Source of the DNA: Cytobacillus oceanisediminis
Lineage (GTDB): Bacteria > Bacillota > Bacilli > Bacillales > Cytobacillaceae
Length of the DNA stretch: 64,000 nucleotides
Assembly (NCBI RefSeq): GCF_022811925.1
Contig: NZ_CP065511.1
Coordinates: 1,233,501 to 1,297,500, forward strand
Direction: 5' to 3'
Positions 1 to 64,000 of the stretch are shown here, in pieces. A model generated the notes under the pieces. That model saw only the letters and a list, made by a program, of their open reading frames with translations. It did not search any database and had not been told where the DNA came from. Every line of letters starts with the position of its first letter. Position 1 is the stretch's first letter. Made by a program: the position numbers and the translations under genes.

Positions 1-2
1 TT

Positions 3-1190
3 TACGAAGGCAGGATGGGCTATGCTTTTACTGAAAAACTGGATGAGGAATCCCTGTCTTTTCTGATCGAGAATGCGAAGGAAAACTCTCAATTTATAGA
101 AGATGAAGTACAGGAAGAGATCTTTGCCGGCAGCGAACAGTATGAAAAAGGAAGCTACTATTCAGCTAATCTTGCGGAAGTTACAATCTCTGAAAAAATG
201 AACCTGCTTAAGGAAATAGAAAAGCACATCTATGCATATGATGAGCGGGTAACCGGGACTGATTATTTCATGCTGAGCAGTGGTGAAACGGAAAGGGTTC
301 TCCTCAACAGCAAAGGCCTGAATCTCAGCGAAAAGAACAATCATGCCGGCATTTATGTATCAGTCATCGTTAAGCAGGGAGATATAGTGAAAAATGGTGA
401 ATACTCCAAGTTTACGAGAGACTTTTCCATCTTGAAACCGGAGGAAATTGCCAAGCATGCAGTAGAAGAAGCATTATCTCAGCTTAATGCCAGAAGTGCT
501 GAAAGCAAGAAATATCCTGTATTATTGAGAAATGATGCTGCCAGCGCCCTGCTTCAGACATACATCCCTATCTTCTCAGCGGAAAATACCCAAAAAGGGC
601 AATCGGCTTTAAAGGGCAAAACAGGTGAAATCATTGCTGCAGCGTCATTGAATATAGTAGATGATCCATTTTTAGAAGAAGGTCTGCTCAGCTCTAATTT
701 CGACAGCGAAGGGGTCGCCACTGCCAGGAAAGATATTGTGAAAGACGGCCGGCTTGTTACCTTGATGCATAACCGCAAAACAGCTCAAAAAGATGGAGTG
801 GAATCGACGGGGAATGCCTACAAAGCTTCTTATAAAGGCGCTTTAACGGTAGCTCCAACGAACCTTCATGTCATTCCATCTGATCAAAGCTATGATGAGC
901 TGGTGTCATCGCTCTCAGAGGGCATAATCATAACCGAATTATCCGGCCTCCATTCCGGTGCCAATACCGTATCAGGGGACTTTTCCATTGCGGCCAACGG
1001 CTATTATGTCAGAGACGGAAAAGTGCAAAATGCAGTAAACCAAATGACGATAGCCGGAAACTTCTATGAGCTATTGAATAATATTGAAGCCATCGGCTCA
1101 GACCTGGAATTCTCGATGGGATTCATGGCAACAGGCTACATTGGTTCGCCATCTCTATTAATCAGGGAACTGGCAGTGACGGTGGAATAA
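3..1190 (+). CDS. TldE/PmbA-family metallopeptidase, 5' end cut by window
   Basis: The frame is already open at base 3, so the true start lies outside the window; about 395 residues are visible against a usual 430-450. The C-terminal half carries the family signature ELSGLHSGANTVSGDF followed by the conserved AGNFYELLNNIEAIG stretch. No HExxxH metal motif is present, which fits the TldE/PmbA partner rather than the catalytic TldD subunit. TldD/TldE pairs act in the cytoplasm as a peptidase on unfolded or modified peptides (family knowledge); a tldD gene would be expected just upstream. The stop is followed 12 nt later by the acetyltransferase start, so the two may be cotranscribed. Confidence 0.85.
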   Translation, partial: YEGRMGYAFTEKLDEESLSFLIENAKENSQFIEDEVQEEIFAGSEQYEKGSYYSANLAEVTISEKMNLLKEIEKHIYAYDERVTGTDYFMLSSGETERVLLNSKGLNLSEKNNHAGIYVSVIVKQGDIVKNGEYSKFTRDFSILKPEEIAKHAVEEALSQLNARSAESKKYPVLLRNDAASALLQTYIPIFSAENTQKGQSALKGKTGEIIAAASLNIVDDPFLEEGLLSSNFDSEGVATARKDIVKDGRLVTLMHNRKTAQKDGVESTGNAYKASYKGALTVAPTNLHVIPSDQSYDELVSSLSEGIIITELSGLHSGANTVSGDFSIAANGYYVRDGKVQNAVNQMTIAGNFYELLNNIEAIGSDLEFSMGFMATGYIGSPSLLIRELAVTVE

Positions 1191-1202
1191 GGAGGACGAA
1201 CA

Positions 1203-1754
1203 ATGAAACCCCTTGGAACCAGCCGCCTAATTCTTCGCAGCCTTACCCTTGACGATGCACCCAAGGTAGAAGAATATGCAAGAGATTATGATGTGGCCAA
1301 AACAACACTAAATATTCCCCATCCCTATCCTGAAGGGGGAGCAAGGGAATTTATTACAAGCATCCTGGAAGCAGAGAGGAACGGTAAAATTGCGATTTTC
1401 GCCATTACGAAAAAAGTGGATAATAGCTTAATAGGGCTCATCAATATTACAGGCACTAATGCAAACAGAAGAGCAGAAATCGGCTATTGGATCGGCAAAC
1501 CGTTCTGGGGAAAAGGGTATGGTACAGAGGCAGCAAGGGCAGTTATTAAATATGGATTCGAAGAGCTCCAACATAACCGCATTTATGCCCTTGCTTTTAC
1601 AGACAATCCTGGATCATGGAGGATTATGGAGAAGTCAGGAATGAAGCATGAAGGAATTTTGCGCCAGCATGCGATGAAAGATGGCAGACCGATAGACCTG
1701 ACTTATTATGCGATTTTACGGGAGGAATATATAGGGGAAGGTGCCGCCATTTGA
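1203..1754 (+). CDS. GNAT N-acetyltransferase, RimJ/RimL type
   Basis: A 183-residue protein of typical single-domain GNAT length. It opens with the RimJ/RimL-like SRLILRSLTLDDA strand, and the acetyl-CoA pyrophosphate loop is visible as GKPFWGKGYGTEAAR at about residues 97-111, followed by the conserved NPGSWRIMEKSGM motif. It is expected to transfer acetyl groups to an N-terminal amine of a ribosomal or other protein, or to a small amine; the substrate cannot be read from sequence. The start is ATG with GGAGGA at 1191-1196, right after the tldE-like stop. Confidence 0.88.
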   Translation: MKPLGTSRLILRSLTLDDAPKVEEYARDYDVAKTTLNIPHPYPEGGAREFITSILEAERNGKIAIFAITKKVDNSLIGLINITGTNANRRAEIGYWIGKPFWGKGYGTEAARAVIKYGFEELQHNRIYALAFTDNPGSWRIMEKSGMKHEGILRQHAMKDGRPIDLTYYAILREEYIGEGAAI

Positions 1755-1811
1755 ATCCCGATCCGCATTATGTTTCAATGGAAGCAAATCATTTTTTATA
1801 TGGAGGTTCAT

Positions 1812-2093
1812 GTGCGGATCATTGCTTCCCACCCTTTTATAACAGTCAGCCGGAAGATCGTTTGGAATCAGCAGCAATACATTGAAAAGGAACTTTATCT
1901 TCACTTATATGAAGATCACATCCTTTCGCCAACGGATAAATTTCTGATTGATGAAGTTTGGGATATGTCATACAGATCTTCCAATTGCGAAATTGGTTTT
2001 CTCTACCTTCATACCAATCGGGGGCTATTCTCTTACCAAGTAAAGTCAGAGCCAAACCAGTTTATAAATCTTTATAGAGATCTAAAAAAGTAA
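1812..2093 (+). CDS. Small conserved hypothetical protein, GTG start
   Basis: I do not recognise the family. The frame is open from ATG at 1770, but no ribosome site precedes that codon or the ATG at 1800. GGAGG at 1802-1806 sits 5 nt before an in-frame GTG at 1812, so a 93-residue protein beginning VRIIASHPFITVSRKIV is preferred. It is mixed alpha/beta with no signal peptide or membrane segment, and has aromatic-rich strands (FLYLHTNRGLFSYQVK) that could form a small PH-like barrel (inference). It ends at a strong terminator. Confidence 0.55.
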   Translation: MRIIASHPFITVSRKIVWNQQQYIEKELYLHLYEDHILSPTDKFLIDEVWDMSYRSSNCEIGFLYLHTNRGLFSYQVKSEPNQFINLYRDLKK

Positions 2094-2133
2094 CAAAGCC
2101 GGAATTGTCATACACAACAATTCCGGCTTTGTT
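2092..2133. terminator. Bidirectional terminator between convergent genes
   Basis: Perfect 16-bp arms (AACAAAGCCGGAATTG and its complement) around a 10-nt loop, with A/T runs on both sides. It serves the plus-strand hypothetical gene and the minus-strand DUF3243 gene. Confidence 0.9.
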
Positions 2134-2134
2134 A

Positions 2135-2476
2135 TTAGGCCTGTTCTGTCAGGCGTACAAGCATATGGGCCAGCTTATGCTTTTCTTCATCATTGCCAGC
2201 TTTCCATAATTCTTTCAGAAGCTGTTCTTCACGGTTTTTTGGCTCCACGTTTTCAGCCAGGTAGCCAGCCACTTTTTCCGCTGTTACCGCAAGCTGTTCC
2301 TCATTTAATCCCAGCTTTTTTCCAAGTTCGATTCTTTCAGCCAGATAGCTTTTAAACTCATCGAAACTGCTTAGAATATCTTCCGCTCTTTCATTCGACA
2401 TCTTGTCCATTGCACTCTTGATATTTTTTGTATACAATTCACCATCTTGTTTGATTACATGATCCTGTTCATTCAT
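2135..2476 (-). CDS. DUF3243 family protein
   Basis: 113 residues. The core ILSSFDEFKSYLAERIELGKK, then LGLNEEQLAVTAEKVAGYLA and the closing LLKELWKAGNDEEKHKLAHML, match the DUF3243 family of small helical proteins found in Bacillaceae (B. subtilis YmfJ type). The function is unknown. It lies 66 bp downstream of tatC on the same strand, preceded by a GGGAGGT ribosome site, and could be the last gene of that cluster or a separate unit. There is no signal peptide. Confidence 0.8.
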   Translation of the reverse strand: MNEQDHVIKQDGELYTKNIKSAMDKMSNERAEDILSSFDEFKSYLAERIELGKKLGLNEEQLAVTAEKVAGYLAENVEPKNREEQLLKELWKAGNDEEKHKLAHMLVRLTEQA

Positions 2477-2542
2477 TTTTACAGACCTCCCAAAAGAACG
2501 TTTTCTTATTAAATATCCTTTTGGGGGCCAACCTAAACTTGT

Positions 2543-3271
2543 TTAAATCTCGCTGGATGGAGATTCCTGAACATCTTTCAATTTCTTGAATTTTACTTTT
2601 GATAAAATAACGCCAATTTCATATAGCCCGATAAGAGGCACAAGGACAAGAATCTGTGAAAATAAATCAGGCGGTGTAATTAGGGCTGATACGACAGCCA
2701 TGATCAAATAAGCGTATTTTCGCATCGAGCTGAGCATGGCTGGGGTGACAATGCCGATCGTTGTCAGAAACAATAACAGCAAAGGCACTTCAAACAGAAA
2801 ACCAAAAGGAATGGTAGACATCAGCAGAAAAGAAAAATACTCCCTGGCAGTGATCATCATCGCAAAATGTGATTCACCCAATAGCATTAAAAACTGATAA
2901 ATAGCAGGGAATATAATAAAAAAGCCGAAACAAAGACCGCCGATAAAGCTGAAAAGAATGGCCGGAAAAAACATTAAGGATACTCTGCTTTCTTTTTCCG
3001 TTAATGCCGGCTTTACAAATAGCCAAATCTGATAGGAGATAAAAGGAAGCGCAAGTCCAAGGCTTATGCTTCCTGCAATTCCCGTATACAGCTTAATGAC
3101 ATCCAGCGGCCCAAGCATGACAAGCTCATGATCATTTGCGAGCATGGGTATCAGTCTGTTGATGAAAAACAGACATAGGGCAAAACTGGCTATAAAGAAA
3201 AGCAGTGATCGAATCAGCACTTTTCTCAGATCCGTTAAATGCTCTACAAGGGTTTGTTCTTCCGTTTTCAT
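2543..3271 (-). CDS. tatC: Twin-arginine translocase subunit TatC
   Basis: 242 residues with the six-helix TatC layout. The N-terminal LVEHLTDLRKVLIRSL is the cytoplasmic receptor segment that contacts the twin-arginine signal, and FVKPALTEKE and FGFLFEVPLLLLFL are the conserved loop and the helix carrying the functional Glu. TatC is the membrane receptor that recruits folded, cofactor-loaded substrates and triggers TatA assembly. It lies 14 nt after tatA, giving a minimal TatA-TatC system as in Bacillus. The two genes just upstream encode a Tat-signal protein and its flavoprotein partner, so this translocase may be dedicated to them (inference). Confidence 0.95.
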   Translation of the reverse strand: MKTEEQTLVEHLTDLRKVLIRSLLFFIASFALCLFFINRLIPMLANDHELVMLGPLDVIKLYTGIAGSISLGLALPFISYQIWLFVKPALTEKESRVSLMFFPAILFSFIGGLCFGFFIIFPAIYQFLMLLGESHFAMMITAREYFSFLLMSTIPFGFLFEVPLLLLFLTTIGIVTPAMLSSMRKYAYLIMAVVSALITPPDLFSQILVLVPLIGLYEIGVILSKVKFKKLKDVQESPSSEI

Positions 3272-3285
3272 TCTAAACCCTCCTA

Positions 3286-3504
3286 TTAAAGCGGTTTATC
3301 CTTCCGATCAGCCGTTTCAATTGAGCGTGTTTTTGAATCGGGTTCATCATCGTCGCTCATAATATCTCTGGCTGATTTTTTGAATTCTGATAAGGTCCTT
3401 CCAAAGGCAGACCCGATCTCAGGAAGCTTTTTTGGCCCGAAGATAATTAAGGTAATAACGAGGATAATAATCAATCCGGGAATTCCTATATTTGAAAGCC
3501 CCAT
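3286..3504 (-). CDS. tatA: Twin-arginine translocase subunit TatA
   Basis: 72 residues: one transmembrane helix (about 5-20, [16 protein letters not shown]), the conserved [10 protein letters not shown] hinge, an amphipathic helix, then a charged tail rich in Asp and Lys. TatA oligomers form the conduit for folded proteins. The frame extends 3 codons further to a GTG at 3513, but that codon overlaps the AGGAG ribosome site (3513-3517). The ATG at 3504 has 8-nt spacing and is preferred. It sits between the GMC flavoprotein gene and tatC on the same strand. Confidence 0.93.
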
Positions 3505-3530
3505 GATGTTCACTCCTTTTTGTGGATTTT

Positions 3531-5240
3531 CTATGCTAACAGACCGCCTTCTTTGCTGTATTTGATGATTCCTTCGGCAGCACGGTAGGCGAGTGCCCCA
3601 ACTGTTCCTGTCGGATTATACCCTCCGTTGTGAGGGAAAGCGGATGCGCCAATGACAAATACATTTTCTGCATCCCACATCTGCAGATAGTTATTTACAG
3701 CTGATGATTCGGGCTCAGCCCCCATGATCACGCCGCCGGTATTGTGGGTTGTCTGATAAGGGACGATGTCATAGTGCTCCAGCTGCTGCCTGTCGTTAAT
3801 TTTTGCCGGTCCCATTTCCTTCATGATTTTGTCTGTGATTTTTCCAATATAGTTATAAAGATTCTTATCCTGTTCCGTGAAATCATATGTCAGGCGAAGC
3901 AGAGGGAGCCCGTAAGCATCTTTATATGAAGGGTCCAGGTCCATATAATTGTGCTGCACAGGCATGGAAGCCCCCTGTGTTCCAATGCTCAATGCTCTTG
4001 TGAAATACTTAATGGAGTTCTCCTTGAACTTGCTGCCCCATTTCGGTGTATCAGTCGGAACCATATTATATTGGATTGGACGGTATCCTGATTGGTTGAT
4101 CGAAATGGAACCGCCATGGATGAAGCCAAGATCGGAGTGGTCAAAATTGTCTCCATTGTAATCATCCACAGTTGCACCAAGAGCACCGGCACCCATAAAT
4201 GTATTAAATTGTTCTTCATCAAAAAATCCTGCTGACCCGGGAAGGATCTGGTAGCAATAATTCTTTCCGATAACCCCTGATCCTGTATCAGGATTGTATG
4301 GGCGCCCCAGTTTGGATGTCAGCAGCAGGCGGGTGTTATTCATGACATAGCTTGTCAGAATAACCATTTCTGCCGGCTGGATGAATTCTTCCTTTGTTTG
4401 CACATCCACATAGCGCACACCGGTTGCTTTTTTGCCGTCATGGATAATTTCTGTTACATTCGCAAAGTTGCGGATATCCACATTTCCTGTTTCTTTGGCA
4501 AACGGAATGACGGCCACGGTCGGATCTGCCTTTGCTCCATATTCACAGCCGAAGCGTTCACAAAACGCACAATACTGACATGGAGCCAGCTTGGCGCCAT
4601 ATTGGTTTTCATAAGCCTGGCTCATATTGCCGGATGGCATATGGTAAGGTTTCATCCCCAATGACTTCGCTGCTTCTTTAAATCTAGCCGTAATGGGCGT
4701 CTCCTTCATTGGTGGATTTGGGAACGGATTCGCTCTCTTTGGCCCTAACTCGCCTTCTTCTCCGCTAATCCCTGCCGCTTTTTCAAATTCGTAGAAATAG
4801 GGCTCCAATTCATCGTATGTAATGCCCCAGTCCTGAACTTGAAGACCTTTAATCTTTGCTTCGCCATATTTTTTAACCGTCTGCGACTTAATTTCAAAGT
4901 CATAGGGCAAAAAGCGGAAGGTATGCCCATTCCAGTGAACACCGGATCCTCCTAAGCCCTCGCCAAGCAAAAAGGAGCCAAGCTGACGCATAGGAAGAGA
5001 TCTTTCTTTCCCGTGGTTGCGGAACGTGATCGTTTCTTTTGAAAGATCCTGCATTAATTCATAGCGGATTCCATAGCGAAGTTCATCATGGACAACATAG
5101 TAGTCCTTGACTCCGCGCTCTTTCCCCCGCTCCAGACCAACTACTTTTAACCCCTGTTTTCCAAGTTCAGCCGCAATGATGCCGCCTGCCCATCCGACTC
5201 CTACAACGACTGCATCTGTTTTTGGCAATGTTTTAGCCAT
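3531..5240 (-). CDS. GMC-family FAD oxidoreductase (gluconate 2-dehydrogenase flavoprotein type)
   Basis: 569 residues with the Rossmann FAD motif [16 protein letters not shown] near the N-terminus, a Cys cluster ([12 protein letters not shown], about residues 230-241) typical of gluconate/2-keto-gluconate dehydrogenase flavoproteins, and the C-terminal GMC motif [19 protein letters not shown]. It should oxidise a sugar acid or polyol and pass electrons on through its partner subunit. It has no signal of its own. The gene before it encodes a twin-arginine-signal subunit 3, so a hitchhiker export of the folded complex is likely (inference). The ATG at 5240 has AAGGAAG 9 nt upstream; an in-frame GTG at 5249 is less well placed. 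Confidence 0.88.
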
Positions 5241-5266
5241 TTTTACCACTTCCTTAAGAGATAGTA

Positions 5267-6031
5267 CTATTTGGTATATGAATGGAGACTGTTCGGTTTA
5301 ATTTCAACAAATTTTTCAGACTCTATTTGATTGATATAGCTCATTTGATGGCCAGGAAAGTCTTTCATTTTCCAGCCTTCCATATTCTTGTTGCCGGCAT
5401 AGGCAGGATCTGCATAGACGCCTTCAATAGTTGCTGCCCGGAGAATATTAAAAAATGTCCTTGAGGTAACACCACGAAGCTCTACTTTATCCTCCTCAAA
5501 GGCAGTAAGAATTTCATCCTGCTGTTCACCCTCAAGTTCAGCAAAAGGCTTATTGAACTTATCACTGCTGTAGGTCTGCAGGGCGGCCAGGCCGACATCA
5601 AAGACCTCATGCCGTTTTAAAGGGGATTGGTAACCCTGAAAGTTTGAGCCTGGGAAGAATGGGCCCTGCATATATTCCCTTGTATTGTTTCCCCATGAGC
5701 CCGCAAGCTGATGGTCGATAAAAAACGGAACATCCAAATCATTAGCGCCAGGGCCATTTTCATCCTTTGGATAAATTCTTTCAACGGCCGCCTGCAGGAT
5801 TCCGAATATCTCAGGGTTTGTGAAATATAAAGGTGACTGCTGGTAGGCAACCTGATCATGCCCGTTTGTATGGGCATTCTCTTCCGTTGCTGTACCGTCT
5901 TTATTCATGTTTGCACCAATTAAGCCGCCAAGAATGCCGCCTCCTACCAAACCCCCGGCAACTAACCCGGAATTGCGGATGAATCTCCTCCGGGACATGG
6001 TTGATTCTTGTTTTTGTTCATGTTCAGACAT
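5267..6031 (-). CDS. Gluconate 2-dehydrogenase subunit 3-like protein with Tat signal
   Basis: 254 residues. The N-terminus has a textbook twin-arginine signal: SRRRFIRNSG at about 13-22 followed by the Gly-rich hydrophobic stretch LVAGGLVGGGILGGLIGAN. The body matches the gluconate_2-dh3 family (ILQAAVERIYPKDENGPGAND and a Phe/Tyr-rich region), a small partner needed for maturation or export of GMC dehydrogenases. It is the first gene of the cluster, 26 nt before the flavoprotein and upstream of tatA-tatC. In Gram-positives the complex would act on the outer face of the membrane. Confidence 0.87.
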   Translation of the reverse strand: MSEHEQKQESTMSRRRFIRNSGLVAGGLVGGGILGGLIGANMNKDGTATEENAHTNGHDQVAYQQSPLYFTNPEIFGILQAAVERIYPKDENGPGANDLDVPFFIDHQLAGSWGNNTREYMQGPFFPGSNFQGYQSPLKRHEVFDVGLAALQTYSSDKFNKPFAELEGEQQDEILTAFEEDKVELRGVTSRTFFNILRAATIEGVYADPAYAGNKNMEGWKMKDFPGHQMSYINQIESEKFVEIKPNSLHSYTK

Positions 6032-6155
6032 TTAGCTAGAAACCTCCTTTTATTTGCCATTATGGTGAAAAAAATACATGTCTAAACAGTGATCAGGAGT
6101 TTTTTAGCAGATAGTGAGAAAAGAAGACGGGTGAGAAGTGGATTTATGAGGCATT

Positions 6156-6191
6156 AAAAAAGATGCAAACCGATTGGTCTGCACCTTTTTT
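6156..6191 (-). terminator. Intrinsic terminator, minus strand
   Basis: Read on the minus strand, GGTGCAGACC, loop AATC and GGTTTGCATC pair over 10 bp with G-U wobbles, followed by TTTTTT. On the plus strand the same bases give two A-C mismatches, so the minus strand is the functional direction. It lies about 125 bp upstream of the Tat-signal gene start and would end a transcript coming from 6.4 kb. Confidence 0.75.
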
Positions 6192-6425
6192 AAGTCCGAT
6201 GACGGACAACCTGAGGATTATGATTTGCATAGGGCCGAACCGATTTTAAATATATCGGTTATAGACGAGAGTGCCTTTCGAACGCTCTGCAAACCCTCCC
6301 TGATTTCTTGCAATGCCAATGACGAACCTTGAAGTCGCTGTTACGCTTTTCATCGTCAACCAGTCCCTTCCGTTTTGTTATTGGCCTTGCATTAATTGTT
6401 TACCACGAGAACTTGACTTAAAACC
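6192..6425 (-). ncRNA. Candidate structured RNA (or 35-codon ORF), minus strand
   Basis: This 475-bp gap between two divergent genes holds no long frame. On the minus strand, TGCAAGGCCAATAA (near 6378-6391) pairs with TTCGTCATTGGCATTGCA (near 6309-6326) to close a long hairpin, whose interior GACGATGAA can pair with the UUC/UCGUC beside the second arm. Further hairpins are AACCGAT/ATCGGTT (6240-6261) and GTCCG-TCAT-CGGAC (6195-6208), and the region ends at an intrinsic terminator. An ATG frame of 35 codons (6353-6246, MKSVTATSRFVIGIARNQG...) overlaps the middle. No Rfam family was recognised with confidence; 6S-like RNA is one possibility. Confidence 0.4.
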
Positions 6426-6440
6426 TATTTCTTTTAAAAA
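6413..6440 (+). promoter_or_regulatory. Possible sigma-A promoter for the MTHFS-like gene
   Basis: TTGACT followed by a 16-nt spacer and TAAAAA, about 65 bp upstream of the start codon. The -10 is poor, so this is tentative. Confidence 0.3.
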
Positions 6441-6506
6441 ATGAAGTTCTTTTTCTATTCAGTTTTATCCCTGATGGATAAAATATAAGAAAGGAAGTGA
6501 AACGCA

Positions 6507-7232
6507 ATGAATACGAAGAAAGAAATCCGTGAGTACATATGGAATTATCTTGAGGAGAATAAGCTTGGCCGCTTTCCGTTTCCTTTAAAAAATAGAATCC
6601 CCAATTTCAAAGGAGCTGAAAAAGCGGCTGCATTTGTTTTTACTATGCCTGAGTATAAAGAGGCTAAGGTAATTAAAGTAAATCCTGATTCTCCGCAGCT
6701 GCCGGTCCGTTCACAAATTTTAAAAGATGGAAAGACATTGCTGGTTCCCACTCCAAGGCTGAAAGCAGGATTTATTATGGTAAAGCCCGAATGGGTGCCC
6801 GCCGGGGAGGAGCGAAAAGCAGCGAGCCTTAAGCATATCCACTCATATGGAAAAGAAGTTCCTCTCACAGAATTGCCGAAAATTGATTTGTTTTTTGCCG
6901 GATCAGTGGGCCTTCATCGGGATGGCCGGCGTGTCGGAAAAGGGGAGGGCTATGCTGACCGTGAATATGCCATAATCAGAGAGCTGGGAAATCCCGAAAT
7001 CCCTGTGATTGGAACAGTCAACAGCGCCCAGATTACAGAGGCAGATATCCCGAGGGACCCATATGATTTGACTGTCGACTGGATTGCAACCGAAAAGGAA
7101 CTGATCAAAACCAATACGCCATATCCAAAGCCTGAAGGCATTCAATGGGAGCTAGTAACCGAGGAGCAAATGGTAGAGATGCCAGTATTGCGTGACGTAT
7201 GGGAGATTACAAAAGGAAAGGCAGCCAAGTAA
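6507..7232 (+). CDS. 5-formyltetrahydrofolate cyclo-ligase-like (MTHFS-domain) protein
   Basis: 241 residues, longer than true 5-formyl-THF cyclo-ligase (about 190) and closer to the MTHFSD subgroup. Visible family features are an N-terminal helix KKEIREYIWNYLEEN, a phosphate-binding LVPTPRLK segment, and the ATP-site RRVGKGEGYADREYAI (about 138-153), which matches the G-x-G-K-G-x-G-Y-x-D motif. True enzymes convert 5-formyl-THF to 5,10-methenyl-THF using ATP; whether this paralogue does so is uncertain. AAGGAAGTG precedes the ATG. It ends at its own terminator. Confidence 0.75.
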   Translation: MNTKKEIREYIWNYLEENKLGRFPFPLKNRIPNFKGAEKAAAFVFTMPEYKEAKVIKVNPDSPQLPVRSQILKDGKTLLVPTPRLKAGFIMVKPEWVPAGEERKAASLKHIHSYGKEVPLTELPKIDLFFAGSVGLHRDGRRVGKGEGYADREYAIIRELGNPEIPVIGTVNSAQITEADIPRDPYDLTVDWIATEKELIKTNTPYPKPEGIQWELVTEEQMVEMPVLRDVWEITKGKAAK

Positions 7233-7245
7233 TTGACTGCCTTTT
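7217..7245 (+). terminator. Terminator of the MTHFS-like gene
   Basis: AAAGGCAG and CTGCCTTT arms around a 12-nt loop, overlapping the stop codon region and followed by TTTT. Confidence 0.7.
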
Positions 7246-7351
7246 AAGCTTTAACTTCGTCCATTTTCTTTAAAACATCATCAATCTTTGCGTGATCTTC
7301 AGGTGATTCATCAATATGCTTCCATAAAATGTTTCCCTGCGGTGAGAACAT
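7244..7351 (-). pseudogene. C-terminal remnant of a redoxin/peroxiredoxin-like gene
   Basis: A 35-codon minus-strand frame reads MFSPQGNILWKHIDESPED and continues HAKIDDVLKKMDEVKA. This resembles the final strand and helix of AhpC/TSA-type redoxins (PxGxIxWKHxxxSPEDHA). The catalytic part is missing: the bases immediately upstream are the terminator of the Bax-inhibitor gene, so the fragment has no room for a longer frame and no ribosome site. It is most likely what is left after a deletion. Confidence 0.4.
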
Positions 7352-7380
7352 AAAAAAAACAGGAGATCGCACTCCTGTTT
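7352..7380 (-). terminator. Terminator of the Bax-inhibitor-like gene
   Basis: AAACAGGAG and CTCCTGTTT arms with a 6-nt loop; on the minus strand eight T follow. It overlaps the stop codon of the gene. Confidence 0.85.
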
Positions 7381-8020
7381 AGTCCCTGCTCCCCAAAATT
7401 CCAAAAATGCGAAGAATATTAATGAACAGGTTGATAAAATCAAGGTATAAGTTAAGAGCCATCAAAGGAACTTCTTCCGGTGACACTCCATAATGCTTCA
7501 TGCGGTTGAAATCGAATAGCACATATCCGCTGAACACTAGCACTCCGATGAAGGAGAATGCCAGCATAGCGTTAGAGCTTAACGGCCAGAAGATGCTGAA
7601 AACAGAGATCGCAATAAGGGCAAGCAATGCCGCCATCAGCATGCCGCCAAGGAAAGATAAATCCCGCTTGGTTGTCGTAGCGTATACAGCCAGGCCTGTA
7701 AACACAACCGTTGTCGCTGCAAGGGCGACCAATACAGGGTTCGGGCCAATGGCCGCCAGGTAATGGGCAACAATCGGATAGGTCGTCATCCCTGAAATAA
7801 ATGTAAATACATACAGGAATGGATAACCAATGGCCTTTTTGCGGCGAAGCAGGAAAGCGAAAAGCAGCATTCCGAGTTCAAGAACCATGAGCGGCAAAAA
7901 TAGGGCTGGAGGGATGAAAACACCCGCCATCGTTCCGATAAAAGCAATCCCTAATGATAAGGCAAACGCCCGTAAAACAGAAGGCAAATAACTGTTATTT
8001 GCGGTATGCTGTACATACAT
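7379..8020 (-). CDS. Bax inhibitor-1/YccA (YetJ-type) membrane protein
   Basis: 213 residues with seven predicted membrane helices and the family's C-terminal LYLDFINLFINILRIFG block containing the paired Asp/Asn residues. Members such as B. subtilis YetJ are pH-sensitive calcium-leak channels in the cell membrane (family knowledge). The length is normal. The ribosome site AGGAGAAA lies just upstream of ATG at 8020. The gene is monocistronic, ending at a strong terminator, with mscL next upstream on the same strand. Confidence 0.85.
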   Translation of the reverse strand: MYVQHTANNSYLPSVLRAFALSLGIAFIGTMAGVFIPPALFLPLMVLELGMLLFAFLLRRKKAIGYPFLYVFTFISGMTTYPIVAHYLAAIGPNPVLVALAATTVVFTGLAVYATTTKRDLSFLGGMLMAALLALIAISVFSIFWPLSSNAMLAFSFIGVLVFSGYVLFDFNRMKHYGVSPEEVPLMALNLYLDFINLFINILRIFGILGSRD

Positions 8021-8089
8021 TTTTTCATTTCTCCTCTAAAATAATTTGTATATGTATATACGTCAGAACTATTGTTTAAGTTTCATCAT

Positions 8090-8461
8090 TTATTTGGTTT
8101 TTAAAAGGTCTCTTATTTCAGTTAAAAGCTCAACGTTTTTATCCACAGCTGGTGCAGGCTTTGCTTCTTCTTTCTTTTTGAAACGATTGTTGATAATCCT
8201 GATAAAGACGAAAATCGAGAATGCCACTATGAAGAAATCAACCACATTTTGTATGAATAAACCGTATTTGACCTCCGCGCTGCCAACCTTTACCATCAGA
8301 TCCCTAAAGTCAACTCCGCCCATCAGCAATCCAACAAGCGGCATGATGATATCATCTACAAGAGAAGATACAATCTTTCCGAAGGCAGCTCCGATAACAA
8401 CCCCGACAGCCAAATCAAGCACATTTCCCTTTAGGGCGAATTTTTTAAACTCATTCCACAT
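8090..8461 (-). CDS. mscL: Large-conductance mechanosensitive channel
   Basis: 123 residues, the usual MscL size. The N-terminal amphipathic helix [20 protein letters not shown], the TM1 gate [21 protein letters not shown], a short periplasmic-type loop, TM2 [17 protein letters not shown] and a charged cytoplasmic helix are all in order. It forms the pentameric emergency valve opened by membrane tension during osmotic downshock. AAAGGTGA precedes the ATG. The preQ1-queF unit lies divergently upstream. Confidence 0.95.
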
Positions 8462-8607
8462 AACATGTCACCTTTCTTTGAAAATTACCGTAATTATACT
8501 ATGAAGAATAAATGAAAACCAGATAAGGAAGCCCCTATTGACAGAAACAGGCTTTTTCTCTATAGTAACAATGACAATTATATTTCGAATATTCCCGTGT
8601 GAGCGGG

Positions 8608-8642
8608 AGAGGTTCATAGCTTCACCCTCTATAAAAAACTAT
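8608..8642 (+). promoter_or_regulatory. preQ1-I riboswitch aptamer
   Basis: AGAGGTTC-ATAGCTTC-ACCCTCT-ATAAAAAACTA matches the class I preQ1 aptamer: stem AGAGG/CCTCT, the C-containing loop that contacts the ligand, and the A-rich tail that forms the pseudoknot. It sits about 120 nt upstream of queF, a preQ1-pathway gene, which is the expected regulon. Confidence 0.93.
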
Positions 8643-8661
8643 GGCTTTGATTATAATAATC

Positions 8662-8697
8662 AACCATATCCATAAGAGGATATGGTTTTTGTTTTTT
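8662..8697 (+). terminator. Riboswitch-controlled terminator upstream of queF
   Basis: AACCATATCC and GGATATGGTT pair around ATAAGA and are followed by TTTGTTTTTT. It lies 20 nt after the preQ1 aptamer, so ligand binding would favour premature termination (inference from the known mechanism). Confidence 0.85.
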
Positions 8698-8760
8698 CAA
8701 GCTGTACTTTTTGGACCTCTCCTTAGGATCAGCGGGATCATATAAAGGGAGGCTTTTTTT

Positions 8761-9258
8761 ATGTCAGGAAGAAAAGATGAGGAATTAACGGATATTACAC
8801 TATTGGGAAATCAGGGTACAAACTATCTTTTTGAATACTCGCCTGAGATTCTGGAGGCTTTTGACAATAAGCATCCAAACCGCGATTATTTTGTAAAGTT
8901 TAATTGCCCTGAGTTTACGAGTCTTTGCCCGAAAACGGGACAGCCGGATTTTGCGACCATCTATATCAGCTATATTCCGGATCAGAAAATGGTAGAGAGC
9001 AAGTCATTAAAGCTATATCTTTTCAGTTTTAGAAATCATGGCGATTTCCATGAGGACTGCATGAACATCATTATGAACGATCTTATTGAATTAATGGATC
9101 CCCGCTATATTGAGGTTTGGGGTAAATTTACGCCACGTGGCGGAATCTCCATCGATCCGTATTGCAACTACGGAAAGCCGGGGACGAAATATGAAAAAAT
9201 GGCGGATTACCGTTTGATGAACCATGACCTTTACCCGGAGACAATTGACAATCGTTAA
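8761..9258 (+). CDS. queF: NADPH-dependent 7-cyano-7-deazaguanine (preQ0) reductase
   Basis: 165 residues, the short unimodular QueF form. The catalytic Cys lies in [12 protein letters not shown] (Cys-59), where it forms the thioimide with preQ0, and the NADPH/substrate motif [16 protein letters not shown] follows at about 80-95. It reduces preQ0 to preQ1 in queuosine biosynthesis, which fits its preQ1 riboswitch. AAAGGGAGG (8744-8752) precedes ATG by 8 nt. No queCDE genes are adjacent, so here queF is regulated as a single gene. Confidence 0.96.
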
Positions 9259-9297
9259 GACCATAGCTTGCTTAAAGTGCGATTTTAAAATAATATC

Positions 9298-9325
9298 AAA
9301 AAAGGCAGAGCAATCTGCTTTTTTT
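9298..9325 (+). terminator. Terminator of queF
   Basis: A short GGCAGA/TCTGC hairpin with a GCAA loop, flanked by A6 and T7. Confidence 0.8.
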
Positions 9326-9417
9326 GTTGCAGATAATATACATAAGTGGGATTATATTTAGGGAATATTCTGTATTTTTGAGAGCATTACTATAATAAAG
9401 CTCTGAAGGGGGACAAA

Positions 9418-9708
9418 ATGAAGAAAGGCATACATAAAAAAGATCAGCGCTTCAAAATCGCAGAGAGAGAGGCGTGGATTGGCATTGGTCTGGTGCTCTT
9501 CAATTTTGTATGGTGGTATGGGTTTGCCTATGGGATGGGGTCTGGGCCTGCTGGTGAGTATACATATATTATGGGATTGCCTGCCTGGTTTTTTTGGAGC
9601 TGCGTGGCAGGGTTTGCTGTAATGGTGATTCTGGTAACAGCGGCTGTTAAATTTCTGTTTAAAGAGGTTCCGTTCGAAGAAAATGAAGAGGGGGGAGAAT
9701 CCAAATGA
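9418..9708 (+). CDS. YhdT-family small membrane protein (DUF997)
   Basis: 96 residues with two membrane helices: AWIGIGLVLFNFVWWYGFAYG and a second from about 58 to 81, with the family's WWYGFAYGMG and LPAWFFWSC segments. YhdT proteins are encoded next to PanF and are thought to be its small companion; no separate activity is established. The ATG follows GAAGGGGGA. The stop overlaps the panF start (ATGA at 9705), so translation is coupled. Confidence 0.85.
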   Translation: MKKGIHKKDQRFKIAEREAWIGIGLVLFNFVWWYGFAYGMGSGPAGEYTYIMGLPAWFFWSCVAGFAVMVILVTAAVKFLFKEVPFEENEEGGESK

Positions 9709-11147
9709 ACTGGCAGGTTATTGCTCCTCTTCTCATCTTTTTAATCATTATTTTTCTCGTCGGCTTATGGTCCAGCAGAAAGATTGATACCGGGAGTTCG
9801 TTCCTGCAGGATTACTTTCTTGGAGGAAGGCAGCTGGGTGGTTTTATTCTGGCTATGACCATGATTGCAACCTACGGAAGTGCCAGCAGTTTCATTGGAG
9901 GGCCGGGCGTTGCATACACACAGGGGCTTGGCTGGGTGCTGCTTGCCATGTCACAGGTTGTCACTGGTTATTTCGTTCTCATGGTTCTGGGGAAAAAGTT
10001 TGCCATCACAGCAAGAAAGTATGATGCTGTAACGCTCATCGATTTTCTAAAAGAAAGATATAACAGCAGATGGGTCGTCTGGCTATCCTCTCTCAGCATC
10101 ATTATTTTCCTGTTTTCTGCCATGGCTGCCCAATGGGTTGGCGGAGCAAGATTAATTGAGTCACTGACAGGATTAAGCTATTTATCTGCTTTATTCATTT
10201 TTGCAGCTTCCGTTATGGTCTACGTGGTGATCGGCGGCTTCCGTGCTGTTGCAGTAACGGATGCCGTACAAGGGGGAATCATGTTCATCGGCACCATGAT
10301 CCTTCTGATTGCTGTTATTGTGGCAGGTGGGGGAATACCGAATATTATCAGTGACCTGTCTTCAGAAAACCCGAATCTGATTACACCGTTTGGCTTTGAT
10401 GGCGGATTGACTCCTTTATATGTGTCCTCATTCTGGATATTGGTGGGAGTTGGAGTTGTGGGCCTTCCGCAGGTTGCGGTGAGGGCCATGTCCTATAAAA
10501 ATGCCAGAGCCATGCATAGGGCAATTATAATTGGAACAGTAGTGGTCGGGTTTATCATGCTTGGCATGCATTTAATTGGCGTATTTGCCCGGCCAATTCT
10601 TCCAGGGATTGAAGTGGGGGATAAAGTCATGCCGATGATTGCCATGGAAGTGCTTCCTCCATGGCTCGCGGGAATTGTACTGGCAGCACCGATGGCTGCC
10701 ATCATGTCAACAGTGGATTCCCTGCTCCTTCTGGTCAGCTCGGCGATTGTGAAAGATGTCTATATTAATTACATTAAGCCTGATGCCAAAGAAGCTGCCA
10801 TCAAGAAACTGAGTTTTGCGGTTACGGCCCTGCTTGGGATTCTGGTTTGCATCATGGCTCTCAGTCCGCCCGATTTGCTGATCTGGCTGAATCTCTTTTC
10901 TTTTGGAGGACTGGAAGCAGCCTTCATATGGCCTGTTGTGCTGGGCCTTTATTGGGCTAAAGGAAATAGATATGGTGCAGTGGCCTCGATGATAACCGGA
11001 ACTGCCTCCTATATTTTATTCCATACTTTTTATCCAAATGCATTAGGCATGAATACAGTCGTATTGCCTATTGCTTTGTCACTGGCGGCTTATGTAACTG
11101 TAAGTCTATTTACCGAAAAATCAGCATCTGCACCAGCAGAAATTTAA
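9705..11147 (+). CDS. panF: Sodium/pantothenate symporter
   Basis: 480 residues of the SSS (sodium:solute symporter) family, about 13 membrane helices. Features include the N-terminal DYFLGGRQLGGFILAMTMIA, ATYGSASSFIGGPGVAY and the RYNSRWVVWL loop typical of PanF. It imports pantothenate with Na+ for coenzyme A synthesis. GAGGGGGGAG lies inside yhdT just before the ATG. The length matches characterised PanF (483 aa in E. coli). Confidence 0.9.
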   Translation: MNWQVIAPLLIFLIIIFLVGLWSSRKIDTGSSFLQDYFLGGRQLGGFILAMTMIATYGSASSFIGGPGVAYTQGLGWVLLAMSQVVTGYFVLMVLGKKFAITARKYDAVTLIDFLKERYNSRWVVWLSSLSIIIFLFSAMAAQWVGGARLIESLTGLSYLSALFIFAASVMVYVVIGGFRAVAVTDAVQGGIMFIGTMILLIAVIVAGGGIPNIISDLSSENPNLITPFGFDGGLTPLYVSSFWILVGVGVVGLPQVAVRAMSYKNARAMHRAIIIGTVVVGFIMLGMHLIGVFARPILPGIEVGDKVMPMIAMEVLPPWLAGIVLAAPMAAIMSTVDSLLLLVSSAIVKDVYINYIKPDAKEAAIKKLSFAVTALLGILVCIMALSPPDLLIWLNLFSFGGLEAAFIWPVVLGLYWAKGNRYGAVASMITGTASYILFHTFYPNALGMNTVVLPIALSLAAYVTVSLFTEKSASAPAEI

Positions 11148-11151
11148 GCAA

Positions 11152-11186
11152 GAAGCTCCGGAGATTATTCCGGAGCCTCTTGTATT
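11152..11186 (+). terminator. Terminator of yhdT-panF
   Basis: GCTCCGGA and TCCGGAGC arms with a 6-nt loop. The inverted repeat extends to AGAAG/CCTCT with one mismatch, then a T-rich tail. Confidence 0.75.
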
Positions 11187-11423
11187 TAACTGCAAAACGC
11201 TGATAAATAGGGCCCGTGGCGATTCAATCAAACGTTTGATTGAAGCAGGAGAAGAGTCATATATAAAGGATACGGGAGGAAACCCTTGTTTTTGTAAAAA
11301 AATGAGCATATTGATAGGTTTGTAGAAACGATCCCTATTTGTTACACTTAATTAGTTAAAGGAAACGTAATTGTAACATTTGACTTTAAATGGAAATGTT
11401 TTTATAACATTAGGGAGAATATA

Positions 11424-12620
11424 ATGAAAAATTTTATAAATATGATTATGATTGCCATGCTGTCATCCGTTATAGCAGGCTGCTCAAGTGAAATAAATGC
11501 ATCTTTAAATACAGAAGAAATAAAATTTGAAAAAGAAGATAAAGTGGAAGCAGAACAAAATACATCAGCTGTACAAGAGGACGGGAAAGAGAAAAAAGAT
11601 ACTGTCTGGCTTGAAGGCAAGTCACTATTCCAGTTGGACGCAACAGACGGAAAAATGAAATATACCGTTTATCTTTATGCGGAAGACGAAAGAAGAACCA
11701 TTCTGGAAGAGGACAGTGCGAAAGGAAAGAAAGGCGATTCTTATTTTACAGGACATTATTCAGTTTACCTGGCTGAAAAAGGTTCGAAAGAGGCTTACAG
11801 ACAAGAGGCTTTGAATAACAGTGCAGAAATGTCATTTAACCCTTCGAAGGAGCAGGTTTACACTCAAAAAATGAGGAACAAAACCATCATCTCGATCTTT
11901 CAGTCCAAGGGGGAAAATGCGGTTAAGGGTCAGTTATTGGCGATTAAAGATGGGGAAGTGCTGAAAATCAGTACAGAAAAAGAAGTGACCACATCCTCTA
12001 AAGCGAAAATAAAAAATATTAATCAGAAGTATCTTCAAACTGCCCAAAATAAGAATGATAGATGGGTTATTTCAACATGGCTATTTAATGAGGAAGCCCT
12101 TTCGATGAGCCTGCATGACCGAATAGAGCTGCACAAAGAAGATCATTCTGATATCGACTGGATGAATCTGTGGTTAAAAGAGGAAGCCCTTTACTATCCT
12201 TTTAAAAACCTGGCACTCAGTGTGGATGCCATTGAAAAAGCAAAACAGGGAATCCCGCTCGGAAGCCCATATCCGATTGGCACAAACATATCTGAAATTA
12301 AGAAGTCAGATCCAAATTTTATGAAGGAAGGGTTTGAAAATGGCAGCCCTTTTGTCATGTACCCTGAAATTACCTATTATTTTGAACGGGAAACCGGAAA
12401 TGTAACTGCTATTTCTATTCCTGGACAGCGGGTGAGAACTTCAATTGACGAGATAACTGCTATGTTTGGCACTCCTGCGCAGGTAATGGAAAAGATGCTG
12501 TCAGGAGAAACTATTTCTACCTACCTGGCAGATAAATATTCCATCGAAATCATATCTGATTTAGAAGGAAATGTTAGTGAAATAGTATTAATGAAAACAA
12601 AAAATCATGCGGCACAATGA
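11424..12620 (+). CDS. Hypothetical lipoprotein with DUF4309-like C-terminal region
   Basis: 398 residues. The signal peptide ends in a lipobox SVIAGC (Cys-20 approx.), so it should be anchored to the outer membrane face by diacylglycerol. A Lys/Glu-rich linker follows. The last 130 residues (GIPLGSPYPIGTNISEI... to SEIVLMK) contain a repeat-like SIDEITAMFGTPAQVM motif that resembles the DUF4309/YjgB group. The function is unknown. The gene stands alone behind AGGGAGAAT, with a 270-bp upstream gap that has no other gene. Confidence 0.7.
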   Translation: MKNFINMIMIAMLSSVIAGCSSEINASLNTEEIKFEKEDKVEAEQNTSAVQEDGKEKKDTVWLEGKSLFQLDATDGKMKYTVYLYAEDERRTILEEDSAKGKKGDSYFTGHYSVYLAEKGSKEAYRQEALNNSAEMSFNPSKEQVYTQKMRNKTIISIFQSKGENAVKGQLLAIKDGEVLKISTEKEVTTSSKAKIKNINQKYLQTAQNKNDRWVISTWLFNEEALSMSLHDRIELHKEDHSDIDWMNLWLKEEALYYPFKNLALSVDAIEKAKQGIPLGSPYPIGTNISEIKKSDPNFMKEGFENGSPFVMYPEITYYFERETGNVTAISIPGQRVRTSIDEITAMFGTPAQVMEKMLSGETISTYLADKYSIEIISDLEGNVSEIVLMKTKNHAAQ

Positions 12621-12633
12621 CCGCATGATTTTT
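12600..12633. terminator. Bidirectional terminator, lipoprotein / aminopeptidase
   Basis: AAAAATCATGCGG and CCGCATGATTTTT arms around an 8-nt loop between convergent genes. Confidence 0.9.
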
Positions 12634-12641
12634 GGCGTTTC

Positions 12642-13874
12642 TTAAAATGCCCAATCACCTTTCCTGAATACAGGTTCAGCCTTGCCGTCTTCAGTGATTC
12701 CGTCGATATCCATTTCAGCGGAACCAATCATGAAGTCAACATGTGTTAAGCTTTCGTTCAAGCCGTTTTCAGCCAGTTCTTCACTGGACATTTTCTTGCC
12801 GCCTTCAATGCAGAATGCATACGCACTGCCAATGGCTAGGTGGTTTGAAGCATTTTCATCAAATAAAGTATTATAGAAAAGCAGATTGGACTGCGAAATT
12901 GGCGAGTTGAAAGGAACCAGGGCCACTTCACCAAGATAGTGGGAGCCTTCATCTGTCTCAACAAGCTGCTTAAGAATCTCTTCTCCTTCTTCTGCTTTCA
13001 CATCGACAATGCGGCCGTTTTCAAAGGTCAGGCTGAATTTATCGATGATATTTCCGCCATAGCTTAAAGGCTTTGTGCTGGAAACCGTGCCGTTGACGCC
13101 TGTCTTGTAAGGTACCGTAAACACTTCTTCAGTCGGCATGTTAGCCATGAATTCATGTCCCTGTTCATTAACGCTGCCTGCCCCGACCCATAAGTGGCCT
13201 TTTGGAAGCTCGATTGTCAGGTCCGTACCTGGAGCTTTATAATGAAGCTTCTGATATCGCTTGCTGTTCAAATAATCCACTTTTTCATGAAGTGTTTCAT
13301 CATGCTTTTTCCAGGCTTCAACCGGGTTATCCAAATCGGCGCGAGTAGCTTTGAAAATGGCTTCCCAAAGCATTTCCACACGGGATTCTTCCGGTGCTTC
13401 AGGGAATACCATGTCTGCCCAGGCTTGAGATGGAGCTGCAATGACTGTCCAGCTTACTTTATCGGACTGGATGAATTTGCGGTATTTTGCAAGCGCCTTT
13501 CCGGCAGCTTTCTGGAAACTTGAGATTCGTTCTGATTTCACGCCTTTCAGCAAATCAGGGCTTGCTGAAACGATTGACATGAATGCCGCACCCTTTTCAG
13601 CTAAATCTTCGACTTCCTTCGCACGCCATTCCGGGTATTCGGAGAAAGACTCTTCCGGTGCTAAATCGTACTTTGTGCGTGTGACCGCATCATCGCTCCA
13701 GTTCACAACTACGTTATGAGCTCCTGCTTCATAGGCCTTTTTAACAATTGTACGAACCAGTTCAGCTGCATCAAGGGTTGTGTTAATAACAAGCGTCTGT
13801 CCTTTTTGTACATTTACGCCGACCTTTACGGCAAGCTCTGCGTATTTCTCTAAATTCGTATGAAATTGACTCAT
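12642..13874 (-). CDS. M29-family aminopeptidase (AmpS/PepS type)
   Basis: 410 residues, the normal M29 length. Metal-ligand motifs of this clan are visible: ANMPTEEVFTVP (Glu), DEGSHYLGEVALV (Glu), FDENASNHLAIGSAY (His) and LTHVDFMIGS (His and Asp). These dimeric cytoplasmic enzymes remove N-terminal residues using two Co/Zn ions. AAAGGAGAATACAT precedes the ATG. It is a single-gene unit upstream of nothing obvious; atoE next to it has its own terminator. Confidence 0.92.
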   Translation of the reverse strand: MSQFHTNLEKYAELAVKVGVNVQKGQTLVINTTLDAAELVRTIVKKAYEAGAHNVVVNWSDDAVTRTKYDLAPEESFSEYPEWRAKEVEDLAEKGAAFMSIVSASPDLLKGVKSERISSFQKAAGKALAKYRKFIQSDKVSWTVIAAPSQAWADMVFPEAPEESRVEMLWEAIFKATRADLDNPVEAWKKHDETLHEKVDYLNSKRYQKLHYKAPGTDLTIELPKGHLWVGAGSVNEQGHEFMANMPTEEVFTVPYKTGVNGTVSSTKPLSYGGNIIDKFSLTFENGRIVDVKAEEGEEILKQLVETDEGSHYLGEVALVPFNSPISQSNLLFYNTLFDENASNHLAIGSAYAFCIEGGKKMSSEELAENGLNESLTHVDFMIGSAEMDIDGITEDGKAEPVFRKGDWAF

Positions 13875-14000
13875 TATGTATTCTCCTTTGTCAGAATCTT
13901 CTTTTTCATTGTAGCTGTTCTGTTAGCAAAAAGAAACCTATTGAACTGAAAATCGTTCTGAGGAACTTACCTGCTCCATCTCTCGGCGTAGGCAAAAATA

Positions 14001-14033
14001 AACAGCCAAACCCCGATAAGGCTTGGCTGTTCC
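14001..14033 (-). terminator. Terminator of the AtoE-like gene
   Basis: AACAGCCAA and TTGGCTGTT arms at 14001-14009 and 14023-14031. The run is A-rich on the plus side, giving T-rich sequence on the minus strand. Confidence 0.7.
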
Positions 14034-14035
14034 TA

Positions 14036-15349
14036 TTAATATACAAAAAACATCAAAACAGTAGTAACAATACCCACCCATATAGCCAGCAATGCACAGT
14101 AGCCCATTATATGGCGAATATGAAGGCCAACCACACTTAAAATAGGAAGGGCCCAGAAAGGCTGGATCAGGTTCGTCCAGGCATCACCCCAGCCGACAGC
14201 CATAGCAGTAATGGCGGGATCCACACCCAGCTGCAGACCGGCAGGTACTTGAAGCGGCCCCTGCAATGCCCACTGCCCGCCGCCTGAAGGAGCAAGAATA
14301 TTGACGAGTCCAGCGGCCCAATAGGTGAATATATCAAAGGTGTCTTTACTTGCTATGGATGCCATTCCATTGATTATGGATTCTGCTAACCCGGAGCTGC
14401 CGAGAACCGCGATAATGCCAGCGTAAAATGGGAATTGCAGAATGATAGGTGAAATGGCAGAACCCGCTTCTTTAAAAGCATTGGCGTATTGTTCGAGCGA
14501 TTTATGAAGGATGAGACCCAAGGATAGAAAGGTAATATTGATAATATTCAAGTCAAGGTCACGCCCGTTTACAAACTCAAATACTGCATAGATTAACCCG
14601 ATTAATCCTGTAATGATGCCGAGAAAGGGAGTTCTTTCAAGCTTTCCGGCGGGAGTTTTTAAAATTTCCTGCTGTTCAGCTTCCTGCTTGGGTGCCTTTG
14701 GGGGAACGTATGGGATAATGCCTTTTTTGGGTGCCATCAGCACAATGAAAATCGGCATAGTAACAACAAGAGCAACTAAAATAGCAATCGTTCCCGGATG
14801 GAAAATGGTCTCCGAAGTTGGAATGACGCCAGCCACTTCCTCCAGGAAATGGCCCTTGGTCGCAACAGTCAAACCAATTGAACTCGATAAACCAGCGGTA
14901 TATAGAGCAGTTGGTGCATAGGCTGCAGCCACTAATAGAGGGAAGTGTGCGTTTTGATTTCTTTTCCCAACTTCACGGGCAATTATGGCGCCAACTACAA
15001 CAGCAAGGCCCCAGTTAATATAATAAGCAGCAGATGAAACGAGAAAAGTCAGTACGTAGGCCTGGTTTGCTGTCTTCGCTTTGGAGGACAGCTTTTCAAG
15101 TATGCGCTGTACAGAAGGAACAGAAGCAAGCGCCATGCCTGTCATTAAGAGGAGCACCATCTGCATGGTAAAAGCGAGATACACCCAGAAGCCGTCACCG
15201 AAGGATTTAAACAGCTCAACAGGTTCAGAAGGCTTCATGAAAAATCCCGCAATAAATACAAACAGAGTCATTAATACCGCAATGACAAAGGCATCCGGGA
15301 GATACCTTTCCACAAGCTTGGAGAAACGGTCTGCCATTCTGGTTAACAT
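14036..15349 (-). CDS. Short-chain fatty acid transporter, AtoE family
   Basis: 437 residues with about 11 membrane helices. Conserved AtoE blocks include the N-terminal RFSKLVERYLPDAFVIAVLM, the INWGLAVVVGAIIAREV helix and APSGGGQWALQGP near the C-terminus. These proteins take up short-chain fatty acids such as acetoacetate or butyrate. No ato CoA-transferase genes are adjacent, so the substrate link is by family only. AAAGGAGAGTG precedes the ATG. Confidence 0.85.
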   Translation of the reverse strand: MLTRMADRFSKLVERYLPDAFVIAVLMTLFVFIAGFFMKPSEPVELFKSFGDGFWVYLAFTMQMVLLLMTGMALASVPSVQRILEKLSSKAKTANQAYVLTFLVSSAAYYINWGLAVVVGAIIAREVGKRNQNAHFPLLVAAAYAPTALYTAGLSSSIGLTVATKGHFLEEVAGVIPTSETIFHPGTIAILVALVVTMPIFIVLMAPKKGIIPYVPPKAPKQEAEQQEILKTPAGKLERTPFLGIITGLIGLIYAVFEFVNGRDLDLNIINITFLSLGLILHKSLEQYANAFKEAGSAISPIILQFPFYAGIIAVLGSSGLAESIINGMASIASKDTFDIFTYWAAGLVNILAPSGGGQWALQGPLQVPAGLQLGVDPAITAMAVGWGDAWTNLIQPFWALPILSVVGLHIRHIMGYCALLAIWVGIVTTVLMFFVY

Positions 15350-15418
15350 CTTTTCACTCTCCTTTCAGTATTAGTACATGCTATGGAGAGGACAAGCTGT
15401 GTATGCCAGTTCATACAG

Positions 15419-15450
15419 AAATAGCCCTGGCATCAGCCAGGGCTATTTAT
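15419..15450 (-). terminator. Terminator of topB
   Basis: AAATAGCCCTGGC and GCCAGGGCTATTT perfect 13-bp arms with a 4-nt loop, overlapping the topB stop codon. Confidence 0.85.
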
Positions 15451-17543
15451 TAATCCTTATCATCCATTGCAGCCTTCAGCAAATCGCCAAGGCTCGTTCC
15501 AAAAGAATCTTCCTTCTGGGTATATTTCTGAACAAGTTTGCGTTCTTCGCGTTTGTTGACGGCTTTCTTTTTGTCCTGGGCTTTCTCCACCACATTGCAT
15601 GGGCGGCACTGGAAGTAGGTCCCTGCTTTGCCCTGGTGGATCTCCATTTTTTTGCGGCACTGAGGGCAGCGGCGGTTTGAAAGCTTTGGATCCTTGCGCT
15701 TTCGGAAATTACAATCAAGATTGGAACAGACAAGTATTTTTCCGTCCTTGGTATTCCTTTCTTTTAGGAAGGAATCGCATTCTGGACATTTTGAGCCCGT
15801 GAGATTGTGGGCACGGTAAGATTTGTCGCTCTTTTTAATTTCTGAAACCAATGTCCGTGTCTGTTTGCGGATATTCTGCAGAAACTCTTTGGGGTCTGCT
15901 TTTCCGCGTGCGATTTTTTCCAATTCCTGTTCCCATTTAGCAGTCAGTTCAGGTGATTTCAGATCTTCATTCACCAGGTCCATCAGCTGTTTGCCCTTTT
16001 TAGTCGGAAACAGACGTCCATTTTGCCTTTCAATCGCTTCCGTATCAAGGAGCCGTTCAATGATTTCCGCTCTTGTCGCAGGTGTTCCGAGGCTGTATTT
16101 TTCCATCTGGGTCAAAATGTCAGCTTCGGAATAGCGAAGAGGGGGTTCAGTAAGCTTGGCGGACAATTCAGCAGTTTGTACCGTAAAGCGCTGTCCTTTT
16201 GAGATATTCTTCAGGCTCTGTTTTCCTGTTTCTTCATCACTGCTGCGTTCAACCTTGCGATAACCCAGGTCGATAACTGCTGTTTCCCTGGCTGTGAATG
16301 TCTCACCGTTAACATCAATAGCAGCATGGATGGTTTCATACTTATAAGGGTTATGGAAAATGGCCAGAAATCTGCGCAGAATCAATTCGTATAGTTTCCG
16401 CTCATCAGCAGACAAATCACCGAGGTGTACACGTTCTTCAGTCGGAATTATCGCATGGTGATCGGTTACTTTTTCATTATTAAAGACTCGCTTTGCCAGG
16501 ACCTTGCCCTGATTCGCAAGGATCGGCTTCACTTCGTCTTTATAGGAAGCTGCAATGCCATGAAGGCGATCCATCATAGTTGCTTCCATATCTTTTGTCA
16601 AATAGCGTGAGTCTGTCCGCGGATATGTGACAAGCTTATGGTGCTCATAAAGTTTCTGCAGCACATTCGACGTTTTCTTGGCTGAGAAACCGTAACGCTT
16701 ATTGGCGTCACGCTGCAGCTCCGTCAAATCATAAGGAAGCGGCTGCGGCTCAGTTTTTTCTTTCCGGTTAATGGACTGGATAACCGCTTTTTGCCCCTTT
16801 ACTTTGGAAAGGACTCCATCAGCTGCTTCTTTAGAAAAGCTGCGCTTTTCACCGTTTTTCTCCCAGTCAGCCTGCAGAGGGCCAATTTGGGCGCGAATCG
16901 TCCAGTACTCTTTTGGAACAAATTTTTGAATGAATGTTTCCCTTTCCATCACGAGTGCCAGTGTCGGCGTCTGCACCCGGCCAGCGGATAGGGGATCCTT
17001 ATATTTAGTAGTCAAGGCTCTTGTGACATTCAGGCCAATGAGCCAATCAGCCTCTGCCCGGCACACTGCGGATTCATACAGATCTTCAAATTGTTTTCCT
17101 GGCTTAAGGTTTTGAAAGCCGTCCCGGATGGCGCGGTCCGTTACAGAAGAAATCCATAAGCGTTTGATTGTCTTGCGCCAGCGGATTTTCTCCAATATCC
17201 AGCGTGCGACAAGCTCCCCTTCGCGGCCTGCATCAGTACCAATGATAATTTCCTTAATATCCTTCCGCTTTGCCAGGTTCTCAATGGCTTTATACTGGTG
17301 GCTGGTCTGCTTCATCACCTTCAGGCCCATTTGGTCAGGAATAATCGGCAGATCTTCCAGATTCCAGTTTTTGTATTTGCTGTCATAATGCTCAGGCATC
17401 TTTAACTCGATTAAATGGCCAAGAGCCCAAGTCACGATATATTTATCGCCTTCCATATAGCTTTTATGAGATTGCCGGCATCCCAGAACCCGTGCAATTT
17501 CACGGGCAACACTGGGCTTTTCAGCAAGAACAAGTGATTTCAT
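15450..17543 (-). CDS. topB: DNA topoisomerase III
   Basis: 697 residues. The Toprim domain starts at SLVLAEKPSVAREIARVLG and carries GTDAGREGE for Mg binding. The active-site Tyr lies in VTYPRTDSRYLT (about 310). A C-terminal zinc-ribbon tail has CPECDSFLKE...CSNLDC and CPQCRKKM...CRPC pairs. The enzyme relaxes and decatenates single-strand-containing DNA. The frame is open 10 codons further up, but AAAGGAG with 6-nt spacing marks ATG 17543. The length matches Bacillus TopB. Confidence 0.95.
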   Translation of the reverse strand: MKSLVLAEKPSVAREIARVLGCRQSHKSYMEGDKYIVTWALGHLIELKMPEHYDSKYKNWNLEDLPIIPDQMGLKVMKQTSHQYKAIENLAKRKDIKEIIIGTDAGREGELVARWILEKIRWRKTIKRLWISSVTDRAIRDGFQNLKPGKQFEDLYESAVCRAEADWLIGLNVTRALTTKYKDPLSAGRVQTPTLALVMERETFIQKFVPKEYWTIRAQIGPLQADWEKNGEKRSFSKEAADGVLSKVKGQKAVIQSINRKEKTEPQPLPYDLTELQRDANKRYGFSAKKTSNVLQKLYEHHKLVTYPRTDSRYLTKDMEATMMDRLHGIAASYKDEVKPILANQGKVLAKRVFNNEKVTDHHAIIPTEERVHLGDLSADERKLYELILRRFLAIFHNPYKYETIHAAIDVNGETFTARETAVIDLGYRKVERSSDEETGKQSLKNISKGQRFTVQTAELSAKLTEPPLRYSEADILTQMEKYSLGTPATRAEIIERLLDTEAIERQNGRLFPTKKGKQLMDLVNEDLKSPELTAKWEQELEKIARGKADPKEFLQNIRKQTRTLVSEIKKSDKSYRAHNLTGSKCPECDSFLKERNTKDGKILVCSNLDCNFRKRKDPKLSNRRCPQCRKKMEIHQGKAGTYFQCRPCNVVEKAQDKKKAVNKREERKLVQKYTQKEDSFGTSLGDLLKAAMDDKD

Positions 17544-17744
17544 AATAACTCCTTTCAAATTACATTCAGCCATTTCTGTCCAAACTAAGTATAGCTGAAA
17601 ATCATCAATATTTGTAATGGGATAAATTTTGATGGGCAGTGAAGTGAATAACTGCCTAAGTTGTATTGCTTTTAATTAGTCCCAATTCATTCTACAATGG
17701 ACTTACCAGTTTGTTTACAAATAGAAAGAGACAAGGTGAAATGA

Positions 17745-18584
17745 ATGAATGCAAAAAATCAGCTTCTTTATGATTACATTCAGGAGAATTCAAAAAATAT
17801 CACAGATATGTGGCTGTCTTTAAGGGATAAACAGAAAGGCTCGATTTATTCTGCAGATGCAGACCCCGCTTATGAGAAGCTCCTGAGAGAACAAAATACG
17901 TTTACCAACCGCACCGTTTCAGCAGCTCTGCTTGATGAGGACACATTTAACGAGAATATGGAAGAATGGGCTATTACAGTAGCGGAGAGCAGAGTGGATT
18001 CTAATACGCCCATTTTTCAAGTGCTTGAAGCTTTAAGTAATGTCCGGGAAACCTATTGGCATTTTGTTGAAAAGTTCATTAAAGAAAACCAGTCTGAAGT
18101 CACAGCAAATGATGTATTGAAATGGAGCACGATCATTAACAAGGCTTTCGATCAACTAATCAATAAATTTTCGGAGAGATATTATGAGCTGACGACCAGA
18201 AGGCTTGTTGCCCAGCAAAGCCTGATTAATGAACTTGGCACCCCAGTCATCCCTGTTAAGGACGATACAGCCGTACTGCCGCTTATCGGCAATATTGATA
18301 CTGAACGTGCGCGAATCCTCCTGGAGGAAATTCCGAAAAAATGTGCAAAAGAAAATATCGAACATCTATTTATTGATTTATCAGGTGTGGCCATCATCGA
18401 TACGATGGTTGCCCATCAAATATTCTCTTTAACGACAGCTTTACAGCTGCTAGGGGTAAAATCCACCATCTCAGGCATCAGCCCTGAAGTTGCCCAGACT
18501 TCCATTCAGCTTGGCCTGGACTTCACAGGCATTAATACTTACGGTACATTAAAGCAAGCACTGAAAAGACAAGACATTGAATGA
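17745..18584 (+). CDS. RsbR-type stressosome protein (N-terminal RsbR_N plus STAS)
   Basis: 279 residues: an N-terminal non-haem globin-like RsbR_N domain (about 1-150) and a C-terminal STAS domain (about 163-275). In the STAS part the two Thr residues phosphorylated by RsbT in B. subtilis RsbRA are conserved: Thr in IDTMVAHQ and Thr in GISPEVAQT, at the same 32-residue spacing. Such paralogues build the stressosome that releases RsbT to switch on sigma-B. No rsbS/rsbT neighbours are present, as for the dispersed RsbR paralogues of B. subtilis. A second STAS gene lies at 21.9 kb. Confidence 0.9.
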   Translation: MNAKNQLLYDYIQENSKNITDMWLSLRDKQKGSIYSADADPAYEKLLREQNTFTNRTVSAALLDEDTFNENMEEWAITVAESRVDSNTPIFQVLEALSNVRETYWHFVEKFIKENQSEVTANDVLKWSTIINKAFDQLINKFSERYYELTTRRLVAQQSLINELGTPVIPVKDDTAVLPLIGNIDTERARILLEEIPKKCAKENIEHLFIDLSGVAIIDTMVAHQIFSLTTALQLLGVKSTISGISPEVAQTSIQLGLDFTGINTYGTLKQALKRQDIE

Positions 18585-18588
18585 AACT

Positions 18589-18614
18589 AAGCTGGCAGAA
18601 ATGCCGGCTTTTTA
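18589..18614 (+). terminator. Terminator of the RsbR-like gene
   Basis: AAGCTGGC and GCCGGCTT arms with a 6-nt loop, followed by TTTTAT. Confidence 0.75.
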
Positions 18615-18688
18615 TATGGCTAAAATAAAAACGCTTTACTGTATTACCATTCTAACAATCTAATTTGTTAAAAAATGGGAAAAATTAA

Positions 18689-18717
18689 TTGACATCCTCC
18701 CATATGGCACATAGAAT
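18689..18717 (+). promoter_or_regulatory. Sigma-A promoter of hutH
   Basis: TTGACA at 18689-18694, a 17-nt spacer and TAGAAT at 18712-18717. It would start a leader of about 150 nt before hutH. Confidence 0.75.
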
Positions 18718-18799
18718 TAATTATATTCAGAAAATATACTAAAAATAGGCTGTGATAAAGATGAGACATCTAAAAACTGATATTGCAAATAATCTTTTT

Positions 18800-18846
18800 A
18801 AAAAGGCTGTATTTCAAACCTGTGTTTGAGATACAGCCTTTTCTTT
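18800..18846 (+). terminator. Leader terminator upstream of hutH (possible attenuator)
   Basis: AAAAAGGCTGTATTTCAAAC and GTTTGAGATACAGCCTTTT form a long hairpin ending in TTTTCTTT, between the promoter at 18.69 kb and the hutH start. In B. subtilis the hut operon has a terminator in the same place that HutP opens with histidine. NAG triplets occur in the leader (AAATAGG, GATGAG) but no hutP is nearby, so HutP control is inference. Confidence 0.7.
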
Positions 18847-18876
18847 ATCTCGCTAACGTACCGGGGAGGATTTGAA

Positions 18877-20424
18877 ATGGAAAAATTGACAGAATCGATG
18901 ATGACTTTAACTCGCGGGGAGGAGAGCAACGTGGTTACTTTAAATGGAAATACCCTTACTTTGTCTGAAGCGAAAAAAGTGCTTTTTGAAGGAGTAAAGG
19001 CTGCAGCATCAAAGGAAAGCATGCTTCGTGTAAAAAACAGCCGTGAAGCCGTAAAGAGAATTGTAAGTGAAGAAAAAGTCATTTACGGCATTAACACTGG
19101 CTTTGGCAAATTCAGCGATGTAAGAATTGATCAGGGAGATGTAGAGGATCTTCAGCTGAATTTAATCCGCTCGCATGCCTGCGGTGTAGGGGAACCATTC
19201 CCTGAGTCTGTCTCTAGAGCTATGCTCCTATTAAGAGCAAATGCTTTATTAAAAGGGTTCTCAGGAGTCCGTCCTGTCTTGATAGAAACTCTTTTAGCGC
19301 TTGTGAATAAACAAATCCATCCTGTCATCCCGCAGCAGGGATCTCTTGGAGCGAGCGGCGATTTGGCGCCTCTATCTCATTTGGCATTAGTATTAATGGG
19401 AGAAGGGGAAGTGTTTTTCAAGGGTGAAAGAAGGCCTGCGCTGGAAGTGCTTGTTCAGGAGGGAATAGAGCCTTTAACATTACAGGCGAAGGAAGGGCTA
19501 GCTCTGATTAACGGCACTCAAGCGATGACGGCAATGGGAGTCATTGGTTATCTGGAAGCGGAAAAAATCGCTTATCAAAGTGAACTCATCGCTGCAGTTA
19601 CAATGGAGGGCTTAAACGGCATAATTGATGCGTTTGATGAAAATATCCATCAGGCAAGAGGCTATCAGCAGCAGGTGGATACAGCAAGAAGAATGAGGGA
19701 ATACCTGGCAGGCAGCAGCCTGATCACAAGACAGGGAGAAATCCGTGTGCAGGACGCCTATTCCATCCGCTGCATCCCGCAGGTTCATGGGGCATCCTGG
19801 CAGGCTCTTGACTATGTAAAAGAAAAGCTTGAAATTGAAATGAACGCAGCCACAGATAACCCGCTAATTTTTGAAAATGGGGAAAGCGTTATATCCGGCG
19901 GAAACTTTCATGGACAGCCAATCGCACTTGCAATGGACTTCATGAAAATCGCGGTTGCGGAATTGGCCAATATTTCAGAGCGCCGGATTGAAAGACTTGT
20001 TAACCCGCAGCTGAGTGATTTGCCGCCATTTTTAAGCCCGGAGCCTGGACTGCAGTCAGGTGCGATGATTCTCCAATATGTTGCAGCATCACTTGTTTCA
20101 GAAAATAAGACACTTGCCCATCCAGCAAGTGTGGACTCGATCCCTTCATCTGGTAATCAGGAAGACCATGTGAGCATGGGAACCATCGGATCAAGACATG
20201 CTTATCAGATTATCCAGAATGTCAATAAAGTGCTTGCAATTGAACTGATTTGCGCGCTGCAGGCAGCAGAATTCCGCGGTTCTGATAAAATGGCTGATAA
20301 AACAAAACATTTTTATGAAGAAGCAAGAAAAGTGGTGCCTTCCATTACAAAAGATCGCGTATTTTCAAAGGATATTGAAGCATGCGCGTCCTGGCTGAAA
20401 GAAGTTGAAATAGACGCAATATAA
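18877..20424 (+). CDS. hutH: Histidine ammonia-lyase
   Basis: About 500 residues. The MIO cofactor forms from Ala-Ser-Gly in [14 protein letters not shown], and the substrate/cofactor motifs [23 protein letters not shown] and [11 protein letters not shown] are present. It deaminates L-histidine to urocanate. Two in-frame starts each have GGGGAGG: ATG 18877 and GTG 18931. The GTG aligns exactly with the B. subtilis HutH start (M-V-T-L), so the first 18 residues may be leader. No hutU, hutI, hutG or hutP is adjacent; a terminator follows immediately, so hutH is a single-gene unit here. Confidence 0.94.
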
Positions 20425-20429
20425 GCAGC

Positions 20430-20464
20430 AGGGGTCTGAATGTTCTCAGACCCCTGACTTTTTA
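20430..20464 (+). terminator. Terminator of hutH
   Basis: AGGGGTCTGA and TCAGACCCCT arms with a 6-nt loop, followed by GACTTTTTAA. The minus-strand small gene ends in the same place. Confidence 0.9.
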
Positions 20465-20650
20465 ATCTTTGGCTCTTTCCTCAAGTTCCTTTGCTTCATC
20501 TTCTTCAAAGCGGTTTTTAAATGCTTCCTGTGTCACAATAAATTCTTCGTCTTCCTGTGCCTCAGTTGTATGGCGCTCGACCATTGTGTGTTCAGGAAAC
20601 TCTCCAGGGTGATGTTTTCTTTTATGGTTAAAATGGACTCCGCGTGACAT
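20462..20650 (-). CDS. Small hydrophilic hypothetical protein
   Basis: 62 residues. The N-terminus is basic and His-rich (SRGVHFNHKRKHHPG) and the rest is acidic and helical (EDEEFIVTQEAFKNRF, EEDEAKELEER). There is no membrane segment or signal. GGGAG lies 9 nt before ATG. The composition is like that of several short Bacillus-specific proteins, but I do not recognise a named family. Confidence 0.55.
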   Translation of the reverse strand: MSRGVHFNHKRKHHPGEFPEHTMVERHTTEAQEDEEFIVTQEAFKNRFEEDEAKELEERAKD

Positions 20651-20811
20651 AATCAGGCTCCCTTCATTCTTGAATTAACATTCTTTCACTATTTTCCCCT
20701 TGGACATCTGGACTATGTACGGCTGTTTCACTCAATATTTTCCGTTCAATTTTGTCTTTGTTCGCATAAGTATATATAGCAGAGACGATAGAGGAAGGGA
20801 GGGGGATAGCC

Positions 20812-21399
20812 GTGAATGATTCGAATGCTTCCGTATTCTGTGCGGGCCGGGGAGATCGTGCTCCGGTATTTATTGCAGATGCTGTCATTGATCATCAAAT
20901 AAAAAAGGTCAATTTGGAGAATTATATTGGAAAATGGGTGCTGCTGTTTTTTTACCCGAGTGATTTCACATTTGTCTGACCGACAGAATTGGCGGCGGTC
21001 GCCGCTGTGAATCCTTATTTAAAAGCCTTAAACTGTGAAGTAATGTCCATCAGTACGGACAGTGTATACGCCCATAAAGTATTTAAGGAAACATCTCCCT
21101 CTTTAAAAAATGTAAATTATCCAATGGTAAGCGATCGAACCCATCAAATAAGCAGAGCTTATAGGGTTTTGGACGAAAAGTCAGGAGCGGCGGTCAGGGC
21201 ATCCGTTTTTATCGATCCTAATGGCATTATTGCGGCGAAGCTCATTTATCCTGGAGAAGTCGGCAGAAATCTGCATGAACATGTCAGAATCATGCAGGGA
21301 ATTCAATATGCACAGCAGACAGGGAAAGGTGTACCGGCCAATTGGCAGCCTGGCCAGACCGGGATTAACATTGATCCGAACTTAATAGGAAAAATCTGA
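20812..21399 (+). CDS. Selenocysteine-containing AhpC-type peroxiredoxin (in-frame UGA at the peroxidatic position)
   Basis: One frame of 195 residues runs from GTG 20812 (after GGAAGGGAGGGGG) to TGA 21397-21399, broken only by TGA at 20977-20979, codon 56. Reading that codon as U gives [14 protein letters not shown], where all AhpC/Prx1 proteins have the peroxidatic Cys (FTFVCPTEL). Sequence similarity to AhpC is unbroken on both sides ([26 protein letters not shown]). A bacterial SECIS-like hairpin follows the UGA. The usual resolving Cys (VCPANW) is replaced: KGVPANW has none, so it would be a 1-Sec enzyme reducing peroxides with an external thiol. The alternative is a Cys-to-stop mutation. 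Another Cys (residue 10, VFCAGRGD) is unusual. Confidence 0.85.
20980..21012 (+). promoter_or_regulatory. Bacterial SECIS-like stem-loop
   Basis: Starting right after the UGA, GCGGC and GCCGC pair over 5 bp (plus two G-U pairs) around the loop GGUC at 20997-21000. The loop begins 17 nt after the UGA. In E. coli fdhF the SelB-binding loop also reads GGUC and begins 18 nt after its UGA (recalled from established work). Position and loop agree with SelB recognition. Confidence 0.75.
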
Positions 21400-21523
21400 T
21401 GGGAGGAGGCGCAAGCTTTCTCTTGATTTTTCTGCAGGTCCTCCATATACATAATTACTTTAATAAGCAGCACCGAAAATATATAATAATAAGTAACAAA
21501 TGAAGTGAAGGGGGAACTTGAGA

Positions 21524-21898
21524 TTGGACTTCTTTTCTATACTGTCTGAAGATCGGATAAAAAAAGCGTACAAGGATGGCGAATTTGATAATTTGCCAGG
21601 CTATGGGAAACCGCTTCCGTTCGATGACCTGTCTTCCGTCCCTGAGAATTTGCGAATGGCATACCGCATCATGAAGAATGCCGGATTCACTGATGAAGAA
21701 AACCAAATGAAGAAGGAAATGCTGACGATCGAAGACCTTATTAAAAAATGTGAGGATCAGGAAGAAAAAAAGGCATTGCAGAAGAAACTTAACGAAAAGA
21801 TGCTCCGCTTTAACAGCATGATGTCGAAAAGAAGACAAAACACCAACTCATCCCTTTTCAAAAACTACGGAGAAAAAATTAACAATAAATTATTCTAA
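21524..21898 (+). CDS. DUF1992 (DnaJ-homologue subfamily C member 28-like) protein
   Basis: 124 residues beginning MDFFSILSEDRIKKAYKDGE, then DNLPGYGKPLPFDDL, the defining DUF1992 motif, and a helical Lys/Glu-rich tail. The biochemical role is unknown. Two TTG codons are possible; TTG 21524 has AGGGGG 9 nt upstream, while TTG 21518 is only 3 nt away from it, so 21524 is preferred. The next gene starts 31 nt after the stop on the same strand. Confidence 0.8.
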   Translation: MDFFSILSEDRIKKAYKDGEFDNLPGYGKPLPFDDLSSVPENLRMAYRIMKNAGFTDEENQMKKEMLTIEDLIKKCEDQEEKKALQKKLNEKMLRFNSMMSKRRQNTNSSLFKNYGEKINNKLF

Positions 21899-21929
21899 TG
21901 GATTAGATGATTGGAATTGAGGAGAATAC

Positions 21930-22391
21930 ATGAACAAAGATGAATATATAACGGTCCTTGAAAAAAGAGTGGAAGAATATGAGGCAGCCATAGCGGATAT
22001 GACTGCACCGATTATTCCATCGATTATTCCCCAGACGATACTGGTGCCAATTACAGGCCTGCTCATGGCAGAAAGATTCGAAAAAATTACGGCTAAAATC
22101 CTGAATCATATTAAAGACCATGACACTGAATTTGCCATCATAGATTTTACCGATATTACGGTCGACCGCATTGAGCAGATGTGCCTTTCCGAACTTGGAC
22201 AGCAAATCCGCAACCTGACTGATTCCATTAACCTCATGGGAGTAAAGCCTTACTTTGTAGGAATGACCCCGCAGCTGATAAAGGAAATCGTCTTGTCTGG
22301 CATTGAATTAAATGCTGAAACACATGCTACCTTCCAGGCGGCCTTAAAGCATTTAATGAAAATAAACAGCCTCGTCTTTCAAAAAATATAA
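21930..22391 (+). CDS. Short STAS-domain protein (stressosome-like)
   Basis: 153 residues: a short coiled N-terminus (EYITVLEKRVEEYEAAIADM), then a STAS domain from about 30 (SIIPQTILVPITGLLMAERFE). There is no globin-like RsbR_N domain, so it resembles RsbR C-terminal halves or minimal RsbS-like subunits. At the position of the second RsbR phospho-Thr (GISPEVAQT) it has GMTPQLIKE, a Glu. The first site is obscured by a six-residue insertion. A ribosome site GAGGAGA precedes the ATG. Role in sigma-B control is inference. Confidence 0.75.
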   Translation: MNKDEYITVLEKRVEEYEAAIADMTAPIIPSIIPQTILVPITGLLMAERFEKITAKILNHIKDHDTEFAIIDFTDITVDRIEQMCLSELGQQIRNLTDSINLMGVKPYFVGMTPQLIKEIVLSGIELNAETHATFQAALKHLMKINSLVFQKI

Positions 22392-22403
22392 AATTCGTAA
22401 ACT

Positions 22404-22433
22404 CCTCTCCTGAATAGGACAGGGGTTTTTTTC
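22404..22433 (+). terminator. Terminator of the STAS gene
   Basis: CCTCTCCTG and CAGGGG pair imperfectly around AATAGGA, followed by TTTTTTTC. Confidence 0.6.
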
Positions 22434-22531
22434 TTTAAACAGGCACATTTTCTTCCCGATTGGGGATTTGTCCATGCGAAAACCTCCTGTGGCACATATT
22501 CTATAGTATCCATGAGAAGGGAGGTAGACTT

Positions 22532-22861
22532 ATGTCGAGAGATTGGAGAAGAAGATTTGAGATTAATGCAGATGAAGTGGAAATTAGAGCTGACAGAGTT
22601 ATTGTAAAAGAAGATGATGATCGCCACCGTGATGATGTACGTGGAGCGGAAGACCGCCGCAGGGAGCACCGCCGAGATGACGATGTAGCTGGAATCGAAG
22701 ACAGTCGCAGAAGACATTGCGGCTGTGGAAGAGACAGTGTTGGTGGAGTCGGTGATTTATGGTTCAACAGAGATTTAGCTGGATCTGGAAGAGGATGCAG
22801 ACGCCGCCGAGATGACGATGACCGCAGAAGAAGAGGTTTCTGCGGATGCCGCTGGATCTAA
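22532..22861 (+). CDS. Arg/Asp-rich low-complexity protein with Cys-Gly motifs
   Basis: 109 residues; roughly half are Arg or Asp. It begins SRDWRRRFEINADEVEIRAD and contains alternating blocks (DDDRHRDD, RRRDDDDRRRR) and three CGC/GC motifs (HCGCGRD, GRGCRRRR, FCGCRWI). GGGAGGT with 7-nt spacing selects ATG 22532; upstream codons in the frame have no site. I recognise no family; the composition recalls spore-coat proteins (inference). A terminator follows directly, so it is a single unit between a STAS gene and motAB. Confidence 0.6.
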   Translation: MSRDWRRRFEINADEVEIRADRVIVKEDDDRHRDDVRGAEDRRREHRRDDDVAGIEDSRRRHCGCGRDSVGGVGDLWFNRDLAGSGRGCRRRRDDDDRRRRGFCGCRWI

Positions 22862-22875
22862 AAATAATGAAAACG

Positions 22876-22903
22876 AAGGCAGGGGAAGCACCTCTGCCTT
22901 TTA
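22876..22903 (+). terminator. Terminator of the Arg/Asp-rich gene
   Basis: AAGGCAGGGG and CCTCTGCCTTTT pair around AAGCA with one G-U pair, then TTATAT. Confidence 0.75.
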
Positions 22904-22919
22904 TATATGAAAATTTTCC

Positions 22920-22946
22920 TAAAGAACTGTTAAAATCATCCGAAAT
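22920..22946 (+). promoter_or_regulatory. Sigma-D-like promoter of motAB
   Basis: TAAA (22920-22923), a 15-nt spacer and TCCGAAAT (22939-22946), six of eight matches to GCCGATAT. Motility genes of Bacillus are normally read by sigma-D, and motA starts about 50 nt further on. Confidence 0.5.
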
Positions 22947-22998
22947 TAATAATAGAAAGTTTTGGAGATTTTCAGACTACATAGAAGGTGTGGCTTGC

Positions 22999-23793
22999 AT
23001 GGATAAAACAACGATTATAGGAGTAATATTAGGGATCATAGCGGTTGGAGTAGGGATGGTTTTTAAAGGGGTTTCTCCATCTGTTCTTATTAACCCTGCC
23101 GCTATTCTGATCATTATCCTGGGAACAGCAGCAGCAGTGGCAATTGCATTTCCAACAAATGAAATCAAACGGGTGCCCAAGCTTTTTGGCATTTTATTTA
23201 AAGAAGAAAAGCTGATGAACCCGGCTGAGATGATTAAGATGTTTTCGGATTGGGCCCAGCTGGCAAGAAAAGAAGGATTGCTTGCACTTGAAGTCAAAAC
23301 GAACGAAATCGAAAATACTTTTTTAAAAAACGGCTTATCTTTGGCCGTTGATGGGCAAAGTGCCGATTATATACGGGATGTATTAAGCGAAGAAATCGAA
23401 GCGATGGAAGAAAGACATCAGGCCGGAGCTCAAATTTTCAGCCAGGCAGGCACGTATGCCCCATCCCTTGGAGTACTGGGAGCGGTTATCGGATTGATTG
23501 CAGCACTGGGAAATATGGAGGACACCACCAGCCTTGGACATGCCATCAGTGCCGCATTCGTAGCGACTTTACTGGGGATTTTCACGGGGTATGTGTTCTG
23601 GCATCCGTTTGCCAATAAGCTAAAGAGAAAATCCAAGCAGGAAGCAAAAATTAAAAGTATGATGATCGAAGGAATTCTTTCTATTTTAGAAGGGGAGGCG
23701 CCCCGGGTGATAGAACAAAAGCTTGCTTCCTACCTTCCTGCAGGAGAACGCCGGATATTCCTTGAAGAAAGCAGCGTGGCGAAGGATGAGTAG
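22999..23793 (+). CDS. motA: Flagellar motor stator protein MotA
   Basis: 264 residues closely following B. subtilis MotA: MDKTTIIGVILGIIAVGVGM at the start, the cytoplasmic RKEGLLALE segment, then the TM3/TM4 pair QAGTYAPSLGVLGAVIGLIAA and HAISAAFVATLLGIFTGY. Four membrane helices; with MotB it forms the proton-driven stator. The frame is open much further upstream but overlaps the preceding gene; ATG 22999 has GAAGGTG upstream and matches the family start. The stop overlaps the motB start. Confidence 0.96.
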   Translation: MDKTTIIGVILGIIAVGVGMVFKGVSPSVLINPAAILIIILGTAAAVAIAFPTNEIKRVPKLFGILFKEEKLMNPAEMIKMFSDWAQLARKEGLLALEVKTNEIENTFLKNGLSLAVDGQSADYIRDVLSEEIEAMEERHQAGAQIFSQAGTYAPSLGVLGAVIGLIAALGNMEDTTSLGHAISAAFVATLLGIFTGYVFWHPFANKLKRKSKQEAKIKSMMIEGILSILEGEAPRVIEQKLASYLPAGERRIFLEESSVAKDE

Positions 23794-24583
23794 GCGAAAA
23801 AAGAAGCAGCACCATGAGGAGCATGTAGATGAATCCTGGCTATTGCCGTATGCTGATTTATTAACACTGCTTCTAGCACTATTCATTGTCCTATTCGCAA
23901 TGAGTTCCGTAGATGCCCAGAAATTCCAGAAGCTATCAAAGGCATTCAACGATGTCTTTTCAGGCGGAACCGGGGTATTTGAATTCCCAAGTCCAATGCC
24001 GGAAGGCCAAATGCAATCCACTGATGCTGTGTCTGAAAAGCCAAGCAAGGATCTTAAGGAAATGGCAGCTCTGGATGAATTGGAAAAAGAAAAGCTGAAG
24101 CAGGCTGCCGATCAGGAAGAACTGGCAGAGCTGCAGCAGAGAGTCAATGCCTTTATCGAAAATCAAAACCTGGCAGATAAATTGGAAACCTCTTTAACCA
24201 CCGAAGGACTGCTTGTGTCAATCAGGGATAATGTCCTGTTCGGCTCAGGTAGTGCAGAAGTCAGTGAGCAGGATTTAAAAATGGCAAATGAAATTGCAGA
24301 GCTTCTTATCATGGACCCGCCAAGAAACATCATCATCAGCGGCCATACAGACAACGTCCCGATCCGCAACTCAAAATTCGAATCAAACTGGGAGCTCAGT
24401 GTGATGCGCGCTGTCAACTTTATGAAAATAATCCTGAAAAATGACCAGCTGGACCCTAAATGGTTCAGTGCCAAAGGCTTCGGAGAATTCCAGCCGGTTG
24501 CCGGAAATGATACCAAGGAAGGCAGAGCAAAGAACAGACGGGTAGAGATTTTAATATTGCCAAGAACGGGGAATCAGCCTTAG
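23786..24583 (+). CDS. motB: Flagellar motor stator protein MotB
   Basis: 265 residues: a basic N-terminus (SRRKKKQHHEEHVDE), one membrane helix PYADLLTLLLALFIVLFAM carrying the proton-binding Asp-24, a linker, and an OmpA-type peptidoglycan-binding domain with GHTDNVPIRNSKFESNWELS and GRAKNRRVEI. It anchors the stator to the wall. ATG 23786 overlaps the end of motA by 8 nt, so translation is coupled. The Asp points to the proton-type MotAB rather than sodium MotPS only together with close similarity to B. subtilis MotB. Confidence 0.96.
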   Translation: MSRRKKKQHHEEHVDESWLLPYADLLTLLLALFIVLFAMSSVDAQKFQKLSKAFNDVFSGGTGVFEFPSPMPEGQMQSTDAVSEKPSKDLKEMAALDELEKEKLKQAADQEELAELQQRVNAFIENQNLADKLETSLTTEGLLVSIRDNVLFGSGSAEVSEQDLKMANEIAELLIMDPPRNIIISGHTDNVPIRNSKFESNWELSVMRAVNFMKIILKNDQLDPKWFSAKGFGEFQPVAGNDTKEGRAKNRRVEILILPRTGNQP

Positions 24584-24599
24584 CGGGCTGGTTTTTTTT
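24575..24599 (+). terminator. Terminator of motAB
   Basis: A CAGCC/GGCTG hairpin overlapping the motB stop codon, followed by eight T. Confidence 0.75.
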
Positions 24600-24609
24600 G
24601 CAGTGAAAT

Positions 24610-24637
24610 AAAAAAAGCGCTGTGATCCAGCGGCTTT
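24610..24637 (-). terminator. Terminator of the small membrane protein gene
   Basis: On the minus strand AAGCCGCTG and CAGCGCTT pair around GATCA with one bulged C, followed by seven T. Confidence 0.7.
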
Positions 24638-24652
24638 GAAGTAAAAAAATCA

Positions 24653-24769
24653 TTATTCATTTGCTTCCTGTTCCGTGCCATCCGGTTTACACATGCGGTC
24701 GACCATTACACCAAATAGAAATACACAGGCAATTGGAATAGAAAAATTCAAAACATGAACAATGGTCAT
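24653..24769 (-). CDS. 38-residue membrane protein
   Basis: The frame reads MTIVHVLNFSIPIACVFLFG, then VMVDRMCKPDGTEQEANE. It has one hydrophobic helix (about 5-23) and a polar acidic tail. TGGGAGG stands 7 nt before ATG and a terminator follows, so this looks like a real short gene rather than chance. No family is recognised. Confidence 0.6.
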   Translation of the reverse strand: MTIVHVLNFSIPIACVFLFGVMVDRMCKPDGTEQEANE

Positions 24770-24891
24770 TAGCGAACCTCCCAAAAGGTATTAATTACAT
24801 TATATGCCAATGTTCACAAAAAAGACAAAGTATATTTGGAAAATATACATAATTCAGATTGACAAAAAGAAAAGAGCCGCAAATGGGCTCT

Positions 24892-26088
24892 TTATAATGG
24901 CAGATTTGCCTCTGAATGTATCCTCTTTGGTTCTGTCTTTTTTCCGTGAAGAAGGTAGTAAACGAGCAAGCCAAACAGTGCTACTCCGGCAAGCATAAAA
25001 TAAAGCGATGAGAAGCCTGTCTTAACAGCAAGTATTCCAAGAACATAGGATCCTAATCCAATTCCGGTATCAAAGAGTGTGAAAAAGGTCGAGGTAGCAA
25101 GCCCGCGTTTAGCGGGATCCGCCTGCTTAATTGCAACCGTTTGAAGACTCGGAACAATTGTGCCATATCCCAATCCGATGATCGCACCTGACAGCAGAAA
25201 CACAAAGGTGCTGTTTGCCTGACTGAGCAAAAATAACCCTGCCGCAAAAAGAATAATGGCCGGATAGATCACTTTATTTTCTCCGTACGCATCAAACCAG
25301 CGGCCTGTAAATGGACGGGACATAATAATGAATGCCGCATATACCACAAAAAAGAAGCTTGCAGCTTCAAGCAAATCAAGCTCTTTCGCATAAACAGAAA
25401 TAAAGGAAAGAATTCCTGAGTAAGCGAAAGCAAGGATGCCAGCAGAAATTGCCACAGGAACAGCATTTTTTTCAAATAAGCTTGAAAGTGTAAATTTCGG
25501 ATGCTTCACAGAGCTCTCTGCTTTTTGCGGTATTTTTACAAAAACACCCAGCACTATAGCAATAAATGATAAAACTGTACATAAAGCAAAAATCCATAAG
25601 AAGCTTGCATATTGAACAATCGTCAAACCGGCAAACGGTCCAATGACCATGGCCAGATTCATGAACATGGCATAATAGCCAAGCCCTTCGCCTCTGCGTT
25701 CATTCGGCACAATATCAGCAACGATAGCTCCAGTAGCTGTGGTGGCCATGCCAAATCCAATTCCGTGCAGAAATCGCAGTGCTAAAAGAACAGGTGTAGA
25801 GTCAGCCCAGAAATAAAGCAGGGAAGATACGGCAAACACAATCAAGGAAGCAAGCAGGATCTTTCGGCGTCCAACCTCGTCAATCCATTTCCCTGTAAAA
25901 GGCCGGCTGATCACTGCAGCAATCAGAAAGACCGAAATGATCAGTCCCACCTGTGTTTCGTCCCCTTTTAAATCATCCAAAATATAAAGGGGAAGCGTAG
26001 TCAGCAAAACATAAAACCCCATAAATAAGAAAAAACTCGTAACAGAAATACTCAAAAAATCCTTCGTCCATAATGGCTGTTTCTTCAT
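24892..26088 (-). CDS. MFS efflux transporter (YfkF/YwoG type)
   Basis: 398 residues, 12 membrane helices. The MFS loop motifs are visible: SRPFTGKWIDEVGRRKILL after TM2 and SRPFTGRWFDAYGENKV after TM8, plus the antiporter-type FGMATTATGAIVADIVP in TM5. It is probably a drug/proton antiporter; the substrate is unknown. The gene lies 54 bp downstream of a MarR regulator on the same strand and should be controlled with it. Confidence 0.85.
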   Translation of the reverse strand: MKKQPLWTKDFLSISVTSFFLFMGFYVLLTTLPLYILDDLKGDETQVGLIISVFLIAAVISRPFTGKWIDEVGRRKILLASLIVFAVSSLLYFWADSTPVLLALRFLHGIGFGMATTATGAIVADIVPNERRGEGLGYYAMFMNLAMVIGPFAGLTIVQYASFLWIFALCTVLSFIAIVLGVFVKIPQKAESSVKHPKFTLSSLFEKNAVPVAISAGILAFAYSGILSFISVYAKELDLLEAASFFFVVYAAFIIMSRPFTGRWFDAYGENKVIYPAIILFAAGLFLLSQANSTFVFLLSGAIIGLGYGTIVPSLQTVAIKQADPAKRGLATSTFFTLFDTGIGLGSYVLGILAVKTGFSSLYFMLAGVALFGLLVYYLLHGKKTEPKRIHSEANLPL

Positions 26089-26108
26089 GTTGTCCTCCTA
26101 ACAATGAA

Positions 26109-26161
26109 GTACCAGGTACCCCTACCAATTTGGTGAACTGGTCTAGGTGCCTGGTACCATA
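26109..26161. repeat. Inverted repeat between marR and the MFS gene
   Basis: TACCAGGTACC (from 26110) and GGTGCCTGGTA (ending 26159) form a near-perfect inverted repeat around ACCAATTTGGT, itself palindromic. It spans the last codons of marR. It could be a hairpin that reduces read-through or protects the 3' end of marR mRNA, or a second operator. Confidence 0.5.
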
Positions 26162-26580
26162 TTTTCTCTCATTTTTGCCATAAGTCTGATCATTGTGCTG
26201 ATTTCTTCTTCCGTAATATTCTGCAGGACATTACTTTCGCTTGATCGCACGGCGGCAAGCCAATTGTCGTATTCCTTGATGGCTGCATCAGTCAGTGAAA
26301 TCAATTTTTCACGTTTGTCCTTTCCTGCCGTTCTGGTGATCCAGCCCGATTTCTCAAGACGGGCCAATGTCCTTGTCATGGTTGGAGCCTCAACTCCCAG
26401 ATAAGAAGAAATCTCTTTTTGAGTGCTAGGGCCTCCAGTTTTCAGACGGTAAATTATCGTCCATTGAGCAGCATATAAACCAAGCGGCACCAAACTTTCA
26501 TTAAGTACTTTGGAAAAATGACGGGTAAATTGGTTAATGGAATGGAAAAATTCGCTTTGATTAGGATGCATTGTATTCAC
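26143..26580 (-). CDS. MarR-family transcriptional regulator
   Basis: 145 residues with the winged helix: QKEISSYLGVEAPTMTRTLAR as recognition region and GWITRTAGKDKREKLISLTD as the wing. MarR proteins bind palindromes and release on phenolic or drug ligands. It is the first gene of a two-gene unit with the MFS transporter, and a palindrome covers the -10 of its own promoter, suggesting autorepression. Confidence 0.88.
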   Translation of the reverse strand: MNTMHPNQSEFFHSINQFTRHFSKVLNESLVPLGLYAAQWTIIYRLKTGGPSTQKEISSYLGVEAPTMTRTLARLEKSGWITRTAGKDKREKLISLTDAAIKEYDNWLAAVRSSESNVLQNITEEEISTMIRLMAKMRENMVPGT

Positions 26581-26589
26581 CTGCTTAAA

Positions 26590-26609
26590 ATAGTTACCTA
26601 GCTAACTAT
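26590..26609. promoter_or_regulatory. Putative MarR operator
   Basis: ATAGTTA-CCTAGC-TAACTAT, a perfect 7-bp inverted repeat with a 6-nt spacer, overlaps the minus-strand -10 (TATAGT, 26605-26610). That -10 is 17 nt from TAGACA (26628-26633). The location is right for repression of marR-MFS. Confidence 0.6.
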
Positions 26610-26730
26610 ACATGAAATTTACCAATATGTCTACCTCGCATATTCTTTTGCTAACTAAGTGTTTAACTGGCAAATAAAAGGGAATGGAAGAACAAGGGCA
26701 ACTGTGCATAACAATAAGGGGGAAATTTTT

Positions 26731-28116
26731 TTGGATACGTTATTAGAAGTCGTAGGAGATATTTCAGGATGGCTGTGGGGATATCCCATCATCCTATTAT
26801 TAGCCGGAACAGGGCTGTATTTAACCTTTTTGCTTGGTTTCTTCCAGTTCCGTTATCCGGTATATATTTTTAAGCAAACATTCGGAAGTGTTTTTAAAAA
26901 GCCGAAGGGAAAAGGAACCGTTACACCATTGCAGGCACTCACATCTGCACTTGCTTCCACCATTGGTGCCGCAAACATTGTGGGTGTACCGGCAGCCATC
27001 ATGTTTGGAGGTCCGGGTGCTGTCTTCTGGATGTGGGTCATTGCGCTCATTGGAATGGCCATCAAGTTCTCGGAAAGTGTATTGGCCATTAAGTATAGAG
27101 AAAAAAATGAAGATGGAGAATATGTAGGCGGCCCTATGTATTACATGACAAAAGGGCTTAACATGAAGTGGCTCGGAGTGATCTTTGCCTTCGCGCTGAT
27201 GATTGAACTGATCCCAAGCATCATGGTACAGGGAAATGCAGTAGCCGCTGCGGTTGGCGAGACATTTAAAATAGATGGCCTGTATACCGGAATTGCTGTA
27301 GCAGTACTTGTTTCTTTAGTTGTTTTTGGCGGGATTCAGAGAATCGGCAAGGTGACCGAAATCTTCGTTCCGTTTATGGCTCTCATCTATGTAGGAGCAG
27401 CTTTAGTGGTTTTATTTATGAATCTGGGAAAACTTCCTGAAGTGTTGGAATTAATCTTCACTTATGCGTTTCAGCCGATGTCCGCAATAGGCGGATTTGC
27501 CGGAGCGGCAATTGGTGAAATCATTCGCTGGGGATTTGCACGAGGATTATATTCCAATGAGGCAGGACTCGGGACTGCTCCAATTGCCCATGCTGCAGCC
27601 ACAACCGATCACCCGGTGCGCCAAGGCTTCTGGGCGATTGTCGGAATCGTTGTTGATACGCTGATTGTTTGTACTGCAACTGCATTTGTCGTACTATCCT
27701 CCGGGGTGTGGACAAGGGAGGGGGCTATGGAAGATCCCTCAGCCTTGACAGCAGCGGCATTTACGGAATACTTTGGATCATTTGGAGGTATTCTTGTAGC
27801 TGTATCACTAGTATTCTTTGTCATTTCAACGATCATTGTAGTAGTCTTTTATGGATCCAAAATGGCAGAATTCCTATTTGGCTCTTTTGCTGGAAAAGCC
27901 ATCAAAGTGGTTTACATTGCTGCCATTGTTCTTGGTTCAGTTGGAGCAGCGAAAACGATCTGGCAGTTCCTTGATCTGGCTCTTGCCATGATTTTGATAC
28001 CGAACATCGTGGCTGTTCTGCTTCTAAGCAAAGAGGTTAAACAGCTGAAAAACGAGTTCTTTACTTCGGAAAAGTATTATTTAAAGGATATTAAAAAAGA
28101 AGATAATGCTGCGTAA
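26731..28116 (+). CDS. Sodium:alanine symporter, AGCS family
   Basis: 461 residues, about 11 membrane helices. Signature segments are ALASTIGAANIVGVPAAI, GPMYYMTKGLNMKWLG and the family motif GLYSNEAGLGTAPIAHAAA. It imports alanine or glycine with Na+. The frame is open to 26659, but TTG 26731 has AAGGGGG 8 nt upstream and matches the usual start (MDTLLEVVGDISGWLWG). It is divergent from marR, so both promoters share the 26.58-26.73 kb gap. Confidence 0.9.
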   Translation: MDTLLEVVGDISGWLWGYPIILLLAGTGLYLTFLLGFFQFRYPVYIFKQTFGSVFKKPKGKGTVTPLQALTSALASTIGAANIVGVPAAIMFGGPGAVFWMWVIALIGMAIKFSESVLAIKYREKNEDGEYVGGPMYYMTKGLNMKWLGVIFAFALMIELIPSIMVQGNAVAAAVGETFKIDGLYTGIAVAVLVSLVVFGGIQRIGKVTEIFVPFMALIYVGAALVVLFMNLGKLPEVLELIFTYAFQPMSAIGGFAGAAIGEIIRWGFARGLYSNEAGLGTAPIAHAAATTDHPVRQGFWAIVGIVVDTLIVCTATAFVVLSSGVWTREGAMEDPSALTAAAFTEYFGSFGGILVAVSLVFFVISTIIVVVFYGSKMAEFLFGSFAGKAIKVVYIAAIVLGSVGAAKTIWQFLDLALAMILIPNIVAVLLLSKEVKQLKNEFFTSEKYYLKDIKKEDNAA

Positions 28117-28120
28117 AAAG

Positions 28121-28152
28121 TGGTCTCCCGTATAAGGCGGGAGGCTATTTTA
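28121..28152 (+). terminator. Terminator of the AGCS symporter
   Basis: TCTCCCG and CGGGAGG arms with a TATAAGG loop, then CTATTTTATT. Confidence 0.7.
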
Positions 28153-28249
28153 TTAACTTGGCAAATTTTTTGAAAAATAACACTTGTATTACAAATGAAC
28201 ATAAGTTTATAATAAAGACAAAAGTTTAATAAGGCAGGGCTGATCAATT

Positions 28250-29347
28250 ATGAATGATAAAGAAATATTGATTTTGCAGCTGATTAAAGAGGATCCATTT
28301 ATTGCCCAAAACGAGCTGGCTGAAAAAACGGGACTTTCCAGGTCCGCTGTAGCCGGCTATATCTCTTCACTGACCAAGCAGGGGAAAATTCTTGGCAGAG
28401 CTTATGTCCTGCCGCAAAAGAAAGAAGTGCTTTGTGTTGGAGGGGCCAATGTGGACAGAAAAATCCAGACAACAGGGCAGCTCCAATATGGAACATCGAA
28501 CCCTGCAGAGAGCTCCCAATCCTGCGGCGGAGTGGCCCGCAACATTGCTGAAAACCTTGGCAGGCTGGGCTGTGATGTGGGTTTGATGACAGTAGTGGGA
28601 GATGATCCGGAAGGCGAATGGCTTCTTGAATATACGAAAGCTTTTGCTGATATCACTCCTTCACAGTCGCTGGCAGGGTCCACTACCGGTACCTATACAG
28701 CAGTGCTTGACCTTGAAGGGGAAATGGCTGTGGCACTTGCTGATATGTCCATTTATGAAAGCGTTAGCAGAGAATTTGTCGAGAAAAAGTGGGGTTACCT
28801 GGCATCTTCTGAAATGGTGATTCTGGATACAAACTTTCCGCCAATGGTTTTAAAACAAATGATTACAAGGTGTTATGAAGAGAACATTCCGCTTTGCATC
28901 ACTCCTGTTTCAGCTCCTAAAATAAAAAATCTGCCGGAAGATTTGAAGGGTGTTACCTGGCTGATTGCCAACAAAAATGAGGCAGAAGCACTTACAGGAA
29001 TGGAGATCAGCAACGAAGGAGACTTCTTCAAGGCGGCACAGGAAATTATGAAAAAAGGCGTTGAAAAAGTCGTCATCAGCCGGGGAGATAAAGGGCTGAT
29101 CTACTTTACAAACAGGGGTGAAGCAGGTGTGCAGCTTCCCCCGAAGGTGAAAATTGCTGATGTGACAGGGGCAGGCGACTCCCTTGTATCGGGAATTATA
29201 TTTGCCCATTTAAAGGGCTTGGGCACAGAGGATGCGTGCAAAATCGGGATGTCCTGCTCCATGCTGGCTCTGCAGTCCCTTGAAACCGTTAATCCAAATC
29301 TAAACAACACACGCTTGCAGGAAACATTCAAACAATATTTCGACTAA
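28250..29347 (+). CDS. psuK: PfkB-family pseudouridine kinase with N-terminal HTH
   Basis: 365 residues: a winged-HTH head ([35 protein letters not shown], about 5-50) followed by a PfkB/ribokinase fold with [10 protein letters not shown] near the start and the catalytic loop [18 protein letters not shown] near the end. Adjacent to psuG, it should phosphorylate pseudouridine to its 5'-phosphate. The HTH-kinase fusion is common in this group and suggests DNA binding, perhaps autoregulation (inference). A TTGTAT-18-TATAAT promoter lies just upstream (28179-28213). Confidence 0.85.
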
Positions 29348-29361
29348 GGAGAAGTGACATC

Positions 29362-30273
29362 ATGTTAGAAAAATGGCTTGAGTACTCAGAAGAAGTGTTA
29401 GAAGCAAAGAAAGCAAATAAACCGGTTGTTGCCCTTGAATCCACAATCATTTCACATGGAATGCCATACCCGCAAAATGTTCAGACAGCAAAAGAGGTAG
29501 AGGAAATCATCCGCAAAAACGGTGCTGTTCCAGCAACCATTGCCATTTTAAACGGGAAAATTAAAATCGGTCTGTCAGATGAGGAGCTGGAGTTCCTGGC
29601 CCAAAGCAAGGACGTTGAAAAAGCAAGCCGCCGTGACCTTCCATACTTAGTGGCGAAGAAGAAAAATGGTGCAACAACTGTAGCGGCTACCATGATCTGT
29701 GCAGAGCTTGCAGGCATTGAAGTCTTTGTTACAGGCGGAATAGGCGGAGTTCACCGCGAAGCTGAAACCACAATGGACATCTCGGCTGACCTTCAGGAAC
29801 TTGCTATGACCAATGTTGCCGTTATCTGCGCAGGTGCGAAATCCATCCTGGATATTGGTTTAACGCTTGAATATTTAGAAACGCATGGCGTTCCGGTTGT
29901 AGGGTTTGAAACAGATGTATTGCCTGCCTTTTACACACGCACAAGCCCGTTCAGCGTGAACTACCGGGTGGATAATGCAGGAGAAGCAGCAGAAATGATC
30001 CGCACTAAATGGGAGCTGGGCCTAAAAGGTGGCGTCGTCATTGCCAACCCAATCCCTGAAAAAGATGCGCTGGAAGAAGCGTTTATCACAAATGTTATTG
30101 AAACTGCTCTTAAAGAAGCAAAAGAAAACAACATCGCCGGCAAAAAAGTAACACCATTCCTTCTTGGAAAGGTAAAGGAATTAACAGAAGGAAGAAGCTT
30201 GACAGCGAACATTGCATTGGTGAAGCATAATGCGGAAGTGGGCTCGAAGATTGCTGTAAGTTTGAATAAGTAA
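29362..30273 (+). CDS. psuG: Pseudouridine-5'-phosphate glycosidase
   Basis: 303 residues, the normal PsuG size. The catalytic Glu lies in [17 protein letters not shown], with [19 protein letters not shown] (Lys) and the metal Asp in [12 protein letters not shown]. The enzyme splits pseudouridine-5'-phosphate into uracil and ribose-5-phosphate. It starts 15 nt after psuK behind AAGGAGAAG, giving a compact two-gene salvage operon. No nucleoside transporter is attached. Confidence 0.95.
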
Positions 30274-30277
30274 GCAG

Positions 30278-30309
30278 AAAAGCCAGGCTTATAGAGTCTG
30301 GCTTTTTAT
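30278..30309 (+). terminator. Terminator of psuK-psuG
   Basis: AAAAGCCAGGC and GTCTGGCTTTTT arms with a 7-nt loop. Confidence 0.85.
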
Positions 30310-30374
30310 ACTGATAGAATGATAGCTGTAATGATGATGCCTAAATAAAGTAGTAATCTTAAGAAGTTAATCAT
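30306..30374 (-). CDS. Candidate 22-residue hydrophobic peptide
   Basis: The frame reads MINFLRLLLYLGIIITAIIL then SV and stop, a single membrane helix. AGAAGGGA lies 9 nt before ATG on the minus strand, and the psuG hairpin is at its 3' end and could end its transcript. Candidates are a small membrane regulator or a type I toxin-like peptide, but no antitoxin RNA was identified. It could be chance. Confidence 0.35.
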   Translation of the reverse strand: MINFLRLLLYLGIIITAIILSV

Positions 30375-30459
30375 TAGGATACGTCCCTTCTGGAAACCCA
30401 TATAATAAAGGATATGTACAGGTTCTTATATGGGGGAAGGGTGTTTGTCTAGAAGAATT

Positions 30460-30490
30460 AAAAAGGGCGCTTTCCTTGGGAAAGTGCCTC
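30460..30490 (-). terminator. Terminator of the sortase gene
   Basis: GGCGCTTTCC and GGAAAGTGCC pair (one A-C mismatch on the minus strand) with a 3-nt loop, followed on the minus strand by TTTTT. Confidence 0.75.
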
Positions 30491-31102
30491 TTAATTTTGT
30501 ATTCTTTTTGCATTCAGGATATACCGGGAGGGTGCATTGCCCATATAGGAGAAGGGATAGCAGGTGGAAACAGTAAGGATTTCGTGGGGAGCGGTAGATC
30601 GGATTACAGTGGTATCATCTGCATCAACAATCTTTGAATCTGTAATTTCGTATGTAAACTCTCCATATGGCATGCTGACTTCAAAAATATCACCGATTTC
30701 AAGTTCGCCAAGACTGCGAAACACCGTGTCTCTATGCCCTGATAATAAAATCTGGTCGGGCTGCCCTGGAAGTACAGTTGTTGAGTAATGGCCAACCCCT
30801 TTTTCCAGCTCATCCTCATCAGTTCCTTCTATAATGGGAAGTTCAGCTTTCAAGCGGGGGATTTTTAAAATGCCAATGACTTCACCCTGCTCAAAGGAAA
30901 CATCTATTGGCTGTTCTGTTTGAAGAACACTTTTGCTTTCTTTATTCACTTCATTATGAATTCTTTCTTGTGCCTGGGCTAAGGAATCCTTTGTTTTCTT
31001 CTCTTGAGCATACATTTCCAGCAGAGAGAACAGGACAAATCCGCCTCCGATTAAGATAAGGAAGGAGGCAGATATAATCAGCAAACGGCCTTTAACCTTC
31101 AA
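30491..31102 (-). CDS. Class D sortase
   Basis: 203 residues: one N-terminal membrane helix (IISASFLILIGGGFVLF), a linker, and a sortase domain with the catalytic triad in LSGHRDTVF (His), TVSTCYPFSYMG (Cys) and APSRYIL (Arg). TCYPF and the overall size fit class D. Class D enzymes of Bacillus recognise LPNTA signals (established for B. anthracis SrtC), and a protein ending in LPNTA is encoded 3 kb away. TTG 31102 follows the regulator's TAG directly, with GGAGGG 8 nt upstream, so translation is coupled to the SinR-like gene. Confidence 0.9.
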   Translation of the reverse strand: MKVKGRLLIISASFLILIGGGFVLFSLLEMYAQEKKTKDSLAQAQERIHNEVNKESKSVLQTEQPIDVSFEQGEVIGILKIPRLKAELPIIEGTDEDELEKGVGHYSTTVLPGQPDQILLSGHRDTVFRSLGELEIGDIFEVSMPYGEFTYEITDSKIVDADDTTVIRSTAPHEILTVSTCYPFSYMGNAPSRYILNAKRIQN

Positions 31103-31444
31103 CTAAACGTTCCCTCCATTCATCTTCTTAAATTTAATAAACTCCAGATAATAGGCGAAATCCTCTTTTGTGATTCCCTGCCTGATTGCTTCTTTGACAA
31201 GTGAAACCCACTCCTCATCCAGCTTAGACAAATCGGTAATTTCTACTTTATTCTCTTCCAGCAGATCTTCAAGATTAGCATCCAGTGTCCTGGCTATTCG
31301 TGATAAAACCTGCAATGAAGGGTTCTCCTGTATGCCTCTCTCAATGTAGCTCAAATACGATTTGGATACCTCCGCTTTTTCAGAAAGCTCATTAATTGAG
31401 TATCCCTTCTTGATTCTTAAGGTTTTAATCCGGCCACCTATCAT
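31103..31444 (-). CDS. SinR-like XRE regulator with SinI/SinR dimerisation domain
   Basis: 113 residues: an HTH_3 domain (GYSINELSEKAEVSKSYLSY, about 13-32) and a C-terminal two-helix SinR/SinI-type segment (LDEEWVSLVKEAIRQGITKE, about 76-95). It is a paralogue of sinR at 36 kb. It lies divergent from tapA and in one unit with the sortase. A GAACAAAACGTTC box is 50 bp upstream of its start, the same box found before sinR. It probably governs the matrix genes and itself, possibly by pairing with SinI (inference). Confidence 0.85.
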   Translation of the reverse strand: MIGGRIKTLRIKKGYSINELSEKAEVSKSYLSYIERGIQENPSLQVLSRIARTLDANLEDLLEENKVEITDLSKLDEEWVSLVKEAIRQGITKEDFAYYLEFIKFKKMNGGNV

Positions 31445-31493
31445 AGGCTTAATACTCCCTTATCATAAATTATAAAGATGCTTTCATTATAAC

Positions 31494-31506
31494 GAACAAA
31501 ACGTTC
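31494..31506. promoter_or_regulatory. Candidate SinR-type operator
   Basis: GAACAAAACGTTC, an inverted repeat of GAAC/GTTC, stands upstream of the sinR-like gene. The exact reverse complement occurs at 36241-36253 upstream of sinR. Confidence 0.6.
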
Positions 31507-31551
31507 AATAAAAAATACAAAATAATGAGAATTCTCGAGATATTCTAAGAA

Positions 31552-31572
31552 AAAGAACGGAAAACGTTCTTT
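31552..31572. promoter_or_regulatory. SinR operator palindrome upstream of tapA
   Basis: AAAGAACG-GAAAA-CGTTCTTT is a perfect 8-bp inverted repeat. Each arm holds GTTCTTT, which fits the SinR consensus GTTCTYT known from B. subtilis. It ends 29 nt before the tapA -35. Confidence 0.75.
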
Positions 31573-31600
31573 AAAACGAAAAAACGGCTGAATTTGGAAT

Positions 31601-31629
31601 TTTTCAAAATAAGACGGATGGACTATACT
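31601..31629 (+). promoter_or_regulatory. tapA promoter
   Basis: TTTTCA (31601-31606), a 17-nt spacer and TATACT (31624-31629). The weak -35 and the flanking GTTCTTT boxes suit a repressed sigma-A promoter. Confidence 0.55.
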
Positions 31630-31637
31630 CGACTTAT

Positions 31638-31677
31638 CGGTTCGATAAAAAGAACGAAACAAACAAATCCAAAGAAC
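31638..31677. promoter_or_regulatory. Additional SinR boxes in the tapA leader
   Basis: CGGTTCGATAAAAAGAACG has GTTC/GAAC arms (31638-31656), and a further AAAGAAC is at 31671-31677. Both lie just after the likely transcription start. Confidence 0.5.
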
Positions 31678-31702
31678 ATCAACTCACTAGGAGGGGGTTC
31701 TT

Positions 31703-32545
31703 ATACGATACAAACGGATTAGGAAATTTGGGAAGAAGAATAAAATCCTATTGCTTGTATTTAAGTTTGTGGCTGCCTGGTATCTGCTTATTGGGATGTC
31801 GGCAACTCTGACTGGGCAGACGAATGCATATTTTAGTGATAGGGACACAGTAACTGGGACCATTCAAGCTGGTACCTGGGAGACAGAAGAGCCAGGGTGT
31901 TCTAAAGGTGAGAAGCATGGTGAATGGGATTGCAGCTCTCTAAAATTCATTGGACAAAAATATGATGGACAGAAGATATATGCAACCATCCAAAATACTG
32001 GTTCCGATATGAAATCAGCTGGAAGATATGAGATTTACTACAGCGAGAATGATAATGCCAAAAAAGGTGAGTCTATTGAAGGAGTAATAGCTTTTGACCC
32101 TATTAAAGAGGGGCAAAAAGTAGAATTGTCCTTTATTCCTCAACAAAGTGGTTCATATATGTTTAAAGCTTATCAGCACAAAGATCATCCTGGAAATGGA
32201 GAACTCTGGAGTGAAGAAATAATAGTTACTTTAGAATCAGGTGAAGCTTCCAACGTGGAAGAAGAGAAAACGGAACAAAAGGCAGATGTAACAGAAGAGA
32301 CTGCCAAGGAACAAGTAAACAATAAGACAGAGGAAACTGGCAAAGAAGCAGCTGAACCAACAGAAGATAAACCTCAAGAGAATCCAGAGCAAAAGCCAGC
32401 AGAAGAACCAAAAGAAGAGCAGAAAGTAGAACAGCCTGAAGTTGAAGAAAAGCCACAAGAGAAACCAAAAGAAGAATCAAAGCCGGAAGATACCAAGGTT
32501 AAGGCTTCAGAAGCTCCGGTTAATTCTGAAGAAAGCACAAATTGA
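31703..32545 (+). CDS. tapA: TapA-like amyloid fibre assembly/anchoring protein
   Basis: 281 codons. A basic head RYKRIRKFGKKNK, a hydrophobic helix (ILLLVFKFVAAWYLLIGM) and the SipW-type cleavage region TNAYFSDRDTVTG are followed by a conserved beta domain with two Cys (EEPGCSKGEKHGEWDC) and a long Glu/Lys/Pro/Gln tail. In B. subtilis TapA nucleates TasA fibres at the wall. AGGAGGGGG at 31689-31697 is followed 5 nt later by ATA, and no ATG/GTG/TTG occurs before TTG 31751, which would cut off the basic head and has no ribosome site. An AUA start, or a mutated ATG, is therefore indicated. Confidence 0.82.
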   Translation: MRYKRIRKFGKKNKILLLVFKFVAAWYLLIGMSATLTGQTNAYFSDRDTVTGTIQAGTWETEEPGCSKGEKHGEWDCSSLKFIGQKYDGQKIYATIQNTGSDMKSAGRYEIYYSENDNAKKGESIEGVIAFDPIKEGQKVELSFIPQQSGSYMFKAYQHKDHPGNGELWSEEIIVTLESGEASNVEEEKTEQKADVTEETAKEQVNNKTEETGKEAAEPTEDKPQENPEQKPAEEPKEEQKVEQPEVEEKPQEKPKEESKPEDTKVKASEAPVNSEESTN

Positions 32546-32559
32546 GGCAGGTGAATAGT

Positions 32560-33138
32560 TTGAAAAAAGCATTGAAAATTATAAGCAACATTATAACAGC
32601 GGTTCTATTCATTAATTTAATTTTAATGGCCTTCCTAGTGGTCTCCTCCAAAGCATCAGGAGGAGAGCCGCAGGCCTTTGGATATCAGCTGAAGACAGTG
32701 TTATCAGGCTCTATGGAGCCTACCTTCCAAACTGGGTCTGTTATTGCAGTAAAGCCGCTTAGTTCCGAAGAAAGTAAGTCATTGAAGAAAGATGACGTTA
32801 TTACATTCCAGGCAAGCGAAGAAAAGTTAGTTACTCACAGGATTATCGGAGTCACTAACAGCGGAGATCATGTCATGTATGAAACAAAAGGAGACAACAA
32901 CAAGACGGCAGACATGGAACCTGTGCTATCTGACAATGTAAGAGCTGTTTATACTGGCTTCACCATTCCTTATGTGGGATATTTTATAGATTTTGCTCAA
33001 TCGAAAGAAGGAAGTGCCATCTTGCTTATTGGCCCAGGGCTACTGCTTCTAGGATATGCAGCATTCAGCATCTTCCAGGCCATAAGAGAAATTGATCCTA
33101 AGAACAATAAAACAGACTCAAAAGAAAAAACTGCTTAA
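32560..33138 (+). CDS. sipW: ER-type signal peptidase SipW
   Basis: 192 residues. The nucleophile is in VLSGSMEPTF (Ser-51), and the general base position is His in LVTHRIIGV instead of Lys, the mark of ER-type signal peptidases such as SipW. Membrane helices lie near the N-terminus (about 8-29) and C-terminus (about 157-176). It processes TapA and TasA precursors. TTG 32560 has AGGTG 6 nt upstream; TTG 32542 overlaps the tapA stop and lacks a site. Confidence 0.93.
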   Translation: MKKALKIISNIITAVLFINLILMAFLVVSSKASGGEPQAFGYQLKTVLSGSMEPTFQTGSVIAVKPLSSEESKSLKKDDVITFQASEEKLVTHRIIGVTNSGDHVMYETKGDNNKTADMEPVLSDNVRAVYTGFTIPYVGYFIDFAQSKEGSAILLIGPGLLLLGYAAFSIFQAIREIDPKNNKTDSKEKTA

Positions 33139-33223
33139 ATTGGTTGCACTCCTTGTAGAAATGCAAGGGTCAATATATAAAAATTATACATACCCAAAAA
33201 GGGGTAAGAGGAGGAACTTTATT

Positions 33224-33817
33224 ATGAATCTTAAGAAAAAGTTAGGTATGGGAATTGCATCAGCAGCACTAGGTATTTCATTAGTTGGTGGGGGAACATT
33301 TGCATACTTTAGTGACAGTGCTGTAGCTACTGGTAACTTCAAAGCAGGTACTTTACAATTAAGTACTAACCCTACACAGGTAATTAATGTAGAAAATATA
33401 AAGCCAGGGGATACTATGACTCGTTACTTTGAAATAAATAATGATGGTTCTCTAGATATTGCTGAAATTAATCTGAAAACCAATTATTCAGTTGGGGATA
33501 CAAATGGAAATAATTCAGATGATTTAGGAAAGCATATTCGAGTTAACTTTTTCCTAAATGCTGATAAGTTAGATGTACCTATTTGGGAAACTACACTATT
33601 TGATCTTAAAAGTATGAGTCCTGATGTAATTGAGGGTAATTTCTGGAGCGCTTGGTTTGCAGAAAGGGGAGGTAATTTAGCCGCTGGTACAACTGATTCA
33701 GTTTATGTTCAATATGAGTTTGTTGATAATGGGGCAGATCAAAACCAATTCCAAGGTGACTCCCTGCAACTTGAGTGGACGTTTGAAGGTATGCAAGGCG
33801 CTGGTCAGGCAAAATAA
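33224..33817 (+). CDS. tasA: TasA/CalY biofilm fibre protein
   Basis: 197 residues. The signal peptide KKKLGMGIASAALGISLVGG ends in GTFAYFSDSA, the SipW-processed AxFSD site. The mature part has the TasA/CalY strand pattern, including VENIKPGDTMTRYFEINNDG. It polymerises into matrix fibres outside the cell. AGAGGAGG precedes ATG 33224, while earlier in-frame codons overlap sipW. It is shorter than B. subtilis TasA (261) and close to B. cereus CalY/TasA. A strong terminator follows, as expected for a highly expressed structural gene. Confidence 0.92.
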   Translation: MNLKKKLGMGIASAALGISLVGGGTFAYFSDSAVATGNFKAGTLQLSTNPTQVINVENIKPGDTMTRYFEINNDGSLDIAEINLKTNYSVGDTNGNNSDDLGKHIRVNFFLNADKLDVPIWETTLFDLKSMSPDVIEGNFWSAWFAERGGNLAAGTTDSVYVQYEFVDNGADQNQFQGDSLQLEWTFEGMQGAGQAK

Positions 33818-33828
33818 TAGATTTCCAA

Positions 33829-33863
33829 AACAAAAGGTGGGAATTTTTTCCCGCCTTTTGTTA
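33829..33863 (+). terminator. Terminator after tasA
   Basis: ACAAAAGGTGGGAA and TTCCCGCCTTTTGT arms (one G-T mismatch) with a TTTT loop. Confidence 0.85.
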
Positions 33864-33887
33864 AATCCATTATTGTGAGGGAATGCC

Positions 33888-34601
33888 ATGAAAGTTAAAA
33901 GTTTGCTGGCAAAACCTATAAAAATATTTATTATATATAGCTTTGTTTTCTTAATTGTTTTTGGAAACGAAACTGCAATAGCAGTGGAGAAGGAAATTGA
34001 TGTTAATACGAACTTAGAGAACTCAAATAGATACCTATTTAAAGTAGAAAATTTAAAACCAGGCGACTGGATGCCCCGAAATATAACGATAAAAAATGAT
34101 GGTAAACAAGATTTTAAATATACATCTAACATTAGAAAATCGAAGTCTGTTAAAGGACTTTTTGAAGAATTAGAGCTTGAGGTTAAGAAAGATACAAAGA
34201 TGCTTTACGAAGGAAAACTTAAAGATTTTAAAGGCTTCTCTCCCAGGGAATTATCGAAAGGGACAGAAGAAACTTTATTTTTCCAAGTAACAATGCCAGA
34301 GCATTTAGGAAATGAATTTCAAAACTCCTCTGCAGAGGTTGAAATCATTTTTCTTGCCGAAGCAACAGGTGATCCTGAAACCGACAATGAGACTCCAGGG
34401 ACAGGGGATAATAGTGATTCTGGAGAGGGAACTAATAATTTACCACCATCCTCAGATGCCACGGTAATTCCAGAGAAGGTTAATAAGCTCCCAAATACCG
34501 CAACTAATAATTATAATTTATTACTTATTGGCGCACTATTTTTAGGTGCCGGAAGCGTAATTTTTTTATCGCGTTATAGAAGGCTGCGGAGTGAAACTTA
34601 G
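33888..34601 (+). CDS. TasA-domain protein with LPNTA cell-wall sorting signal
   Basis: 237 residues: a signal peptide (FIIYSFVFLIVFGNETAIA), a TasA-like domain with VENLKPGDWMPRNITIKNDG (compare VENIKPGDTMTRYFEINNDG in TasA), a Gly/Asp/Thr-rich linker, then LPNTA (201-205), a hydrophobic helix LLLIGALFLGAGSVIFL and the basic tail SRYRRLRSET. This is a complete wall-sorting signal, and LPNTA is the class D motif. It would be joined to peptidoglycan by the sortase at 30.5-31.1 kb and could dock or seed TasA fibres (inference). It has no AxFSD motif, so SipW need not process it. Confidence 0.88.
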   Translation: MKVKSLLAKPIKIFIIYSFVFLIVFGNETAIAVEKEIDVNTNLENSNRYLFKVENLKPGDWMPRNITIKNDGKQDFKYTSNIRKSKSVKGLFEELELEVKKDTKMLYEGKLKDFKGFSPRELSKGTEETLFFQVTMPEHLGNEFQNSSAEVEIIFLAEATGDPETDNETPGTGDNSDSGEGTNNLPPSSDATVIPEKVNKLPNTATNNYNLLLIGALFLGAGSVIFLSRYRRLRSET

Positions 34602-34643
34602 ATTAAGGCCTGAGGAACTGATTGTTTAAGGCCTTAATTTTTA
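34602..34643 (+). terminator. Terminator after the LPNTA protein gene
   Basis: ATTAAGGCCT and AAGGCCTTAAT arms around a 16-nt loop, ending in TTTTTAT. Confidence 0.75.
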
Positions 34644-34711
34644 TTCGTTTTAGAACTTATCTAAGCAGTTAATGAATATAATCAAAAAGCTACTTATTAA
34701 GCGGTGAACTT

Positions 34712-35011
34712 ATGAAAAAAATTCTGCAGTATCTTGCCTTCATTAATCTTCTGGATGGCCTCTTGATGTTCTTTGGACTTAGCCTTTCGCTGATTGAAGA
34801 ATTGAATCCAATAATGAATTTTTTTTATAATATAGAACCACTACTGTTCCAATCTGTTAAAGCTGTTCTTTCATGCTTTTTAATCCTGCTATCAACTTCG
34901 ATTAATTTTCCGCCGTAAACTAAAGTAAAGGTATTGGCAAAAGGTGCAGCTTATCTTTATTCATTAATATTAGTACTTCATGTTTTATTGATTTATGAAG
35001 CTCTATCTTAA
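34712..35011 (+). pseudogene. DUF5658-like membrane protein interrupted by an in-frame TAA
   Basis: The first 68 codons (MKKILQYLAFINLLDGLLMF...) give a membrane protein with the family's AFINLLDGL and LIEELNPIMN motifs. TAA at 34916-34918 then stops it in a helix region. The same frame continues without a shift for 30 more codons (VKVLAKGAAYLYSLILVLHV) to TAA at 35009, giving a full length of about 98, as for DUF5658 proteins. A single base change, for example CAA to TAA, would explain it. The short product may still be made. Confidence 0.6.
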
Positions 35012-35057
35012 CTGATAGAGTAAAAATAATATTTTTAGTCAAATGAGGAGGCTGTAA

Positions 35058-35324
35058 ATGTACCGAAAGAACTGCAATAAATGCCACAAACCTTCATATA
35101 GCAGCAGTGAATCAGGTGACTGGCTATGCCCGATCTGCGGAACTGATTTAACGGATGAAATCTTTCTGAATGCTATGACCCTTGAACCAGTCCACACGGC
35201 CTTTAATAAAAGCAAAACTCCGCACACCTATTCAATAAAACAAATCAGCAAAAATTACAGAAAAAGAATCGGACTTTCCTACTACTCCAAAAGGAGTTCG
35301 ACCATTAATAACAACTTACTGTAA
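35058..35324 (+). CDS. Small zinc-ribbon protein
   Basis: 88 residues with CNKCHKP and CPICGTD, a four-Cys zinc ribbon at about 5-30, followed by a basic tail (KNYRKRIGLSYYSKRSS). GAGGAGG precedes ATG by 6 nt. There is no known family name; it may bind nucleic acid (inference). It lies between the matrix genes and the riboswitch-sinI unit. Confidence 0.65.
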   Translation: MYRKNCNKCHKPSYSSSESGDWLCPICGTDLTDEIFLNAMTLEPVHTAFNKSKTPHTYSIKQISKNYRKRIGLSYYSKRSSTINNNLL

Positions 35325-35484
35325 AAGGTGAGGGGTTCAGGTAATCAAGAACACTAAAAGTATTAGGACTTTGTCGAAAAACAAATTAATTTAATATTAA
35401 ATAATTAATTATATTTACAAAATAAGACACCATTAGCAATACGCCCATAGTAGAATACATCTATGGAAAATATTTCTTTGAGCC

Positions 35485-35585
35485 GATAGGCGCAGAAAAA
35501 GGCAAACTCATTGAAAGATGAGGACGCAAAGTCACGGGTCTAAGGTATTGAAAAAATACTAAGACGGCTGGGTTGCCTGGAATAC
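35485..35585 (+). promoter_or_regulatory. Cyclic di-GMP-I (GEMM-I) riboswitch upstream of sinI
   Basis: The conserved core is complete: AGGCAAAC, a GAAA tetraloop hairpin (CTCATT-GAAA-GATGAG), GGACGCAAAGTCACGGGTCTAAGG, a second hairpin, and AAGACGGCTGGGTTGCCT closing P1. The second hairpin GTATTG-AAAA-AATAC takes the tetraloop-receptor position. sinI starts about 30 nt downstream. Confidence 0.93.
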
Positions 35586-35604
35586 GATATGTATCCTAGG
35601 GGGA
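35576..35604 (+). promoter_or_regulatory. Possible translational expression platform of the c-di-GMP riboswitch
   Basis: CCTGGAATAC and GTATCCTAGG can pair over 10 positions with one mismatch. The left arm shares CCT with the 3' strand of riboswitch P1, and the right arm covers the start of the sinI ribosome site AGGGGGA. Ligand-stabilised P1 would then free the site. This is a model from pairing only. Confidence 0.45.
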
Positions 35605-35610
35605 AGAATT

Positions 35611-35757
35611 TTGACAGAGCAAAATGTAAAGGTCGAAGGAATTGATTTGGAGTGGCTGCAGTTAATTATGGAAGCAAAGAACTTAGGCCTGCAAAAGGAA
35701 GAAATTAGAGAGTTTTTACATAATAACAGAGCCAAAGAGGTTCTGATCGAAGCTTGA
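35611..35757 (+). CDS. sinI: SinI anti-repressor
   Basis: 48 residues: MTEQNVKVEGIDLEWLQLIM, then EAKNLGLQKEEIREFLHNNR and a short tail. This is the SinI helical hook (B. subtilis SinI: LDQEWVELMVEAKEANISPEEIRKYL). It binds SinR through the shared dimerisation fold and frees matrix promoters. TTG start 35611 has AGGGGGA 7 nt upstream. The gene is directly downstream of a c-di-GMP-I riboswitch and convergent with sinR, unlike the tandem sinI-sinR arrangement of B. subtilis. Confidence 0.9.
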   Translation: MTEQNVKVEGIDLEWLQLIMEAKNLGLQKEEIREFLHNNRAKEVLIEA

Positions 35758-35855
35758 TATCCGGTATTGCTAAGTATTTCTGTTAGAGGCATCTCTAGAT
35801 GGAAATGCTTTTTATTTTGCCAAAAAAATAAGCCTGTATATTCAGGCTCTTACAT

Positions 35856-36179
35856 CTATGACTTTTGTCCGCTTCTCCACTTATTAAAATCCAAAAACTC
35901 CCGAAATTGCTCCTTTGAAACACCAGACTCCATCGCTTCCTTCACAATTTTCATCCATTCTGAATCTAGATCATCCTTGTTGATTTGCTCATGGATTAAA
36001 TGGTCTACGGGGACATTCAGAACACCCGCGATTTTCTCAAGAAATTGAATAGATGGGTTGGTTTGCAGGTTGCGTTCAAGTGAGCTTAAATATGATTTTG
36101 CCACACCGGCCTGGTCGGCAAGCTCGGATAAGGACATTTTCTTTTCTTGGCGAAGTTTTTTTACACGATCACCGATCAT
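35856..36179 (-). CDS. sinR: Biofilm master regulator SinR
   Basis: 107 residues very close to B. subtilis SinR: MIGDRVKKLRQEKKMSLSEL, AGVAKSYLSSLERNLQTNPS, and the C-terminal SinI-binding DLDSEWMKIVKEAMESGVSK, ending EFLDFNKWRSGQKS. It represses tapA and other matrix operons. The frame extends to GTG 36191, but ATG 36179 matches the family start. GAACGTTTTGTTC lies 62 bp upstream, suggesting autoregulation. It is convergent with sinI. Confidence 0.95.
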   Translation of the reverse strand: MIGDRVKKLRQEKKMSLSELADQAGVAKSYLSSLERNLQTNPSIQFLEKIAGVLNVPVDHLIHEQINKDDLDSEWMKIVKEAMESGVSKEQFREFLDFNKWRSGQKS

Positions 36180-36240
36180 CGTATACCACACACCTTATTT
36201 TGTATGTAATAGGATTATTTCAGAAGTAGTTCCATATTAA

Positions 36241-36253
36241 GAACGTTTTGTTC
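36241..36253. promoter_or_regulatory. Candidate SinR-type operator upstream of sinR
   Basis: GAACGTTTTGTTC, the exact reverse complement of the box at 31494-31506, placed just upstream of sinR. Confidence 0.6.
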
Positions 36254-36344
36254 AATATTATTATCATCATACCACAGTGTCAACCGATTTAAATAGTTAG
36301 TTATCCATGTTTTATAAAAATATATCTTTTGTCGCTCGTAAAAA

Positions 36345-36376
36345 GTAATGCTCCGCGTCAGAGGACGGGAGCATTT
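36345..36376 (-). terminator. Terminator of selU
   Basis: AATGCTCC and GGAGCATT arms at 36347-36354 and 36368-36375; on the minus strand ACTTTTTA follows. It overlaps the stop codon. Confidence 0.65.
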
Positions 36377-37416
36377 TGCTTTTCAATAATGTGAATAATT
36401 TGTTGTGCAGCTGCTTCCACATCATCCGCATTCACATGGTGGAATTGGCCTTCATAGTCATGCTGTTTAAAGGCATAACGCGGATCGTAATAGTGTTCTA
36501 ATAAAAGTTTGATAAATAGCTCGTAGTTTTCTGCTTCAACTGATTCATCAAGCTGCTCGCGGATTTCAGTATCTTTCAGACGTTTTTTAATAAACACAAG
36601 GCTTTCATCAACTTTCGGTTTGAACCATTCTTCATTCTTATAAGGCTCAACATAGTCACGGACGATGCGCTGGACACGGGATTCCATGCTGGCGAACATA
36701 TCAATGTGAATTCCGGTTTTTTTGGTATCAAGCAGCTCGTCCGGCTGAACAACCTTGCCTATTCGTTTGCTTTCGGCTTCCATAATTATATAAGGTGAAC
36801 CTTTAACCTCAGAAAGGGCTTGATACAGTAGTGCATCAAATGTTTTCTGTGTGCTGCCGTTCCCCATGCCAAAGGAGCCGAAGATCGATCCGCGATGTCC
36901 CGCCATTTCTTCAAGGTCAATAACAGGGTATCCTTTTTCGCTTAACACCTTCAGCACATCCGTTTTCCCAACCCCGGTCATTCCATGAAGAACAACTGCT
37001 TTTTCAGGAATCAAGTCTGCTGTGTTTTCAAGAATATATTGACGGTAGGCTCTATAGCCCCCAATTAAACGGGGGATTGAAACGCCCGCATACGTGATAA
37101 ATGTGGTGACCGCTTTGCTGCGCATGCCGCCGCGCCAGCAGTAAATGACAGGCTGGAAGCCATCATTTTTCAGGTCTCTGATTTTCTGCATCATGAAAGG
37201 GATCTTAGGTGAAACGATTTCCATCGCTCTCCACTTAGCCGCATCAGAACCTTCTTTTTTATATAGTGTCCCGATTTCCACACGCTCTTCATTGGTGAAA
37301 AGCGGCACATTGACAGCACCGGGAATGCTGCACTCCTCAAATTCAATTGGAGACCTGACATCGACCGGAACTGCGTTGTCCATTTGGATATATTGTTCGA
37401 CTGCTATTTCTCTCAT
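36358..37416 (-). CDS. selU: tRNA 2-selenouridine synthase (MnmH/SelU/YbbB)
   Basis: 352 residues: an N-terminal rhodanese domain with the catalytic Cys in IYCWRGGMRS (about residue 95) and a C-terminal P-loop domain with HGMTGVGKTDVL (about 143-154). It geranylates and then selenates 2-thiouridine at the wobble base of tRNA Lys/Glu/Gln, using selenophosphate from SelD. Its presence implies that the cell makes selenophosphate, which bears on the UGA-containing peroxiredoxin at 20.8 kb. GGAGG 8 nt before ATG 37416 fixes the start; the frame runs 35 codons further but without a site. Confidence 0.93.
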   Translation of the reverse strand: MREIAVEQYIQMDNAVPVDVRSPIEFEECSIPGAVNVPLFTNEERVEIGTLYKKEGSDAAKWRAMEIVSPKIPFMMQKIRDLKNDGFQPVIYCWRGGMRSKAVTTFITYAGVSIPRLIGGYRAYRQYILENTADLIPEKAVVLHGMTGVGKTDVLKVLSEKGYPVIDLEEMAGHRGSIFGSFGMGNGSTQKTFDALLYQALSEVKGSPYIIMEAESKRIGKVVQPDELLDTKKTGIHIDMFASMESRVQRIVRDYVEPYKNEEWFKPKVDESLVFIKKRLKDTEIREQLDESVEAENYELFIKLLLEHYYDPRYAFKQHDYEGQFHHVNADDVEAAAQQIIHIIEKQNAPVL

Positions 37417-37641
37417 TTTAATGCCTCCAAAAATAATGCTATATATCGCCCGAAAAGGAACGTTAATTGATTTTACTCTCTCTATTATACAGGATTTTGA
37501 AAATATAGGTGTCCCCCACAATCATACTCCTATTTTCAAAAGATTGTTCTTATAATTTTTTCCAGACATTGTAATATCAGCATATCCATTGGTTTTGCTT
37601 TTTAAAAAGGAGGTTAAATAAAAGGCAAAGGTGGTGGAACC

Positions 37642-38943
37642 ATGTCTTTGAATACAGAGGTTGCAATTGTAGGCGGAGGGATTGGCGGTTTGACGCTGGG
37701 ATTGAAGCTGGCTCAAGCCAATATTGATGTCCTCGTTCTGGAAAAGCTGGATGCCCCGTCTTTCGTTTATAAGGGAGAACTCCTGCAGCCAAAGAGCCTG
37801 AAAATTTTTAAGCGGCTGGATGCTTTGGATGTAATCCGCGTGAATGGCTTTTCATTTGCCCGAATTGCGTTTGAGGAAGGTGAAAAAGAGTTTGCTATGG
37901 ATTACAGCATTCTGCCGGGAGATTATGATTACTCCCTCATGATCGAGCATGAAAAGCTGAAAGGAATCCTTCTCAAACGGGCGCTTCAATATCCAAACTT
38001 TCATTATTTGTCAGGGACCCTGGCAAAAGGCTATGACAATGGCGAATTAATGGTTGAGCGGAAGGATTTAAAGGAGCATCTGACAGTGAGGGCTGACTTT
38101 TATATAGGAGCTGAGGGAAGGAATTCCATTACCAGGAAAGAAATGAACAGCAAAATTAAAAAGATTGAGTATAATCATCAATTTTTAACTGTTACGTTCC
38201 ATCGGCCACAATCATTGAAGGAAGGGAAAATCATCGCTAAGGATGAACGGTTCCTCGGATTATTTCCGCTGCCGGATGAGAAAGTAAGGTCTGTCTATTT
38301 AATTCCGGAGGGAACTTATAAGGAACATCTCAAAAAAGGAATTCATTATTTTCATAAAAACTATTTAGAGCTTTTTCCGGAATTGGAGGGGTATGTGACC
38401 AGGCTGAAAAATTGGAAGGATATTCAGCTGATGATTCCGACTGCCTTCTATGCAGATAAATATGTGGAGGGAAGACTCGCTATTTTGGGGGATGCGGCCC
38501 ATACGGTCCACCCGATGGCAGGTGAAGGAATGAATATGGCGATTCAGGATGCGGATGTGCTTGGTGAATTGCTTGCAGAGATGTATGCGAGCGGAAGAAT
38601 TTCGCCGGACAAGCTTAAATGGTATGAAAAAGTCCGGAAACCCCGGGCTGAAAACATGATCAGCCTCAGCCATTTATCCGCCATAGCCTATTCTTATTCC
38701 AACCGGCTTATTACAGGAATACGCCGTAAAGGTCTGATGCAGATCGAAAGAGATAAAATCCTGCAATATAAGCAAATGCTGAATGTTTCAGGCCTCGGAT
38801 ATTGGTCAGAGAGCCTATGGGACCGATTGATTCAGGCAGGAATGCTGCCGGCAAGAAGAACAGAATTATCAGCGGCAGTTAAAAGCCATTATTTTTATAC
38901 AGAAAAAGATGACTATCCCTGGAAGAAGGTTGAACAGCAATGA
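37642..38943 (+). CDS. FAD-dependent monooxygenase (UbiH/PHBH-like)
   Basis: 433 residues. FAD motifs are EVAIVGGGIGGLTLGLKLA at the N-terminus, and ILGDAAHTVHPMAGEGMNMA (the GD motif plus PxxGxGxN-like loop, about 285-304). It belongs to the aromatic-ring hydroxylase fold with a C-terminal extension. The substrate is unknown. The last codon overlaps the ATG of the methyltransferase gene (ATGA), so the two products are probably made together and act on one molecule (inference). Confidence 0.85.
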   Translation: MSLNTEVAIVGGGIGGLTLGLKLAQANIDVLVLEKLDAPSFVYKGELLQPKSLKIFKRLDALDVIRVNGFSFARIAFEEGEKEFAMDYSILPGDYDYSLMIEHEKLKGILLKRALQYPNFHYLSGTLAKGYDNGELMVERKDLKEHLTVRADFYIGAEGRNSITRKEMNSKIKKIEYNHQFLTVTFHRPQSLKEGKIIAKDERFLGLFPLPDEKVRSVYLIPEGTYKEHLKKGIHYFHKNYLELFPELEGYVTRLKNWKDIQLMIPTAFYADKYVEGRLAILGDAAHTVHPMAGEGMNMAIQDADVLGELLAEMYASGRISPDKLKWYEKVRKPRAENMISLSHLSAIAYSYSNRLITGIRRKGLMQIERDKILQYKQMLNVSGLGYWSESLWDRLIQAGMLPARRTELSAAVKSHYFYTEKDDYPWKKVEQQ

Positions 38944-39929
38944 TAAATGAATATGTAAGATTACTAAAAGCACGAAATTGGATGAAAAAGAACCAGCCGT
39001 TTTTGTACAGCTGGCATGCATACGTAGGCTTTGAGCTTGACCTTTTTTCCCAGTTTCGCAGCTGGAAAACGGTAAAACAGGTGGCATCATCCAAGAATCT
39101 TCAGGAGGAGCTGCTTTTAAGGTGGGTGGAGGTGGGACTGGCGATCCGCCATTTGAAAAAGAAAGGGAAGGATAAAATTAAGACAGCATCTAAATTCAGT
39201 CTTCCCTCCACGCCCAAAAACCCCCGATCCACAGGAATCATCCTGAAGGAAATGATGGAATTGCATATCCCGACGTTACTCTCTTATCCAGAACTGCTCC
39301 GTTCTAATAAGAAAAACACTTTTGACCATGAAGAGCATGGACCAACCGTAGCGAGAACCTCGTCACTGCTTGAACAGCTTGCACTTCCGCGCCTGATGAA
39401 AACCATTAAGAAAAACAAAATGGAAAGGATCATCGACATTGGCTGCGGGGAAGGCGGCTATTTAAGCAGAATCAGCCAAAGATTCCCACAAGCAAAACTG
39501 GTGGGAATTGAGATTAATGAAGAGGTCGCGGAATCTGCCCGAATTAATTGCAAAGATATTCCCAACATTAAAATTGTCACAGCGGATGTTCATGAATACT
39601 CACCTGAGCATCAGGCAGATTTAATTATGGTCAATAACTTGCTTCACTATATCCAGCCGGAAGACCGCAAGCAGCTGCTATCCCGCTTGAAAAGCTGGCT
39701 TAGCCGAAAAGGGTCCATTACCATTATCACGCCCATTCTTCATTCGAAAAAGGGCGAGGAGTTTTCAAGTGTTTTTAACAGCTTCTTTTCTGCATTTGAA
39801 AACCTATACCCAACCCCAACTGAGGAGGATATCCATCTAATCGCTAAAGAGCTGAAGCTGAAAATAAAAACCTTCAAGCCGGTCGTAACCGAAGGCGGAT
39901 GGTATTTTATCCAGCTGTCCAACAGGTAA
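38940..39929 (+). CDS. Class I SAM-dependent methyltransferase
   Basis: 329 residues. Residues 1-110 form a helical winged-HTH-like dimerisation region, as in small-molecule O-methyltransferases. The SAM motif RIIDIGCGEGGYLSRIS lies at about 161-177, followed by acidic GIEINEEV and the ADLIMVNNLLHYI post-motif. It is coupled by a 4-nt overlap to the FAD monooxygenase. The pair looks like a hydroxylation-then-methylation module for a small aromatic product, but no further biosynthetic genes flank it. Confidence 0.82.
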   Translation: MINEYVRLLKARNWMKKNQPFLYSWHAYVGFELDLFSQFRSWKTVKQVASSKNLQEELLLRWVEVGLAIRHLKKKGKDKIKTASKFSLPSTPKNPRSTGIILKEMMELHIPTLLSYPELLRSNKKNTFDHEEHGPTVARTSSLLEQLALPRLMKTIKKNKMERIIDIGCGEGGYLSRISQRFPQAKLVGIEINEEVAESARINCKDIPNIKIVTADVHEYSPEHQADLIMVNNLLHYIQPEDRKQLLSRLKSWLSRKGSITIITPILHSKKGEEFSSVFNSFFSAFENLYPTPTEEDIHLIAKELKLKIKTFKPVVTEGGWYFIQLSNR

Positions 39930-39989
39930 ATGAAAGCTAATCCGATAAATGGTAGAATGGGGTAAACATGATTGAAATGGTGATTGAAA

Positions 39990-40718
39990 ATGAGAAATAA
40001 TAAATACTTAGTAATTTATGAAGAGATTGCCCAGCAAATACAAGAAGGCAAGTATCCTGCCCGATCCATTCTGCCATCTGAACATGAATTAACAGAGATG
40101 TATTCCACTTCAAGGGAAACCATCCGCAAAGCTTTGAATTTGCTTGCACAAAACGGCTTTATCCAGAAAATCCGCGGAAAAGGCTCGATGGTCCTTGATT
40201 TAAAAAAGCTGCAGTTCCCCATATCGGGTCTGGTCAGCTTTAAAGAGCTGGCCGGGAAAATGGGTCAGCGTGCCGAAACGATTGTGGACGAATTTTCACT
40301 TATTCAGCCTGACGCAGAAAAGATGAAGCATCTTCATATTGATAAAAGTGAAAAAGTATGGAAAGTCTATCGTGTCCGGAAAATTGAAGATGAGCGGATT
40401 ATTTTGGACAAGGATTTTTTAATTGAGAAATATGTCCCGGGCTTAACCAGAGAAATATGCCAGAGCTCTATTTTTGCCTACATTGAGGGCGAACTCGGAA
40501 AAAAAATCAGCTTTGCCAAAAAGGAATTTACTGTGGAAGAACCAACTGCTGAAGACCGCAAGCTCCTTGATATGGAAGGATTCCATGCCATTGTCGTGGT
40601 GAAAAATTATATCTACTTTGACGATGCCACCCTTTTTCAATACACGGAATCCAGGCACAGACCCGACAAATTCAGGTTTGTTGACTTTGCCAGAAGAATG
40701 GACAGTCAGGTGTTTTAA
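39990..40718 (+). CDS. treR: Trehalose operon repressor TreR (GntR family)
   Basis: 242 residues: a GntR winged helix (EEIAQQIQEGKYPARSILPS, EMYSTSRETIRKALNLLAQN) and a UTRA effector domain ending TLFQYTESRHRPDKFRFVDF. Similarity to B. subtilis TreR runs end to end, including KIRGKGSMVLDLKKLQFPIS. It should bind trehalose-6-phosphate. treP and treA, which precede treR in B. subtilis, are absent; the FMO/methyltransferase pair occupies that place. TTG 39984 is an alternative start two codons upstream. Confidence 0.92.
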   Translation: MRNNKYLVIYEEIAQQIQEGKYPARSILPSEHELTEMYSTSRETIRKALNLLAQNGFIQKIRGKGSMVLDLKKLQFPISGLVSFKELAGKMGQRAETIVDEFSLIQPDAEKMKHLHIDKSEKVWKVYRVRKIEDERIILDKDFLIEKYVPGLTREICQSSIFAYIEGELGKKISFAKKEFTVEEPTAEDRKLLDMEGFHAIVVVKNYIYFDDATLFQYTESRHRPDKFRFVDFARRMDSQVF

Positions 40719-40738
40719 AGGTGAATATGCATTTTTAC

Positions 40739-40763
40739 GTTTAAGATTGTCCATTCAGGGAAA
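40739..40763 (+). promoter_or_regulatory. Sigma-B promoter of the PfpI-like gene
   Basis: GTTTAA (40739-40744), a 13-nt spacer and GGGAAA (40758-40763), close to the sigma-B consensus GTTTAA-N12-15-GGGTAT. The B. subtilis homologue (general stress protein 18) is a sigma-B gene. Confidence 0.75.
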
Positions 40764-40801
40764 TCTTCTTATGTGAAGATTTTTCAAAGGAGATGTTATT
40801 A

Positions 40802-41317
40802 ATGAGTAAGAAAATTGCATGCTTAATTACAGAGATGTTCGAAGATAGTGAATACACGGGACCTGCTCAAGCATTCAAAGAAGCAGGACATGAAGTCGTG
40901 ACTATTGAAAAAGAACAAGGCAAATCCGTTAAAGGAAAACAAGGTGAAGCCACTGTTCAAATAGATCAAAGCATTGATAACGTAAATCCGCAAGACTTTG
41001 ATGCACTTTTCCTGCCTGGTGGCTTCTCACCGGACCAGCTTCGTGCCGATGACCGATTTGTTCAATTTACAAAATCCTTCATGGACGAAAAGAAACCAGT
41101 ATTTGCCATCTGCCACGGACCGCAGCTGCTGCTGACAGCCAAGACACTCGAAGGGCGCGACGCAACCGGCTACAAATCCATCCAAGTCGATATGGAATAC
41201 GCCGGCGCAAAATACCAGGATTCAGAAGTAGTCGTTTGCCAAAACCAGCTAGTCACAAGCCGCCAGCCAGAAGACATCCCGGCATTCACCCGTGAGTCGC
41301 TTAAGTTGTTAGGTTAA
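40802..41317 (+). CDS. yfkM: DJ-1/PfpI-family general stress protein (YfkM/YraA type)
   Basis: 171 residues of the DJ-1/PfpI amidotransferase-like fold. The nucleophilic elbow Cys is in VFAICHGPQLLL and the partner Glu in EMFEDSEYTGP. Members act as deglycase/protease-like stress proteins in the cytoplasm. AAAGGAG 9 nt before ATG 40802 gives the start. It sits next to treR as in B. subtilis (treR...yfkM), and a sigma-B-like promoter precedes it. Confidence 0.85.
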   Translation: MSKKIACLITEMFEDSEYTGPAQAFKEAGHEVVTIEKEQGKSVKGKQGEATVQIDQSIDNVNPQDFDALFLPGGFSPDQLRADDRFVQFTKSFMDEKKPVFAICHGPQLLLTAKTLEGRDATGYKSIQVDMEYAGAKYQDSEVVVCQNQLVTSRQPEDIPAFTRESLKLLG

Positions 41318-41328
41318 TGAAAAATTGA

Positions 41329-41361
41329 AAGCCCTCTGCCTTAATTGGCAGGGGGTTTTTG
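41329..41361 (+). terminator. Terminator of yfkM
   Basis: GCCCTCTGCC and GGCAGGGGGT arms with a TTAATT loop, then TTTTTG. Confidence 0.85.
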
Positions 41362-41422
41362 TATTAATGGCGTAGAAAATGCATACGGGTTTTGATTTTA
41401 AAAAATTACTTTTAATACTGTG

Positions 41423-41549
41423 CTGATTGGAGCGGAAGGCGCGAGACTCCTACGGGAGTAGCGAACCAGGGGAGACCCCGCAGGCGGTCACGCCGAGGAG
41501 GCTCCCGGAAGCCCCGTGGAAAGCGAGTGCCTGTAGCGGAAATCAGCAC
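41423..41549. repeat. Bacillus intergenic repeat, family A, copy 1
   Basis: A GC-rich block of about 125 bp framed by GCTGATT...AATCAGC. It contains GCGAGACTCCTACGGGAG, GAGACCCCGCAGGCGG and GCCGAGGAGGCTCCCGG. The same order of segments appears inverted at 45.74-45.85 kb. No frame is conserved. Such elements are scattered between genes in Bacillaceae genomes. Confidence 0.8.
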
Positions 41550-41597
41550 CCAAATCAACAGCTGCATATTATGTTGATAAGTATGCTGAAACCCCAT

Positions 41598-41626
41598 CAA
41601 AAAAACAGCCCTCAAAAGGCTGTTTC
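41598..41626 (-). terminator. Terminator of the DUF1128 gene
   Basis: AACAGCC and GGCTGTT arms with a 7-nt loop; on the minus strand TTTTTTTG follows. Confidence 0.75.
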
Positions 41627-41631
41627 CATGA

Positions 41632-41862
41632 TTATTTATTCTTCCTCAAATTCCCCAGCTCTTCCACCAAAGCCTGCATTTCATTCGGACTGAAGGATCC
41701 CTTCTTCATAACAAGGTCATAAATATCTTTCAATTCCTCATACATTTCCTCATCAAAGTGAGAAGGCTTTATAGCACCTAAGTTTAAAACCTTCAGCTTT
41801 TCCTTAATAGCCTCAATCATAAACTCCACATTCTCAACCGATTTCTCCGACAAATTATTCAT
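41632..41862 (-). CDS. yfkK: DUF1128 family protein (YfkK)
   Basis: 76 residues: [20 protein letters not shown], then [20 protein letters not shown] and [18 protein letters not shown], the DUF1128 pattern of small soluble helical proteins. The function is unknown. A much longer frame is open upstream, but AGAGGGTG 7 nt before ATG 41862 and family length fix the start. Gene order (yfkM, yfkK, YihY gene) follows B. subtilis. Confidence 0.85.
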
Positions 41863-42038
41863 TTCGGACACCCTCTCATAGCTATGTATTTGGACGCACA
41901 CACTTTTCTTATCATCTTTCCACGATATCAACAAATTGTCAATATAAATTAGGCTTGCATGTACCATGGAAATTAGTAGAAAATAAAGGAGAAGTTTGTA
42001 CAAATCACATAAGATAATACAAGAAAAGGACGAGTCAG

Positions 42039-42064
42039 GTTTCGTCAACCGGAAAATAGGGAAA
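42039..42064 (+). promoter_or_regulatory. Possible sigma-B promoter of the YtxH-like gene
   Basis: GTTTCG, a 14-nt spacer and GGGAAA, about 50 nt upstream of ATG 42113. It is a weaker match than the other two sigma-B sites in the window. Confidence 0.45.
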
Positions 42065-42112
42065 AATTGAACCAAATTTTCATATAATAATTTTGCTAAA
42101 GGAGAATAAAAT

Positions 42113-42493
42113 ATGGGGAAATCATTGTTTTGGAAAGGTGTACTATATGGAGCACTTGCAGGCGGTGCACTAAGCCTTCTTGACAAATCCACAAGGGAAA
42201 CCGTTTTTAATAATTGCCGGAAAACGTCCAGCAATGTCGGCTATTACATAAAACACCCAAGTGAAGCAGTGAATCAGGTGAAGGATGTTTCCAATAAGGT
42301 CAAAACAGCTATTGACCAGGTTAGTGAAGACGTCGCTTTTATTACTGGGACCGTTGAAGAAATAAGAGAAATGGCACCGGAAGTAACACAGATTGTCCAG
42401 AATACAAAGCAGGCATTTTCAGATATTAAGCAGAAGGGATCAAGTGAACTTCCGGAAAAATCTTCTGACGATTCAGTTCAGATTCCGCATTAA
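42113..42493 (+). CDS. YtxH-like general stress protein
   Basis: 126 residues: an N-terminal Gly-rich membrane segment ([20 protein letters not shown], about 5-24) and a long amphipathic helix region. [13 protein letters not shown] matches ALAMLDTSTRTKV of the larger protein at 52.9 kb, so the two are paralogues. YtxH-type proteins are stress-induced with unknown activity. AAAGGAG precedes the ATG. The YihY gene begins 20 nt after the stop, so they are probably cotranscribed. Confidence 0.7.
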
Positions 42494-42512
42494 AAACAAG
42501 TGAGGTGTTGGA

Positions 42513-43337
42513 ATGGGACGAACTTTTTCGGCTCTGATTCCAAACTTATGGAAGAGAGTAGAAGAAGATGATGTGTTTGGACTTGCTGCCCAATTGGCGT
42601 ATTTCTTTCTTCTCTCTCTTTTTCCGCTGCTGATTTTCCTGGTCACACTCGTTCCTTATTTGCCGATCACACAGCAGGATATCTTAAATGTTGTCCGTGA
42701 TTTTGCACCAGGAGAGACCATGAAGCTCATTGAAACCAATATATATGAAATTACGCAAAGAAATGGAAAGCTGCTTTCATTTGGGATCATAGCTACGCTC
42801 TGGTCAGCTTCAAATGGAATCAATGCTGTGGTGAAGGCTTTTAATAAGGCGTATGACGTAAAGGAAACCCGTCATTTTATTATTGCACGCGGGATGGCGA
42901 TATTACTGACGTTTGCGATGATTTTTGTGTTTGTGCTGGCGTTGCTCCTCCCTGTTTTCGGAAGACAGATTGGTTTGTTTATATCTTCGGAATTTGGTTT
43001 GTCAGGCCAATTTCTGGCGATATGGAATATGGTTCGCTGGTTAGTGAGTCCATTTATCCTTTTTATGGTGTTTACAGGGTTATACTGGATTGCCCCCAAT
43101 AAAAAGTTAACATGCATAAGCGTTGCGCCTGGTGCCATTTTTGCAACAGTTGGCTGGGTGCTGTCATCCCTTGCCTTTTCATACTATGTCAGCAACTTCG
43201 GCAATTTTTCCGCTACCTATGGAAGCATTGGGGCCATTATCGTGCTTATGATCTGGTTTTACATATCCGGCATTATCATCATTCTTGGCGGGGAAATCAA
43301 TGCCATCAATTCTAAGATCAATAAAGAGGATTGTTGA
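42513..43337 (+). CDS. YihY/BrkB-family membrane protein (YfkH type)
   Basis: 274 residues with six membrane helices. Family blocks are AAQLAYFFLLSLFPLLIFLV, LWSASNGINAVVKAFNKAYD, the Trp/Pro-rich LYWIAPNKK and GSIGAIIVLMIWFYISGIII near the end. Despite the old name virulence factor BrkB, it is not an RNase; the role is unknown, probably envelope-related. GTGAGGTG precedes the ATG. Synteny fits B. subtilis yfkH. Confidence 0.87.
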   Translation: MGRTFSALIPNLWKRVEEDDVFGLAAQLAYFFLLSLFPLLIFLVTLVPYLPITQQDILNVVRDFAPGETMKLIETNIYEITQRNGKLLSFGIIATLWSASNGINAVVKAFNKAYDVKETRHFIIARGMAILLTFAMIFVFVLALLLPVFGRQIGLFISSEFGLSGQFLAIWNMVRWLVSPFILFMVFTGLYWIAPNKKLTCISVAPGAIFATVGWVLSSLAFSYYVSNFGNFSATYGSIGAIIVLMIWFYISGIIIILGGEINAINSKINKEDC

Positions 43338-43418
43338 TGAAAAAGTTTCCTTCTTAAAAAAGCACTCTCCGTAACACAATAGTAATGGGGAAAATGAATT
43401 CTTTAGGAGGGCATGGAT

Positions 43419-43523
43419 ATGACAAAACACACGAAAAAAGACGGCGGCACAAAGCAAAAAGGCAAAAATAAACCTAAACAAAAAACATCCGGATCTGCTA
43501 ACGGGCAGAACGGCTACCATTAA
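43419..43523 (+). CDS. Small basic hydrophilic protein (34 aa)
   Basis: The frame reads MTKHTKKDGGTKQKGKNKPK, then QKTSGSANGQNGYH. It is rich in Lys, Gly and Gln with no hydrophobic stretch, resembling minor small acid-soluble spore proteins in size and composition (inference). AGGAGG lies 8 nt before ATG 43419; an ATG 6 nt earlier is too close to it. A strong terminator follows. Confidence 0.6.
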   Translation: MTKHTKKDGGTKQKGKNKPKQKTSGSANGQNGYH

Positions 43524-43528
43524 AAATA

Positions 43529-43560
43529 AAAGCCTGGGAAACTGACTTCCCAGGCTTTCC
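43529..43560. terminator. Bidirectional terminator
   Basis: AAAGCCTGGGAA and TTCCCAGGCTTT perfect 12-bp arms between the 34-codon gene and the convergent P-type ATPase gene. Confidence 0.88.
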
Positions 43561-45483
43561 TTATGATCTTAATAACCTCAAGCTGTTTAAAATAACTAAA
43601 ATGGTGGACCCTTCATGGCCGATTACTCCATAAGGAAGGTCAAGTATCTGCAGGAAGTTCGATGCAATTAAAAACATAATGACCGTTATAGAAAAGATGA
43701 CATTTTGTTTGATAATGCGATTCATTCTGCTTGAAAGTTCAATGGCTTCGGCAATTTTTGGCAGGTCATTTTTCATTAAGACAACATCAGCTGTTTCAAG
43801 CGCTACATCCGTTCCTTCGCCCATGGCAATTCCGACATTTGCAGTTGCAAGGGCAGGGGCATCGTTAATTCCGTCACCGACCATGGCGACATTGCTGTAT
43901 TTTTCTTTCAGCTTTTTTAAATGCTCCACTTTGTTTTCAGGAAGGCATTCGGCAATATGCTCATTAACATGGCTTTCGCTGGCAATCGCTGCTGCCGTTG
44001 TCTGGCTGTCTCCAGTAAGCATGATGGTGTAAATTCCTTGCTGCTTCAAAAGGTCAATTGCCTGCTTAGTCTCTTCGCGGACAACATCCTTGAGGGAAAT
44101 AAGGCCAATTACTTCTTCATTTTTCTGTACAAAGACAACAGTTTTTCCTTCACTAGCCATGCGATCGGCAGCTCCATTTGCAAATGCTTTGGCCTCTGTT
44201 TTACCGACAAAAGAGGCTTTGCCGATTTTCCATACATCTTGATCAACTTTGGCTTTGACTCCAAATCCGGTAACATCTTCAATGCTTTCCGGACGAATAA
44301 GGGATTCTGATAGTGTTTCTTTGGCATATTTGACTATGGCATTTGCAAGCGGGTGGTTTGAATGACTCTCAATGGAAGCTACCTTTAGAAGCAGATCTTC
44401 CCTGGAAAGACCATCCTTGACTGCTACATCGGTTACTTCCGGTTTTCCTTTTGTCAGTGTGCCGGTTTTATCAAAGGCGATCGCTTTAAGATGGCTTAAG
44501 TTTTCGAGATGCACGCCTCCTTTAAAAAGAATTCCGTGTTTCGCACCATTCGAAATGGCTGATAAAGTCGCCGGCATGATTGATGCAACCAGGGCACAAG
44601 GTGAAGCGACAACAAGCAGAATCATTGCCCGGTAAAAGGTTTCTGTCCAGCTCCATCCTAAAAGAAAGTGAGGAGCAAACATCATTAAAACGACAACAGC
44701 TAAAACAACTTTGACATAGGTTCCTTCAAACTTTTCAATGAAAAGCTGTGAAGGAGATTTCTCGCTTTGGGCTGATTGCACAAGCTCGATAATTTTTTGA
44801 AAAAGGGTTTCGTTATTTGGTTTGGTTATTTCAACCGTAATCGATCCGTTCAGATTTACAGTACCGGCAAATACCTGGTCATCTGCCCCCTTGGAAACTG
44901 GCAGTGATTCACCCGTGATCGCTGCTTCGTCCAATGATGAATGGCCTTTTACGATTGTTCCATCGGATGGCACCCGCTCACCTGGTTTCACCAGGATTAA
45001 ATCCCCGATTTCCAGCTCAGAAACATGCACACGTTCCTCGGACCCGTCTATGATCCTCAGGGCTTCTTCTGGCTGCAGTTCCATAAGGGAAGAGATTTCT
45101 TTATGACTTTTGTTCATGGTGTATGTTTCTAAAGCGCCGCTGACCGCGAAGATGAATATCAGGATTGCGCCTTCTGTCCAATAACCGATAATGGCAGATC
45201 CGATCGCAGCAAATATCATCAGCATTTCAACATTCAGCTCTTTATTCTCAATGGTCTCTTCGATGCCTTCTTTTGCTTTCGCAAAGCCGCCGATAATGAA
45301 AGCCAGCAGGTAAGCGGCAATCGATGCAGCTTCCATTTCGCTTCGGTCTAATAACCAGCCTGCCAGAATCAATACACCGCTTAGAAGAGCGGCAATCAGT
45401 TCAGCATGAGGTTTGATTTTTTCTAAAAGGTTTTCTTCAGATGCAGTGCTGCTTTTAAGCAGCGCCTTTGCCTCCATACTCAT
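43561..45483 (-). CDS. P1B4-type heavy-metal P-type ATPase (PfeT/ZosA/CadA-like)
   Basis: 640 residues with no N-terminal metal-binding domain. The phosphorylation site is AFDKTGTLTKG, the membrane metal motif VASPCALVAS, the hinge MVGDGINDAPAL, and the last helix ends VIGHEGSTILVILNSLRLLR. SPC with HEGS/T is the P1B4 pattern, shared with B. subtilis PfeT (ferrous iron efflux, formerly ZosA). Iron export under peroxide or iron stress is the best guess; Zn/Co/Cd cannot be excluded. No clear PerR box was found in the upstream gap, which instead holds a terminator-like hairpin. Confidence 0.87.
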   Translation of the reverse strand: MSMEAKALLKSSTASEENLLEKIKPHAELIAALLSGVLILAGWLLDRSEMEAASIAAYLLAFIIGGFAKAKEGIEETIENKELNVEMLMIFAAIGSAIIGYWTEGAILIFIFAVSGALETYTMNKSHKEISSLMELQPEEALRIIDGSEERVHVSELEIGDLILVKPGERVPSDGTIVKGHSSLDEAAITGESLPVSKGADDQVFAGTVNLNGSITVEITKPNNETLFQKIIELVQSAQSEKSPSQLFIEKFEGTYVKVVLAVVVLMMFAPHFLLGWSWTETFYRAMILLVVASPCALVASIMPATLSAISNGAKHGILFKGGVHLENLSHLKAIAFDKTGTLTKGKPEVTDVAVKDGLSREDLLLKVASIESHSNHPLANAIVKYAKETLSESLIRPESIEDVTGFGVKAKVDQDVWKIGKASFVGKTEAKAFANGAADRMASEGKTVVFVQKNEEVIGLISLKDVVREETKQAIDLLKQQGIYTIMLTGDSQTTAAAIASESHVNEHIAECLPENKVEHLKKLKEKYSNVAMVGDGINDAPALATANVGIAMGEGTDVALETADVVLMKNDLPKIAEAIELSSRMNRIIKQNVIFSITVIMFLIASNFLQILDLPYGVIGHEGSTILVILNSLRLLRS

Positions 45484-45556
45484 TGTTTGTCCTCCTAAAA
45501 TGAATTTAAAGTTTTGTCAGTTGTCTTATTGAGAAGAATAATCACATTCAATACCC

Positions 45557-45599
45557 CTAAAAAACGACGAAAGCTGCCACCAATTAGGTGACAGCGTTA
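45557..45599 (-). terminator. Terminator-like hairpin in the leader of the P-type ATPase
   Basis: On the minus strand GCTGTCACC and GGTGGCAGC pair around TAATT and are followed by TTTCGTCGTTTTTT, about 75 nt before the ATPase start. It could be an attenuator of the ATPase or end a transcript from the MFS side. The rest of the 45.5-45.9 kb gap holds only a repeat. Confidence 0.55.
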
Positions 45600-45734
45600 A
45601 AATCCAGTCATACAGGTAATGCAACTAGCATTATGCAAATATTGTATTCTATTACACTTATTTTACTATATAGCCTATGAAAAGAAAAGTTAAACAGTTA
45701 CTTTTCTTTTTATATTTAAACTTGTTAGCTTCTA

Positions 45735-45852
45735 ATGTAGCCCGTTGCTTTCCGCGGGGAGGCATGAGAGCCTCCTCGGCTTCGCCTGCGGGGTCTCTCA
45801 CTTCCCTCTCCTCCCGTAGGAGTCAAGTGCCCTCCGCTACAATCAACTCAGC
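45735..45852. repeat. Bacillus intergenic repeat, family A, copy 2 (inverted)
   Basis: Reverse complement of the 41.42-kb element with differences: TCCGCGGGGAGG, GAGCCTCCTCGGCTTCG, CCTGCGGGGTCTCTC and CTCCCGTAGGAGTC appear in the same order when inverted. Confidence 0.75.
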
Positions 45853-45921
45853 AGGTAAAACTTTATTTGTATTTCAAGGCAAAACTATCATATAACCTTT
45901 GTAAATTCTGCTATACCGAAA

Positions 45922-47100
45922 TTAAAATGACTGGCTCTTTTCAAATACCTGCTGTTTATTCCCAAACAATGTGACTGCACCAAAGATAATCAAAAGCATG
46001 ACACTGATAATATTGAAGAAGCTTATGGATTTGAATAATTCAATGAAAAGGCCGCCGAAATAGGGGCCAATCAGGCTGCCGATGCTAAATGCTACTCCGC
46101 ATAGCAGGTTGCCGGTAGGAAGCAGGTTTTTTGGCATTAAGTCTGCCATATAGGTGATGCCAAGTGAAAAGGTTGATCCGACGGCCATGCCGGCAATGAA
46201 TAAGCAAACTGTCAGAGCAAAAACCAATTCTTCGAGCATGCTTGCGGTGACGAAGCTGATAAACCCGATAAATAGAATACTCATTAACACATTGCGTCTT
46301 CCGAATTTATCACTCATGATCCCTAATGGAAGCTGAAATATGATTCCGCCGATTGCAAATGAAGTCAGCAGCAGTGAAACACTTGAAACTTCCAGCCCGA
46401 TGCGCAGGCCATAGATGGGAAAGCTGCCGTTCAAGGAGGCTTCAAGAAACCCATAGCCCAGCGCAGGCAAGAAGGCAACCCATCCATATTTTGTGGCTTT
46501 TGAAAAGCGCTTCATTGTTTCCCTGAATGAGTTGATTTCAATGGACTGTTCAGGGAAGTCATTTTTCAATGTAAATAAGAACAGCCAGGCAATCAGACAT
46601 AGTATGGAAGAAATGATAAATGGCATGGTTTCATTAATTTTGACAAGCGGAGCCATTAATGGCCCTACAGCAAATCCTACCCCGAAGAAAAGTCCATATA
46701 ATGATATATTCCGGCCGCGTTTATTTTCAGGTGAAAAGGATGTGATCCATGTTTGTGTTCCGAAGTGCAGGGCATGGTCTCCAATTCCGATTAAAAGCCG
46801 GAGAATGAACCAAAACCAAAAGGATTTCCAGAGAGGAAACAGGATGAGAGATACCACCACTAATAAACCTCCAAGGATAATAACCGGCTTATAGCCGTAT
46901 TTTCGCAATGGATATTCCATAAAAGGAGAGATGAGCAGGATCCCAATGTATAAACCTGTTGCATTCAAACCATTCAAACTGGAGGAAATGCCGTCATTTT
47001 CAAAAATAATCGCAATTAAAGGAAGCAGCATTCCCTGGCTAAAACCTGAAATGGCAACAATGCTGATGAGAATCCAAAAACGCATTGTTTCTTTATTCAT
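45922..47100 (-). CDS. MFS transporter
   Basis: 392 residues, 12 membrane helices. The TM2-3 loop reads SPFMEYPLRKYGYKPVIIL, and the second-half equivalent is QLPLGIMSDKFGRRNVLM. RLLIGIGDHALHFGTQTWI in TM4-5 is characteristic of the YfkF/YfiS-like group of putative drug or sugar efflux proteins. Its place between YihY and Cax genes is that of yfkF in B. subtilis, but identity is not proven. The ATG is preceded by GAGGTTTTAAT, a weak site. Confidence 0.8.
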   Translation of the reverse strand: MNKETMRFWILISIVAISGFSQGMLLPLIAIIFENDGISSSLNGLNATGLYIGILLISPFMEYPLRKYGYKPVIILGGLLVVVSLILFPLWKSFWFWFILRLLIGIGDHALHFGTQTWITSFSPENKRGRNISLYGLFFGVGFAVGPLMAPLVKINETMPFIISSILCLIAWLFLFTLKNDFPEQSIEINSFRETMKRFSKATKYGWVAFLPALGYGFLEASLNGSFPIYGLRIGLEVSSVSLLLTSFAIGGIIFQLPLGIMSDKFGRRNVLMSILFIGFISFVTASMLEELVFALTVCLFIAGMAVGSTFSLGITYMADLMPKNLLPTGNLLCGVAFSIGSLIGPYFGGLFIELFKSISFFNIISVMLLIIFGAVTLFGNKQQVFEKSQSF

Positions 47101-47261
47101 ATTAAAACCTCATTTTCTGACATGAAATATAAATGTCTCCTAAATGATGGTATCGGGAATAGGGATTCTTGGCAAGAGAAAGTTGCTGGTCATAATATTT
47201 TTGTTTGTAGATAAAATAGTGTAATCTCTAATATTAATAAGATAAAAAAGGGGCGAATACC

Positions 47262-47645
47262 ATGGAATTTAAAATGAAGGAAGAAGCAGGCTTCTATACC
47301 GATTTGCCATTTGGACGCCTGGATGTTGCCGGGGATGAAGAGTATGGCTTCAGGCCGTATCAGCTGCTTGTCGCTTCGCTGGCTGTGTGCAGCGGGGGTG
47401 TTTTAAGAAAAATCATGAAAAAAATGCGCATGGAATTTGAAGACATCGAAATAAAAACCAGTGTGGAAAGAAATCCTGAAGTCGCTGACCGTGTAGAGAA
47501 GGTACATATTCATTTCATCATAAAAGGAACGGACTTAAATGAGGCCAAACTTCACAAAGCAATGGAATTGACTAGAAAAAATTGTTCAATGGTGCGTTCA
47601 GTGGAAGGAAGCATTGAAATAGAAGAGACATTTGAACTTATTTAA
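47262..47645 (+). CDS. OsmC-family protein
   Basis: 127 residues with the OsmC pattern: substrate segment PYQLLVASLAVCSGGVLRKI and the second Cys in TRKNCSMVRSVEGSIEIEE. The two Cys (about 47 and 108) form the peroxidatic pair in Ohr/OsmC, so thiol-dependent peroxide reduction is likely, though YhfA-like subfamily members have unclear substrates. AAAGGGGCG precedes the ATG. It is a single-gene unit with a strong terminator. Confidence 0.85.
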   Translation: MEFKMKEEAGFYTDLPFGRLDVAGDEEYGFRPYQLLVASLAVCSGGVLRKIMKKMRMEFEDIEIKTSVERNPEVADRVEKVHIHFIIKGTDLNEAKLHKAMELTRKNCSMVRSVEGSIEIEETFELI

Positions 47646-47650
47646 TACGC

Positions 47651-47684
47651 AAACAAGGAAGAGGATGCCTCTTCCTTGTTTTAA
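47651..47684 (+). terminator. Terminator of the OsmC gene
   Basis: AACAAGGAAGAGG and CCTCTTCCTTGTT perfect 13-bp arms with an ATG loop, then TTAAT. Confidence 0.9.
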
Positions 47685-47790
47685 TAATGCAAGCTTTTCA
47701 TCAGTATCTTTGTGAAGGGTGGAAGAAAAATAGTATAATAATTCCTATAAAAATAATAAGAATTAAATAATAGAAGTGAGGTGTCTCCTA

Positions 47791-48933
47791 ATGAAATTCC
47801 AAGACTTAAATACAACAGAAGAAAGAATCCAGCTCATGGAAAAACTATCGGAAAAGTTTTTATCAAGAGCTGGCAAAAATGATGAAGAGGGTCTTTTCCC
47901 CTTTGAAAATATAAAAGAACTCAAAGAATCAGGATATACATCATTAACAGTCCCCAGACGATATGGAGGAAAGGAAATCTCCCTTTCTGAATTTCTGCGC
48001 CTCCAGGAAAAGATAGCTGAAGGAGATGGCTCCACAGCCTTATCCATTGGCTGGCATATGGGCATTATTAAAAGCCTTGGCGAGAAAAATAACTGGGAAG
48101 AACCCGTATTCAAGGCTTTATGTGAGGAAGTGAAAAAGGGAGCATTAATGAATAACTGTGCAACAGAACCGCAGACAGGCAGCCCTACAAGGGGAGGAAA
48201 GCCAGTTACCTCTGCAAGAAAAGAAGAAGGTTTCTGGATCATTAATGGCCGGAAAAGCTTTACGACCATGGCCCCTGTGCTTGATTACTTCAATGTGAGC
48301 GCCACGATTGAAGAAAGCGGAGAAATAGGAAACTTCTTAATTCCGAGAAGTTCCGAGGGCTTGGAGATAGAGGAAACATGGGACAGCATTGCCATGAGGG
48401 GAACGGGGAGCCATGACCTTCTTTTAAAAAATGTAAGGGTGAAGCAGGACGCGCTTGTTGAGCTGTTTCAGCCCGGCAAAAAAGGAGCGGCTGGATGGCT
48501 TCTCCATATACCGGCTTGTTATTTAGGCATTGCACAGGCAGCTCAAGATTATGCCATTACCTTTGCTAAAAATTATTCCCCGAACAGCATTAGCGGTACC
48601 ATCATTGATTTGCCCAATGTTCAGCAAAAAATTGGCGAGATGGAGCTTGAACTCATGAGAGCACGCCATTTTCTCTATTCCGTTGCAAAAAAATGGGATG
48701 AAGCAAACGATGAAGCCAGAAGCAGGATGCAGCCTGAATTGGGAGCAGTCAAGCTGGCTGTAACGAACGCCGCCATTGCAGTAGTCGATTTAGCCATGCG
48801 TGTGGCAGGTGCCCGCAGTTTATCAGCAAAAAATCCTCTGCAGCGCTATTACAGGGATGTGCGTGCAGGCCTTCATAATCCGCCAATGGATGATATGACG
48901 ATTCATGCTTTGGCAAAAAACGTTATAAAGTAA
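47791..48933 (+). CDS. Acyl-CoA dehydrogenase family protein (YdbM-like)
   Basis: 380 residues with the three-part acyl-CoA dehydrogenase fold: an N-terminal helical domain, the FAD beta domain (NNCATEPQTGSPTRGGKPV, GFWIINGRKSFTTMAPVLDY, DSIAMRGTGSHDLLLKN) and the C-terminal helical domain (VDLAMRVAGARSLSAKNPLQ, RYYRDVRAG). The usual catalytic Glu position could not be assigned. It may be a dehydrogenase or an FMNH2-type monooxygenase of the same fold. GTGAGGTG before ATG 47791 gives the start. Confidence 0.85.
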   Translation: MKFQDLNTTEERIQLMEKLSEKFLSRAGKNDEEGLFPFENIKELKESGYTSLTVPRRYGGKEISLSEFLRLQEKIAEGDGSTALSIGWHMGIIKSLGEKNNWEEPVFKALCEEVKKGALMNNCATEPQTGSPTRGGKPVTSARKEEGFWIINGRKSFTTMAPVLDYFNVSATIEESGEIGNFLIPRSSEGLEIEETWDSIAMRGTGSHDLLLKNVRVKQDALVELFQPGKKGAAGWLLHIPACYLGIAQAAQDYAITFAKNYSPNSISGTIIDLPNVQQKIGEMELELMRARHFLYSVAKKWDEANDEARSRMQPELGAVKLAVTNAAIAVVDLAMRVAGARSLSAKNPLQRYYRDVRAGLHNPPMDDMTIHALAKNVIK

Positions 48934-48937
48934 CTCA

Positions 48938-48968
48938 GAAGGCTGCTGTCCTAGACGGCAGCTTTTTG
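48938..48968 (+). terminator. Terminator of the acyl-CoA dehydrogenase gene
   Basis: AAGGCTGCTGTC and GACGGCAGCTT arms with a CTA loop, then TTT. Confidence 0.8.
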
Positions 48969-49110
48969 TATGCCCAAAGCTTCAAGTTTCAATTTTTTCT
49001 AAATCGGCTAAAGAGAAAGAACGTACTACATAAACTCTCTGCATATAATCACATAGGCAGGAATGAGCAGGCAATACTAAAAAATATTAAGACAGTAAGG
49101 AGAAAAAGAT

Positions 49111-50172
49111 ATGACAAATAAAGTTTTCATGGTATTGGCGTTTGCTGGTGTACCGCTGTCTGTCATCGGAACTTTGATGCATTGGTCCAATATTTTGCTG
49201 TTTGTGATTTACTGCATCACCATTATCGCATTAGCCAGTTATATGGGAAGGGCGACAGAGAGCCTTGCCATAGTGACAGGCCCCCGAATTGGAGGATTGC
49301 TGAATGCCACCTTTGGAAACGCGGTCGAACTGATCATTTCGATTTTTGCTTTAAAGGCCGGCCTGATTAGTGTTGTTCTTGCATCACTGACAGGATCCGT
49401 ATTGGGGAATTTACTGTTAGTGGCAGGTCTTTCATTTTTCGTTGGCGGGGTTAAATACAAGACCCAGTCCTTTAATGTCTATGATGCACGTCATAATTCA
49501 GGACTTCTGATGTTTGCCGTCATTGTGGCTTTTGTGATTCCTGAAGTTTTTTCAATGACCATGGATGAAGCTGAAACGATTACCTTCAGCATTGGCATCT
49601 CTGTCATTTTAATAGCTCTTTATTTAGCGGCTTTGTTCTTCAAACTGGTCACTCACCGGGGCGTCTATCAGTCCAAAGAGGAAGACAGAAGCTCTCATGA
49701 GGAGGAAACTCCGGAGTGGAGCAAAGGGAAAGCCATTGCTGTACTTGCCATTTCGACCATTGCCGTTGCTTATGTATCAGAGAATCTGGTTCACACCTTT
49801 GAAGAAGTTGGAGAAGCGTTTGGCTGGACAGAGCTTTTTATTGGGGTAGTTATAGTGGCAATCGTGGGAAATGCTGCTGAGCATGCTTCTGCCATCATTA
49901 TGGCTTATAAAAATAAAATGGATATAGCTGTTGAAATTGCTGTTGGTTCCACGCTGCAGGTTGCAATGTTCGTAGCGCCTGTCCTTGTACTGCTTTCATT
50001 GCTGTTCCCAGCTGCAATGCCTCTTGTCTTTACAATGCCTGAGTTAATTGCCATGGTGACAGCGGTGCTGCTGATGATTGTAATTGGCAATGATGGAGAA
50101 ACCAACTGGTTTGAAGGCGCCACTCTGCTGGCAGCTTACGTTATCATGGGAATAGGGTTTTATCTTTTATAG
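49111..50172 (+). CDS. Calcium/proton exchanger, CaCA/Cax family (YfkE/ChaA type)
   Basis: 353 residues, 11 membrane helices in two repeats. Each repeat has the acidic exchange motif: ATFGNAVELIISIFALKAG (alpha-1) and GNAAEHASAIIMAYKNKMD (alpha-2), separated by an acidic cytosolic loop (KEEDRSSHEEETPEW). It exports Ca2+ for protons. AAGGAGAAAA precedes the ATG. Followed by yfkD as in B. subtilis (yfkE-yfkD), although here a terminator and a 390-bp gap separate them. Confidence 0.92.
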   Translation: MTNKVFMVLAFAGVPLSVIGTLMHWSNILLFVIYCITIIALASYMGRATESLAIVTGPRIGGLLNATFGNAVELIISIFALKAGLISVVLASLTGSVLGNLLLVAGLSFFVGGVKYKTQSFNVYDARHNSGLLMFAVIVAFVIPEVFSMTMDEAETITFSIGISVILIALYLAALFFKLVTHRGVYQSKEEDRSSHEEETPEWSKGKAIAVLAISTIAVAYVSENLVHTFEEVGEAFGWTELFIGVVIVAIVGNAAEHASAIIMAYKNKMDIAVEIAVGSTLQVAMFVAPVLVLLSLLFPAAMPLVFTMPELIAMVTAVLLMIVIGNDGETNWFEGATLLAAYVIMGIGFYLL

Positions 50173-50186
50173 TTATGACCAAACAG

Positions 50187-50222
50187 AAAACCGGCTCTGA
50201 ATAAATCTCAGGGCCGGTTATT
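50187..50222. terminator. Bidirectional terminator after the Cax gene
   Basis: AACCGGCTCTGA and TCAGGGCCGGTT arms with a 7-nt loop. It also lies at the 3' end of a possible minus-strand micro-ORF transcript. Confidence 0.85.
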
Positions 50223-50296
50223 TATATGGGTATTTAAGTACTTTTTTAAAGGATTATGTTTTTCAGAGAATGGTTCTGTTCGCTTTCAGTCATTGA

Positions 50297-50399
50297 TCAC
50301 CAACCTTTACGCTGATTTTTGACCATTAACCTGACTTGCAGATGACTTAACAAAAAAACTATTCTCCTCCTTTTACATAGTAGTGGGGTTGATTGCCAC
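50297..50399 (-). other. Possible minus-strand micro-ORF transcript
   Basis: The 390-bp gap between the Cax gene and yfkD has no long frame. On the minus strand a promoter at 50425-50453 is followed by AAAGGAGGG and GTG 50399 (8 codons, MAINPTTM), then AAAAGGAGGAG and TTG 50353 (18 codons, MLSHLQVRLMVKNQRKGW), and an ATG frame of 15 codons overlapping its end (MTESEQNHSLKNIIL, from about 50293). GTG is only 3 nt from its site. Whether any peptide is made is unknown; the RNA could be regulatory. Confidence 0.35.
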
Positions 50400-50424
50400 T
50401 GCCCTCCTTTTGTTTAGTAAGCCT

Positions 50425-50453
50425 ATTATAAAACATTATTAGATATTTGTAAA
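50425..50453 (-). promoter_or_regulatory. Sigma-A promoter, minus strand, in the Cax-yfkD gap
   Basis: On the minus strand TTTACA (50453-50448), a 17-nt spacer and TATAAT (50430-50425). Confidence 0.65.
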
Positions 50454-50611
50454 TATTCAGATTTTTACAAAATCATTACAAATGAAACATTTTTGCTGTT
50501 GATTCCTCCTTAAATCCCTTCCTTATTTTTCACGGGAGGGATAATATCCACTTTCTCCGAAAAAACTAATAACAACCTAAAAAGATTGTGACTTGAAAGG
50601 AGAAAGACATC

Positions 50612-51433
50612 ATGAAAAAATACGTAAGCATTCTTTTTTTAGGTCTTATATTAATGCTGTCATTCCATCCGGCCGCAGAAGCGCAGAAAGGGACTGAGAA
50701 ATCGGTAAAACAGCCGCAGAAGGCCATTGCTGTCCCTAATTCGGTGCTGAATGTTACAAAGGAAAATACGTATCCGAATCCGGCTCAGGATATGCCGACA
50801 CTCCAGCCGAGTGAATTAACCCAGCAGCTCATTGATTCATCCAAGGTTAAAATCGAAAATCCGGATCTCATTCGGATGCTGAATGAAACCTCTGTGAGCA
50901 GCACTCCATTCGCACTCGGATACAGAGCCATCGTATATCTCGGTCAGTGGCCGCTCAATTACGAGTCTGCCGAAACCTCTCCTAATTGGGAATATCAGAG
51001 GATAAACACGAATTATTTCGACAACCGCGGCGGCAAGGCTCCTTACCAGATTCATTACGTGCAGGAAACCCAAAAGGTTGTCCGCGGAGGTCTGACTGCC
51101 AAGGTTCCCAATGCCGAGGATGTAAAAAAGATGATGCTTCTCAAAGCCATGGAGAAATCCGGTCTGCCTCTTGCTTTTGAAACCATTGTTGGCGCAGGCA
51201 CCAAAAAAGATCATATTTATAACATTCCTCCAAAAAGATTAGGCTATCTATACGGCTATGCTCCTGCAATCAACGAAAAGGGGAAAGTAACGTATGGAGA
51301 GGTGTATTTGATGCTAAAAGGCAGCAAGAAAATGATCGTCATTAAAAATGTCACTTCACAGGGAATAGGTGCCTGGATTCCGATTCAGGATCATGTGACG
51401 TTTGGGTTTGTTGTTTCCGAAAGGCCAAGATAA
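50612..51433 (+). CDS. yfkD: YfkD-like secreted protein
   Basis: 273 residues. The signal peptide KKYVSILFLGLILMLSF ends at HPAAEAQ, so the protein should be secreted or surface-associated. The mature part matches the Bacillus YfkD family (FALGYRAIVYLGQWPLNYES, NYFDNRGGKAPYQIHYVQE, YGYAPAINEKGKVTYGEVYL). The function is unknown. GAAAGGAGAAAG precedes the ATG. It is convergent with yfkAB behind a shared terminator. Confidence 0.88.
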   Translation: MKKYVSILFLGLILMLSFHPAAEAQKGTEKSVKQPQKAIAVPNSVLNVTKENTYPNPAQDMPTLQPSELTQQLIDSSKVKIENPDLIRMLNETSVSSTPFALGYRAIVYLGQWPLNYESAETSPNWEYQRINTNYFDNRGGKAPYQIHYVQETQKVVRGGLTAKVPNAEDVKKMMLLKAMEKSGLPLAFETIVGAGTKKDHIYNIPPKRLGYLYGYAPAINEKGKVTYGEVYLMLKGSKKMIVIKNVTSQGIGAWIPIQDHVTFGFVVSERPR

Positions 51434-51434
51434 T

Positions 51435-51558
51435 AAAAGCGCAAGCGCCTTGCCCACCCCCGACAAGCACAAGACGAGCCTCACGGAAAGGCGTTCTTTG
51501 CCTTATTGGGAGGGTTGACTTGTGACCTCGAGGGGGGTAGGCGCTGGAGCTAGACAGT
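51435..51558. repeat. Bacillus intergenic repeat, family B, copy 1
   Basis: Begins AAAAGCGCAAGCGCCTTG, contains CCCCGACAAGCACAAGACG and TGACCTCGAGGGG, and ends GGCGCTGGAGCTAGACAG. It starts directly after the yfkD stop. An inverted relative lies at 57.59-57.70 kb. Confidence 0.8.
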
Positions 51559-51594
51559 TATCGACGTTCAAAATTTTATATTTTTTTGTAAGAA

Positions 51595-51622
51595 AAGCCA
51601 GCCTTACATTTAGGCTGGCTTA
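51595..51622. terminator. Bidirectional terminator, yfkD / yfkAB
   Basis: AAGCCAGCCT and AGGCTGGCTT arms with a 7-nt loop, A/T-rich on both sides. Confidence 0.88.
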
Positions 51623-51627
51623 ATCTA

Positions 51628-52743
51628 TTAGATCTTCGAGCGTCTTGTTTTAAAATCTGTTTCTTTATAATAGCTGTTCTTTACAAGGACGTTAGGGCCA
51701 AGGCATCTAACCCCCGCACAATGACAGTTCAGAGAATCAGCGAGTTCAGTTCTGCTCCACTTTTGATAAATATCCTCAAGCTGATCGGTTTGGATATTTC
51801 CCAGAGGCGGTGTATCGCCAAAGTCAGTGACAATGACATCGCCGGTGAAAATATTTATATTCAGCCGTGATCTTCCGTCAGGGTCATTCCGGACGGTTAC
51901 ATTATTTGATGAATGCAGTCTTCTTAAAAGCTCCAGGTCTTCTTTATTGCTGCTGCAGGCATAAAAGGGAAGGGTGCCAAACAGCATCCATGTATTCTCA
52001 TCCCGGATATCCAGGAGATGATGGATGGCTGATCTCATTTCTTCAAGAGTTAAAGTTTCTAATGATGAGGCGAAGTCTGATGGATACATCGGATGGACCT
52101 CATGGCGCTGGCAGTGCATTTCTTCTGTAATCTGTTTATGGATTTTTTCCAGATAAGGCAATGTCCGTTTGTTGAGCATTGTTTCAGCAGAAACCATCAC
52201 CCCCGCTTTCACGAGCTCCCTGCTGTTTTCAATCATCCTGTAAAAAAGCCGCTGACGCTGCTCGATTGTCGGCTTTCGCTCCATCATCGCAAAGCCGCCC
52301 TCGATAAAATCCGCCTCAGTTCCCCAATTATGTGAAATATGAAGGACATCCAAATAAGGAATGATTTCTTCATATCGGGCTAACTCCAGTGTCAGATTAG
52401 AATTAATCTGTGTTCTGACCCTTCTTTCGTGCGCATAGCGAAGCAGCGGCGCAACATAATTTTTAACTGATTTTTTTGAAAGCATCGGCTCCCCGCCTGT
52501 AATGCTCAGTGAGCTTAAAAGAGGGATTTCATCCAGTCTCTTAAGCATCAAATCAATGGGCAGGGCATCGGGGTCCCTGGGCTGAAGTGTATAGCCGACA
52601 GCGCAGTGTTCACAGCGCATATTGCATAATACAGTGGTTGTGAATTCAATATTTGAAAGCACCAATTTCCCGTGCTGATCGATATCGGAATAAGCTTCCC
52701 ATGGATCATTTTCCGGTGTGATAGGTGAAAGTTGTGTTTTCAT
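51628..52743 (-). CDS. yfkAB: Radical SAM/CxCxxxxC protein YfkAB
   Basis: 371 residues. The radical SAM cluster is CNMRCEHC (about 41-48), followed by SITGGEPMLSKKS (GGE motif). Near the C-terminus CHCAGVRC is the CxCxxxxC motif that names the family, with DFGDTPPLGNIQ before it. It should bind two Fe-S clusters and probably modifies a peptide or small molecule; the substrate is unknown. In B. subtilis it is annotated as a split or joined yfkA/yfkB; here it is one continuous gene. Confidence 0.92.
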   Translation of the reverse strand: MKTQLSPITPENDPWEAYSDIDQHGKLVLSNIEFTTTVLCNMRCEHCAVGYTLQPRDPDALPIDLMLKRLDEIPLLSSLSITGGEPMLSKKSVKNYVAPLLRYAHERRVRTQINSNLTLELARYEEIIPYLDVLHISHNWGTEADFIEGGFAMMERKPTIEQRQRLFYRMIENSRELVKAGVMVSAETMLNKRTLPYLEKIHKQITEEMHCQRHEVHPMYPSDFASSLETLTLEEMRSAIHHLLDIRDENTWMLFGTLPFYACSSNKEDLELLRRLHSSNNVTVRNDPDGRSRLNINIFTGDVIVTDFGDTPPLGNIQTDQLEDIYQKWSRTELADSLNCHCAGVRCLGPNVLVKNSYYKETDFKTRRSKI

Positions 52744-52836
52744 ATGTATCTCCTTCTAAATCTAAGTCCTTTGTCATTATTTAATCTTTCATATCCCTTG
52801 TCAATCGATAGTTTGGACTAAATATTTTATAAAAAC

Positions 52837-52861
52837 GTTTAATTTCTCCTCCTGCGGGAAT
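52837..52861 (+). promoter_or_regulatory. Sigma-B promoter of the 209-residue YtxH-like gene
   Basis: GTTTAA (52837-52842), a 13-nt spacer and GGGAAT (52856-52861). Confidence 0.7.
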
Positions 52862-52912
52862 TAACTCAATAACAAACGAGAAATACTTTTTAACTTAAGA
52901 GGAGGATTTAAC

Positions 52913-53542
52913 ATGGAACAGAATAACACTTATAATACAACAAACACAACAACTGCTTTGCGATCTGATTATGGACAGGATATGAATTATGACCATGATA
53001 ACGGACAAAACAGCAAGCTGATGAAAGGGATTGTGATTGGCGGCATTATTGGCGGAGCCTTAGCTATGCTTGATACCTCAACAAGAACGAAAGTGAAAAC
53101 GAAAGCAATGGATCTTAAAGATTCATCTGCAAACCTCATTTCAGAAGTGAGGGAAAATCCTGGTGATGTTAAGGAAAATATGATTAACCAGTTTAAGAGT
53201 GCTTCCAATACTCTTAAAGAGGCCATTAAAGATGCCCAGAGTTTGTACCAGCGTGTCAACGAAGACGTTTTCGGCAACATGGATATGGTAAAAGAAGTGT
53301 CTAACGAAGCCATGTCAACAGCAAAGGAAGCGAAAAGCGAGCTTGCTGATATCGGGTCAAAAGTAAAGGAGGCAGGTTCAGAATTAATGGAAAGCCCTAT
53401 TGAAAACGGTGGAAATTCCACAGGCTCAGATTATCAGGCAGCAAGTTCAGTGAGCAGTTCAGAAACTGCTTTCCCGGTAGAACGTGGGGAAAGTGCAGTC
53501 ACCTACAGTCCTGAGACTCAAAAGAACAGCAATAACCTTTAA
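52913..53542 (+). CDS. YtxH-like general stress protein, larger paralogue
   Basis: 209 residues: an Asn/Thr-rich head, a Gly-rich membrane helix (KGIVIGGIIGGALAMLDTST, about 42-61), then a long helical region (KEAIKDAQSLYQRVNEDVFG, SNEAMSTAKEAKSELADIGS) and a Ser/Glu-rich tail. It shares the GGALxxLDxSTR motif and helical layout with the 126-residue protein at 42.1 kb. It follows a good sigma-B promoter and AAGAGGAGG. The exact role is unknown. Confidence 0.75.
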   Translation: MEQNNTYNTTNTTTALRSDYGQDMNYDHDNGQNSKLMKGIVIGGIIGGALAMLDTSTRTKVKTKAMDLKDSSANLISEVRENPGDVKENMINQFKSASNTLKEAIKDAQSLYQRVNEDVFGNMDMVKEVSNEAMSTAKEAKSELADIGSKVKEAGSELMESPIENGGNSTGSDYQAASSVSSSETAFPVERGESAVTYSPETQKNSNNL

Positions 53543-53548
53543 TGAATA

Positions 53549-53592
53549 ATATAAAATTTCCTCTGCTCTTAGGAGTGGAGGATTTTTTATTG
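53549..53592 (+). terminator. Terminator of the YtxH-like gene
   Basis: TTTCCTC and GGAGGA pair, with an inner CTC/GAG, followed by TTTTTTATT. Confidence 0.65.
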
Positions 53593-53682
53593 GTTCTTTT
53601 TCCTAATGATGGTTGTTTTATTAATACACGGCGGGGGTAACCCTTAACTATAGGTATAGGACATTTTTTGGAGGTTACATTT

Positions 53683-55389
53683 ATGGGTTATAGACGAGGG
53701 AAATCATTATCAAAGGATATGGAAAAACAATCTCACGAAAGAGAAACAGCTGTTGGAACTGCGGGGATGGTAGTCAGTCCTCATTCAGTTGCCACAGATA
53801 TAGGTGAAAAAATATTGCGGGAGGGCGGTAATTCTGTAGATGCTGCAGCAGCCATCCAATTTGCTCTAAATGTAGTAGAACCAATGATGACAGGCATTGG
53901 CGGAAGCGGATTTTTAATGGTTTACGACAATAAAAAGAAAGATGTAAAAATATATGATGGCCACACAAGGGCGCCAAAAGGCGTGCATCCGGAAATGTTC
54001 CTCGATGACAATGGGGAAGTAATCGATTTTCGCAAACGCTCTACACATGGAACAGCGGTGGGCATTCCGGGTATCTTAAAAGCTTTTGATACAGCTCTTA
54101 AGGAACAAGGTTCCAAGCCATTAGCTGATCTGATTCAGCCGGCAATAGAAGCCGCTGAGAGCGGTGTGGAAGTGAACTGGGTGATGGAGGAAGCTCTTCA
54201 GAATTTTCATTACAGACTGGGTGAGGAAGCGAAAGCCTTTTATTTTCCAGAAGGCAAATCCCTTAAGGAAGGTGACAGGTTAGTCAAGGATCATTTAGCC
54301 AAGACATTTAGGATCCTGCAAAAAGAGGGAATTGCCTCTTTTTATGAAGGGGAAATTGCTGAAGCCATTGTAGAAACTCTTAAAGAAGAAGGCGGCTTTA
54401 TGACGCTTGAGGACCTAAAGAATTACCGGCTTACCATTGATGAACCGATATGGGGCGAGTATAAAGGCTATAAGATTGCTTCGTCAGCTCCTCCAAGTGC
54501 AGGCGGGGTAACAGTTATCCAAATTCTTAAAATGCTGGAAAAGTTTGATTTAAGCCAGTATGACGCAAAGTCCTGGGAAAAGTACTATCTGATTACCGAA
54601 GCCATGCGTTTGGCTTTTACGGACAAAGTTGCCTATTCAGGTGATCCGGAATTTTCCGATCTTCCTATTGAAGGGCTGCTTCATGATGATTATATTGCTG
54701 AAAGGGTAAAAGCCATTAATTTTAAAAGAAGAAATGATGCAATAGATTTTGGTAACCCCTGGAAATATCAAGAAGGGGAACCAAAGAAGATTATCCGCCA
54801 GCCTGATGATTTAGAGAAAAGCGAAACAACTCATTTCACGGTTGTCGACCAATGGGGCAATATTGCCGCATGTACATCAACCGTTGAGCATCCATTTGGG
54901 TCAGGGATTATGGTAAAGGGCTACGGATTTTTATTAAACAATGAGCTTACTGACTTTGATGCCAACCCTGGCGGTATTAATGAACCAAAACCGGACAAAA
55001 GGCCAGTCAGCTGCAAAAGCCCGACGATTTTATTTAAGGATGACCAGCCCGTTCTAACTCTTGGTTCTCCAGGCGGACCGACAATTATTGGCTCGGTTTT
55101 TCAGACGATCGTGAATATCATTGATCATAAAATGAATTTAAAGGAAGCCATTGAAGAGCCTAGAATCTTTGCCACCACAGGTCCTCTAATTGAATGGGAG
55201 CCGGGAATAAGCATGGAATCCAAAGGCGAAATGGAGTCAAGTGGATTTGAATTTGGAGATAAACCAAGCCGAATCGGGAATGTTCAGGCCATTCAGATCG
55301 ACCGGGAGAAAGGCCGTCTATATGGTGCTGCTGACTCCAGCCGTGAAGGAAAGGCAGCCGGAATTACAGAGGAGCAAACAAAAAGCTGA
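53683..55389 (+). CDS. ggt: Gamma-glutamyltransferase
   Basis: 568 residues. The autoprocessing Thr lies in KSETTHFTVVDQWGN (about 387), with GGIGGSGFLMVYD near the N-terminus, PFGSGIMVKGYGFLLNNELT and the Gly pair in LGSPGGPTIIGS. The enzyme transfers gamma-glutamyl groups or hydrolyses glutathione-like substrates. No signal peptide is seen (GYRRGKSLSKDMEKQSHERE), so unlike secreted B. subtilis Ggt this is a cytoplasmic YwrD-like form. TTGGAGG 8 nt before ATG 53683 marks the start. Confidence 0.93.
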   Translation: MGYRRGKSLSKDMEKQSHERETAVGTAGMVVSPHSVATDIGEKILREGGNSVDAAAAIQFALNVVEPMMTGIGGSGFLMVYDNKKKDVKIYDGHTRAPKGVHPEMFLDDNGEVIDFRKRSTHGTAVGIPGILKAFDTALKEQGSKPLADLIQPAIEAAESGVEVNWVMEEALQNFHYRLGEEAKAFYFPEGKSLKEGDRLVKDHLAKTFRILQKEGIASFYEGEIAEAIVETLKEEGGFMTLEDLKNYRLTIDEPIWGEYKGYKIASSAPPSAGGVTVIQILKMLEKFDLSQYDAKSWEKYYLITEAMRLAFTDKVAYSGDPEFSDLPIEGLLHDDYIAERVKAINFKRRNDAIDFGNPWKYQEGEPKKIIRQPDDLEKSETTHFTVVDQWGNIAACTSTVEHPFGSGIMVKGYGFLLNNELTDFDANPGGINEPKPDKRPVSCKSPTILFKDDQPVLTLGSPGGPTIIGSVFQTIVNIIDHKMNLKEAIEEPRIFATTGPLIEWEPGISMESKGEMESSGFEFGDKPSRIGNVQAIQIDREKGRLYGAADSSREGKAAGITEEQTKS

Positions 55390-55414
55390 TGCCGCCTGGC
55401 GTCAGCTTTTCTTT
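55380..55414 (+). terminator. Terminator of ggt
   Basis: AAAAGCTGATGCC and GGCGTCAGCTTTT arms with a GCCT loop and one A-G/T offset, overlapping the stop codon. Confidence 0.85.
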
Positions 55415-55573
55415 GGTTCAATCATATTCCTTTTATAGGAGGCAGTAAACGGACGATTATTGACTATTACATGTTGCAGAAAGGCAATTGAAGGGTATAT
55501 TAAGTAAAAATACTTATTTGCTGAAATAATAAATTTCATGTAGGATTTAATCGAGACGAAAGGAGAGAACGTT

Positions 55574-55756
55574 TTGGGCAGTCCGATTCAAGATAAAAAT
55601 TCACAGGTTACTTTTCTAAAACAGCGCTTAAATATGTTCCTTGATGTACTGGAAGCTATTGAGCCGGAAGACACCGAAATCGAAGACATCGACCGTTTAA
55701 TTGCTATGATCGATGACCTCGAATCCAAATGCCGTGAATTTAATAACCGCGATTAA
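55574..55756 (+). CDS. SE1561 family protein (YfjT-like)
   Basis: 60 residues: GSPIQDKNSQVTFLKQRLNM, then FLDVLEAIEPEDTEIEDIDR and MIDDLESKCREFNNRD. It is an acidic helical protein matching the SE1561 family of unknown function, found in Bacilli. TTG start with AAAGGAGAG 8 nt upstream. Its place between the yfk genes and pdaA corresponds to yfjT. Confidence 0.75.
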   Translation: MGSPIQDKNSQVTFLKQRLNMFLDVLEAIEPEDTEIEDIDRLIAMIDDLESKCREFNNRD

Positions 55757-55760
55757 AATA

Positions 55761-55783
55761 GGAGCCTGAGGGCTCTTTTTTTA
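55761..55783 (+). terminator. Terminator of the SE1561 gene
   Basis: GGAGCC-TGAG-GGCTC hairpin followed by seven T. Confidence 0.8.
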
Positions 55784-55933
55784 TGGAAATTGCTTTGGGA
55801 ATTTCCTGTAAACGATTGCAACCTTTGTCTTTAAATACGCATCAGATAGGAGTATAATGATAGACGATTAATAATTGTAATTTTCATAAAAGATATAAGC
55901 TATATAGGGAGCAAAGGGAAGGGGACTAAAGCA

Positions 55934-57487
55934 ATGAATATCGACAAATTTCAGGAAAGCATGTATCAGCTGATTGTTGAGACATCCACTAATCTTCCGC
56001 GTGATGTGCGCCGTGCGATCAAATCAGCGAAAGAAAGAGAAAATGCTGGCACGAGAGCGGCGATGAGCTTAGATACCATTACGAATAATATTAAAATGGC
56101 AGATGATAATGTGTCGCCGATTTGCCAGGATACCGGATTGCCGACTTTCAAAATCAAGACGCCAGTCGGTGCTAACCAGCTGGTCATGAAGGAAGCGATC
56201 AAAAACGCAATCGCCCAGGCAACTAAGGACGGAAAGCTTCGCCCGAACTCTGTTGATTCCTTAACTGGCGCAAACAGCGGGGACAACCTTGGCTTTGGGA
56301 CACCTGTCATTAAATTTGAACAATGGGAAAACGATTATATTGACGCCCGCCTGATTCTTAAAGGCGGTGGCTGTGAAAATAAAAATATCCAATATAGCCT
56401 TCCTTGCGAACTTGAAGGCCTTGGCCGAGCTGGGCGCGACCTTGATGGAATCCGCAAATGCATCATGCACTCGGTATACCAGGCGCAGGGTCAGGGGTGC
56501 AGCGCCGGCTTTATCGGTGTCGGCATCGGGGGAGACCGCTCTTCAGGCTATGACCTGGCGAAAGAGCAGCTGTTCCGTTCTGTAGATGATGTGAATCCTA
56601 ATGAAGACCTCCGCAAGCTCGAGGATTATGTGATGGAGAATGCAAATGAGTTAGGAATCGGAACAATGGGATTCGGCGGCGAAACAACACTTTTAGGCTG
56701 TAAAGTCGGTGTTATGAACCGTATTCCTGCAAGCTTCTTCGTATCTGTTGCCTACAATTGCTGGGCGTTCCGCCGCCTTGGCGTGGCAATCAGCATGGAA
56801 ACAGGCGATATTAATGAATGGATGTACCAGGAAGGTGAGCACATCGACTTTGGTGCTTCTGAAGCCGAACTTGAGACAGCGGCAGCAGCAGACACGGCAG
56901 AGCAAACAAACATCGTGACTTTGCAGGCGCCGATCACTGAAGAACAGATCCGAAGCCTTAAGGTCGGTGATGTAGTTCAAATCAACGGTATGATGTACAC
57001 GGGCCGTGACGCCATCCACCACCACTTGATGGACCATAATGCACCAGTTGATCTTAATGGCCAGGTTATTTACCACTGCGGTCCGGTCATGATGAAAGAT
57101 GAAGAAGGCAAGTGGCATGTAAAAGCTGCTGGACCGACTACAAGTATTCGTGAGGAGCCTTATCAGGGCGATATCATGAAAAAGTTTGGCATCCGTGCTG
57201 TTATCGGTAAAGGCGGAATGGGTCCGAAAACACTGGCAGCACTCCAGGAACATGGCGGTGTTTACTTAAACGCAATCGGCGGAGCAGCACAATATTATGC
57301 TGACTGCATCAAGTCTGTTGAAGGCGTGGACCTCATGGAATTCGGTATTCCGGAAGCTATGTGGCACTTGAAGGTTGAAGGCTTTACTGCAGTTGTGACG
57401 ATGGATTCCCATGGAAACAGTCTTCATAGGGATGTAGATAAATCTTCACTTGAGAAATTGGCTCAATTCAAAGAGCGTGTATTCTAA
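55934..57487 (+). CDS. Class I (4Fe-4S) fumarate hydratase
   Basis: 517 residues, the single-chain class I fumarase in which alpha and beta parts are fused. Motifs include SPICQDTGLPTFKIK and LKGGGCENKNIQYSLPCE (cluster Cys), QGQGCSAGFIGVGIGGDRSS, and in the beta part TGRDAIHHHLMD, HCGPVM and GAAQYYADCIKSVEGVDL. It interconverts fumarate and malate in the TCA cycle and is oxygen-labile. B. subtilis relies on class II FumC; a class I enzyme occurs in many other Bacillaceae. AAAGGGAAGGGG precedes the ATG. Confidence 0.93.
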   Translation: MNIDKFQESMYQLIVETSTNLPRDVRRAIKSAKERENAGTRAAMSLDTITNNIKMADDNVSPICQDTGLPTFKIKTPVGANQLVMKEAIKNAIAQATKDGKLRPNSVDSLTGANSGDNLGFGTPVIKFEQWENDYIDARLILKGGGCENKNIQYSLPCELEGLGRAGRDLDGIRKCIMHSVYQAQGQGCSAGFIGVGIGGDRSSGYDLAKEQLFRSVDDVNPNEDLRKLEDYVMENANELGIGTMGFGGETTLLGCKVGVMNRIPASFFVSVAYNCWAFRRLGVAISMETGDINEWMYQEGEHIDFGASEAELETAAAADTAEQTNIVTLQAPITEEQIRSLKVGDVVQINGMMYTGRDAIHHHLMDHNAPVDLNGQVIYHCGPVMMKDEEGKWHVKAAGPTTSIREEPYQGDIMKKFGIRAVIGKGGMGPKTLAALQEHGGVYLNAIGGAAQYYADCIKSVEGVDLMEFGIPEAMWHLKVEGFTAVVTMDSHGNSLHRDVDKSSLEKLAQFKERVF

Positions 57488-57498
57488 TAGATGAACGG

Positions 57499-57529
57499 GA
57501 GAGAGGCTGTTTGCGGCCTCTCTTTTTTT
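57499..57529 (+). terminator. Terminator of the fumarase gene
   Basis: GAGAGAGGC and GCCTCTC arms with a 7-nt loop, followed by TTTTTTT. Confidence 0.85.
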
Positions 57530-57589
57530 GTCGTTTAGGAAATTATAAAATATAACGATGTGAATAACTTTGATGAAAAATTATTTGCA

Positions 57590-57702
57590 TCCAGCTCCAG
57601 CGCCTAGCCCCTCGGGTCATAAGCCAAATCACTCCAGAAATCAGGATTTCCTGCGTGATTCGTCTTATGCCTGTCGGGGCTGATCAAGGCGCTTCCGCTT
57701 TT
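57590..57702. repeat. Bacillus intergenic repeat, family B, copy 2 (inverted)
   Basis: TCCAGCTCCAGCGCCTAG, CCCCTCGGGTCATAAGCC, CGTCTTATGCCTGTCGGGG and CAAGGCGCTTCCGC follow in the order expected for the inverse of the 51.4-kb element. It fills the fumarase-pdaA gap of about 300 bp. Confidence 0.78.
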
Positions 57703-57785
57703 GTTCTGCATTTATTGCCAATAAGCCCTGCGAATGTTTTTATTCCATTCACAAACACTAAGAAAAAAATATTGGAGGAGCTCAG

Positions 57786-58577
57786 ATGAAAAAATTAAGT
57801 ATTTTCCTGAGTGTTTTTATTCTGTTTTTTTCCGGAACAGCTTATGCGAATTATGGCAACTCGCCGATTCATTGGGGATTCAAAAAAGCAAAAAATGAGG
57901 TGCCTGCCGAAGCAGGAAAGCCGCTTGACTCCCTTCTTGAAAGACATGGTTCTTATTATAAAGGCGATACAAGCAAAAAAGACATTTATTTAACATTCGA
58001 TAATGGATATGAAAACGGCTATACAGGACAGATTTTGGACGTTCTGAAAAAGGAAAACGTTCCAGCAGCCTTTTTTGTAACCGGTCATTATTTAAAAAGC
58101 GCGCCAGATCTTGTAAAGAGGATGGCGGCTGAAGGGCATATCGTCGGAAATCATTCCTGGCATCACCCCGATATGACAAGAGTGAGCGATGAGAAATTTA
58201 TTAAAGAGCTCGAAATGGTCCGTGCTGAAAACGAAAGGCTTACAGGTGTTAAGCAGATGGCTTATTTGCGGCCCCCTCGCGGCATTTTCAGTGAACGCAC
58301 TTTGGCTTTAGCGAAAAAAGAAGGCTACACCCATGTTTTCTGGTCACTGGCCTTTGTCGACTGGAACACAGACCGGCAGAAGGGCTGGCAGTATTCTTAT
58401 GACAATATTATGCGCCAGATCCATCCAGGCTGTATCCTACTATTGCACACTGTTTCAAAGGACAATGCCGATGCACTCCAAAAAGCAATACAGGATTTGA
58501 AAAAACGCGGGTACACCTTTAAGAGCCTTGATGATCTGACATGGGAACAGGCAATTGGGGAGAGGATGCTGTACTGA
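57786..58577 (+). CDS. pdaA: Peptidoglycan N-acetylmuramic acid deacetylase PdaA
   Basis: 263 residues: a signal peptide (KKLSIFLSVFILFFSGTAYA) and a polysaccharide deacetylase domain with the metal Asp in IYLTFDNGYENGY, the His pair in VGNHSWHHPDM and YLRPPRGIFS, and ILLLHTVSKDNADAL near the end. PdaA makes muramic-delta-lactam in the spore cortex, needed for germination. The length equals that of B. subtilis PdaA (263). AGGAG 7 nt before ATG. It supports a spore-forming host. Confidence 0.94.
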   Translation: MKKLSIFLSVFILFFSGTAYANYGNSPIHWGFKKAKNEVPAEAGKPLDSLLERHGSYYKGDTSKKDIYLTFDNGYENGYTGQILDVLKKENVPAAFFVTGHYLKSAPDLVKRMAAEGHIVGNHSWHHPDMTRVSDEKFIKELEMVRAENERLTGVKQMAYLRPPRGIFSERTLALAKKEGYTHVFWSLAFVDWNTDRQKGWQYSYDNIMRQIHPGCILLLHTVSKDNADALQKAIQDLKKRGYTFKSLDDLTWEQAIGERMLY

Positions 58578-58585
58578 TGGGTATT

Positions 58586-58659
58586 TGGCCGATAAATATT
58601 GTGGTTAGGCCGTTAAAGCTGGACATTTGGCCGATAAATCCAAGATTTGGCCGGTAAAA
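58586..58659 (+). repeat. Four direct repeats TTGGCCGATAAA with a 21-bp period
   Basis: Copies start at 58586 (TTGGCCGATAAA), 58607 (TAGGCCGTTAAA), 58628 (TTGGCCGATAAA) and 58648 (TTGGCCGGTAAA), that is 21, 21 and 20 bp apart, two helical turns. The bases between copies differ. They start 9 bp after the pdaA stop. Confidence 0.8.
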
Positions 58660-58684
58660 CTGCAGAAATTCATTAATTGCATGA

Positions 58685-58715
58685 AATAGACCCAGCATTT
58701 CAGGGTCTATTTTTG
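58685..58715 (+). terminator. Terminator downstream of pdaA and the repeats
   Basis: AATAGACCC and GGGTCTATT arms with a 9-nt loop, followed by TTTGC. Confidence 0.82.
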
Positions 58716-58769
58716 CATAGACGAACAATTTTAGTAAAATAACGGCAAAAAATGCTATAATCGGGGAAA

Positions 58770-59651
58770 ATGATAAAGGACGGATTCTTCTTGGAAAAGA
58801 TACAAATAGAAGGACCTTATAATTTTGATCTTGTACTGGACAGGCTTTCAAATGACCCTCTTAATTCTGTTGATATTGGGAGCCGGTCTGTAAAGGTGCC
58901 GATGCTGCTCAGCCATCAACCGGTTGTGGCAGAAGTAAAAGCAACTGGAACAACTGATAAGCCGGAATTCTTAATTTACGGAACGGATGGCCCTCTTAAA
59001 GAAAAAGCAGCTGAGCGCTTATCGGAAATTTTTCAATGGCATCTGCCGCTTGAAACGATTCATATGCATTTTCAAAACACCGAATTAAAGCCAATTTTCG
59101 AAGCACATTATGGAACGCCGATTGTCCTCGACTTTGATCCATATGCCTGTATATTGAAATGCATTATTCACCAGCAGCTCAATCTTGCTTTTGCACACAC
59201 ATTAACAGAACGGTTTGTAAAAGCATTTGGATTCGAAAAGGATGGTGTGTGGTTTTATCCGCTTCCGGAGAAAGTTGCAGAACTGAAACTGGATGAATTA
59301 AGAGAGCTGCAGTTCAGCGGACGGAAGGCTGAATATGTAATTGGCATCGCAAAAGAAACGGCAGCGGGAAAATTAAACTTTGACGAGCTTAAAAACCTTT
59401 CAGATGAAGAAATTTATGATAAACTTATCAAATTGCGCGGTGTCGGACCATGGACTGTTCAGAATTTCTTAATGTTCGGGCTTGGCCGGCCAAATCTTTT
59501 TCCAGCAGCAGATATCGGCATCCAGAATGCCTTAAAAAAACTATTTAAATTAGAAGCGAAACCGACTCTGGAGGAAATGGAGACATTCTCGAAGAGCTGG
59601 GATCCTTATTTGAGCTATGCTTCTCTTTATTTGTGGAGGAGTATCGAGTAA
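58770..59651 (+). CDS. DNA-3-methyladenine glycosylase, AlkA family (YfjP type)
   Basis: 293 residues. The helix-hairpin-helix is KLIKLRGVGPWTVQNFLMF and the catalytic Asp is in PNLFPAADIGIQNAL, the HhH-GPD signature. It excises alkylated purines during base-excision repair. The N-terminal 110 residues form the AlkA_N-like beta domain. ATG 58770 has a poorly spaced site; TTG 58791, after AAAGGACGG, is an alternative that would shorten the protein by 7 residues. It lies 20 bp upstream of rlmCD. Confidence 0.85.
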   Translation: MIKDGFFLEKIQIEGPYNFDLVLDRLSNDPLNSVDIGSRSVKVPMLLSHQPVVAEVKATGTTDKPEFLIYGTDGPLKEKAAERLSEIFQWHLPLETIHMHFQNTELKPIFEAHYGTPIVLDFDPYACILKCIIHQQLNLAFAHTLTERFVKAFGFEKDGVWFYPLPEKVAELKLDELRELQFSGRKAEYVIGIAKETAAGKLNFDELKNLSDEEIYDKLIKLRGVGPWTVQNFLMFGLGRPNLFPAADIGIQNALKKLFKLEAKPTLEEMETFSKSWDPYLSYASLYLWRSIE

Positions 59652-59670
59652 TTTGGAGTGATGAAGCACC

Positions 59671-61050
59671 ATGAAACAAGAACAAACAGCTAAATTAAAA
59701 CTAAAGCAAACGTTTCCGCTTACAATCAAACGGCTTGGCATCAATGGCGAAGGTGTCGGATATTTTAAAAGGCAGGTCGTATTTGTTCCAGGAGCACTGC
59801 CTGGCGAGGAAATTACAGCAGAAGCAACAAAGGTAAATCCAAAGTTTGCTGAGGCTAAAATAAAGAAAATCCGCAAAAAATCGGAATTTCGTGTTCAGCC
59901 GCCATGCCCGGTATATCATGAGTGCGGCGGCTGCCAGCTGCAGCATCTCCGCTATGATCAGCAGCTGAAGGAGAAACGGGATATTATCATTCAAGCTTTA
60001 GAGCGCCATACAAAGCTGAATCCTGAGAAGCTGGATATTAAAGAAACCATTGGAATGGAAGATCCTTGGAGCTACAGAAATAAAAGCCAGTTCCAGGTTG
60101 GCCAAAAAGACGGGAAGGTGCTTGCCGGATTATATGGCATGAATTCGCACCGCCTGATAAATATTGAGCACTGTGCGGTACAGCATCCGCAGACAACAAA
60201 GGCGACAGAAACAGTGAAACGAATTCTCCAGGACTTGAGAATTCCAATCTATAATGAAAGAAGCCGAAAAGGCATCGTGAGAACCATCGTTGCCAGGGTG
60301 GGAATCCAGACAGGAGAGCTTCAGGTTGTACTGATCACAACTCAAAAAGAGCTTCCAAAGAAAGAGATCATTATTGAAAAAATCAAAAGCGAGCTTCCTG
60401 AGGTAAAGTCAATCATTCAAAATGTGAACGGTGAAAAAACCTCCCTTATTTTTGGACAGGAAACCATGAATCTTGACGGAAGCGACTTTATCCAGGAAAC
60501 ACTTGGAGATTTGCAGTTTGAACTATCTGCACGGACATTTTTCCAGCTGAACCCTGAACAGACCGTCAAACTTTATAATGAAGTCAAGAGAGCAGCGGCT
60601 TTAACTGGCAAAGAAAAAGTAGCTGACGCATACTGCGGCGTCGGAACGATCGGACTATGGGTAGCAGATCAGGCAGCGGAAATCCGCGGCATGGATATCA
60701 TCAAGGAATCCATTGAGGATGCAAAGAAAAATGCTGCCCGCCATGGAATTAAACATGCCCAATATGTTGTCGGCAAAGCAGAAGAATGGCTTCCTAAATG
60801 GACAAAAGATGGATGGCGTCCGGATGTTATTATCGTCGATCCGCCAAGAACAGGACTTGATCATCAGCTGTTAAAGACTATTTTAAAAGTCCAGCCGAAG
60901 AAAGTGGTTTATGTATCATGTAACCCATCAACATTGGCAAAGGATATTTCGGTCCTGGGGTCAAAATATAAAGTAAATGGCATACAGCCTGTGGATATGT
61001 TTCCGCAGACCGCGCACGTTGAAGCAGTTACGCTGCTTGAACTCAAATAA
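59671..61050 (+). CDS. rlmCD: 23S rRNA (uracil-5-)-methyltransferase RlmCD/RumA type
   Basis: 459 residues: an N-terminal TRAM domain ([20 protein letters not shown]), four Cys for an Fe-S cluster ([10 protein letters not shown] plus a later Cys in IEHCAVQHP), then the SAM fold with [34 protein letters not shown] and the catalytic Cys in [13 protein letters not shown]. It methylates U747 and U1939 of 23S rRNA in Gram-positives (family knowledge). Gene order with the glycosylase matches yfjP-yfjO of B. subtilis. Confidence 0.93.
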
Positions 61051-61097
61051 TACGGTTGTGTTTCACTATAAAAAAATTCGAAGGGAGAGGGTTTTAT

Positions 61098-61295
61098 ATG
61101 GATGCAAATAAAAAATGGCTCTCCATTCCTAAAGAATTTAGAAGCAAACTTAGAAAAAATGTTTTTTGTACGAATTGTAAAGATGTTGTCGCTATTGAGA
61201 GTTTTACGATTGAAGACCATCAATTTGGAATTGTCTTACATGGCAAATGCCAGCAATGCGGACATGAAGTGGCAAGGGTTATTGAAACTGAGTAG
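61098..61295 (+). CDS. Small CxxC/CxxC protein
   Basis: 65 residues with FCTNCKDVV and GKCQQCGHEV, a four-Cys zinc-ribbon-like site, and a basic N-terminus (KKWLSIPKEFRSKLRKN). GGGAGAGGG before ATG 61098 gives the start; the 14 upstream codons of the frame have no site. No named family is recognised. Confidence 0.6.
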   Translation: MDANKKWLSIPKEFRSKLRKNVFCTNCKDVVAIESFTIEDHQFGIVLHGKCQQCGHEVARVIETE

Positions 61296-61442
61296 TGTTG
61301 GATATGGCTTTCTGCCTCAAGTGGCGGTTCAGCTGTTAATCGCAAATAAGTCAACAATGATATGCATAAAAAGAAAAATGGAGAGCTTATTGGTAAACCA
61401 ACAAAAAAACGGAGCGGTTAACAGCATACCCCTCCTCATTGA

Positions 61443-61476
61443 GGCTTGTTTCAGGATGGAGTCTGAAACAAGCCCA
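61443..61476. terminator. Strong hairpin, probable terminator
   Basis: GGCTTGTTTCAG and CTGAAACAAGCC perfect 12-bp arms with an 8-nt loop. The T tract is poor (CATAAAATATTTT). The 61.30-61.50 kb gap holds nothing else that I can support. Confidence 0.55.
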
Positions 61477-61504
61477 TAAAATATTTTCTGTCTTGTTATA
61501 GACT

Positions 61505-62176
61505 TTATTTGAATAACTTATCAATCTGCTCTCGGTCATAATCTAAAATCCAATCATTAAGGTCTTTATAAAGTGGGAATAAATCCTCTTTATTTGATGA
61601 TATAACATCACAACCTCAGTCGTCATATAAATGGTAAAGCATTTTTCTGGTTACATTTATAAAGTAAATATCGATTCCATTTCTGGGAAATCCCTTTAAA
61701 ATTTGAGATGGGTGTGGAAAATCCTTATAACTAATAGCAGTTAAAAGCGATTTATAACGAATGTCGCTCTTTTTACAGGGCAGAACAAATCGGTGCGTGA
61801 CCATTTCTTCATAATCTTCACCATCTTCATCTTCTAAGAAAACATTCGGTAACACCTTATGTTGTAGTCTTTCGCTTAACTTTTTGTCTCTTATATATTT
61901 TTGGTAAACCTTTGCTGGTCTCTTTTGCAAAAAGTTATCATTCCTCTCACAATGAATGTCAGTGATTAACAACATTTCATCCTCATCATTAAAAACCTTA
62001 TTGAATACACCATTGATTCTTTCTTCGATTTGCTGAAGATTGCATTTATTTTCATGTTCCACCCATGGCATAGAAATTTCAAAGCGAATGCCATATTTCC
62101 ATAAATAGAACAGGGGTGGTTTTAGCGTTAGATTGTTAAAATGCTCTTTCATAAATTGAGACAAAAGGTTTTTCAT
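61505..62176 (-). pseudogene. DUF3885 protein gene with a nonsense codon (CGA to TGA)
   Basis: The first 186 codons end MLYHLYDD then TGA at 61616-61618. The frame then continues without a shift for 36 codons (GCDVISSNKEDLFPLYKDLN, ending DREQIDKLF-K) to TAA at 61505. DUF3885 proteins read YDDRGCDVI here, so TGA replaces an Arg codon, a single C-to-T change. The full product would be about 223 residues. DUF3885 proteins are of unknown function and often sit among toxin/immunity-type islands. Confidence 0.7.
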
Positions 62177-62259
62177 ACTCCCTCCAGATAACCATGGTTA
62201 ATACTTTTGTATTATGTAAAAATTGATTTAAAGTTCTTTAGATTAAGGAGATATTTAAA

Positions 62260-62953
62260 ATGTCAAAGACAAGATTATTTACAGCTATATATATTCCAGA
62301 GACACCATTTGTAAATGAAGTATTAAAGCCGAAAAATCAAAGAAATACAACTATGAATTGGTAGAAAGTAAAAAATCGCTGATACTCTTTATCATTTTAT
62401 TTATAAAAAGGATGAAAAACAACTTCATAGCTACTATTTTATAGGGGATTTAGAAGATGCGTTGGAAAAATATTTATTTGTGGAAAACAATGATTTATAT
62501 GATGACTTTGTTTCGCAGTTTTGGGGTGGAGGACAAAGATATTGGGAAAGTGGCATGGACACCCATTTAGATGTTTATAATTCAGAAGATGTACTCAAAC
62601 AACTAAACCAAGCGTATAACAATCATTTTTATGAAGAGGATGAACCTACACCTTTGTGCCATATATTTGGACAACAGATGTGGCATAGTAGCGCCTGCCT
62701 GATTGCTAATCGAACAGCTTTAATCGAACTAAGAGAAGCGATTGATGTCGCTTTAAAGCATAAAGAATCAAGGTTAGGATTATCTCCTTCTGATGGTGAG
62801 GGATATGATTTATTTATCAAATGTGCTGAAGATGACTTTGAATGGGAAGAGTTAGAAATGCCATACCACGATAGAAAGTGTTATGTACCTGATGAAGCAG
62901 CTGAACTTTCTCCATATAAAGTTTTCAAAAAATATAAACGTCATTTTCGTTAA
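62260..62953 (+). pseudogene. Frameshifted hypothetical gene
   Basis: ATG 62260 follows AAGGAG and starts MSKTRLFTAIYIPETPFVNE, ending early at TAG near 62363. A second frame (YNYELVESKKS) and then a third (ADTLYHFIYKKDEKQLHSYY) carry on to the long 3' part, which stays open to 62953 (EKYLFVENNDLYDDFVSQFW ... VFKKYKRHFR). Two frameshifts at about 62340 and 62390 would restore one protein of about 230 residues. No family is recognised. The neighbouring DUF3885 gene is also broken. Confidence 0.55.
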
Positions 62954-62991
62954 TTCTTCTGTATGAATGTCTTTACAAAACAAAAGGTAAG

Positions 62992-63212
62992 TCAGTTCAA
63001 GTAATTTCTGCCAAATAAAAGTAGAAAAAATTTAATGAAAGCCAGCAGCACGGCAATCAGCACGAAGTTCACCGCTCCAGGAGACCATTCAAATAAATAG
63101 AAGGTACAATCGTAATCCCCGAAATGTCTCCCTCGGAAAGCCCGTTCGGAATCGTAAAGAAATTGACCCCATTCGCAAAAACAAAGGCATCGGTTAAAAG
63201 CAGGAGAATATC
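62992..63212 (-). pseudogene. YitT-family membrane protein fragment, frameshifted
   Basis: On the minus strand a frame reads DAFVFANGVNFFTIPNGLSE, then GDISGITIVPSIYL, like the first helices of YitT/DUF161 proteins (GVNxFxxPxxLxxGGxxGI). After a frameshift near 63090 it continues EWSPGAVNFVLIAVLLAFIK. There is no start codon or ribosome site, and the rest of the gene is missing. Confidence 0.5.
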
Positions 63213-63217
63213 TTTTA

Positions 63218-63362
63218 TTATTTTTTTACTTGTCCGCCACCCTTATAGGATAAAACCAGATGGTGCTCGCCTGTTTCCATAGCCGCTAATTTATCATTGA
63301 ACCCGGTCGGTAAGAATTCAAGCAGGCTTCATCCGCTGTCAATAAACAGGTTCTCTCCCGGA
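63218..63362 (-). pseudogene. Unrecognised gene remnant
   Basis: Minus-strand frame ENLFIDSG, TGA, then SLLEFLPTGFNDKLAAMETG and EHHLVLSYKGGGQVKK, stop. It looks like the C-terminus of a real protein with a TGG-to-TGA change, but nothing upstream continues it. The family is not recognised. Confidence 0.3.
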
Positions 63363-63500
63363 AAGGAAAAAAGCTTTTTAATTGGGTCTGGGTCAGACTG
63401 ACCCCTTTGAAGCATTCCCGCCTGAGCAAACCAATACCATAGAGTCTACAAAGAATACTTACAAAATGATATACATAGCTTCTCTTTTTTCAGTCAACTG

Positions 63501-63626
63501 ATGAATGGTTTCATGCCTGGTGTCGATTTTTTAGTAATAGGTCTTTTTGTTTCATCAGAAGAGCTGTTTGAGCAGGGAGCTGCTCCACGCCGTTCAAAGA
63601 GTAAGCCGGTGGCATTATCGCAATGA
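63501..63626 (+). pseudogene. Unrecognised short frame, probable remnant
   Basis: 41 codons: MNGFMPGVDFLVIGLFVSSE, then ELFEQGAAPRRSKSKPVALS-Q. No ribosome site is visible and the frame extends upstream without a start (IHSFSFFSQL). It probably belongs to the same decaying stretch, 62.9-63.7 kb, in which I see no intact gene. Confidence 0.25.
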
Positions 63627-63752
63627 AAGCTGATGAATTGCATCAGGTTGTTTTGTATCAGCCTAGATTTTACCAGAAAATTTTAAAAATTTCAATTCAC
63701 CCTGTCCTTTTTGCTGTTTTGTTTGTATATAGAGGGTGAGGGAGCTGAAACA

Positions 63753-63992
63753 ATGGATGGTGTCATTGATTATCATTATGAGATTTGGCGAACCATTTTT
63801 GAAGATAGGCTGGAGGGAGAGGCTGTGAGAAAGGTGCTTGAAAATCCTTTTCCGCCGAAGGTTCCGGTTAAGGAGATGCGACCTCGCGTGCCATCCCAGA
63901 TTGTAAAGAGACAAAGTGTCACATTCCAGTCATTGTATGAAATTTTAAACTTCTGCGGGCAGTTTGATAAAAAGTGCCTAAGCATGGTATAA
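63753..63992 (+). CDS. Small hypothetical protein
   Basis: 79 residues starting MDGVIDYHYEIWRTIFEDRL, with a Pro/Lys-rich middle (FPPKVPVKEMRPRVPSQIVK) and Cys residues near the end. GAGGGAG 8 nt before ATG 63753. No signal peptide or known domain is recognised. It may be the first gene of the next region beyond the window. Confidence 0.45.
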   Translation: MDGVIDYHYEIWRTIFEDRLEGEAVRKVLENPFPPKVPVKEMRPRVPSQIVKRQSVTFQSLYEILNFCGQFDKKCLSMV

Positions 63993-64000
63993 GTGTAAAA

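Follow-up and report, generated by a model that had tools for sequence, protein, structure and literature searches.

Selenocysteine (Sec) peroxiredoxins are treated as an accepted family in passages of three papers (PMC9312934, PMC13188914, PMC1088965), and PrxU of Eubacterium acidaminophilum is cited in PMC13188914. A 2016 survey gives, in the excerpt that concerns them, 91 peroxiredoxin selenoproteins in 78 organisms (PMC5029168), and the branch described here may be partly among these; the relevant part of a 2006 survey reports three selenoproteins in the Bacillales (PMC1794560). Peroxiredoxins (COG1225) and peroxiredoxin-like proteins (COG0450) among the Sargasso Sea selenoproteins, as a passage of PMC1088965 describes them, are of the same known kind, likened here by description alone. 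An AhpC selenoprotein of Blastococcus saxobsidens, again likened by its description alone in a section of PMC5330540, resembles the present gene in being annotated as AhpC and in carrying Sec followed by a bacterial SECIS element, whereas its Sec is encoded by UAG and its host belongs to another phylum. No paper on the present branch was found in a literature search for Bacillaceae Sec peroxiredoxins, whose long result lists were covered in part, and a term search of the deep-Sep paper (PMC12013277) gave no occurrence. Sec peroxiredoxins are thus a known kind, of which the present branch would be a Sec-only variant.

The window, by which is meant the whole 64-kb stretch of DNA analysed (G000:C1:1233501-1297500), lies in a genome of two contigs and 5.58 Mb. 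It carries a gene that we hold, with high confidence on comparative grounds, to be a Sec peroxiredoxin of the AhpC type whose UGA would be decoded as Sec by means of a hairpin with a GGUC loop (Table 1). The first-pass annotation had described a single AhpC-like frame with a UGA in place of the catalytic cysteine, and the frame is indeed open throughout except for that one TGA, in the context FTFV-U-PTEL, until a second TGA at 21397-21399 terminates it. The protein scores 119.9 bits against the Pfam model PF00578 (AhpC-TSA), for which the gathering score is 26, and is on that test a peroxiredoxin; the solved structures that match it best in sequence are 2-Cys peroxiredoxins, and in the two shown the resolving cysteine aligns with Val174. 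Among 20 loci of the genus, the median dN/dS is 0.053 upstream of the UGA (167 of 190 pairs usable) and 0.035 downstream of it (165 of 190). A bacterial selenoprotein gene is recognised by an in-frame UGA where a cysteine belongs, flanked on either side by coding similarity, and the window gene shows this pattern.

Table 1. Features at the predicted Sec peroxiredoxin locus, in positions of the window.
Feature	Positions	Strand	Description	Basis
CATA box, putative	20765..20768	+	conserved, promoter -10-like, 47 nt ahead of start	
Shine-Dalgarno-like GGGAGGGGG	20797..20805	+	ahead of GTG start	sequence
Predicted Sec-containing AhpC-type peroxiredoxin gene	20812..21399	+	195 residues from a GTG start; Sec is codon 56	orthologues
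UGA predicted to be read as Sec	20977..20979	+	peroxidatic position of PxxxTxxC/U motif	TGA in 101/101 distinct loci
C-terminal ORF	20989..21399	+	136 aa, TTG start at hairpin edge; often sole form in database entries	
Bacterial SECIS-type hairpin	20991..21006	+	6-bp stem, loop GGUC at 20997-21000	geometry, conservation
Val174 codon	21331..21333	+	position of resolving Cys in 2-Cys peroxiredoxins	alignment

With the ordinary cysteine form of AhpC the window protein shares the AhpC-TSA domain, the active-site frame and about 34-42% identity, and it differs in having Sec for Cys and no resolving cysteine. The curated models for the two nearest kinds place it in neither, as it scores 176.2 bits against NF040737 (PrxU; cut-off 270) and 159 bits against TIGR03137 (AhpC; cut-off 272). 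All six scored members, as far as shown (the window protein, L219, L166, L145 and L069 are named), fall below both cut-offs; in a diverse alignment of 37 rows every row has PrxU and AhpC as its commonest profile matches, L219 having been scored against both models from outside that alignment. By the curated tests the window protein is neither PrxU nor AhpC. Other Bacilli hold a second kind of Sec peroxiredoxin, with the motif FT[FY]V-U-ATE, in L148 (G042) and L236 (G199), which score 398.2 and 373.4 against the PrxU model. These two are like the branch in their Sec at the peroxidatic site, in a hairpin with a GGUC or AGUU loop and in the absence of an xCPA motif from both; they are unlike it in that they fall on the opposite side of the deepest split drawn in the tree, and the window protein is under the PrxU cut-off. 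In that tree of 80 rows, which omits 15 loci without the motif, a split supported at 100/99 sets 47 branch rows, with the very long Sec row L225 among them, apart from the 30 rows of Cys proteins and the PrxU-like pair. L225 (G505) is a very divergent Sec copy, with FSTI-U-PTELSAVAD and a GGUC-loop hairpin, and forms a long branch within the Sec side.

The window gene is not a lone oddity; to judge from its relatives it is one of a wide, predicted Sec-only branch in the Bacillaceae and related Bacilli. Nine named records hold genes 94-97% identical to it; five belong to C. firmus or Cytobacillus oceanisediminis, the remaining four are under other names, and the host is accordingly taken to be Cytobacillus or a close neighbour. 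Within the genus, 20 of 36 genomes (the window's own included) carry a copy that is at least 90% identical in the C-terminal part, and in one further genome the best copy reaches 58%; TGA is present in all 21 genus loci. In the GTDB family, 96 of 193 genomes carry it (match better than 1e-60), at 99 places, each with TGA, and the next family matches after this branch, near 1e-38, are ordinary AhpC-like proteins. These 99 places, together with loci from Aquisalibacillus elongatus and Evansella clarkii (L166, L167), make up the 101 distinct loci that were read by codon, L031, which duplicates L115, being left out, as were L148 and L149 as members of other families. The site, which had been proposed for comparison among orthologues as Sec or Cys, is TGA in all 101 and never TGC or TGT; the frames are kept on both sides, and TELAAVA follows one residue past the Sec in every one. 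The peroxiredoxin active-site motif is PxxxTxxC/U, and its proline is usually fixed; the window gene has the motif, and across the branch the threonine is present in 101 of 101 loci and the proline in just 73. A loose pattern, GxxxR, occurs in 100 of 101. The Sec form of the motif, PxxxTxxU, is given in a passage of PMC13188914.

Beyond the family, 15 of 398 genomes sampled from the class gave a match at 1.9e-60 or better, all 15 with TGA at the site, three of them from the window's own family (G000 included). Among the weaker matches listed, those inspected are a mixture of a few more Sec copies (L225 and the PrxU-like L236) and cysteine AhpCs, the latter from 6.6e-53 on, and a per-match count of TGA gives no position, as L231, listed with one TGA, has Cys at the site. 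In L224 the Sec-site motif was not found, and among the matches listed no cysteine member of the Sec branch was seen. One distant copy among the 15, L223 (G375), has the Sec motif followed by WAAVAA and a frame that is seemingly lost further on, as by a frameshift, and is possibly a decaying gene.

In the bacterial SECIS criteria, as passages of PMC10778597 and PMC1088965 state them, the apical loop lies 16-37 nt past the UGA and a G stands within a small loop. The hairpin that had been pointed out at the window gene, with a GGUC loop 17 nt past the UGA, proves to have exactly that spacing and a stem of five Watson-Crick pairs and one G-U, and it is conserved in the 101 loci; nowhere else on either strand of the window is GGTC the loop of a perfect 5-bp stem. 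The element was judged here by geometry and by covariation over loci. In folding energy it is only moderately better than shuffled sequence (z -2.17 for 21 nt; -1.34, -1.45 and -1.87 for longer stretches), and the weight of the evidence lies in its conservation across the 101 loci and not in folding energy. Because the protein, Leu-Ala-Ala-Val-Ala-Ala over the stem codons, fixes most of the stem letters, the information sits in third codon positions. The first and the third of these alanine codons pair at their third bases in all 101 loci (G-C 57, A-U 35, G-U 9, A-C 0) against a shuffle mean of 81.3, and none of 2000 shuffles reached 101; in the distant copy L220 this informative pair is U-A. 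The loop codons are GCG-GTC in 98 of 101 loci and GCA-GTT in three, and elsewhere in the branch genes GCG accounts for 233 of 1368 alanine codons and GTC for 394 of 1445 valine codons. Over 36 loci, codon entropy is 0.70 bits in the hairpin versus 1.74 at 13 other conserved Ala, Val, Gly, Pro or Thr codons.

Taken over the whole stem, 99.2% of cells are paired versus 95.7% in shuffles and the covariation score is 0.247 versus 0.166, neither value being reached in 500 shuffles, while the number of pairs with double changes (one) and of pair types (five) is not above shuffles (of 500, 382 equal or exceed the former and all 500 the latter). A change on both sides is seen at just one of the six stem pairs, and most of the covariation rests on it, so that the hairpin is conserved among relatives with compensatory change at a single pair. 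With the partners slid by three columns, 92.9 and 87.0% of cells still pair, because the stem codons repeat, and the covariation scores are 0.12-0.13. All of these counts are made over related loci and are inflated by kinship. The letters at the same place are unrelated in the 12 cysteine AhpC genes that were inspected.

A UGA of this kind would call for a Sec-inserting apparatus, and the search for selA, selB, selC and selD that had been proposed found all four in the genome above curated cut-offs. The tRNA-Sec scores 60.3 bits (cut-off 47), whereas the genome's 21 remaining matches are ordinary tRNAs that stay below the cut-off, and ARAGORN likewise calls a tRNA-SeC with anticodon tca; profile searches gave 551.6 bits for selA (cut-off 267.9), 377.3 for selB (242.25) and 421.8 for selD (125). 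Outside the window, selD (G000:C1:2612275-2613201, L151) has an in-frame TGA of its own in LSTKGG-U-GCKIGPEDL, and with the window gene this brings the selenoproteins predicted in the genome to at least two. Formate dehydrogenase does not appear as a further user of Sec, with an in-frame stop in none of the ten matches listed for this genome, three of which are over the cut-off. The region around the tRNA-Sec (L041, G000:C1:2228001-2246000) is seemingly phage-like, with a terminase-like sequence noted by eye, and the neighbour of the tRNA may be a prophage.

The gene also follows the machinery across the family. SelA, taken as present at E better than 1e-90, was found in 172 of the 193 genomes, and the gene occurs in 96 of these 172 and in none of the 21 without SelA (Fisher p 2.8e-7, uncorrected for kinship). 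A tRNA-Sec over the cut-off was likewise found in 172 of 193 genomes, G192 being counted among the other 21 by elimination; it went undetected in two of the 96 gene-bearing genomes, G078 (66% complete) and G161 (85%). Given that 76 genomes have SelA and lack the gene, the Sec peroxiredoxin is not the sole reason that the machinery is kept. The reading of the locus as a selenocysteine peroxiredoxin is thus supported by Sec machinery, conserved TGA and hairpin together.

Strong comparative evidence favours a first step in which SelB with Sec-tRNA(Sec) would recognise the GGUC-loop hairpin past the UGA and place Sec at residue 56. The Sec selenolate would then, by the usual chemistry of peroxiredoxins, reduce H2O2 or organic peroxides and become a selenenic acid, a peroxidase step predicted from the family, from the threonine ahead of the Sec and from the GxxxR pattern. 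How the enzyme might be re-reduced bears on the resolving cysteine, which had been reported missing and is so branch-wide, the xCPA motif being found within the last 60 residues in 0 of 101 loci and its place being taken by valine in the window gene. An N-terminal FCA-like cysteine occurs in 75 of 101 loci, the window gene included (Cys10), and some cysteine in the C part in 44, which leaves room for a resolving cysteine in many members. It is possible that Cys10 is an atypical resolving residue that forms a selenenylsulfide with Sec56; this we regard as unlikely, since 26 of 101 loci lack an FCA-like cysteine, some genera having tyrosine there, and 20 of 101 have no cysteine at all in the region examined (the last 50 residues on the N side and the C part). 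With the resolving motif absent from all loci and these 20 devoid of cysteine, a one-Sec cycle like that of glutathione peroxidase, in which an outside thiol (bacillithiol with bacilliredoxin, or thioredoxin) would re-reduce the enzyme, is the most economical mechanism for the branch as a whole and, on balance, the one we think likely. Bacillithiol is a candidate donor because BshC, of bacillithiol synthesis, is present in the same genome (462.3 bits, cut-off 27), and thioredoxin is as good a candidate. The one-Sec enzyme would work alongside an ordinary cysteine AhpC in the same genome, which passes TIGR03137 (338.2 bits, cut-off 272).

The first-pass annotation expected gene callers to split the gene and to report the C-terminal part alone; with that part as query, 117 of the 120 listed homologues (of 141) are indeed 137 aa or shorter, whereas the expectation fails for the RefSeq entry WP_225003809.1, 'peroxiredoxin' of Cytobacillus spongiae, which is full length across the UGA, so that NCBI annotation treats at least that copy as coding. 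This copy lies at 486630-487226 of NZ_CP089998.1 (L243), a 690 kb plasmid record. The prevalence of a 136-aa form in the databases for many species would be expected if the UGA terminated translation and a separate C-terminal product arose by internal initiation, a reading that is very improbable: no Shine-Dalgarno sequence is seen ahead of its TTG, the fragment would be without the peroxidatic residue, and the N-terminal part with the peroxiredoxin motif is likewise under strong constraint.

With the full protein as query, 30 of the 120 hits listed (of 5753) are at least 150 aa long; 15 of these are cysteine AhpC-like proteins at 43-48% identity, and 15 carry tryptophan at the Sec site (P0013, P0019, P0080, P0121-P0127, P0129-P0131, P0135 and P0137). 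The latter might suggest that UGA is read as tryptophan, or by general readthrough, in the branch at large. Yet the gene's own terminator is UGA, the gene tracks SelA, and the tryptophan proteins, which are metagenomic, stem from contigs of 594-2308 bases, where TGA was probably called with genetic code 4; to our knowledge tryptophan is not plausible as a peroxidatic residue, and this reading too is highly improbable. That the gene is an ordinary AhpC disabled by a nonsense mutation, as its in-frame stop, its lost resolving cysteine and the decayed look of the distant copy L223 could be taken to indicate, is scarcely credible against a TGA in all 101 loci, low dN/dS on both sides of it, a conserved hairpin and a full set of Sec machinery.

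The upstream region may hint at when the enzyme is made. A CATA-N(2-3)-A/T-A/T pattern occurs within 75 nt upstream in 76 of 91 loci, mostly 40-58 nt ahead of the start, 10 of the 101 loci having been left out because their start was unclear or their upstream sequence too short; a crude shuffle gave 18.6 for the same 91, an excess that is overstated because the loci are related. Mother-cell sigma factors recognise a -10 element with CATA at its core. Comparison by eye with promoter consensuses showed no clear -35 partner for it. Seven loci were inspected for neighbours, and a gene that we take to be hutH lies upstream in four Cytobacillus-type loci and in Bacillus canaveralius, with the same short downstream ORF in four of these five; both are absent beside the gene in Aquisalibacillus and Evansella, and no redox partner gene was seen next to the Sec peroxiredoxin at any of the seven.

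Spore-formers of the Bacillaceae type are largely aerobic. Aerobic bacteria rarely retain selenoproteins according to a passage of a 2026 review (PMC13188914), and a figure from the 2016 survey, by which 40.4% of Sec users are aerobic (PMC5029168), tells against such rarity. The CATA box, if real, would link the enzyme to sporulation. One may speculate, though we think it doubtful, that endospore-formers keep the one-Sec branch for sporulation under a mother-cell-type -10 element, that it is bacillithiol-dependent in the manner of a bacterial glutathione peroxidase, and that together with a Sec-containing SelD it helps to explain the Sec machinery of many aerobic Bacillaceae. The split database entries can now be listed for correction, and the hairpin offers a naturally occurring example of codons frozen by an RNA element. 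A predicted Sec-only antioxidant enzyme in 96 of the 193 genomes of one spore-former family, in a genome that also has the cysteine version, would provide a system for asking what Sec buys under oxygen.
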